DNA from: Flavobacteriales bacterium
Lineage (GTDB): Bacteria > Bacteroidota > Bacteroidia > Flavobacteriales_D > Sanyastnellaceae
Assembly (NCBI GenBank): GCA_015663855.1
Contig: DQRJ01000146.1
Location: 1 to 39,005 of the forward strand
DNA length: 39,005 bases
Reading direction: 5' to 3'
In this document: positions 1 to 39,005 of the stretch, one piece after another
Layout of the letters: each line of letters opens with the position of its first letter
How positions within the stretch are numbered: position 1 is the stretch's first letter
Translations under genes and position numbers: made by a program
The notes under the pieces: generated by a model
Seen by the model: only the letters and a program-made list of their open reading frames with translations
Databases searched by the model: none
What the model was told of the DNA's origin: nothing

Positions 1-1835
1 ACTTTAATTCCTCCAGAGTTTATGATTTGACTTACTCTACCTATCCATCTGAAACTCGTAGAGCTGAGGAGTTCAACCACGTCGTCTGTAACTAAGCCAG
101 TTACGTTGCGTGTAGGAGCGTTGATGATCAGTTGTCTTGTCTCCGAGGTCTTGAATGAAACTCCCGGTAATGCTGTGAAAGGAAAGTTAGAGAATGGGGT
201 ATGTATCGCTGTGGTGGCTTCTTGCGAGATTTTTCTAAGAGCTATGTGTGTGATAGTTTCTGTCATTCCGAATCCCTCCCAAACCTCAACTTCTACCGGT
301 AATTGTCTTTTTAACTTCTCCGAGACAGCTCCGCCCCCTAGAAGTAGTTTCTTTACTTGTGGAAAAGAGGGCAGGAGTGAAGTGCACTGATGTGGAGTGA
401 GAGAAAGGAAGTCAATGGGCTTTTCGAAAACAGGTCTTGCCTTAGGTTCAGCGATTTCGATATCACACCCGCCTACAATTGCACGAATCAACATCATTCT
501 GCCAGCAACGAAATCTATCGGCATTGCCATTGCAAGCCTATCTCCTTCACCTAAGTCGAAGAATTCTAAGGTGGCTTTGGCACTCGAAATTAAGGCTTCT
601 CGTGAGTGTGTGATTTCACGAGCACTTCCGCTAGATCCAGAAGTTGTGAAAATTAATGAAGTTGTCGAATTATTAAACCAAACCTCTAGCACTTCCGCCA
701 CCCCCTCAGTCCATAAAGGTCTTTGAAGATTGTCTTTAAATTTCCGAGCTCCTTCTTCACTTAGTTCGAATGATTGACCGGCACAGTAAAGAAAGCTAGG
801 TTTGGAATGATCAGAGTGAGAGTACAATTTACCCTCTGAAATGAACAAAGTTGAATCAGTATTGTTTGTGAATAAACTCCCCGTGCCAAGCCCCTGAGCC
901 ATATCCTGACTAATCACAGTCGTGGTCCATTCAGAAATTGCAGCGAGCCCCACATTCGATTCTAATGCGGAAGTCGCCCACCAACCTATACCCAGGTCAT
1001 TAGCGATATCTACGAATTCCTTTGCAGACTCAAGACCTCCAATTAAACTAGGTTTTAAAACGATATATGCAGGCTTCAATTTTTTTAATAAATCTATCCT
1101 TTCTTTCCTTTGGTGAACCCCGATAAGTTCCTCGTCGAGCGCAATGGGGATGGGTGAATTTTCACACAATTCCTTCATCTGGGAAAGTCTTCCCGCGGGA
1201 ATAGGCTGTTCGATGCTATGTAAACATAGATGTTCCAGAGCTTTCAGCTTGTCAAGTGCACTAAGACCATCCCCGACATCTTTTCCGAAAGCGCCATTAG
1301 CATCAATTCGAATTGTGAATTCGCCCTTGGGGCACTTACTCCGAATCGCTTCAAGCATTTCAAGTTCTTCATGAAAAGGAAGAGTCCCGACCTTTAACTT
1401 AATGGTCTTAAACCCCTTATCGACAAGCTCATCGACCTGCTTGAGCATGCTTTCTTGACTCCCCATCCAGACCAAACCATTAATAGGAATCCCACCTTTC
1501 CACTTTTCGCTACCGTCTCTATAAAAGTCAATAAGAGCGGTCTCTACGGCAAATCTAACTGCGGGTAATGTCTTAGGAACAGCATCTAAATCTATCGAGT
1601 CCGTTCTCGTCAATCGCTCCAAATATTCTTCAGCCTCACTCTCCGACTCTAGGCTTAACCCAGGGATTAAACTACATTCCCCCACGCCTGTTCTCCCTTC
1701 ATTATTCCGTATCGTCAGAAAGAAAGAAGGCTTGAAGGTCAATGTGTCTCTCGAAGTTTGAGCGGGTTTCTTAAACTCGAGGGGGTGTCGTATAAACTCA
1801 ATGCTTACGCCTTTGGCATATTTGCGACTATCCAT
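1..1835 (-). CDS. menC-menE: MenC-MenE fusion: o-succinylbenzoate synthase fused to o-succinylbenzoate-CoA ligase (C-terminus runs off the left edge)
   Basis: Hand translation of the minus frame from ATG at 1835 to the window edge shows no stop in 611 codons. Enolase-superfamily MenC motifs: TIKLKVG, RIDANGAFG, SIEQP, ALDEE, VLKPSLIGG. Adenylate-forming motifs: FTTSGSSGSAREI, EGFGMTETITHIA, GRVSQIINSGGIK. Absent from the supplied ORF track because it is edge-truncated. Confidence 0.9.
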   Translation of the reverse strand, partial: MDSRKYAKGVSIEFIRHPLEFKKPAQTSRDTLTFKPSFFLTIRNNEGRTGVGECSLIPGLSLESESEAEEYLERLTRTDSIDLDAVPKTLPAVRFAVETALIDFYRDGSEKWKGGIPINGLVWMGSQESMLKQVDELVDKGFKTIKLKVGTLPFHEELEMLEAIRSKCPKGEFTIRIDANGAFGKDVGDGLSALDKLKALEHLCLHSIEQPIPAGRLSQMKELCENSPIPIALDEELIGVHQRKERIDLLKKLKPAYIVLKPSLIGGLESAKEFVDIANDLGIGWWATSALESNVGLAAISEWTTTVISQDMAQGLGTGSLFTNNTDSTLFISEGKLYSHSDHSKPSFLYCAGQSFELSEEGARKFKDNLQRPLWTEGVAEVLEVWFNNSTTSLIFTTSGSSGSAREITHSREALISSAKATLEFFDLGEGDRLAMAMPIDFVAGRMMLIRAIVGGCDIEIAEPKARPVFEKPIDFLSLTPHQCTSLLPSFPQVKKLLLGGGAVSEKLKRQLPVEVEVWEGFGMTETITHIALRKISQEATTAIHTPFSNFPFTALPGVSFKTSETRQLIINAPTRNVTGLVTDDVVELLSSTSFRWIGRVSQIINSGGIK

Positions 1836-1838
1836 TAT

Positions 1839-2789
1839 CTACACCGTTACGGTTAGGAACATAAATAAAGCTACCACAAAAGAACTCAGCGCCACCTTTT
1901 TCAATTCCGGGTCCAAGAGTCGCGGCTCTTTATTTCGCACAACAAAAACCAAATGATTCATCTGAACTAGTCCTATCAAAACGTACCACATTCCGCCCCT
2001 CCATGAAACCAAATCCCCCCACCCTAGAATGAACGGTAGCATAAGCCCCCATGCTATAATTAATAACCCCGCGTGATATCGTTTTCCCCCTTCAAATCCG
2101 AGCCTAACAACGAGCGTATTTTTATTGTGCTTTTTATCGTTTTCATGATCGCGCAAGTTGTTCAAGTTCAGCACCGCTACGGCCATAAGTCCAGAAAACG
2201 AAGCGGGCAAAAGCCAAACAATTTCAAACCGATGGCTCAATAAATACGCCACTCCTAGAACTCCGATATAGCCGAAAAATAACATCACGTACACGTCACC
2301 AAGTCCCTTATAACCATATGATTTAGAGCCCATCGTATAACGTAACGCTGCAGCTATTCCGAACACCCCTAAAATCACGAGTACTAATACTCCAAATCCC
2401 TGCGTCATAGCTTCGATTTGGAAATCAAAAGCAAACCCAATAGTTGCTAAGCCCGCTACAAATCCCTTCACTGAAGTAGCAATTAAAGCCCTCTTCATTT
2501 CGACCTCTGTTATCTCACCTGACGCCATAGCTCTATCCGACCTTTCTGGTCCGTCCGTACCTTTTTTAAAGTCGCCATAATCGTTTGCGAAATTCGCCAA
2601 AACTTGAAGGAACACTACCGTCAATACCGCTAAAGAAACCACGATGAAAAACCGCTCGTTTTCACTCGAGGTATAGTTGGAAACTCCATCATACATTCGA
2701 GCCACAGCCGCTCCAATTAGTACGCAGCTTACAGCAAGAGGAAGTGTTCTAGGCCTCCCAGCTTTTATCCAAGCACTTAGTGTTGCCAT
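1839..2789 (-). CDS. menA: 1,4-dihydroxy-2-naphthoate polyprenyltransferase (UbiA family)
   Basis: KAGRPRTLPLAVSCVLIGAAVA, NDYGDFKKGTDGPERSDR, NNLRDHENDKKHNKNTLVVRLG; lies in the men cluster. Confidence 0.93.
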   Translation of the reverse strand: MATLSAWIKAGRPRTLPLAVSCVLIGAAVARMYDGVSNYTSSENERFFIVVSLAVLTVVFLQVLANFANDYGDFKKGTDGPERSDRAMASGEITEVEMKRALIATSVKGFVAGLATIGFAFDFQIEAMTQGFGVLVLVILGVFGIAAALRYTMGSKSYGYKGLGDVYVMLFFGYIGVLGVAYLLSHRFEIVWLLPASFSGLMAVAVLNLNNLRDHENDKKHNKNTLVVRLGFEGGKRYHAGLLIIAWGLMLPFILGWGDLVSWRGGMWYVLIGLVQMNHLVFVVRNKEPRLLDPELKKVALSSFVVALFMFLTVTV

Positions 2790-2803
2790 TCTTTTCTAAT
2801 TGA

Positions 2804-3625
2804 TCAAGGAAACTTAGGGTACTTCTTAAAGTCAGGGTCTCTCTTCTCTAAAAACGCGTTCTTACCTTCCTGCGCCTCCTCCATGAGGTAGTACATCAGA
2901 GTAGCATCTCCTGCAAAATCCATCAAGCCTTGCTGTCCATCAAGATCAGCATTCAAACCACGTTTAATCATCCTGATAGCCATAGGCGAGCGCTTCATAA
3001 TCGTTCTACACCACTCCACAGTCGTATCCTCAAGATCCGCCATTGGAACCACCTTATTCACCATTCCCATCTCCTCCGACTCCTTCGCTGTGTACTGCTC
3101 ACAAAGGAACCAGATCTCACGTGCTTTTTTCTGTCCCACTTGAGCTGCTAGATAGCTTGAGCCAAACCCGGCATCGAAACTTCCTACCTTCGGACCTGTT
3201 TGTCCAAACTTTGCATGTTCCGCTGCAATCGTAAGATCACAAACGACATGAAGAACGTGTCCGCCACCGATAGCGTAACCGTTAACCATTGCGATTACGG
3301 GCTTAGGAAGGGATCTAATTCTCTTCTGGAGGTCTAGAACATTCAAGCGTGGGATGCCGTCCTTTCCGATGTATCCCCCAACGCCCTTTACGTTTTGGTC
3401 TCCGCCACTACAAAAAGCCACGTCGCCATCTCCTGTAAGCACGACCACTCCGACTTCGTTCATCTCACGGGCGATATCCATAGCGTCTATCATCTCGATA
3501 TTCGTTTCCGGACGGAAGGCGTTTAGCACTTTAGGGCGACAAATCGTAATCTTGGCAATACCTTCAAAGTACTCAAAACGAATATCTTCGTACTCTTTAA
3601 TTGAAGTCCAACTATAATTACTCAT
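2804..3625 (-). CDS. menB: 1,4-dihydroxy-2-naphthoyl-CoA synthase (crotonase family)
   Basis: [61 protein letters not shown]. Confidence 0.96.
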
Positions 3626-5300
3626 GTTCTCTTGTTAATCTTAACTCACGTAAATATTTCGTATAAGTAATCGCGCTTATTTCGGGTGGAGTCGAAATTT
3701 CTAAAATGGCTGCACCATCGATTTTTCCGAGATCTCCTATTCCTTTTTCAGTACTTTCCAAATCTTCTGCACAAAAGTAAGCTACCCCGCAGAAGTGAGC
3801 TGCAGCTTTGATAGAAGTTTTAGGTTTGGTCGTGAAAAACTTATCAAGTAGTCCAGTTTTTTCAGGACCATCAAGCCACTTGAAAATATCACCTCCACCG
3901 TTATTCACAACAATAATTTTCAAATTCGACGGGACTTCCTGCACCGAAGCAAGCCCATTGATGTCGTATAAAAATGCCACATCTCCAGTAATTAACGTCA
4001 CGCTTTTCGGGTTATCCTTGTTTTCAGCTATTCGGCATAGAGCTAAAGCGTGCCCTACCGCCGTTGATGTACAGCCGTCAATCCCTGCAACTCCTCTGTT
4101 TGCATGAAATACCCTATGTTTTCCGCTCTCGTATAGCATTGCATATCTTACAGAAGTGCTGTTTGCAAAGTGAAGACGATCATCCGTAACAGTTCTTAGG
4201 ATTATCTCAAAAGCAAGTAAGTCACTCCACTCCACATCTTTAATCAACTCCTGATGGACTCGTCTCAATCGAGCCTTCTCATCACGAAACTGCTCCACAA
4301 AGGCCTCTTCCTGTTCTATCTCTCTGATAAATCTTCTTGTCCACTCAATTGGCTCTGTTTCTACTGTAGTCTCTAATAGGCCAAACATATCCCACCCTTC
4401 ACCATCATTCCCAACGTGTACGTGAGGAACTCCAAGTTTGGAAATTTGCTTACGAAGTCGTTTACTCATAATTGGCGACCCCATCGTAACAACTGCAGTA
4501 GGCGTGTGCTCTATGTTGTCGGGAAATAATTCACTTGATTCAATAATAGAATCTCCAGTTATTCCAGAAAATTTCTCAAACACCCCAGCTATTCCATCTA
4601 CAGAACACCTTTCCTTTTTATCGCGACAGTTCCTAGGTCCACCTATAAATAGCGTTCTAGTCCCGCTTTCTTTCAATATTTCAGGAATCGTAAAATCGCT
4701 TTCTGACCTTTCCAAAGACTCCATTTCCTCACCCTTAACTTCTGCTAACCTCATTCCGTATAGCGGTTCCTCAAAGGGCAGGTTTAAGTGAGCCGCCCCC
4801 CCATAATTGGCTGAAGTCCAAGCTCGACTAGCTATGCTCGCAATTTCACTTTCACTAATTTCATTTTCGTCAATAGTCGCATTAAAGACTGTGTGTGCAT
4901 TGAAAAGACCTTGCTGCGAAACAGTTTGGCCGTGGCCAGCACCAGTAAAACGAGTAGGTCTGTCAGCTGTAATGCTGATAAGCGGTGTCCGCTGATGAAA
5001 AGCTTCGGCAATCGCTGGCCCGTGGTTGATTGCAGCAGACCCTGATGTACAAATCACAGCCGCAGGTTTTCCACTTTCTAAGCCCAAACCCAGTGCTACA
5101 TACCCCGCCGCTCTCTCGTCTATCACTACATGAGTTCTTACAAGAGGATTTCCCGCGAAAGCTATAGTGAGTGGCGCATTCCTCGACCCGGGGCTTATTA
5201 CTACGTCTCGCAGTCCCAACATGACCAAAGTTGTAGCAAGAACCGCCGCACCTTTGTGGTCTGAGCTTGTAACTCTTGGAATGTTTCCGTTTTCAGGCAT
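3618..5300 (-). CDS. menD: SEPHCHC synthase, ThDP-dependent
   Basis: Start region [37 protein letters not shown], ThDP-binding [12 protein letters not shown]...[10 protein letters not shown]; overlaps the menB start by 8 bp. Confidence 0.95.
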
Positions 5301-5408
5301 TGTGCTAAGGTAGTGAGTGCAATTCTGATTACCGTACTTGTAGACTAGGTGACAGCGTCACCTCGTCTAAAAGTGTGCTTGTATATAAACCTCTCAACGA
5401 AGCTCGAC

Positions 5409-6389
5409 TTAAGCTAACGTTGTTTTAATTGCTTCAATTTTCGCTTCAGTTTCCATCCATTCGTCTTCGGGTATTGATCCTTCCACAATCCCACCACCGG
5501 CGAAAAGTCGGACGCCACCAATCATCCACTGGGCGGCACGAAGATTTACGTAGTAAGCACTACCTGAAGCTGTTTCTACTCCGAGATAGCCAGAGTAGTA
5601 GGCGCGATCAAGTCGCTCGTTAGCTCTGATAAATTCGCAAGCTAGTTTTAGAGGTCGGCCGCCAACAGCTGGAGTTGGATGCAGGTCGGCTGCGAGTTCT
5701 AAAATATCTCCTTTGATTGAGCATCGGAAACGAGTTTCTAAGTGTACCAAATCTCCATATTTCCTGTCTGATCTAGGTTCTATGCTCATTTCCTTTGCGC
5801 CGTGACTTTCGAGGACAGACTTTATGAATTCGGTGACTTGATTTTGTTCGTCTCGTTCTTTATCAGTCCAAGCATTGGTTTTATTGCCATTTATGGCGAC
5901 TCTCGTGCCTGCCAAAGAGACGGTTTCTATCCTGTTGTCGCTAGACGCAACGAGTAATTCGGGCGTTGCTCCACACCAAATTCCGCAACTCGGGTGGTCA
6001 ATCAAATACACGAAAGCATCTGGATGTTCCTTACATTTTAATTCGAAAGTAGCTTCCGGTGAGGCAGAGGTCTCGATTGCTAAGACTCTCGCTACAACTA
6101 CTTTCTCAAGTCTGTGGGTTGATATTTCGCGAAGAGCCGCGTTAACGGCTGCAAGATGTTCAGACTTAATTGTAGAGGATTTGTCGTAAGGAGTAACTAC
6201 TTCTAATGTGCCAGGTTTTGGCGTTTTTCCAATAACGACGTGCCCCCTCATTTCAATGGAAGGGTAGATGTCTGACGATTTGAACGGCGTAAATCGAAAA
6301 CACGAAGTGCCGCTATCCGACATCTCCATCGTATAGATTTCACCACTACCACTCCCAGGCGGTCTCCACCATACCCTCGGTTCACTCAT
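5409..6389 (-). CDS. menF: Isochorismate synthase (chorismate-binding family)
   Basis: ATPELLVAS, HPTPAVGGRPLKLACEFI, YSGYLGVETASGSAYYVNLRAAQ. Start set to the internal Met (MSEPRVWW), which forms an ATGA overlap with the upstream gene; the ORF track starts at 6425. Confidence 0.9.
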   Translation of the reverse strand: MSEPRVWWRPPGSGSGEIYTMEMSDSGTSCFRFTPFKSSDIYPSIEMRGHVVIGKTPKPGTLEVVTPYDKSSTIKSEHLAAVNAALREISTHRLEKVVVARVLAIETSASPEATFELKCKEHPDAFVYLIDHPSCGIWCGATPELLVASSDNRIETVSLAGTRVAINGNKTNAWTDKERDEQNQVTEFIKSVLESHGAKEMSIEPRSDRKYGDLVHLETRFRCSIKGDILELAADLHPTPAVGGRPLKLACEFIRANERLDRAYYSGYLGVETASGSAYYVNLRAAQWMIGGVRLFAGGGIVEGSIPEDEWMETEAKIEAIKTTLA

Positions 6390-6793
6390 GCTTTTATGAT
6401 CATAACGGTTAATCGTGAGGTGCAAATAATCTCTCCGTCCTCATTTTTCAAGTCTATAGACCAAACATGAAGTTTTCTGCCGCGATGCACGATTTGGGCT
6501 TCACCATAAACCCAACCACTTACCACGCTTTTCAGATGATTAGCGTTTACCTCAACACCTACTGCGGCTTTCCCCTCATCCTTGACCAGGAAATGCGACC
6601 CTATCGAACCTAGAGTTTCCGCCAAAACGACGCTTGCCCCTCCGTGGAGCATTCCGTAGGGCTGGTGAGTTCTAGAGTCCACCGGCATTCTACCAGTCAC
6701 TTTATCTTCCTCTATCGAAGTGATTTCGATTCCGAGTACTTCAGTGATAGTTCCTTTGCCTATTTCTTTTCCTAAGTCTTTATGATTTGTCAT
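6386..6793 (-). CDS. Hotdog-fold PaaI-type thioesterase, candidate DHNA-CoA thioesterase
   Basis: QPYGMLHGGASVVLAETLGSIGSH; first gene of the men block. Confidence 0.85.
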   Translation of the reverse strand: MTNHKDLGKEIGKGTITEVLGIEITSIEEDKVTGRMPVDSRTHQPYGMLHGGASVVLAETLGSIGSHFLVKDEGKAAVGVEVNANHLKSVVSGWVYGEAQIVHRGRKLHVWSIDLKNEDGEIICTSRLTVMIIKA

Positions 6794-6843
6794 CGATTAC
6801 GCTCGTAAATTCGCAGAGTTATTACCACAAATTTACTCTGCAA

Positions 6844-7569
6844 ATGTCAGAAAATTCTAAACGAGTCCTAGTTGTTGAAGATGACGCTTCACTTAGGAAG
6901 ATGTTGGTGATGAACCTCAAAGCTGAGGGGTATCATGTTGTGTCGGTGGGTGATGGTGTAGAAGCATTGGAAGTTATTAGAAACCAAAGGATTGACGCAT
7001 TAGTTTTAGACGTTATGCTGCCTGTGATGGATGGACATCAGGTATGTTCTACAATTAGACTTGAGGGACATAAAATGCCCATTTTATTTCTCACGGCTAA
7101 AAATTCCGGACCTGAAAGGGTTGAAGGATTGAAATTAGGAGCTGATGACTACCTCGGTAAGCCATTTAATGTAGAGGAGTTGCTTCTTCGTTTGGCAAGA
7201 TTGATAGAACAATCAAGAAGAAGTGGTGCAGCGGGTGCTGTTGGAGTGGCATTAGAAATGGAGGTGAGAAACATTGGAGCGGGTGAGGTCAGATTCGGGA
7301 AATACCAAATCGTGACTCACGACGGGAAGGTGAAGACAATCTCTAAACGCGAAACGATGTTGCTGAAACTATTGACTAATAGAGAAGGTGATGTTGTAAG
7401 TAGGGACGAGATTTTAGAAACTGTTTGGGGATATTCGGTCTACCCTAACACGAGAACAATCGATAATTACTTGCTTTCTTTTCGAAAATATTTCGAGCCT
7501 AACCCTAAAAAACCAATTTATTTTCACTCTGTAAGGGGCGTAGGTTATAGGTTTGAGAAGAAAGGTTGA
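6844..7569 (+). CDS. OmpR/PhoB-family response regulator
   Basis: Receiver domain VLVVEDDASLRKM, DVMLPVMDGHQVC, FLTAKN; winged-helix ETVWGYSVYPNTRTIDNYLLSFRKYFE...SVRGVGYRF. Start set to MSENSKRVLVVEDD. Confidence 0.92.
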   Translation: MSENSKRVLVVEDDASLRKMLVMNLKAEGYHVVSVGDGVEALEVIRNQRIDALVLDVMLPVMDGHQVCSTIRLEGHKMPILFLTAKNSGPERVEGLKLGADDYLGKPFNVEELLLRLARLIEQSRRSGAAGAVGVALEMEVRNIGAGEVRFGKYQIVTHDGKVKTISKRETMLLKLLTNREGDVVSRDEILETVWGYSVYPNTRTIDNYLLSFRKYFEPNPKKPIYFHSVRGVGYRFEKKG

Positions 7570-7675
7570 TTTTATTTTCGTTTTTTTCAAAAAAGAGGCA
7601 ACCCCATTAAAATTGCTACGTCTTTAAGATAACATGGTCAATGACTATGTTGGTTTCAATTTTCTTGCAGGTATA

Positions 7676-7712
7676 TAAAAGGTCCCAAATTTTTATTTAG
7701 GGCCTTTTATTC
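7676..7712. terminator. Candidate intrinsic terminator between convergent genes
   Basis: aaaaggtccc-aaatttttattta-gggccttttatt, an imperfect stem with a T-rich 3' side. Confidence 0.55.
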
Positions 7713-7757
7713 TTTCTAAACTTTCCTAATTGGTTTTTTCTATTTCGTTGGATCAAC

Positions 7758-8381
7758 CTATAGTGTTACGTACACTACGGCTTTCGTTTCGAAATACTCT
7801 TCGGAGAACCATTCCGCGATTGGTAGTACTTCCGTTGGAAAGTTCAATTCCTCCAGTTCTGCCTGCAAATCCCCTCCTTTGAGATAAAGAATTCCGTTAG
7901 GCCAAGGGTTTATACTTCGTTTCCCAATTTTATTTTCAACCCACGGAATGAATTTAGAAAGACGAGTTACGGCTCTACTAATTACGAAATCAAATTTACC
8001 AGGTACGTCACTTGCTCTGGCATGAATCCCCCTGACGTTTGTCAGTCCTAATTCGGAAATAAGTTCATTCACCACCATAATCTTCTTTCCAGTGCTATCG
8101 CACAGAATGAAATCGACATCAGGCATAAGAATAGCAAGTGGAATGCCGGGAAGTCCTCCGCCTGTCCCTACGTCAAGAATTCTTGATTCAGGAGCGAATT
8201 TCATTGCCTTATAAATGGCCAAACTGTGCAAAAGGTGTCTCTCTTGAAAACCATCAATATCTTTCCTAGAAACTAGATTTATTTTCGCGTTCCATTCAGG
8301 AAAACTGATTGCCAATTTTTCGAACTGAGTAATTTGAGTATCACTAAGTTCGGGGAAGTACTTTAGTACGGAAGAAATCAT
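7758..8381 (-). CDS. rsmG: 16S rRNA (guanine527-N7)-methyltransferase
   Basis: WNAKINLVSRKD...ERHLLHSLAI...ILDVGTGGGLPGIPLAI...ISRAV. Confidence 0.93.
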   Translation of the reverse strand: MISSVLKYFPELSDTQITQFEKLAISFPEWNAKINLVSRKDIDGFQERHLLHSLAIYKAMKFAPESRILDVGTGGGLPGIPLAILMPDVDFILCDSTGKKIMVVNELISELGLTNVRGIHARASDVPGKFDFVISRAVTRLSKFIPWVENKIGKRSINPWPNGILYLKGGDLQAELEELNFPTEVLPIAEWFSEEYFETKAVVYVTL

Positions 8382-8393
8382 TACTTACCCGAG

Positions 8394-9002
8394 TTACAAG
8401 TGTTCTTTCGACCCCTCCATTACCGTAGCGAGAATATCTCGAGCTCGGTATAATTGCGCCTTTACAGTACCTAAGGGAAGATCGAGTTCTTTAGCGATTT
8501 CGTCATAACTATACTCTTCGAAATACCTTAATTCGACAAGTCGTCTATATCTCGGCTTGAGCTTTGAAACGACATCTCGCATCCGTTCGACTCGTTGTTT
8601 TTTCTCGAGCATCTCTATAGGGTCCGGAGCATCATCTTTTACTGAAATCTGTAATTGATCTCCGTCTGCAGTAGTAAAGCCTCTATCTAAGGAAAGTGCT
8701 TTTATGCGTTTCTTCCTAATGAAATCAATACTGTGATTAGAAGCTATTTTAAAAAGCCAAGTAGAAAATGCAAATGCAGGAGTGTATTGGCTAAGTCTCT
8801 TAAACGCCTTTGCAAATGTTTCTATCGTTAGATCGTCTGCATCATCGTCGTTGAAAACCATGCGTCTGCATAAATGGAAAATAGCATCGCGATACCTCTC
8901 CATTAGCTCAGCATAGGCCTGTTGGTCGCTCTCTTTCGAAGCTCTAAGCACAAGAGCGTAGTCGTATTGTGCTTTTTCTGAGAGGTTTGGGTTTATTTCC
9001 AT
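8394..9002 (-). CDS. RNA polymerase sigma factor, ECF/sigma-70 family
   Basis: Region 2 DADDLTIETFAKAFKRLSQY...FSTWLFKIASNHSIDFIRKKR; region 4 LVELRYFEEYSYDEIAKELDLPLGTVKAQLYRAR. Start set to MEINPNLSEKAQ. Confidence 0.9.
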   Translation of the reverse strand: MEINPNLSEKAQYDYALVLRASKESDQQAYAELMERYRDAIFHLCRRMVFNDDDADDLTIETFAKAFKRLSQYTPAFAFSTWLFKIASNHSIDFIRKKRIKALSLDRGFTTADGDQLQISVKDDAPDPIEMLEKKQRVERMRDVVSKLKPRYRRLVELRYFEEYSYDEIAKELDLPLGTVKAQLYRARDILATVMEGSKEHL

Positions 9003-10108
9003 TGTTTGGTTTTGACAAGTATTCCATGAATTGCAAGTACTTGTCGAATCAGACCCATCAACGGTTCTAGCAAAAGCCAGATGGCGTCTCGGCCTGGTCG
9101 ACCTACTCGAAGTAGGAATGTTCGAAAGATAACACAGCGAACGAATGAATTTATCACCACTAACACCAGAGGTATCCAAAACTTACTGTGCATAAAGTTT
9201 AACTCATGTCCAGAGCTGAAAAAGACCCATAGAACTCCTCCGTATAGCATGAAGTCAGCTAAAATCGGCACGCTCAACATCCGGATAATAGGGGGGTTAT
9301 ATCTTACCCCCGTTGTTAAATGTCTCCTCATCTGTCTCATCCATCCTCCCCATGTTTCAGGCCAAACCGAATTGCATTGTCCTTCAATCCTCACTTCAGT
9401 CTCCACCTTAAACCCGGCATTTACAATTTCTTGAACGAAAAGGTCGTCATCTCCGGATGGGATATCGTCATGACTTTTAAATCCGTCGACCGCTCTCCAG
9501 CATGATTTTGTGAAAGCGATATTTCTCCCGACCCCCATGTACGGAAATCCCGCCTCGGCCATCCCTATGTAGTTTAGGGCTATGCGTTCCGCTTCGAAAT
9601 TTTGAAAACGACCTAGTAAACCTCGACCCTTTCTAGGTAAACTCACCCCTAACTTTAAGTCGTGCGAAATCCCTAGCCCGGCCGTCATCATTTCGGCCCA
9701 ACGTTTACTAGCGGGAACGCAATCTGCATCGGTACAAAGTATTAAATCATGTTTCGCCTTTTCAATCCCGACCGTTAATGGACGCTTCTTCCCGTTCCCC
9801 CCTCGAGCTAACCTAACGACCTCGACCGACTCCTCCCTCTTAGCCCAAGCATCGAGTTTTTTCGAGCTCCCGTCTGTACTCCCGTCATCTACGAGGACGA
9901 TTTGTGGAGGGGGAGGGGTTTGGTCTAAAAGAGACGAGACCAAACCATCCACAACCTCGACTTCATTATGAAAGCAAACAACTATGCTGTAGTTCGTGGA
10001 AATGTTAGGACGAAAGAAGAGGGGCTTGCGCCAGGCACCCATATGCCAAGCCCAACCCCCTCTCAATATCAAGCCAGCAAGCGCAATAGCCGTAGCGATT
10101 TCGAACAT
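8993..10108 (-). CDS. Family 2 glycosyltransferase, membrane-associated
   Basis: YSIVVCFHNEVEVVDGLVSSLLDQ, IVLVDDGSTDGSS, LCTDADCVP; C-terminal hydrophobic segments. Confidence 0.9.
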   Translation of the reverse strand: MFEIATAIALAGLILRGGWAWHMGAWRKPLFFRPNISTNYSIVVCFHNEVEVVDGLVSSLLDQTPPPPQIVLVDDGSTDGSSKKLDAWAKREESVEVVRLARGGNGKKRPLTVGIEKAKHDLILCTDADCVPASKRWAEMMTAGLGISHDLKLGVSLPRKGRGLLGRFQNFEAERIALNYIGMAEAGFPYMGVGRNIAFTKSCWRAVDGFKSHDDIPSGDDDLFVQEIVNAGFKVETEVRIEGQCNSVWPETWGGWMRQMRRHLTTGVRYNPPIIRMLSVPILADFMLYGGVLWVFFSSGHELNFMHSKFWIPLVLVVINSFVRCVIFRTFLLRVGRPGRDAIWLLLEPLMGLIRQVLAIHGILVKTKQWK

Positions 10109-10129
10109 TTGCTGATTAGTATTTATAAA

Positions 10130-12379
10130 TTAGTGAGCTACAGTAATTCGTGTAGTCATAATTTCGTTGTTTTTGCCCATCCATGTTACAATGTATAGTC
10201 CTTCAGACCAGTTGCTTACATCTATTGAAGTCTGAGTCTCTCTGTCAAAAGAAAGATCAACCATTGTTCTTCCAGTAATGTCAGAAATGAAGACTCGACC
10301 TTCAAGTTTAGGGAAATCAATAGTCAATAAATCACTAGCTGGGTTAGGATATATAAGCCCTTCGACCTCGTATTCAACACCTTCAATTGAAGCTTCTATA
10401 GTACAGAATTGGTCTGTCTCAGAATCGCCAAACTCCCCGTCAGATATAGTGATTATATCCCCTTCTCCATCTAAGATAGCCCAGAATCCAGTTCCGTATT
10501 CACAGCAGATTCCATCACCATAATCATCGTTGATGGTGAATATGTAGCATCCCTCTTCAAGGCAAAGATCCACGAGAACTACCTCTCCGTCAGTTCCGTC
10601 ATTATATGGTCCACCAGAGTAGATTACTTGTCCTAATTGCTTTATCTCCCACGTGGTTTCAGAACCATATTCGTCGAGAGTAATTGCCAATTGGAAATCG
10701 AAAGTCTCGCCAGAGAATGTTGTGAAGCTAACTTCTGTAGAGTTGTTCAAGTTATTCTCGTCCATAACTCCGTTAGGATTGCTCACTACTACAGTTACAG
10801 TGTTTTCACCACTAATAGAAGTGAAAGGTGGGATGGTTATAGTCTCAGAGTCATACTGAGCTAAGTTTCCGTTCCAGTTAACTTGCTGAGAAGTAGTGCT
10901 GTTAATGTTGTACATAATCGTCGCAGAAGTGAGGTTTTCAGTTCCGGTGTTCATTAATACAATCTCTAAAGAGATGCTGGCCGTGCCACATAAAAGCTCC
11001 TCAGGAGCTCCTGTAATAATAACACCTGCGTCGTTAGCGTAAGAAACAGCTCCGTCAGGAAACCCATCCCAAGCTAGCATTCCAGATCCAGTTGGGTCAA
11101 GGTATTCTGCTGCTCCAAGCGTAAAGCTTTCGTTAAATCTTCCGTAGTAGTCAAGTTGTCCGTTGTTACCGTTACCAACACAAGCGGCAGCTCCACCGTA
11201 TAGTTGGCCGATGATTCTGTGGTTGTCGTCAAACAATGGTGATCCAGAAGACCCTGATTCAGTAACTCCAAGCTCCCACTGATCAATCATCCAAACAGCT
11301 GCTCCGGCTTGTGTAGAGAAATAAGGACTATCCTCTTCAAAACAAATCTTCTTCACGTCTCCAGAAGGGTGGTGTATTCCAGTTGCCGAAAGCGGTGTGT
11401 TTCCTGAAGCATCCCATCCAGCGTATTGAACGTTAAACGATGCAGGTGGTACCTCACTTAATTCTAAAAGTGCGAAGTCAGAAGCTCCGTCACCAACAAT
11501 TAGAGTGGCTCCAGAGATACTTTGGTTTGTAGGGCCGCTGTTTCCTGCACAAGTTGCGCTTTCGTGGTTGAAGTAGTAAAGCCATGATCCAGGGTTCCCT
11601 AAGCAGTGGTTTGCTGTAAGGAAATACGGTGTTCCGTCGTTCAGTGTGTTGTTAATCAAAGCTCCTGTGCAAACAGCGAATCCACCTTGCACGATTAATG
11701 CAACGCTTCTTTTTTCTGTAGCCCAAAGTGCTCCTTCCGGACAGTTTACATTGATGTTACAATCTCCAGAATTTCCAAATGGACCTCTCTGTGCTGCGGC
11801 CGTACTTTCAGGATGTAAAAGCAAGCGACGGTATCCGTAAACGATTTGATCGATAGCTATTGCAGAGGTGAATCCCCAAGATGTAGGTTGGTGTAACTCA
11901 ACAATAACCTCTGATCCAGTCAGGATTCCTGTCGCTAACCCGCCCCAGTCTTTCTTGCTGCGGTGGTCGAACCTCCCGATGAATTGGTGGCTGTCTTTAG
12001 ACCAAACAAACAAATAAGCTCCCTTCTCCAAATTAAATTCAGAAAAGCGTACTGATACCGAGATAGCAGAAGGGCACTCAATAGCGAGACGCCAAACATT
12101 CTCCTCATCCTCGATGGTCCAGAATCCGTTTGTCGATGTTGTGTAGTTAACCTCATTCTCTACTCCAAACCTCCAAGGAACTTCCTTTATTTGGTCAGTA
12201 ACGGCGTCAGCTTGATCGAGCAGGGCGCGATCAATAGCAGGCATTACTACTTTAGTGTTTGAGAGTGTTTCTTGGTTTACAAGGAATGACGGTGTTCCGC
12301 CGTAGTTTATTTGGGCTATGGTAGCAGAACAAAGTGCCATACTGAAGAGCATAGCAAAGGCTGAGTAAAATTTACGCAT
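10130..12379 (-). CDS. Secreted trypsin-like serine protease with CARDB-like region and T9SS type A sorting domain
   Basis: Signal peptide; CTGALINN...YFLTANHCLG (His), ASDFALLEL (Asp), ESGSSGSPLFDDNHRIIGQLYGG (Ser); C-terminal YPNPASDLLTIDFP...GLYIVTW. Confidence 0.88.
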   Translation of the reverse strand: MRKFYSAFAMLFSMALCSATIAQINYGGTPSFLVNQETLSNTKVVMPAIDRALLDQADAVTDQIKEVPWRFGVENEVNYTTSTNGFWTIEDEENVWRLAIECPSAISVSVRFSEFNLEKGAYLFVWSKDSHQFIGRFDHRSKKDWGGLATGILTGSEVIVELHQPTSWGFTSAIAIDQIVYGYRRLLLHPESTAAAQRGPFGNSGDCNINVNCPEGALWATEKRSVALIVQGGFAVCTGALINNTLNDGTPYFLTANHCLGNPGSWLYYFNHESATCAGNSGPTNQSISGATLIVGDGASDFALLELSEVPPASFNVQYAGWDASGNTPLSATGIHHPSGDVKKICFEEDSPYFSTQAGAAVWMIDQWELGVTESGSSGSPLFDDNHRIIGQLYGGAAACVGNGNNGQLDYYGRFNESFTLGAAEYLDPTGSGMLAWDGFPDGAVSYANDAGVIITGAPEELLCGTASISLEIVLMNTGTENLTSATIMYNINSTTSQQVNWNGNLAQYDSETITIPPFTSISGENTVTVVVSNPNGVMDENNLNNSTEVSFTTFSGETFDFQLAITLDEYGSETTWEIKQLGQVIYSGGPYNDGTDGEVVLVDLCLEEGCYIFTINDDYGDGICCEYGTGFWAILDGEGDIITISDGEFGDSETDQFCTIEASIEGVEYEVEGLIYPNPASDLLTIDFPKLEGRVFISDITGRTMVDLSFDRETQTSIDVSNWSEGLYIVTWMGKNNEIMTTRITVAH

Positions 12380-12386
12380 GTTGGTT

Positions 12387-12836
12387 TCAATAACTGTAAT
12401 TAATATGTTGGGGCCAATTTTCTAAAATCAATACTGTAATCCCGTCAGGTGTGCCGCGAAATGAGCTCAAGTCGAATTTAATTTCTTCTTGAATCAAAGA
12501 GCGGCAGGGGTCATTGTCGGAACGATGTGAAATGCGAATAGGTTGCTTGGGGGGTAGGCTTTTCATCAAAAACCCCGCGGTTTCTATCTCAAACTCGTGG
12601 TTACCACAACCTCCTGAATACTGAACAGTTGCGATTAATGTGTCTCCCTCAACTTTTATGTCTATAAACGTAAAACTCGCCTTGCTAATTTGAGGGCTTA
12701 CCATTTCTTCTGTCGACACGCTCTCTACCTCGTCAGTAATAGATGCATCGGTAAGCTCATAAGTTCGACAGTTCGTTAAAGCGAGTGATCCTATTATAAA
12801 ACTCCCGAAAACCATTACCGAAAGAAAAAATTTCAT
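12387..12836 (-). CDS. Putative exported/lipoprotein-like hypothetical protein
   Basis: N-terminal hydrophobic segment ending LALTNC; YSGGCGNHEFEIE...DPCRSLIQEEIKFDL. Confidence 0.6.
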   Translation of the reverse strand: MKFFLSVMVFGSFIIGSLALTNCRTYELTDASITDEVESVSTEEMVSPQISKASFTFIDIKVEGDTLIATVQYSGGCGNHEFEIETAGFLMKSLPPKQPIRISHRSDNDPCRSLIQEEIKFDLSSFRGTPDGITVLILENWPQHINYSY

Positions 12837-12865
12837 GTCGCAATTTACCCTTTCAGTTTTAAAAG

Positions 12866-14884
12866 CTATCCTCGAACCTCTAAAAGATTCATAATTACAA
12901 AGTATTCGTCTCTTAATCTAGCCGCCTCCATAAAGTCCGTGTTCTTTGCGGCCTTGTCCATTGCCTTTTTCGTTCTCTCTGCTAGTGATTTTAGTTGGTC
13001 GTTAGACATAGAGAGAAGGACGGGGTCGTTGCTAGGAGTGAGGCTTTGTTGCCCTGGTTCGGCGGCAATATGTGTAGGACGATTTTTAAGAAGGTCGTTT
13101 TTCGCTCCGGTCGATCTTTTAATCTGTCGAGGTTCAAGTCCGTGCTCCTTATTATAGATCTTTTGTTTTTCTCTTCTTCGGGCCGTTTCGTCTATGGTCA
13201 GCCCCATACTGTTAGTGATTTTATCGGCATACATTATCACACGTCCATTAATATTTCGGGCCGCTCGACCTGCGGTTTGGGTTAAAGAACGGACACTCCT
13301 TAAAAAGCCCTCTTTATCAGCATCCATAATTGCCACAAGAGATACTTCGGGAAGATCCAGCCCCTCCCTGAGCAAATTCACCCCTACCAAAACATCAAAT
13401 ACCCCATCGCGCAAATCCTGAAGTATGCTCACTCTGTCAAGAGTTTTCACGTCAGAGTGGATGTATCGAGTTGCAATATCCAGTCTATCCAAGTATTTGG
13501 TTAATTCCTCGGCCATCCTTTTCGTGAGAGTGGTGACAAGAGTCCTATCACCCATTTCGATGACCTTTTTGATCTCTTCCACAAGATTATCCACCTGGTG
13601 CGTACACGGCCTCACCTCAATAGGAGGGTCAAGAAGCCCCGTCGGACGAATAACCTGCTCTACAATTATTCCTTCACTTCTCTCTAGTTCCAAATCCGCT
13701 GGTGTCGCGCTCACATAAATCGCTTGATTGAGCATCCCTGTAAACTCATCTGCCGTTAACGGTCTGTTGTCTAAAGCGGACGGTAATCGGAACCCGTGCT
13801 CCACGAGATTTGTTTTGCGAGATCTATCCCCTCCGAACATCGCTCCAACTTGAGGTAGAGTGACGTGACTTTCATCCACAACCAGCAAGAAATCGTCGTC
13901 GAAATAATCTAAAAGGCAGAAAGGTCTTTCGCCGGGATTCCTTTTGTCAAAGTATCTAGAGTAATTCTCAATTCCCGAACAATACCCTAATTCCTTAATC
14001 ATCTCCAAGTCGTAAAGCGTTCGCTCTTCGAGTCGTTTCGCTTCTAAAAACCGTCCGTTTTTGGTGAAATACTCCTTCTGTACTTCTAAATCTTGCTGTA
14101 TAGACCAAACCGATTCGTTTGTGTTGTCCTTGCTGCTCACGAATAAATTTGCCGGATAAACCAAATATTTTTCAAAGTCGTGCAATCTCTGACCTTTCTC
14201 CGGTTCTATAGTGTGGAGGGATTCAATCTCATCGCCCCAAAATGATATTCTTAAAGCGTAGTCTGCATAAGCCAGGAACACGTCGATAGTATCTCCTTGT
14301 ACTCTGAACGTACCTCTCGTAAGTTCGAGCTGAGTCCTACTGTATAAGCTCGAAACTAACCTGTGTAATAACGCGTTCCTCGTGATTTTCATGCCCTTTT
14401 CTAAGGTGATTACACTTTTATGAAACTCGACAGGATTCCCTATTCCGTAAATACAACTAATACTAGCCACAACAATTACGTCGCGCCTTCCGCTCAGAAG
14501 AGCCGATGTCGCGCTCAACCTTAACTTCTCGATTTCCTCGTTAATTTGAAGGTCCTTCTCGATATACGTGTTCGACGATGGTAGGAACGCTTCTGGCTGG
14601 TAGTAATCGTAATAACTCACGAAATACTCAACGAGATTGTTAGGGAAAAACGATTTAAACTCGCTAAAAAGCTGAGCGGCCAAAGTCTTATTGTGAGACA
14701 GAACTAATGTCGGTCTTTGCGTTTCCGCAATCATATTCGCCACGGTGAAAGTCTTTCCCGATCCGGTAACTCCGAGTAGCACTTGATGTTTAGTCCCACT
14801 TTCTACACCATCGACGAGTTGCTTAATCGCTTCGGGTTGATCCCCTTGGGGAGTGTAGTCGCTTATGAGTTCGAATTCAGGCAT
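12866..14884 (-). CDS. uvrB: Excinuclease ABC subunit B
   Basis: PQGDQPEAIKQLVDG, LLGVTGSGKTFT, ATPADLELERSEGIIVEQVIRPTGLLDPPIEVRP, GVNLLREGLDLPEVSLVAIMDADKEGFLRS. Start set to MPEFELISDYTPQ. Confidence 0.97.
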   Translation of the reverse strand: MPEFELISDYTPQGDQPEAIKQLVDGVESGTKHQVLLGVTGSGKTFTVANMIAETQRPTLVLSHNKTLAAQLFSEFKSFFPNNLVEYFVSYYDYYQPEAFLPSSNTYIEKDLQINEEIEKLRLSATSALLSGRRDVIVVASISCIYGIGNPVEFHKSVITLEKGMKITRNALLHRLVSSLYSRTQLELTRGTFRVQGDTIDVFLAYADYALRISFWGDEIESLHTIEPEKGQRLHDFEKYLVYPANLFVSSKDNTNESVWSIQQDLEVQKEYFTKNGRFLEAKRLEERTLYDLEMIKELGYCSGIENYSRYFDKRNPGERPFCLLDYFDDDFLLVVDESHVTLPQVGAMFGGDRSRKTNLVEHGFRLPSALDNRPLTADEFTGMLNQAIYVSATPADLELERSEGIIVEQVIRPTGLLDPPIEVRPCTHQVDNLVEEIKKVIEMGDRTLVTTLTKRMAEELTKYLDRLDIATRYIHSDVKTLDRVSILQDLRDGVFDVLVGVNLLREGLDLPEVSLVAIMDADKEGFLRSVRSLTQTAGRAARNINGRVIMYADKITNSMGLTIDETARRREKQKIYNKEHGLEPRQIKRSTGAKNDLLKNRPTHIAAEPGQQSLTPSNDPVLLSMSNDQLKSLAERTKKAMDKAAKNTDFMEAARLRDEYFVIMNLLEVRG

Positions 14885-14938
14885 TTCACTTGTAAGGTTG
14901 TAAATATAGTACTCAAGACAACGAAACTTGGGCACAAA

Positions 14939-14968
14939 AAAAGACCCACATAATGCAGGTCTTTCTTA
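14939..14968 (-). terminator. Intrinsic terminator of the rpsF-rpsR-rplI operon
   Basis: AAAGACC...GGTCTTT perfect stem; followed by a T tract when read on the minus strand. Confidence 0.75.
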
Positions 14969-14988
14969 TAATATATTCGGTACAAAAT

Positions 14989-15435
14989 TTATTCTGCAAC
15001 TACGTCAAACTTAACTGTAGCAACTGAGTCTTTGTAAACTTTCACTTTCGCTTCGTAAGAACCGAGTTCTTTAATCGCTTCGTCAGATAATGTTATCTGC
15101 TTGCGCTCGATGTCGTATCCCGCTGCTTGAATCGCTTCAGCAAGTTGAATGTTGTTCACAGAGCCGAAAATCTTTCCAGTCTCTCCAGCTTTAGCGCCAA
15201 TTTTAACCGTCAGCTTGTTAAGTGCATCAACGATTCCTTGTGCAGCTTCAAGAGCTTTAGCAGCTTTATGAGATTGCTGACGAATTACTTCAGCGAGAAC
15301 TTTACGAGCTGATTCGGTTGCAACTATAGCTTTTCCTTGTGGAATAAGAAAATTGCGAGCGTATCCAGTCTTTACTTTAACAATGTCGTTCTTATGACCA
15401 ACTTTGTTTACGTCTTGTTTAAGGATAATTTCCAT
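14989..15435 (-). CDS. rplI: 50S ribosomal protein L9
   Basis: MEIILKQDVNKVGHKNDIVKVKTGYARNFLIPQGKAI. Confidence 0.97.
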   Translation of the reverse strand: MEIILKQDVNKVGHKNDIVKVKTGYARNFLIPQGKAIVATESARKVLAEVIRQQSHKAAKALEAAQGIVDALNKLTVKIGAKAGETGKIFGSVNNIQLAEAIQAAGYDIERKQITLSDEAIKELGSYEAKVKVYKDSVATVKFDVVAE

Positions 15436-15446
15436 GTCGTTTTTAC

Positions 15447-15710
15447 TTAGTGGAGGTTATCAGCTACGTAAGGCATCAATGCTAGGTGACGGGCTTTTTT
15501 AATTGCCTGTGAAGCCTTTCGTTGGTACTTTAAGCTAGTTCCGGTTAGACGACGTGGTAAAATTTTACCTTGAGGGTTGCAAAGCATTAAAAGGAAATCT
15601 CCGTCCTTATAATCGATGTACTTAAATCCTTTTTTAAGAAAACGACAATAGCGATCAGCTTTTGTGTCGATATCAATAGACTTTAGGTAGCGTACTTTTT
15701 TATCTGCCAT
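15447..15710 (-). CDS. rpsR: 30S ribosomal protein S18
   Basis: KILPRRLTGTSLKYQRKASQAIKKARHLALMPYV. Confidence 0.96.
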   Translation of the reverse strand: MADKKVRYLKSIDIDTKADRYCRFLKKGFKYIDYKDGDFLLMLCNPQGKILPRRLTGTSLKYQRKASQAIKKARHLALMPYVADNLH

Positions 15711-15722
15711 GATTTCAGTGCT

Positions 15723-16460
15723 TTATGCTTTTGCTTCAGTTTTAGATCCATCTTCCTCAGTAGTAGGAGCGTCAGCATCCTTCGGTGCATCATCAGCTTT
15801 AGGAGCGTCAGCATCCTTCGGTGCATCATCAGCTTTAGGAGCTTCAGCATCCTTCGGTGCATCATCAGCTTTAGGAGCTTCAACATCCTTCGGGGCATCA
15901 TCAGCTTTAGGAGCTTCAACATCCTTCGGTGCATCGTCAGCTTTAGGAGCTTCAACATCCTTCGGTGCATCATCAGCTTTAGGAGCTTCAGCAGCCTTCG
16001 GTGCATCATCAGCTTTAGGAGCTTCAGCAGCCTTCGGTTTGACAGCAGCCTTCGGTTTGACAGCAGCTTTCGGTGCATCAGCTTTTTTAGCTGGTGTCTC
16101 TACAACTACTTCAGCTTTAGGCTCAGCTTTGCGGTTAGACTTGTCGCGGCGAGATTCCGCGTAGGCAATGTGGTGTTTATCCATAGCGGTTGTGAGGAAT
16201 CTTAAGATTCTCTCGTCGCGACGGAATTCAGTTTCGAAAGGTAAGACAGCAGTTCCTTCAGCTTCCCACTCAATCAGATGATAGAAGCCTGTAGACTTCT
16301 TCTGGATTGGGTAAGCGAGTTTTCTGAGTCCCCATGCATCCTCATGGATTGTTTTTCCTCCATTCTTGAGGATGTTAGCACGGTACTTCTCTACTGTTTC
16401 CGCCACCTGCTCAGCAGATAACACGGGAGTCATAATGAAAACAGTTTCGTAACGATTCAT
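15723..16460 (-). CDS. rpsF: 30S ribosomal protein S6 with long repetitive C-terminal extension
   Basis: MNRYETVFIMTPVLSAEQVAETVEKY...EDAWGLRKLAYPIQKKSTGFYHLIEWEA...DERILRFLTTAMDKHHIAYAESRR, then an A/P/K/D/E-rich tail. Confidence 0.95.
   Translation of the reverse strand: MNRYETVFIMTPVLSAEQVAETVEKYRANILKNGGKTIHEDAWGLRKLAYPIQKKSTGFYHLIEWEAEGTAVLPFETEFRRDERILRFLTTAMDKHHIAYAESRRDKSNRKAEPKAEVVVETPAKKADAPKAAVKPKAAVKPKAAEAPKADDAPKAAEAPKADDAPKDVEAPKADDAPKDVEAPKADDAPKDVEAPKADDAPKDAEAPKADDAPKDADAPKADDAPKDADAPTTEEDGSKTEAKA
15777..16028 (-). repeat. Seven in-frame 36-bp tandem repeats encoding [AV][ED]APKADDAPK[AD]
   Basis: Units at S6 residues 145-228, read directly from the sequence; near-identical DNA units (gcttcaacatccttcggtgcatcatcagctttagga). 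Confidence 0.97.
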
Positions 16461-16486
16461 AGATCAATTAATTTAAAATTGGGGCG

Positions 16487-16517
16487 CAAAAGTACGTTAG
16501 ATATAAAGGAAACACAA
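16487..16517 (-). promoter_or_regulatory. Bacteroidota-type promoter for rpsF-rpsR-rplI
   Basis: On the minus strand TTG-N20-TACTTTTG matches the TTG / TAnnTTTG -33/-7 pattern; about 27 bp upstream of the rpsF ATG. Confidence 0.7.
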
Positions 16518-16604
16518 AGGATTTCGTATAAAACATAACTAACAGTATAAAGAATGTGCAAAACTACTCTTGTTCTGTCAACTCATGCCCCCGATATTCG
16601 CAGT

Positions 16605-18398
16605 ATGTCTGATACACCCTATTTAGTTTCCGCTAGGAAGTACCGCCCACAGGATTGGGAATCTGTCATAGGGCAATCGGGAATCACTCAGACTCTACAG
16701 CAGTCTATTTCTTCAGGCCAAATCGCTCAAGCTTATCTTTTCTGTGGCCCTCGTGGCGTCGGAAAAACCACAAGTGCAAGGATATTTGCCCGTGCAATAA
16801 ATGGGTTCGCTCCTGACGATGACGCTATGGCGTTCAACGTGTTTGAGCTCGATGCCGCTTCTAACAATAAGGTAGAAGACATTCGCTCAATTGTTGAACA
16901 AGTTCGTATACCGCCCCAATACGGTACCTATAAGGTATACATTATTGATGAGGTGCACATGCTCAGTCAGGCCGCTTTCAATGCGTTTTTGAAAACATTA
17001 GAGGAGCCGCCTCCCCATGCAGTTTTCATTTTAGCAACTACAGAGAAGCACAAGATTCTTCCTACGATTCTTTCTAGATGCCAAATCTTTGATTTCCATC
17101 GCATCACCGTTCCTGATATGGTGACGCACCTCCAGGAAATCGCAGGTAAAGAAGGGGTTACTACAACAGACGAAGCTCTTCATGTTATCGCTTCTAAAGC
17201 CGACGGTGCTTTACGTGACGCGTTAAGTATGTTTGATCAGTTGGTCGCCTTTGCGGGGAAAGAACTCACTTATGATGTAGTCGCCGAGCAGTTACATGTT
17301 TTAGATCACGACACGTATTTCGAAGTAATCGATTTTGCACTCGCCGCAAACATACCTGACGCATTACTTATATTAGATAATGTTCTTGCGAGAGGATTCG
17401 ATTCGCATCATTTCCTATCAGGTTTGGGAGATCATCTCAGGAACCTTATGGTTTGTAGGGACGATAGGACATTAAAGCTAATGCAGGTTACTCCTGACGT
17501 AGTTTCTAAATTCCAAACCCAGTCCTCTGTAACCGATCTTCATTTTATCGTTGCAGCACTGTCAATAACGAACGAAGCAGATACTCAATATAGAACTAGC
17601 CAACATCAGCGACTGCTAGTTGAGTTAGCAATAATGAAGATTTGCTCCTTAACAGCTCCAAGTTCAGAATCTCTGCCCTCGGCGGAGAAAAAAAAAACAA
17701 CTGACGAGTTAGTTTCTCCTTTAAGTATTGCTTCGAGCGAATCAACGGCGAAAATTGTCGTGGCTGAGGTGGTTGATGTAGTCCAGACCGCGCCTGAACC
17801 TGCGCCTGAACCTGCTCCTGCGCCTGAACCTGCTCCTGAACCTATAGCGCTCGTAGTGCAAGAGGTAGTGCAAGTAAAAGAAGCACCTATAGAGAAGAAG
17901 GTCGTTGTATCTGGTAAACTGCGTGGGGGAGGACTGAAGTTGGCGGGGAAGTCAAAGGTTTTAGCGGAAACAAGGGATTCAGCAGCCGAGGGTAAAGCAA
18001 AAGAGGTCGATGAATCTTGGCAAGACGAGGTTACACAGGAGGGGTTGAAGGCCGCTTGGGATGTATTCGTAGAGAAACAGAGAGAGGCTAAGCGAGTTAG
18101 TTTGGTTTCTACTCTTAGTATGTGTGAGTTGGAGTTGAAAGGGAACATCGTTTGTTTTAGTGTGGTAAACGCTCTTCAAGAAATTCAACTAGACGGCGAA
18201 AAGACTGATTTGCTTTATCACCTTAGAAAGTCATTGAGAAATGCATCGTTAGAGCTGTCTATTGAAATTATCCAAACTGACTCGGATGATGATGAGGTTA
18301 AGAAGTATCTCACAGATAAAGAAAAGTATGTTGTGATGGTGGAGAAGAATCCATCTTTGGATAAGCTGAGGAAGAAGTTAGATCTTGATTTGGGATAA
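16605..18398 (+). CDS. dnaX: DNA polymerase III subunit gamma/tau
   Basis: YLVSARKYRPQDWESVIGQSGITQTL, CGPRGVGKTTSARIFARAIN, DIRSIVEQVRIPPQYGTYKVYIIDEVHMLS, FNAFLKTLEEPP, LPTILSRCQIFDFHRI. Start set to MSDTPYLV. Confidence 0.96.
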   Translation: MSDTPYLVSARKYRPQDWESVIGQSGITQTLQQSISSGQIAQAYLFCGPRGVGKTTSARIFARAINGFAPDDDAMAFNVFELDAASNNKVEDIRSIVEQVRIPPQYGTYKVYIIDEVHMLSQAAFNAFLKTLEEPPPHAVFILATTEKHKILPTILSRCQIFDFHRITVPDMVTHLQEIAGKEGVTTTDEALHVIASKADGALRDALSMFDQLVAFAGKELTYDVVAEQLHVLDHDTYFEVIDFALAANIPDALLILDNVLARGFDSHHFLSGLGDHLRNLMVCRDDRTLKLMQVTPDVVSKFQTQSSVTDLHFIVAALSITNEADTQYRTSQHQRLLVELAIMKICSLTAPSSESLPSAEKKKTTDELVSPLSIASSESTAKIVVAEVVDVVQTAPEPAPEPAPAPEPAPEPIALVVQEVVQVKEAPIEKKVVVSGKLRGGGLKLAGKSKVLAETRDSAAEGKAKEVDESWQDEVTQEGLKAAWDVFVEKQREAKRVSLVSTLSMCELELKGNIVCFSVVNALQEIQLDGEKTDLLYHLRKSLRNASLELSIEIIQTDSDDDEVKKYLTDKEKYVVMVEKNPSLDKLRKKLDLDLG

Positions 18399-18413
18399 AC
18401 TCAAGAAATTTAA

Positions 18414-18791
18414 ATGAGGGTAGATAAATTTATATGGGCAATTCGTGTGATTAAGACCAGATCGCAGGCCGCCAAACAATGTAAAGAAGGGAAGGTGAGT
18501 GTTGATGGGGTGAAGGTGAAGCCTGCTCGAATCATGAAAATGGGAGAGGTGGTGGTGGTGCGAAAAGGAGCCGTTAGTTTCTCATATAAAGTTGTGGATT
18601 TTCCGAAAAGTCGCGTGGGAGCACCCTTAGTAAAAGACTTCTGTCTAGATGTTACAAGCCCTGAGGAACTAGAAAAGTTGGAGATGATTAAGCTTACTTA
18701 TAAGGATAATCCGAAAGGTGTGGGGAGGCCTACGAAACGCGATAGGCGTAATTGGTTAAGGGATGTTCGTGGGTTGATGAGTAAGAAATGA
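18414..18791 (+). CDS. S4-domain RNA-binding protein (Hsp15/RqcP-like)
   Basis: MRVDKFIWAIRVIKTRSQAAKQCKEGKVSVDGVKVKPARIMKMGEVVVVRKG. Confidence 0.85.
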   Translation: MRVDKFIWAIRVIKTRSQAAKQCKEGKVSVDGVKVKPARIMKMGEVVVVRKGAVSFSYKVVDFPKSRVGAPLVKDFCLDVTSPEELEKLEMIKLTYKDNPKGVGRPTKRDRRNWLRDVRGLMSKK

Positions 18792-19273
18792 AAATGTCTA
18801 GTGAAATACAGGTGGAGAGGGTGAGTTGGGAGAGGTTGAGAGAGGTAAGGTTTGAAGTTTTGTGGCCTCACTTGAAAAGTAGCGACGAAGCAAGGCTTGA
18901 TATTGACGAGAGTGAGGGCGCACTTCATTTGGCTGCGTTTTTGGGTGAAGAAATTGTGGGGGTTGTTTCTGTGTTTAATCAAAAGTGTGAAAGATATCCT
19001 GAATTGTTCGTAGGAGAAGATACTGTAAGGATTCGGGCCATGGGTGTGCTTGAAAAAGCGAGAGGGCTGAAGGTAGGGGTTGCTCTAGTTAGAGAGGTTG
19101 AGAAGCGAAGTGGGGTGAAGCATCAGGTTGTTTGGTGTGATGCAAGAGAAGTGGCGTGGGGCTTCTATGAAAAATGCGGTTTCTTGTTTGCCTCTGATAA
19201 GTATGGAGTTGAATTATCGGCTTACTTAGTGCCCGACGTGGGTATTCATAAAATGATGTACAAACGTTTGTAA
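18788..19273 (+). CDS. GNAT-family N-acetyltransferase
   Basis: RIRAMGVLEKARGLKVGVALVREVEKRSG...CDAREVAWGFYEKCGFLF; ATGA overlap with the previous gene. Confidence 0.75.
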   Translation: MKMSSEIQVERVSWERLREVRFEVLWPHLKSSDEARLDIDESEGALHLAAFLGEEIVGVVSVFNQKCERYPELFVGEDTVRIRAMGVLEKARGLKVGVALVREVEKRSGVKHQVVWCDAREVAWGFYEKCGFLFASDKYGVELSAYLVPDVGIHKMMYKRL

Positions 19274-19310
19274 AAGACTTGTACTTTTACGTTCTTATTT
19301 AATAGATATA

Positions 19311-20510
19311 ATGCCTAATATTTCTAAAGTCGGATTAGCTATGCCTAGCAGTCCTATTCGTAAGTTAATGCCGTTTGCAAATGCTGCTAAAAAGGCAGGT
19401 AAGCGAGTGATTCATCTAAACATCGGTCAGCCAGATATCGATTCTCCAGTAGAAGCGTTACGTGCCCTGAAGGAGGATGCGAGGACTGTCGTTGAGTATA
19501 GCCCTAGCGATGGCTACGATTCATATAGGACTAAGTTGTCAGCGTACTATATGAAAGACGGGATTCCTGTAGAAAAAGAGGATGTTATAATAACTACGGG
19601 TGGGTCTGAAGCTTTAGTTTTCGGGTTGATGTCTTGCATGGATCCGGGAGATGAGATAATTATCCCAGAGCCTTTTTACGCAAATTACCTCGGATTTACT
19701 CAGATGGCAGGAGTCAAAATTGTACCTGTTACTGCTGTGATAGACGACGGTTTCGCACTTCCTCCTATTAGTGATTTCGAAAAAGTTATTAGCCCTAAGA
19801 CGAAGGCGATTCTGATTTGCAATCCTGGAAACCCTACTGGTAAGGTGTATTCGCCAGAAACGCTCAAAGAGCTGACAGAGATGGTGTTGAAGCACGATTT
19901 ATATTTGTTTTCGGATGAGGTGTATCGTGAGTTTTGTTATGATGGCACAGAGGCGAAGTCGGTTTTGAACTTTGATGGTATTGAGCAAAATGCAATAATG
20001 ATTGATTCTGTTTCGAAGAGGTTCAGTATGTGTGGCGCGCGCGTGGGGACGATTGTGACGAAGAATGCGGAGGTGCGTGCGACGGTCATGAAATATGCTA
20101 TGACTCGCCTTTCTCCCCCGACTTTAGGCCAAATCGCATCTGAGGCCGCTCTTCTCGCTCCTGAATCGTATTTCGAAGAAGTTCGTTCTAGGTATGTTGA
20201 GCGAAGGGACGTTCTTGTAAAAGGACTCAACGAAATTCCTGGAGTTCTTTGTCCGAAACCCGGCGGCGCTTTTTATGCTGTATGTCGATTGCCTATCGAT
20301 AGTAGTGATAAATTTTGTCAGTGGATTCTCGAGGAGTTCGACCTCGATGGTGATACCGTAATGATGGCGCCTGCTTCGGGCTTCTATTCAACTCCAGGAG
20401 CTGGTGATGACGAAGTTAGAATCGCTTACGTTTTAGACCTTCCGCTTCTTGAAAAAGCGATAGCTTGTATTAAAGCGGCGCTCGAAGTCTATCCTGGACG
20501 AACTAACTAG
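19311..20510 (+). CDS. PLP-dependent class I/II aminotransferase (AspC-like)
   Basis: HLNIGQPDIDSPVEALRAL, ICNPGNPTGKVYS, LFSDEVYREFCYDG, SVSKRFSMCGARVGT. Confidence 0.92.
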   Translation: MPNISKVGLAMPSSPIRKLMPFANAAKKAGKRVIHLNIGQPDIDSPVEALRALKEDARTVVEYSPSDGYDSYRTKLSAYYMKDGIPVEKEDVIITTGGSEALVFGLMSCMDPGDEIIIPEPFYANYLGFTQMAGVKIVPVTAVIDDGFALPPISDFEKVISPKTKAILICNPGNPTGKVYSPETLKELTEMVLKHDLYLFSDEVYREFCYDGTEAKSVLNFDGIEQNAIMIDSVSKRFSMCGARVGTIVTKNAEVRATVMKYAMTRLSPPTLGQIASEAALLAPESYFEEVRSRYVERRDVLVKGLNEIPGVLCPKPGGAFYAVCRLPIDSSDKFCQWILEEFDLDGDTVMMAPASGFYSTPGAGDDEVRIAYVLDLPLLEKAIACIKAALEVYPGRTN

Positions 20511-20529
20511 TCCCTAATCCACAACAACT

Positions 20530-23500
20530 ATGTCATTATTTCAGAATATAAAAGGAACTTTATTGCTGGTTTTATTTATAGGCGTAGTCAGTTTTGGTAT
20601 TTCGGGGAGAGTTTTATGTCAGGGCGATACAACTTGGGTTTCTACCTATACTTGGGAAGCCCAAAACAATCCCGAAACGAATTACGATAGTCCGGGGCGT
20701 AGGTGGTTCGATTTCCCATCGGCCGACAATGGAACACAGTATAGAAAGGTGCTTATGTACCATAACCTTAAGTGTTTCGATCAAGGAACGGCTGGAGGGT
20801 TAGGCTATGCTTGTGGAGAGTGGGATTACCTCTCGTATAGTTATTTGTTTGATCATACGGGAGAGCTTGATTCGACAAGCTTGACGCACCCGCTTTATAA
20901 GATTAACAACTCTAATTTCGAAATCGATTCAATCATATTATCTCCTATTGGAGGGATTCCATATGATACATTATTGACCGAATATTCACGTTCAATTCAT
21001 AGCGTTGTAGGTTCGGTTTCTTCATCGATTTCTCAGAGCGCTTTTATGTCGACAGATTTGATTTCGGATGCGGTTGGACAGAGATTGCAAATGGTTTGGT
21101 CTGAGGAAGAATTAAGCTCGATGGGAGTCGTAGTGGGGGTGCCCATAAAAAAAATATCATTAACGGTCGGGACGATTTCGTCAGATGTATTAACGCTACG
21201 CTACAAATTCACGAACGTAGTCAATCTCGAAAACGTCGATGAAAACGGATGGGTCACGGTATTTCAGTACCCAGTAAACACCACAGGTCTACTCGAGTTA
21301 GGACTAGACGCAAACATAGTCTGGGACGGGACTTCGAATCTCATGTTCGACCTCTCGTTCGAGAACCTTATTGTCGACCAGTGCGAGGTAGTTTCCGCGC
21401 CAGGAAAGGTCATTTTATTCGAGTCAAATGGCGGCTACGTACTATTGGACGGTGGCGATAAAATGGAGCTTGACGCAAGTTCGCTTCAGCCCCTTTCAGA
21501 CCAAATCACACTAGAGTGTTGGCTTAAGGGCGATCAAGATTGGCTTCCAGCGAACACCACGATTTTCGAAGGAGTAAATGCCGAGTCGCAGAGAGAATTA
21601 AACGTTCACATGCCTTGGAGTAATTCTAGAATTTATTGGGACGCTGGCTTCAGCGATGGTGGGTACGATAGGATCGATAAACAATCTAACGAGTCGGAGT
21701 TTGAGGCGACCTGGTCTCATTGGGCGTTCACGAAGAATGCCCAAACCGAACAGATGAAGATTTTCAGAAATGGCTTGGTTTGGCATGAAGGCGTTGATAA
21801 AGACAATTCCTTCGGTGTGATTTCCAAGATGTTTTTAGGGTCTGCTTACAACGATAACTACAGCTATAGAGGCGGCGTTGAGGATTTTCGTATCTGGAGT
21901 GTTGAGCTGAGTGAGGAAGTGATTTCGGAGTGGATGTATCGAACGGATATCACCGAGCATCCCTATGCTCAAAGTCTTATGGCGGTATATGATTTCGATG
22001 GAGATAATGGAACAGCAGAGCAACAGGATTTAGGGTCTCCATTCGGCGGATATTATTTCGGTGATGCAGGAAGGGTAACCTCAAGAGCGTCTGAATTATT
22101 TCTAAATCCTAGCGTTCCGAGCGGAGACTTAAGAGCTGCATTCCAGTTTACTCAGGGAGAAGATGTAGATTTTGAAAGTGAAACCGAATTTGTGGTTTCA
22201 TCCTATTTACAAGAAAAACCTCCTGTAAGCATTAGTACCTGGGCGGTCAACGGAAACGATGTTGATTGGGTTGATCTTCAGTACGGTTGGCCACACGATC
22301 AATTAATGATTACTTATAACGAACTTGGAGACACGATTTCTACTTACCCGATAAATGGCGAATCTGTTGAATTTTCTAATTCGAACTCTGAGCTGAACTA
22401 TTTCGGACTTCCTTTTGATGTGGTAGACAGATATGAATTAGGAAGATATATTACACCTTACGGAATAAATCTATCATTAGGACCTGATGGTTGGACGTGG
22501 ATTTACGATGTTACTGATTACCTCCACCTTCTCAGAGATAGCGTTGAATTAGAGTGCGGGAATTGGCAGGAATTACTTGACTTAAAATTCGCTTTTATAG
22601 GAGGTACGCCACCCCGTGATGTTAAGAGGGTTGAAGCTTTTTGGAATGGTACTTATAATTTAAATAACTGGAATGAGTCTGTTTCGGAGCATTCGTTTAC
22701 ACCTGATGAAGGGGAGGAGATGTTCAGGTTGGTCACACGCGCAAGTGGTCACGGGTTTGGTCAGGGTAATAATTGTGCAGAATTCTGCTATAACACTCAC
22801 AGTGTTAATGTAAATGGTGATGAGCAATGGAGCTGGGAGATAATGCAGGAGTGCGCCGACAATCCGCTATACCCTCAAGGTGGGACTTGGATTTATGATA
22901 GAGCAGCTTGGTGTCCTGGTGCGCCCGTTGCAACCCGTCGCTTCGAGTTGACTCCCTTCGTCATGAACCTCTCTGATTTCATGGTTGAGTATGACATCAC
23001 TGATGATCCCTACGGGAATTACAGGATGGAAGGCCAAATCATTTCCTACGGCGCCCCTAACATGTCTCACGATGTGGAGCTCATGGATATACTTTCTCCA
23101 AATAACAGGAAGGTTCTTTCAAGATGGAATCCAGTATGTGAGGATCCCGTTGTGAGCATTAGAAATAACGGATCGGAGCCTATGGTTGCATGCACATTCC
23201 TATATGGTGTAACCGGGGAGGAGCCACAATCTTATGTCTGGGAGCCGGAGTCTCCTTTAGCATTTTTAGAAGAGGCGGACGTAAGTCTTCCTTATGACGC
23301 TCCCGACTACACTCAGGGTGACGACGATGATTTGCTAGACTTCAGTGTTGATGTCACCCTTTCAAATGGTCTCGACGAAGAGGTGAGCAACGGACAAGGT
23401 CACTCATCGTTCCGTCGTCCTCCAACTTGGGCGTATAACGATTTGGATGATAACCGCATAATAATTTGGACTAAAACAAACAACAATCCATTCGAGACTT

Positions 23501-24051
23501 CGGTAGAATTAACGAACAGGAATAACACCCTCATCTGGTCCAAATCGTACGATCAGGCAAACACCATTTATAGGGATACCTTAGAATTGAATGCCGGTTG
23601 CTACAGGTTTACAGTGAAAGATGCCGATGACGACGGTCTAGAGTTTTGGGCGAACAACGATGGAGGAGGTTACGTGCGCTTTAAGAAAGTTGCGGGAGGT
23701 AATTTCTCGAATTTAGAAAGCGATTTCGGAAAGTCGATATCTCAAGCTTTTCGATTCGAAACGAATTTGATTTCGGCAGTAGAAGAAGAAGTGGCAATTG
23801 TAGAAACTCCTTCAATAACGGTCTTTCCTAACCCCACTAAAGGAATAGTGAAATTGAGTGTTGTTGGTTTCAAAAAATCAGTGGATTGGGTCTTGAGAAA
23901 CAGCTTGGGCCAACAAATCGACACAGGTAATTACACGCCTTCGGAGGGTTACCTCCTAAATCTAGATCTTTCGAATCACGGCTCAGGTATGTACAGCATA
24001 GTTTTTTCAAATGAAAATCAAAGCGCAGTTTCTTGGATAATTCGCGACTAA
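20530..24051 (+). CDS. Large secreted LamG-domain protein with T9SS sorting domain; outer regions resemble peptide-N-glycosidase F-related proteins
   Basis: Signal peptide; KVLMYHNLKCFDQ...YACGEWDYLSYSYLFD; LamG-like QITLECWLKGDQDW...EDFRIWSVELSEE; AFIGGTPPRDVKRVEAFWNGTY; C-terminal VFPNPTKGIVKLSV...GMYSIVFSN. Confidence 0.7.
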   Translation: MSLFQNIKGTLLLVLFIGVVSFGISGRVLCQGDTTWVSTYTWEAQNNPETNYDSPGRRWFDFPSADNGTQYRKVLMYHNLKCFDQGTAGGLGYACGEWDYLSYSYLFDHTGELDSTSLTHPLYKINNSNFEIDSIILSPIGGIPYDTLLTEYSRSIHSVVGSVSSSISQSAFMSTDLISDAVGQRLQMVWSEEELSSMGVVVGVPIKKISLTVGTISSDVLTLRYKFTNVVNLENVDENGWVTVFQYPVNTTGLLELGLDANIVWDGTSNLMFDLSFENLIVDQCEVVSAPGKVILFESNGGYVLLDGGDKMELDASSLQPLSDQITLECWLKGDQDWLPANTTIFEGVNAESQRELNVHMPWSNSRIYWDAGFSDGGYDRIDKQSNESEFEATWSHWAFTKNAQTEQMKIFRNGLVWHEGVDKDNSFGVISKMFLGSAYNDNYSYRGGVEDFRIWSVELSEEVISEWMYRTDITEHPYAQSLMAVYDFDGDNGTAEQQDLGSPFGGYYFGDAGRVTSRASELFLNPSVPSGDLRAAFQFTQGEDVDFESETEFVVSSYLQEKPPVSISTWAVNGNDVDWVDLQYGWPHDQLMITYNELGDTISTYPINGESVEFSNSNSELNYFGLPFDVVDRYELGRYITPYGINLSLGPDGWTWIYDVTDYLHLLRDSVELECGNWQELLDLKFAFIGGTPPRDVKRVEAFWNGTYNLNNWNESVSEHSFTPDEGEEMFRLVTRASGHGFGQGNNCAEFCYNTHSVNVNGDEQWSWEIMQECADNPLYPQGGTWIYDRAAWCPGAPVATRRFELTPFVMNLSDFMVEYDITDDPYGNYRMEGQIISYGAPNMSHDVELMDILSPNNRKVLSRWNPVCEDPVVSIRNNGSEPMVACTFLYGVTGEEPQSYVWEPESPLAFLEEADVSLPYDAPDYTQGDDDDLLDFSVDVTLSNGLDEEVSNGQGHSSFRRPPTWAYNDLDDNRIIIWTKTNNNPFETSVELTNRNNTLIWSKSYDQANTIYRDTLELNAGCYRFTVKDADDDGLEFWANNDGGGYVRFKKVAGGNFSNLESDFGKSISQAFRFETNLISAVEEEVAIVETPSITVFPNPTKGIVKLSVVGFKKSVDWVLRNSLGQQIDTGNYTPSEGYLLNLDLSNHGSGMYSIVFSNENQSAVSWIIRD

Positions 24052-24171
24052 GATCTTGATTTTTAGGGGTGAAGTTGCTTTTTCATCTAAAAAAAGATAC
24101 CACCCTATTGTTTAATGGGGTATGAATAACTTTTGCCAAGCTTTTTGAACGATTAACCCCCCTGTTGTGCG

Positions 24172-24179
24172 TAGATTTG
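24172..24179 (+). promoter_or_regulatory. Candidate -7 box (TAGATTTG) upstream of glutamine synthetase III
   Basis: Exact TAnnTTTG 51 bp upstream of the ATG; the nearest TTG (24145-24147) is 24 nt away, longer than usual. Confidence 0.4.
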
Positions 24180-24229
24180 CCAAAAATTATAGGTTTTAAG
24201 TATAACTCCCCACATTAACCCCTCTTTTT

Positions 24230-26416
24230 ATGAGTTTGAATCGCCAACAGGTAATGCACGATGTGCTTGATCGTAAGCCGAAGCTTCCAACCCGCCCTAA
24301 TAACAAGATTTCTTCTTATTACGGCGAGAACGTTTTCAATCAATTCGTGATGCGTTCATACCTCCCGGACGAGGCTTTCAATGGCATTCTGATGGCTATG
24401 GAGGATGGAACTCCTGTGGACAGGAAAGTTGCAGACCAAACCGCCACTGCTATGAAGGAGTGGGCAATCTCTCGCGGAGCTACTCACTATACTCACTGGT
24501 TCCAGCCTTTGACAGGAAATACCGCGGAAAAGCACGATAGCTTCATCGCTCCTACAGGAGATGGAAGAGCCATTGAAAAGTTCGACGGTTCGTTACTTGT
24601 TCAACAAGAGCCAGACGCATCTTCTTTCCCAAGTGGAGGAATTAGAAACACTTTCGAAGCTCGTGGATACACCCTTTGGGATCCTACTTCGCCCGCTTTT
24701 GTTTGGGGAGAGACTTTGTGCATTCCTACGATTTTCATTAGTTACACGGGGTTCGCATTAGATAACAAGACTCCTCTTTTAAAGGCTCTTTCTGCAGTTG
24801 ACGAAGCTTCAACATTGGTATGCCAATACTTCGATAAGAACATTACCAAGGTAAATGCTTCTTTAGGTTGGGAGCAAGAGTACTTCCTAGTAGATAAAGC
24901 ACTTTTCGCTGCTCGTCAGGATTTGGCAATGACAGGACGTGCGTTATTCGGAGCTCAGCCAGCAAAAGGTCAACAGCTCGACGATCATTACTTCGGTTCG
25001 ATTCCTCAGCGTATCAGCGCTTTTATGAAGGACTTTGAGCTTGAAGCTCATAAGCTGGGCATACCCGTTACGACTCGTCATAACGAAGTAGCTCCGAATC
25101 AGTTCGAGCTAGCTCCTGTTTACGAAGAGGCGAATCTTGCGAACGATCATAACCTCCTATTAATGGAGCTCCTAGAAGTTGTCGCTCAACGCCACGATTT
25201 CCGTTGCCTCCTACACGAAAAGCCTTTCGGAGGTCTTAACGGTTCAGGAAAGCACAATAACTGGTCGTTAAGTACGAACACAGGAGTTAACTTATTACAG
25301 CCAGGAAAGAACCCGAAGTCAAACCTGCGATTTCTTACGTTCTTAGTGAATACGCTAGCAGCACTGCATACTCATGCTGACATTGTTAGAGCGAGTTTTG
25401 CGGGAGTGGGGAATGATCATAGACTTGGAGCGCAAGAGGCACCACCCGCTATCATTTCGGCTTTCATTGGAAGTCAACTCTCTAAACTTTTAGACGATCT
25501 CGAAGTTAACATCAAGCACGGTAAATTAACGCCAGCTGATAAGACCGCTCTTAAGCTAGAGATAGGTCGAATTCCAGAGGCTCTACTCGACAATACAGAT
25601 AGAAATAGAACATCGCCTTTCGCATTTACAGGTAACAAGTTCGAGTTAAGAGCGGTCGGTTCATCTGCGAACTGTGCTCTTCCGATGACTGTCCTTAACA
25701 CTATAGTCGCAGACCAACTTCAACAGTTCAAGGTGTCTGTTGACGCTCGAATTGGCAAAGGAGATGGTAAGGATGAGGCTATATTAAAGGAGCTACAGGT
25801 CTTAATTAAGCGAAGCAAAAACATAAGGTTCGAAGGGAATGGATATGGCGACGAGTGGATAAAAGAGGCGAAACGTCGCGGATTGTCGAACTTAAAAACT
25901 ACGCCCGAAGCTCTAACGGTTTGGGGTAGAAAAGAAGTAATAGACCTCTTCGAAAGAATGAAAGTCCTCCACCCGGCAGAAACCAAGGCGAGACAAGAGG
26001 TAGAGTTCGAAAAGTACGTGATGCACAGGCAGATTGAGGCAAACATCATCATCGACATGGCGAGAAACACCATCCTCCCAGCTGCAATCTCATACCAAAA
26101 CATTCTACTCGAAAACGTTTTAGGGATTGAGGAGGCTTTTGGAAAGGAAGGAAAGAAGATGACGGTTCCTCAAAGAGATATCTTAAAAAGGACTTCAGTA
26201 CTCATAAACGAGCTTTATTCTACCATATCTAAATTGAAAGAGAGTAAGCAAGTGGTAAATAGTAAAAAAACTACGCAGAAAAAAGCTGATGGATATGGTG
26301 CAATTATAACCCCTATTATTGCCGAACTAGGAGGAATATGCACGACTCTTGAGGGGCTGATAGACAACGAGTTATGGCCATTACCTAAGTTTCAAGAGCT
26401 GCTATTTACGCGTTGA
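24230..26416 (+). CDS. glnN: Type III glutamine synthetase
   Basis: 728 aa; THYTHWFQPLTGNTAEKHDSF, FDGSLLVQQEPDASSFPSGGIRNTFEARGYTLWDPTSPAF, GLNGSGKHNNWSL, RNRTSPFAFTGNKFELRAVGSSAN. Confidence 0.95.
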   Translation: MSLNRQQVMHDVLDRKPKLPTRPNNKISSYYGENVFNQFVMRSYLPDEAFNGILMAMEDGTPVDRKVADQTATAMKEWAISRGATHYTHWFQPLTGNTAEKHDSFIAPTGDGRAIEKFDGSLLVQQEPDASSFPSGGIRNTFEARGYTLWDPTSPAFVWGETLCIPTIFISYTGFALDNKTPLLKALSAVDEASTLVCQYFDKNITKVNASLGWEQEYFLVDKALFAARQDLAMTGRALFGAQPAKGQQLDDHYFGSIPQRISAFMKDFELEAHKLGIPVTTRHNEVAPNQFELAPVYEEANLANDHNLLLMELLEVVAQRHDFRCLLHEKPFGGLNGSGKHNNWSLSTNTGVNLLQPGKNPKSNLRFLTFLVNTLAALHTHADIVRASFAGVGNDHRLGAQEAPPAIISAFIGSQLSKLLDDLEVNIKHGKLTPADKTALKLEIGRIPEALLDNTDRNRTSPFAFTGNKFELRAVGSSANCALPMTVLNTIVADQLQQFKVSVDARIGKGDGKDEAILKELQVLIKRSKNIRFEGNGYGDEWIKEAKRRGLSNLKTTPEALTVWGRKEVIDLFERMKVLHPAETKARQEVEFEKYVMHRQIEANIIIDMARNTILPAAISYQNILLENVLGIEEAFGKEGKKMTVPQRDILKRTSVLINELYSTISKLKESKQVVNSKKTTQKKADGYGAIITPIIAELGGICTTLEGLIDNELWPLPKFQELLFTR

Positions 26417-26533
26417 TTTAATCGAACATAAAACGCAATTGACATTTAGTTGTTAGGGTATTGTGAAATTTCTAGCGTTTAAATGCTGCTTTTTCAGTAC
26501 TTTCGAGCCTTAGTTAAACTAGAAATATTGGAT

Positions 26534-28534
26534 ATGCAAAGTTACCTGCAAGTAATAATAGCACGATTAGTCGTGTGTTCAGTCTTTGTCTTCGGTGCCG
26601 TATCAGGTACCTTTTCTCAAGAATTGTATGAGGAAGCAGATAGAGCTTTTGAAAGACGAGGATATTTTGAAGCATCGAGTGACTACGTCGCGGCCTATGG
26701 GAAAGTGAAGTCTGATTTGGAATTAAAAGCGTATTGCGCTTTTCAAGCAGGGGAATGCTTTCGTTTGATGCACAACCCTATGGGTGCTACCGAGTGGTAC
26801 GATAAGGCCCTAGGTCTCCGTTATGCAAAAACTAATCCTAGGATTTATCTTCTTTATGGCGATGCATTACGCGATCAAGAAGATTTCTATACAGCAATGG
26901 AATGGTATGAGAAATTTGGTGAAGCAGGAGATAGATCATTTGCTGATGCTAGAATAGAAGCCGCTGATATTGCTGCTCTAGCTCTTGAAGAGCCGCCTAG
27001 TCGATTCATTGTTGAGCCTATGATTACTGTGAATTCGCCATCTTACGATTTCGCGCCAGTTTACGCTTCTAAAAAATCTAACGTCCTTGTTTTTGCTTCT
27101 TCTCGTGAAAGTTCTGCCGGTACAGGAGAGGATCCTATAACAGGTGAATCATTTATGGACTTATTTACTACGACTCAAGATAAAAAAGGTCGTTGGAGTG
27201 AGCCAGAACCTCTGGGAAACACAATTTCAACAGTGGATAACGAAGGTGCTGCTTCTTACGATAAGAAGTTCAAGACTATTTACTTCACACGTTGTGTAGA
27301 TCAAGATGGATCTAACCTTGCATGTGATATCTATTGGGCACCAGTGATTGGAAAGCAATTTGGAGCATCTCAACCATTATTCCTAGTAGATAGAGAAACG
27401 GACGATTCAACACAAATCGGTCACCCAGCACTTACTAAAGATGGTAAATTCATGGTTTTCGCTTCGGATTTGCCTGGAGGCCAAGGAGGAAAGGACTTAT
27501 GGTTTTCCAAATTTGATAAGGATGCGGAAACTTGGAGTTTACCACAGAATCTAGGAAGTGAGATTAACTCTTCTGGTGATGAAATGTTCCCTTCTTTTAG
27601 AGCGAATGGCTCACTTTACTTCTCGTCTAACGGTCATGCCGGCCTAGGCGGTTTTGATTTGTGCTTTGCTGAACAGCGCGAAGGTGAAATGGCGTTTTCA
27701 GAAGTGACAACACTTCTATATCCTTTGAATTCTTCGGGAGATGAGCTTGGGATTATTTTTAAAGGCCAAACCAACTCGGGTATCTTTTCTTCAAACCGTA
27801 AAGGTGGAAAAGGACAAGATGATTTATATGAGTTCAGACTTCCTCCAATGGAATTTTGCTATAAGGCATATGTATACGACTACGACACGGGTATGCCAGT
27901 AGGAGGAGCTTCAATTACATTGCAAAGTTCAGTGGGTGAAGTTAATTCTTACACCGCTGATGGTGATGGAGCCGTTGAGTTATGTGATGGAGAAATCGAA
28001 GAAGGTGTTTCTTATGATGTTGATGTGAAGAATGAAGGGTTTATCGGTACAGGAGACAGGTTCTCAAGCATAGGACTTACTGAGTCTACTACTTTTGCTC
28101 GTGAGTATTTCTTAAAAGAGATCATTCTCGAAAAGGAATACGATATGCCACTGGTTCTTTATCCACTTGGTAGTGCAGACTTACTTGTGAATGAAGAGGT
28201 TAATTCAACAGACTCTTTAAGTTACCTCGTCGACTTACTCCAGAGAAATGAGAACCTAGTTATTCAGTTGGAAGCTCATACGGATAGTCGAGGTACTAAC
28301 TCTTCTAACAAGGTTTTAAGCCAAAGACGTGCTGAAACTTGTGTGAATTTCTTGGTTGATCAAGGGATTTCTTTAGATAGATTGGTTCCATTTGGACACG
28401 GTGAGGATAAATTGATTGTTACAGACTCTCAGATTGCAAAAATGCCTGAATCTGAAAGAGAAAACGCTCATCAAGTAAATAGACGTACAGTATTTAAGAT
28501 TATACGTTTCGATTACGTTCCTACCGAAGAATAA
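26534..28534 (+). CDS. OmpA-family outer-membrane protein with TPR, WD40-like propeller and carboxypeptidase-regulatory-like domain (PorE-like)
   Basis: Signal peptide; TPR-like N-terminus; propeller motifs (YDFAPVYASKKSNVLVFASSR, SGDEMFPSFRANGSLYFSSNGHAGLGGFDL); CRD-like segment; OmpA_C IQLEAHTDSRGTNSSNKVLSQRRAETCVNFLVDQGI. Confidence 0.82.
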   Translation: MQSYLQVIIARLVVCSVFVFGAVSGTFSQELYEEADRAFERRGYFEASSDYVAAYGKVKSDLELKAYCAFQAGECFRLMHNPMGATEWYDKALGLRYAKTNPRIYLLYGDALRDQEDFYTAMEWYEKFGEAGDRSFADARIEAADIAALALEEPPSRFIVEPMITVNSPSYDFAPVYASKKSNVLVFASSRESSAGTGEDPITGESFMDLFTTTQDKKGRWSEPEPLGNTISTVDNEGAASYDKKFKTIYFTRCVDQDGSNLACDIYWAPVIGKQFGASQPLFLVDRETDDSTQIGHPALTKDGKFMVFASDLPGGQGGKDLWFSKFDKDAETWSLPQNLGSEINSSGDEMFPSFRANGSLYFSSNGHAGLGGFDLCFAEQREGEMAFSEVTTLLYPLNSSGDELGIIFKGQTNSGIFSSNRKGGKGQDDLYEFRLPPMEFCYKAYVYDYDTGMPVGGASITLQSSVGEVNSYTADGDGAVELCDGEIEEGVSYDVDVKNEGFIGTGDRFSSIGLTESTTFAREYFLKEIILEKEYDMPLVLYPLGSADLLVNEEVNSTDSLSYLVDLLQRNENLVIQLEAHTDSRGTNSSNKVLSQRRAETCVNFLVDQGISLDRLVPFGHGEDKLIVTDSQIAKMPESERENAHQVNRRTVFKIIRFDYVPTEE

Positions 28535-28551
28535 GGTTAAAAACAAAATAA

Positions 28552-29730
28552 GTGTCAGACGCAAGTAGGTATGCAGCGCGTGGTGTAAGTGCTGGGAAAG
28601 AGGATGTTCACGCAGCAATTAAAAACGTAGATAAGGGATTGTTCCCTCAAGCGTTTTGTAAAATTATTCCTGATTATTTAACGGGAAGTGAAGAGCATTG
28701 CGTGGTTATGCATGCAGATGGGGCAGGGACGAAATCGGCTTTGGCATATATGTACTGGAAAGAAACAGGGGATATCTCTGTCTGGAAAGGTATTGCTCAG
28801 GATGCACTGATTATGAATGTTGATGATTTAATCTGTGTAGGTGCTACGGGACCTATGCTTGTGTCATCAACAATCGGGAGAAATAAACACTTGATTCCTG
28901 GCGAAGTTATCTCAGCTATTATTCAAGGAACTGAAGAACTTCTTCTGGACTTGAGGAAGGAAGGGATTGATATTATTTCGACAGGTGGAGAAACAGCAGA
29001 TGTAGGCGATTTGGTGCGAACCATAATCGTTGACTCTACGGTGGTAGCGAGAATGCGCAGGGATTCTGTTATCGACAATGCAAATATTGCTCCTGGAGAT
29101 GTCGTTGTAGGCCTCTCTAGCTCGGGCCAATCAAATTACGAGACCGAATTTAATGGCGGTATGGGAAGTAACGGACTTACCTCAGCTCGGCATGACGTTT
29201 TTAAGAAAGACCTGTCATCTAGATTTCCTGAAAGTTTCGACCCCGGAACCGATTCAGAATATATCTATACCGGAGATTACGACCTCACAGACTCAATAGA
29301 AGGCGTGCCTCTCGATGCCGGCAAGCTCGTTCTTTCTCCGACTCGAACTTACGCTCCTATTATCAAGACCTTCCTCGAAAGCTGGAGCGACAGCGTCCAC
29401 GGAATGGTTCACTGTTCTGGAGGAGCCCAAACAAAAGTCCTTCACTTTGTAAACAACGTTCATATTATAAAGGATAATCTGTTCCCTACTCCGCAGCTCT
29501 TCAAGACCATTCAGTCTTCGTCCGGAACTTCTTGGGAGGAGATGTACAAGGTTTTCAATATGGGCCACAGGTTAGAAGTGTACACTTCTGAGGAAGCTGC
29601 TAAAGCATTGATTTCTATCGCTAATGATAGAGGAGTTGAAGCCCAAATAATAGGTCGTTGCGACCCTTGTTCTCATGGTTCTGTCACTGTATCAGGTGAG
29701 CACGGGACTTATAAGTATTCAAACGCATAA
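28552..29730 (+). CDS. purM: Phosphoribosylformylglycinamidine cyclo-ligase (AIR synthase), GTG start
   Basis: MHADGAGTKSALAYMYW, DALIMNVDDLICVGATGPML, IISTGGETADVGDLV. Confidence 0.88.
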   Translation: MSDASRYAARGVSAGKEDVHAAIKNVDKGLFPQAFCKIIPDYLTGSEEHCVVMHADGAGTKSALAYMYWKETGDISVWKGIAQDALIMNVDDLICVGATGPMLVSSTIGRNKHLIPGEVISAIIQGTEELLLDLRKEGIDIISTGGETADVGDLVRTIIVDSTVVARMRRDSVIDNANIAPGDVVVGLSSSGQSNYETEFNGGMGSNGLTSARHDVFKKDLSSRFPESFDPGTDSEYIYTGDYDLTDSIEGVPLDAGKLVLSPTRTYAPIIKTFLESWSDSVHGMVHCSGGAQTKVLHFVNNVHIIKDNLFPTPQLFKTIQSSSGTSWEEMYKVFNMGHRLEVYTSEEAAKALISIANDRGVEAQIIGRCDPCSHGSVTVSGEHGTYKYSNA

Positions 29731-30800
29731 TGGAAGACCTACTCGCTAAACTTGAGGCAATAGGTGACAGGTTTCGCGAGGTCGAAAAGTCTATTGGTGA
29801 TCCGGATTTGATTGCGGATAATAACGCATACCGTGAAGCCATGAGAGAGTACCGACGTTTAGAGCCGGTGGCTGAACATGCGGCGAAGTTTAGAGGGGTT
29901 TGGGATGACTTACAACAAGCGAAAGAATGGGCATCATCCGACGACGACGAGTACAGGGAGATGGGGAGAGAAGAGGTAGGGCTATTGAATGTGAAACTTG
30001 AAGAGGTTGTGCAAGAGGCAAAAGAAATGTTGTTGCCACGAGACGAAGCCGACGATAGAGATGTAGTGCTTGAGGTAAGAGCTGGAACGGGTGGTGACGA
30101 AGCTGCTATTTTTGCTGGAGAATTGCTAAGAATGTACATACGCCACACAGAATCTAAAGGCTGGAGCAGTACTTGGGTTTCTTCTTCGGAAGGAACGGCC
30201 GGCGGTTTTAAAGAGGCAGTGGTGAGGCTAAGTGGTGAGGGGGTATATGGTTGGCTTAAGTTTGAGAGTGGTGTTCATAGAGTTCAACGTGTACCAGCGA
30301 CAGAATCGCAAGGCAGAGTACACACTTCCGCGGCAACGGTTGCTATCCTTCCCGTAGCAGAAGATGTGGATGTTGAATTAAAGGTCTCAGACTTGCGTCG
30401 AGATACGTATAGAGCAAGTGGAGCAGGAGGTCAGCACGTTAATAAAACGGAAAGTGCGGTACGTCTAACTCACCTGCCCACAGGTATTGTAGTTGAGTGC
30501 CAAGATGGTAGATCCCAACACAAAAACCTCGAGCACGCCATGTCTGTCATGAGGACTCGTCTTTTCGAACAGGAGCGACTCAAACAAGAAACAGAAAGAT
30601 CTGAAAACCGTAAGCAACTCGTCTCTACAGGTGATAGGTCGGCAAAAATCCGAACGTACAATTTTCCTCAAGGTCGAGTAACCGACCATAGAATTGGCTT
30701 TACATCACATGCATTGCCAGCAATATTGTCTGGGGATTTGGATGAGGTTATAGAAGCGTTGCACCTTGCGGAAAAAACTGAGCTTTTGAAAAATCTATAA
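29730..30800 (+). CDS. prfA: Peptide chain release factor 1
   Basis: EVRAGTGGDEAAIFAGEL, HRVQRVPATESQGRVHTSAATVA (PAT motif), YRASGAGGQHVNKTESAVRLTHLPTG (GGQ); TAATG overlap with purM. Confidence 0.97.
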   Translation: MEDLLAKLEAIGDRFREVEKSIGDPDLIADNNAYREAMREYRRLEPVAEHAAKFRGVWDDLQQAKEWASSDDDEYREMGREEVGLLNVKLEEVVQEAKEMLLPRDEADDRDVVLEVRAGTGGDEAAIFAGELLRMYIRHTESKGWSSTWVSSSEGTAGGFKEAVVRLSGEGVYGWLKFESGVHRVQRVPATESQGRVHTSAATVAILPVAEDVDVELKVSDLRRDTYRASGAGGQHVNKTESAVRLTHLPTGIVVECQDGRSQHKNLEHAMSVMRTRLFEQERLKQETERSENRKQLVSTGDRSAKIRTYNFPQGRVTDHRIGFTSHALPAILSGDLDEVIEALHLAEKTELLKNL

Positions 30801-30827
30801 TCATCAATGAACTAAGGTAATTAAGGT

Positions 30828-31661
30828 ATGGAAAGAAAAGGCACCCTTATAAATCGTGACGCGTTACACGCTGCAATTCTCTCAAAGAAATCGTACCTAT
30901 GTGTGGGCTTAGATCCTGATCCTGAAAAAATCCCAAGCTGTTTTGGTCAGGGAGTTGAGGCGATGGAGGATTTCTGTATTGCAATGATTGAGTGTACTAA
31001 CCATGTTGCTGTTGCATATAAACCAAACCTAGCTTTCTTCGAATCCTACGGCCCAGAGGGTGTTTCCGCACTAGAAAGAATTATCCTGACGATTCCGAAT
31101 GATTGCCTAGTAATTGCCGATGCAAAGCGTGGCGATATTGGCAATACCGCTAGTAAATACGCAACAGCTCTCTTCGATGGCCTTGGCGCAGATGCCGCAA
31201 CAGTAGCTCCTTATATGGGCGAAGATTCGGTACGTCCTTTTACGGACAGGAACGATAAATGGACGATTTTACTTGCCCTCACGTCAAATCCCGGCGCTGA
31301 CGATTTCGAATTTCACGGTACTCCGCCTCTATTCGAGCGAGTCCTTGAAAAAGCATCGAACTGGGGTACTCCAGATAATTTAATGTTCGTGGTAGGAGCT
31401 ACAAGACCGGATTTACTAGCTCGTGTCAGAGAATTAGTTCCTGAATCGTTCTTACTTGTTCCTGGAGTTGGCGCTCAGGGAGGTTCTCTGGAGGCAGTTG
31501 CAAATGCCGGTTTAAACGCTAAATGTGGATTATTAGTGAATTCATCTCGCGGAATTTTATATGCAGCTAACAACTCTTCAACTCGAGACGAGACGACCTT
31601 ATCCGCTCGTTATCAAGCAGAAGAGTTAGCATCTCAAATGGCCATTTCACTTCAGAAATAA
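30828..31661 (+). CDS. pyrF: Orotidine 5'-phosphate decarboxylase
   Basis: LCVGLDPDPEKIP, AYKPNLAFFESYG, VIADAKRGDIGNTASKYA. Confidence 0.95.
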   Translation: MERKGTLINRDALHAAILSKKSYLCVGLDPDPEKIPSCFGQGVEAMEDFCIAMIECTNHVAVAYKPNLAFFESYGPEGVSALERIILTIPNDCLVIADAKRGDIGNTASKYATALFDGLGADAATVAPYMGEDSVRPFTDRNDKWTILLALTSNPGADDFEFHGTPPLFERVLEKASNWGTPDNLMFVVGATRPDLLARVRELVPESFLLVPGVGAQGGSLEAVANAGLNAKCGLLVNSSRGILYAANNSSTRDETTLSARYQAEELASQMAISLQK

Positions 31662-31733
31662 ATCTTCAGCCATCGTTAGTAAAATCTACTATATTTTTTT
31701 AGGCAGTTGCCTATGTAGTACGTAGTTTAGAGC

Positions 31734-32762
31734 GTGCTTTTTAAATTCAAACCTTTCAAGAGTCTTTACCTAGCTTTAATAGCAATGGTTGCTGTAGTTC
31801 TTATTGGGAGTATAGGCTTTGTGTATTTAGAAGGATACTCTTGGATTGAAGCATTCTATATGACAGTGATTACCGTCTCCACTGTTGGGTTTAGAGAGGT
31901 TAAAGAGCTCAGTCCCACGGGAATGATTTTCACATCGTTCTTAATTATTTCAAGTATTAGTGCATTTGCTTATTCTATATCTGCACTTACTACGTACTTT
32001 GTCGACGGCGAATATCGTAACACCTTTAAAGTAGCTAGATTGAAGAAAGAAATTGATAAACTAAATCAGCATGTTATCGTGTGTGGTTATGGCCGTGTAG
32101 GTGAGATGGCTGTGTCAGAGTTGATGGATCACGATACAACAGTTGTAATAATAGAAAAAGACGAACCGAAGTGTAAAATACTTCGAGAAGAAGGATTTAT
32201 TGTCATTACAGGTGATGCTACACGAGACGAAAATTTAGAAAAAGCTGGGGTGGAAAATGCAAAAGCATTAATCGCTACTATGCCCATTGATTCACAAAAT
32301 CTTTACGTTATTCTTTCAGCAAGAGAAAGAAATCAGGAAATGCTTTTAATTAGTAGAGCTTCACAGATGAACTCGGTCACTAAATTACGTGTAGCTGGAG
32401 CGGATAACGTAATTATGCCAGATAAGGTTGGAGGTGCACACATGGCATCTTTAGTTGCTATGCCTGATGTAGTGGAGTTTTTGGACCACATAAGTATACA
32501 AGGTGGAGATTCTATAAATCTAGAAGAGATTTGCATGGATCAATTCCCACCGGAAATGAGACAATCAACTCTTGGTGATGTTGTTGAAAATAATCGTCTA
32601 GGTATTAATGTTGTTGGATTAAAAAGATCAAACGGCGAATATGAAATTAATCCTGGACCCTCAACAGTCATAGATGGTGCTTGTAAGTTATTCGTATTAG
32701 GAACGGCTGATCAAATTAGAGATCTAAACCGTATGCTGAAGTTTGCTAAGCCCAAATCATAA
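31734..32762 (+). CDS. Two-TM potassium channel with TrkA-N/RCK domain, GTG start
   Basis: AFYMTVITVSTVGFREVKELSPTGMIFTSFLI; HVIVCGYGRVGEMAVSEL...VIIEKDEPKCKILREEGFIVITGDATRDENLEKAGVENAKALIA. Confidence 0.9.
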   Translation: MLFKFKPFKSLYLALIAMVAVVLIGSIGFVYLEGYSWIEAFYMTVITVSTVGFREVKELSPTGMIFTSFLIISSISAFAYSISALTTYFVDGEYRNTFKVARLKKEIDKLNQHVIVCGYGRVGEMAVSELMDHDTTVVIIEKDEPKCKILREEGFIVITGDATRDENLEKAGVENAKALIATMPIDSQNLYVILSARERNQEMLLISRASQMNSVTKLRVAGADNVIMPDKVGGAHMASLVAMPDVVEFLDHISIQGGDSINLEEICMDQFPPEMRQSTLGDVVENNRLGINVVGLKRSNGEYEINPGPSTVIDGACKLFVLGTADQIRDLNRMLKFAKPKS

Positions 32763-32792
32763 ACTATTCCTGAACCTATATTTAAATTAATT

Positions 32793-34406
32793 ATGTCGAT
32801 TATTAATAAAATCACACCTGTGTTTTTTGCTTTGATGTTTTCTCTTTTAGCATTTACAACATCTGCTAGCGAAGCATTGTCTCAGCAAACAGAATCAATA
32901 GACGAAGTAGTTCTTTCAATTGACGATAGAATAGAAAGCTACATGGAGCCCGTTACTAATGTCATCATGGATGTGATTTTTGTTACGATCCCGATCGGCT
33001 TTGGAAAAGAAGTGCCATTTGTTTTGATTTGGCTCCTATTCGGTGCTGTGTTTTTTACGTTTTATTTCAAGTTCATTAGCATTTCTGGTTTTAAACACGC
33101 CATTGACGTTGTCAAAGGAAAATTTGATGACCCCAAGAAAAAGGAACAAGGAGAGGTAAGCCACTTTCAGGCTTTAACAGCTGCTTTATCAGGTACAGTA
33201 GGAGTCGGAAACATTGCCGGTGTCGCAATCGCGGTTTCTATTGGTGGACCTGGCGCTACGTTCTGGATGATTGTTGCTGGATTATTAGGTATGAGTGCTA
33301 AATTCATTGAGTGTACTCTTGGTACTAAATATAGAATTCAAAATGCAGATGGATCTGTTTCAGGTGGACCGTCTTATTATTTAAGTCGCGGGCTCGCTAA
33401 GCGTGGTGAAAGAATGGGGCAGCTTGGTAAAGTCCTTGCTATTATGTTTGCGGTCGCTTGTATTGGAGGATCCCTCGGTGGGGGTAACATGGTTCAAATT
33501 AATCAAGCAACAAAGCAGCTTATATCAGTTACTGGAGGCGCAGAATCTTTCTTTTACGGTCAAGCATGGGTTTTCGGTGCTGTTATGGCTGCGCTAGTAG
33601 GTCTAATTATTATAGGTGGAATTAAGAGTATTGCTAAGGTTACTGATAAAGTGGTTCCTTTCATGGTGGGTATTTACGTGCTAAGTGCCTTAGTCGTGTT
33701 AGCGGGTAATTTCTCTGAAATTCCTACAGCCTTCGGCCAAATCTTTAGCGGTGCATTCGACTCAGGCGCTATGTATGGTGGTATTATCGGTGTTATGATC
33801 CAAGGGTTCAAGCGTGCGGCGTTCTCTAACGAGGCTGGTATAGGTTCTGCTTCTATCGCTCACTCTGCTGCAAAAACAAATGAGCCTGTTTCTGAAGGAA
33901 TGGTTTCACTTCTTGAACCTTTCATTGACACAGTAGTGATATGTACAATGACAGCATTAGTTATTGTTATTTCAGGGTATGGAGGCACTTCGGCTGAAGC
34001 TGCACTGTCTCTCGCTAAATCTGGAGATTTGATGGCTATTGAGCTTACTTCTTCAGCTTTCAGCCAAACCATTTCTTGGTTCCCTATTGTACTTTCAATC
34101 TCTGTGATTCTCTTCGCATTATCAACAATGCTCAGCTGGAGCTATTACGGACTTAAGTCTTGGACTTATATTTTCGGAGAGTCTAGGACTTCTGATATAA
34201 GCTATAAGGTTCTATTCTGTGTTTTCGTAATTATTGGATCAGCAATTTCTGCAAAAAGTGTATTTAATTTTGGAGATGCTATGATTTTCGCCATGTGTTT
34301 TCCTAACGTTCTCGGACTTTACATCCTCGCCCCAGAGGTTAAGTCTGATCTAAAGGATTATTTAAGAAGGGTAAAATCTGGGGAAATTGTTCAATACGAA
34401 AAATGA
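32793..34406 (+). CDS. Alanine/glycine:cation symporter (AGCS family)
   Basis: [90 protein letters not shown]. Confidence 0.95.
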
Positions 34407-35124
34407 TAACGGGAGTTCGTCAAATAAACGAGACGAACTATTCCACCTTACTTCTATAGTAATAGTGATTTCACTCTCCCTTCTTGCTTGGGGGTTGGAG
34501 TCTATGCGTGCACCATCCTACGAGGATGTGATTCCTAATTTCTTAACTCTTCTTGAAGACTGGCCTCTAGAGCTTGCGAACTCTGAGGTGGTGACCTTTA
34601 CAGAGAAGCAGAAATCTACATCGCACTATATACGTGAGAGTCACTATAAAAAAAACATCACACATACCCTATCAAATTCCCACAAACCGGTTTTCCATAA
34701 ACCAGCCCCCAAATCACTAGATTTAAATTTAATAGATAGCGTTACTCTCGAATCGCTCCCAGTATTCGGCCCCGTGCTATCTGGTCGTACAATTAAATTT
34801 AGAAATGCTCTTGGTGGGTTTTGTGAAATAGAACAGCTCAAGGAAGTATACGGTATCGACTCAAGTTCATATCAGCAAGTCTCAAGTTGGTTTAGAATTT
34901 CCTCCTCTGATATTTCGAAAATATGTGTTGATACAGCTTCGTGGGATAAAATGCGACGCCATCCTTATATAGGAGTAAATGGAGCTAGAATTATAGAACG
35001 ATATCGTCGCCACCACGACCTTGCCACTTTAGCTGACGTGAGAAATATACCCCAAATAACGGATAGTATATGGGCGGTTTGGTTACCATACATTAAGATT
35101 TCTCCTAAAAATGATATAAAGTGA
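34387..35124 (+). CDS. ComEA-like helix-hairpin-helix protein
   Basis: [46 protein letters not shown] and a second HhH-like copy [34 protein letters not shown]-terminal TM. Confidence 0.82.
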
Positions 35125-35157
35125 CCTAGCATAGAGCTTACTGCCGACATTTGTAAA

Positions 35158-36297
35158 ATGAATTTCAAACTAACAGCCGACCAGCAGATGATTAAGGAAT
35201 CGGTGAGTGAATTTGCTCAGCGCCGTATTCTTCCTAAGCGTATGATTTGGGATGAAGGCCAAATCTTTCCTCGTGATGTCCTTCGTGAGATGGGTGAAAT
35301 TGGCCTTATGGGAATGCTTGTCCCTGAAGAGTACGGAGGCGCAGGCTTAGGTTATATTGAGTATAAGATAGCCATTGAAGAGATATCAAGAGTATGCGGC
35401 TCTGTAGGGCTTAGTATGGCTGCGCATAATAGTTTGTGTACAGGGCATATATTACAATTTGGAAATGACGATCAGAAGAAGCGCTACTTGCCTAAGCTCT
35501 CTACTGCAGAATGGATTGGCGCTTGGGGGCTAACGGAGGCGAATACCGGCTCTGACGCTATGAGAATGCAATGCGTGGCGAAACAGGACGGGGAGCATTG
35601 GATACTAAATGGCACAAAGAATTTCATTACTCACGGTATTAGTGGTGATGTAGCTGTTGTTTTAGTTCGCACAGGAGAGCTTTTGGACAGCCACGGTATT
35701 ACAGCTTTTATCGTTGAGAGATCAACTCCAGGATTCTCAGGAGGTAAGAAAGAGAATAAGCTGGGTATGAGAAGTAGCGAGACATCGGAAATGATTTTTG
35801 ACAATTGTCGAGTACATGAGTCGCAAATTTTAGGTGAAGTAGGAGAGGGTTTCATTCAAGCTATGAAAATACTAGATGGAGGACGAATTAGTATAGGTGC
35901 TTTAGGCTTGGGAATCGCTCAAGGAGCTTATGATACTGCTTTGGCTTACTCTAAAGAAAGAGAGCAATTCGGACAACCCATATCAAGATTTCAGGCAATC
36001 GCATTCAAATTAGCAGACATGGCAGTCGCAATAGAAACATCCGATTTACTTCTATTAAAAGCTTGTACTCTTAAGAACGCAGGGAAACCATGTACTCTTG
36101 CAAGCGCAATGGCCAAATATGAAACCAGTGAAGTAGCTGTTAAGGTTTCTACAGAAGCCGTCCAAATCCTTGGTGGTTACGGATATATAAAAGATTTTCC
36201 AGCTGAAAAGTACTATAGAGATTCAAAGCTTTGTACTATAGGGGAGGGGACATCTGAAATACAGAAATTAGTAATCGCTAGAGAATTGGTTAGTTAA
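35158..36297 (+). CDS. Acyl-CoA dehydrogenase
   Basis: GAWGLTEANTGSDAMRMQC, LNGTKNFITHG, REQFGQPISRFQAIAFKLADMA, QILGGYGYIKDFPAEKYYRDSKLCTIGEGTSEIQ. Confidence 0.95.
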   Translation: MNFKLTADQQMIKESVSEFAQRRILPKRMIWDEGQIFPRDVLREMGEIGLMGMLVPEEYGGAGLGYIEYKIAIEEISRVCGSVGLSMAAHNSLCTGHILQFGNDDQKKRYLPKLSTAEWIGAWGLTEANTGSDAMRMQCVAKQDGEHWILNGTKNFITHGISGDVAVVLVRTGELLDSHGITAFIVERSTPGFSGGKKENKLGMRSSETSEMIFDNCRVHESQILGEVGEGFIQAMKILDGGRISIGALGLGIAQGAYDTALAYSKEREQFGQPISRFQAIAFKLADMAVAIETSDLLLLKACTLKNAGKPCTLASAMAKYETSEVAVKVSTEAVQILGGYGYIKDFPAEKYYRDSKLCTIGEGTSEIQKLVIARELVS

Positions 36298-36316
36298 ATT
36301 CTTTAATCTATCTTTG
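36286..36316 (+). promoter_or_regulatory. Bacteroidota-type promoter for rpsU
   Basis: TTG-N20-TATCTTTG (TAnnTTTG), 18 bp upstream of the rpsU ATG. Confidence 0.65.
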
Positions 36317-36334
36317 CACTCCAATTTTTTGACT

Positions 36335-36526
36335 ATGCTCAGTATCCCAGTAAAAGAAAACGATAACATCGAACGCTGCTTAAAGCGTTTTAAGAAGAAA
36401 TTCGACCGCACTAAAAAAATGAAGGAATTACGCTCTCGTCGTGAGTTTGTAAAGCCTAGTTTGCTTAATCGTGAGGCAATGAAGAAAGCAGCGTATAAAA
36501 ACGCTAAATCTTTAAAGGAGGATTAA
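36335..36526 (+). CDS. rpsU: 30S ribosomal protein S21
   Basis: MLSIPVKENDNIERCLKRFKKKFDRTKKMKELRSRREFVKPSLLNREAMKKAAYKN; start moved from 36314 to the ATG at 36335. Confidence 0.93.
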   Translation: MLSIPVKENDNIERCLKRFKKKFDRTKKMKELRSRREFVKPSLLNREAMKKAAYKNAKSLKED

Positions 36527-36537
36527 CCCTCTGATAA

Positions 36538-36570
36538 TGCGCTAAGTAAGCGTATAATTATTATTTTTTC
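36538..36570 (+). terminator. Candidate first terminator after rpsU
   Basis: TGCGCT-aagta-AGCGTA followed by taattattatttttt. Confidence 0.4.
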
Positions 36571-36598
36571 GACGAAACGCTTGTTTTTGTCGATAAAT

Positions 36599-36631
36599 AA
36601 AGCGAGATTGCATAACCTTCTCGCTTTTTTT
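36599..36631 (+). terminator. Intrinsic terminator after rpsU
   Basis: AAAGCGAG-attgcataacctt-CTCGCTTT followed by a T tract. Confidence 0.7.
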
Positions 36632-36650
36632 GCGTCTTGACTTTTTTACC

Positions 36651-37553
36651 TTGAATCAAAAACTTTCAACATTATCCGAATTCCTCGATTTCCTATTAAA
36701 GGAAAAGCGTGGGTCCCCTCATACTTTAAGATGTTATAGATCTGACCTTAATCAAATGATTAGGTATATGACTGAACATTATGAAGAGGATGATTTATGC
36801 CAAATAAAAGGCGACTGGGTTAGGTCTTGGGTTGTGGATATGATGAAGCAGGGAAAGTCCCCTAGCACGATTCACAGAAAAGTATCTTCTTACCGAACGT
36901 TTTCCAAGTACGCAAGAAGGAAGGGAGTGATGACGACTAACCCTGTTGAATCAGTTGTTTTACCAAAGCTCAAGAAAGGACTTCCAGAAGTTGTCCCTGA
37001 GCACGCAATGAAAGATTTGTTTCAAGAAAATATATTTTCTACTGATTGGAAAGGAAGGCGAGATAGATCAATGATTGCTTTGCTTTATGAAACAGGTATA
37101 AGATTAAGTGAATTGATTGCACTAAAAGTATCTGATGTTGATGGGGGCCGTAAGCTTTTGAAAGTTTTTGGTAAGGGATCAAAAGAAAGACTATTGCCGC
37201 TGATGCCTCATACTTTAGAAAGTATAATGATGCACGTTATGGATAGGCCAGTTGGAGGTGATGAATTATTTGTGACTGACGCAGGCAAATCTCTTTACCC
37301 ATCATTTGTTTATCGCCGTGTGAATTATTACCTTAGTGAGGTGAGTACGTTACAAAAGTGTAGCCCTCACGTTTTACGACACACCTTTGCTACTCATTTG
37401 TTGAATCGCGGGGCAGAGTTGGCAGCGGTGAAAGAATTACTCGGACATGCTAGCCTTGCTTCAACCCAGATTTATACACATCATACGACGGCAAAGTTGA
37501 AGGAGTTTCACAAAGCCAGTCCTTTGGATCAACGTTCAAAGTTAGGCGAATAA
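36651..37553 (+). CDS. Tyrosine recombinase (XerC/XerD family), probable TTG start
   Basis: SPHTLRCYRSDLNQMIRYM, LLYETGIRLSELIALKVSDVD, SPHVLRHTFATHLLNRGAELAAVKELLGHASLASTQIYTH; ORF track starts at 36630, also a TTG. Confidence 0.9.
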   Translation: MNQKLSTLSEFLDFLLKEKRGSPHTLRCYRSDLNQMIRYMTEHYEEDDLCQIKGDWVRSWVVDMMKQGKSPSTIHRKVSSYRTFSKYARRKGVMTTNPVESVVLPKLKKGLPEVVPEHAMKDLFQENIFSTDWKGRRDRSMIALLYETGIRLSELIALKVSDVDGGRKLLKVFGKGSKERLLPLMPHTLESIMMHVMDRPVGGDELFVTDAGKSLYPSFVYRRVNYYLSEVSTLQKCSPHVLRHTFATHLLNRGAELAAVKELLGHASLASTQIYTHHTTAKLKEFHKASPLDQRSKLGE

Positions 37554-37566
37554 CCACACGTTTGCT

Positions 37567-37851
37567 ATGAAGGTGCAAATACATTCTATCCATTTTGATG
37601 CCGATAAGGCACTCCTCGCATTTATTGACTCAAAGCTTCACAAGCTTGAAACATTCAATGACACTTTGATTTCTAGTGATGTGTTTCTACGCATTGAGAA
37701 AAATAATGAAAAAGAAAATAAACTTGTTGAAATAAAAATTCATATGCCTGGGAAAGAGCTTTTTGCCAAACGAAATGCTACTAGTTTTGAAGCCGCTACA
37801 GATGTGGTTGTTGAAGCTCTTCGAAGACAAATTTTAAAGGTTCACGTTTAG
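37567..37851 (+). CDS. hpf: Ribosome hibernation-promoting factor (short HPF/RaiA family)
   Basis: MKVQIHSIHFDADKALLAFIDSKLHKLETF...KNNEKENKLVEIKIHMPGKELFAKRNATSFEAATDVVVEALRRQI. Confidence 0.88.
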   Translation: MKVQIHSIHFDADKALLAFIDSKLHKLETFNDTLISSDVFLRIEKNNEKENKLVEIKIHMPGKELFAKRNATSFEAATDVVVEALRRQILKVHV

Positions 37852-37899
37852 CTAATTTTCAACGATAAATAAACCAAATTTTTTTTGGTATACTATTGC

Positions 37900-37929
37900 T
37901 TGTTTGAACCACATTCTATCGTACATTTG
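37900..37929 (+). promoter_or_regulatory. Bacteroidota-type promoter for the tRNA-tuf operon
   Basis: TTG (37900-37902)-N19-TACATTTG (37922-37929). Confidence 0.65.
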
Positions 37930-37958
37930 CCCTCCTGAATTTCGGGAGGGTTTTTTTT
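37930..37958 (+). terminator. Intrinsic terminator after hpf
   Basis: CCCTCC-tgaatttc-GGGAGGG followed by TTTTTTTT. Confidence 0.85.
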
Positions 37959-37978
37959 GTTTTGTTCTTTGAATTTTT

Positions 37979-38050
37979 GCCGGTGTAGCTCAGGGGTAGA
38001 GCAGCTGATTTGTAATCAGCAGGCCGTGGGTTCGAATCCCTCCACCGGCT
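37979..38050 (+). tRNA. tRNA-Thr(TGT)
   Basis: Acceptor GCCGGTG/CACCGGC, anticodon loop TTTGTAA, T-arm GGTTCGAATCC; CCA not encoded. Confidence 0.96.
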
Positions 38051-38095
38051 CATCGAAATAATACCTGTACATTCTTTGTAAAAGTAGAATGTCAA

Positions 38096-38178
38096 GGGGG
38101 TACGCCGGAGTTGGAGAGCCGGGGCAGACTGTAACTCTGTTGTCTTAGACTGAATAGGTTCGATTCCTATTACCCCCA
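38096..38178 (+). tRNA. tRNA-Tyr(GTA), long variable arm
   Basis: Acceptor GGGGGTA/TACCCCC, anticodon loop CTGTAAC, T-arm GGTTCGATTCC. Confidence 0.95.
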
Positions 38179-38213
38179 CATTTTCACTTGCAGTTGCTTG
38201 TGAGAATTACCAA

Positions 38214-38286
38214 GCGGAAGTAGCTCAGTTGGTAGAGCATCAGCCTTCCAAGCTGAATGTCGCGAGTTCGAACCTCGTCTTCCGCT
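38214..38286 (+). tRNA. tRNA-Gly(TCC)
   Basis: Acceptor GCGGAAG/CTTCCGC, anticodon TCC, T-arm GTTCGAAC. Confidence 0.96.
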
Positions 38287-38294
38287 CGATTAAA

Positions 38295-38366
38295 GCCGAT
38301 GTAGCTCAGGGGTAGAGCGCGTCCTTGGTAAGGACGAGGCCACGGGTTCAATTCCCGTCATTGGCT
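38295..38366 (+). tRNA. tRNA-Thr(GGT)
   Basis: Acceptor GCCGATG/CATTGGC, anticodon loop TTGGTAA, T-arm GGTTCAATTCC. Confidence 0.96.
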
Positions 38367-38415
38367 CAAGTCACAAATAGAGAAATAAATTAAATAATAT
38401 ATAATTGTTAAGACC

Positions 38416-39005
38416 ATGGCAAAAGAAATGTTTGACCGGTCAAAACCACACGTTAACATCGGCACAATTGGCCACGTTGACCACGGAAAGACCACTTTAA
38501 CTGCCGCTATCACTAAGGTGATGGCTGACGCTGGTTACTGCGAGGCTAGCTCGTTTGACCAAATTGATAACGCACCTGAAGAAAAGGAGCGTGGAATTAC
38601 TATTAACTCTTCACACGTTGAGTATTCAACTGCTGATCGTCACTACGCTCACGTTGATTGCCCAGGTCACGCTGACTATGTGAAGAACATGGTAACTGGT
38701 GCTGCCCAAATGGACGGCGCTATTCTCGTTGTTGCTGCAACTGACGGCCCTATGCCTCAGACTCGTGAGCACATCCTACTTGGACGCCAGGTGGGTATTC
38801 CTCGTATCGTTGTATTCATGAACAAAGTTGACATGGTCGACGATGAAGAGCTTATCGAGCTAGTTGAAATGGAGGTGCGTGAGCTACTTTCATTCTATGA
38901 GTACGATGGAGATAACTCTCCTGTTATTCCTGGATCTGCACTTGGAGCTCTTAACGGAGAAGATAAGTGGGTTGATACAGTAAAAGAGCTAATGACTGCG
39001 GTTGA
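38416..39005 (+). CDS. tuf: Elongation factor Tu (5' part, runs off the right edge)
   Basis: [40 protein letters not shown]...[26 protein letters not shown]; absent from the ORF track because no stop lies in the window. Confidence 0.98.

Follow-up and report, generated by a model that had tools for sequence, protein, structure and literature searches.

Among known pathway fusions, the closest is the PHYLLO protein of plants and algae, a MenF-MenD-MenC-MenH fusion alongside which MenE remains a separate protein (PMC2412073, PMC6189191). Like the protein described here, PHYLLO joins MenC to other enzymes of its own pathway; unlike it, PHYLLO contains no MenE and differs in the partners, their order and the lineage. 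The separate MenC and short MenE proteins of Bacteroidota, the latter of about 336-374 aa in the relatives, share with the fusion the domain families, the order and the motifs, and have lengths similar to those of its halves, whereas the fusion is a single polypeptide that lacks an ATGA overlap and has a partly shortened junction. The nucleoside triphosphate pyrophosphatase RdgB/HAM1 (Ham1p_like) is normally a separate protein too, and is unfused in the nearest relative (L002/L031) of the window, that is, the whole stretch of 39,005 nucleotides that was analyzed; in three other relatives, a complete Ham1 domain stands at the 3' end of the fusion. A search of the open-access literature turned up no account of a MenC-MenE or MenC-MenE-RdgB protein. 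Fusion of consecutive enzymes is a well-known kind of event, of which MenC-MenE is a modest case.

The window is the entire contig C43 of an assembly of 1.89 Mb (186 contigs, 84% complete). Positions 1835-3 of the minus strand form a single stop-free frame of 611 aa that begins with an ATG at 1835-1833 and runs off the contig end without a 3' stop. The first-pass annotation had claimed one continuous MenC-MenE reading frame, and this is confirmed: MenC and MenE are encoded in one frame of 611 codons without a stop, and the Pfam domains MR_MLE_C and AMP-binding are both found in the same polypeptide, as the annotation had proposed to check. The motifs that it named all lie within this frame. 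It was also correct in stating that the fusion is absent from the list of closed open reading frames, for which the only reason is that the frame leaves the contig. The parts of the frame are as follows.

3..644, minus strand: predicted MenE (OSB-CoA ligase, short Bacteroidota type) half, from the P-loop TSGSSG on (Pfam, TIGR01923, the L031 homologue, 4gs5)
41-9, minus strand: GRVSQIINSGG, MenE motif
275-255, minus strand: GFGMTET, MenE motif
644-627, minus strand: TSGSSG (P-loop), MenE motif
645..815, minus strand: junction, residues ~341-397, the MenC tail plus the MenE N-terminal segment (fused and separate relatives compared)
816..1835, minus strand: predicted MenC (o-succinylbenzoate synthase) half, residues ~1-340 (Pfam, NCBIfam, motifs)
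1061-1044, minus strand: VLKPSL, MenC motif
1142-1128, minus strand: ALDEE, MenC motif
1217-1203, minus strand: SIEQP, MenC motif
1310-1293, minus strand: RIDANG, MenC motif
1400-1386, minus strand: KLKVG, MenC motif

Because the window is an entire contig, neither a leftward extension nor the missing end can be read from the assembly, and neither the missing C-terminus nor rdgB was found elsewhere in it. Judging by the length of a complete relative from Bacteroidetes bacterium NORP19 (L031:4998-7100; 700 aa, 70% identity), some 87 C-terminal residues, with the A10 catalytic Lys region among them, fall past the end of the contig. The genome contains a single MenC/MenE locus, with no second match to either protein.

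The N-terminal half is a predicted OSB synthase, a specificity that is suggested by its motifs and by the men operon context. Pfam MR_MLE_C covers residues 130-303 (E=4e-25). The best NCBIfam family is menC (lowest E=2e-37), with scores below the curated cut-offs, narrowly so for TIGR01927 (128.7 bits against 130.55) and by a wide margin for the other MenC models; the nearest solved structure is 2pge (MenC). The active-site motifs (KxK, Asp, Glu, Asp, Lys) are intact in the window, so that the KxK, the three acidic metal ligands and the second Lys on the barrel typical of the enolase superfamily are all present, and across 15 fusions these motifs are invariant save for conservative changes. 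The C-terminal half is a predicted OSB-CoA ligase, as suggested by motifs, gene order and the absence of another copy. It contains the Pfam AMP-binding domain at residues 373-537 (E=1e-12) and has TIGR01923 (menE) as its best NCBIfam family with E=4e-20, at 72 bits against a cut-off of 330, the window copy being incomplete and of the short type and the model spanning 442 positions; a related short ligase has a solved structure, 4gs5. The motifs of adenylate-forming (ANL) enzymes detected in the window are TSGSSG, GFGMTE (A5), TDD and GR..NSGG (A7/A8); A10 (GK..R), which in the window falls beyond the contig end, is found in all complete relatives, and the P-loop, A5, A7/A8 and A10 motifs are retained in every fusion that reaches that far. 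Between near relatives, dN/dS is 0.10-0.22 for the MenC half and 0.13-0.27 for the MenE half.

The fusion is the last gene in a menaquinone (vitamin K2) cluster, menF-menD-menB-menA-menCE, all on the minus strand:

1839..2789, minus strand: menA, 1,4-dihydroxy-2-naphthoate prenyltransferase, next upstream, ending 3 nt before the fusion ATG (TIGR00751, 225.7 bits, over the cut-off)
2804..3625, minus strand: menB, DHNA-CoA synthase (TIGR01929, 452 bits, over the cut-off)
3618..5300, minus strand: menD, SEPHCHC synthase (TIGR00173, 301 bits, over the cut-off)
5409..6425, minus strand: menF, isochorismate synthase (TIGR00543, 208 bits, just below the cut-off of 224.75; Pfam Chorismate_bind, 167 bits)
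6386..6793, minus strand: 4HBT thioesterase (Pfam 4HBT, E=1e-16), by its position the probable DHNA-CoA thioesterase of the cluster

In complete relatives, the fusion is followed by rdgB (Ham1p_like) and then by one further gene, which, from inspection of the sequence by eye, we take to be accA. In the window, the pathway is otherwise encoded as far as MenA; no MenH (SHCHC synthase) scored over the curated cut-off in the four genus genomes G000, G004, G005 and G008. MenH is often absent from bacteria with the Men pathway (PMC6189191). Elsewhere in the window, a sigma-70-like reading frame taken from its first TTG (8394-9179, minus strand) overlaps the upstream glycosyltransferase frame (8993-10108, minus strand) by 187 nt, most likely a start called too early, and positions 20530-24051 of the plus strand encode a secreted protein of 1173 aa, in which laminin-G-like, PNGase F C-terminal-like and Por secretion tail domains are recognized.

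In each of the 14 genus genomes, among them that of the window, MenC and MenE share one stop-free frame at about 48-71% identity, and the complete double fusions are 662-700 aa long. As is expected of a bifunctional fusion, the frame is uninterrupted, has no internal start that is conserved, and persists across species. In the rest of the family, the match tables list no fusion among 93 genomes with a match in other genera, and for about twenty of the separate menC/menE loci the DNA itself was read. In these loci the two genes are adjacent, and in most of them menE starts at -4 relative to the menC end, with a 4-nt ATGA overlap. In three genomes from other genera of the family (G017, G092 and G087), one TAA alone separates menC from menE, which are in frame; counted over this and other families, the loci in frame with one stop between the two genes number five (L013, L032, L033, L016 and L058).

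An independent MenC-MenE fusion of 704 aa was detected in another family of the order (G166, L043:591-2702, minus strand), and in its best-matching relative (G038), menC and menE are in frame with one TGA between them; the other genomes of that family yielded no full-length stop-free match. Among the matches listed for a phylum-wide sample of 398 genomes, there was no further verified fusion. G746 was considered as a third case on the strength of an open-frame figure of 736 aa and was rejected because the DNA (L058) has a stop between menC and menE; the open-frame length given by the genome search (G746:C3) can span a stop between two matches and is insufficient alone for calling fusions. The trees of the MenC and MenE halves both group the genus fusions (98/94 and 90/90 support, respectively), and both require a second, separate origin for L043. 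The fusion has arisen at least twice among the matches listed, a count that is given as a minimum because the larger searches covered those matches only. The initial claim that MenC and MenE are normally separate holds, with no other fusion in the family and a single independent one in the sample taken at order level; and the claim that the fusion joins consecutive steps gains support from the domain matches, the 14 of 14 genus genomes, the intact motifs and purifying selection.

The first-pass annotation was mistaken, however, in describing a short linker between the domains: the FELSEEG...WFNN stretch contains no added linker and consists mainly of the MenC tail and an ordinary MenE N-terminus. 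In the relatives, the tail of separate MenC, counted from GLGTG, is about 31-60 residues long, and separate MenE has 36-76 residues ahead of the P-loop, a stretch that in many cases closes with a similar W..L..WW/WF segment. In the fusions, GLGTG and the P-loop are 56-83 residues apart, a spacing from which it follows that the two ends were just joined and trimmed. The junction is the least conserved part of the protein (across the genus, 22-59% identical to the window vs. 48-71% for the domains), with dN/dS of 0.11-0.26 between near relatives.

The frame continues past MenE into a full Ham1 domain in three genomes of the genus (G003, G008 and G012) that the tree groups in a single supported sub-clade. 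The open frames of these triple fusions amount to 879-896 aa, or 865-882 aa counted from the first start codon:

L008, 658-3294, minus strand: triple fusion
L009, 1471-4119, plus strand: triple fusion
L010, 652-3339, minus strand: triple fusion

Each triple fusion holds the only RdgB detected in its genome. Several genomes of the genus that carry the double fusion have rdgB in the frame of menE after a single TAA, or overlapping the menE stop. RdgB is a nucleotide-pool enzyme with no role in menaquinone synthesis, and its fusion by the same route favors operon compaction with 1:1 co-expression over channeling of OSB.

Given these observations, we consider it very likely that the locus encodes a bifunctional MenC-MenE enzyme derived from fused, tightly coupled operon neighbors, for which 1:1 co-production suffices and no special channel is needed. 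The N-terminal enolase-superfamily domain would dehydrate SHCHC to OSB, the C-terminal short adenylate-forming ligase would convert OSB to OSB-CoA, and the latter would feed MenB, encoded just upstream. In this reading, the fusion arose once, in the stem of the genus, when a small indel or the loss of a stop joined adjacent menC and menE genes that were coupled in translation and probably overlapped by ATGA, and it has persisted ever since; tight gene overlap is likely to be the ancestral arrangement, from which fusion arises easily. If there is any benefit, the likely effect would be obligatory 1:1 production and proximity of consecutive enzymes, and the fusion may have a structural or kinetic advantage. 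Later, in one sub-clade, the same compaction would have added rdgB at the 3' end. The single frame, the intact motifs, the conservation across the genus, purifying selection, the sole copy in the genome and at least two origins are shown directly, whereas both activities, the fusion route and the absence of channeling are what we infer.

A more far-reaching proposition would be that a bifunctional OSB synthase/OSB-CoA ligase not described before, fixed genus-wide and arisen at least twice, has in the sub-clade become a trifunctional MenC-MenE-RdgB protein, in which menaquinone synthesis and the cleaning of the nucleotide pool are coupled for a functional reason; taken as a whole, we regard this as unlikely. 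Slightly less likely still is that the selected benefit of the fusion is channeling, with the two active sites facing each other and passing OSB on without release. The steps are consecutive, and the genus-wide retention of the fusion as well as its two or more independent origins fit such a benefit; however, the variable length and poor conservation of the junction make a fixed geometry not evident, the pathway-unrelated rdgB was joined by the same route, and tight gene overlap makes fusion easy without selection. An AlphaFold model of the fusion built from a two-sequence alignment (pLDDT 38) gave no usable domain arrangement.

It appears improbable, too, and more so than channeling, that two working proteins result from the single frame, by internal initiation or proteolysis, so that the fusion exists at the gene level only. 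The old ATG of RdgB persists in the triple fusions, so that RdgB at least could be initiated internally; by contrast, the fusions have no conserved start codon where MenC meets MenE, and the L010 and L011 junctions contain no ATG, GTG or TTG at all, which implies that MenE is probably produced solely as part of the fusion. Finally, although this is a draft genome and the frame lies at a contig end, the chance that two genes are in fact separate and only look fused because of an assembly or sequencing error, through a lost stop or a frameshift, is negligible, given that the same uninterrupted frame occurs in 13 other, independent genus genomes down to about 50% identity, which rules out sequencing error as the source of the fusion, and that the junction itself is under purifying selection.

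The preferred reading, a bifunctional enzyme formed by operon compaction, places the window within a staged series, from overlapping genes through genes in frame with one stop to the double and then the triple fusion, which shows operon neighbors becoming one protein. With RdgB, a partner from outside the pathway, the series also cautions against taking every pathway fusion as a case of channeling. Furthermore, a single-chain MenC-MenE could serve for direct tests of OSB channeling.
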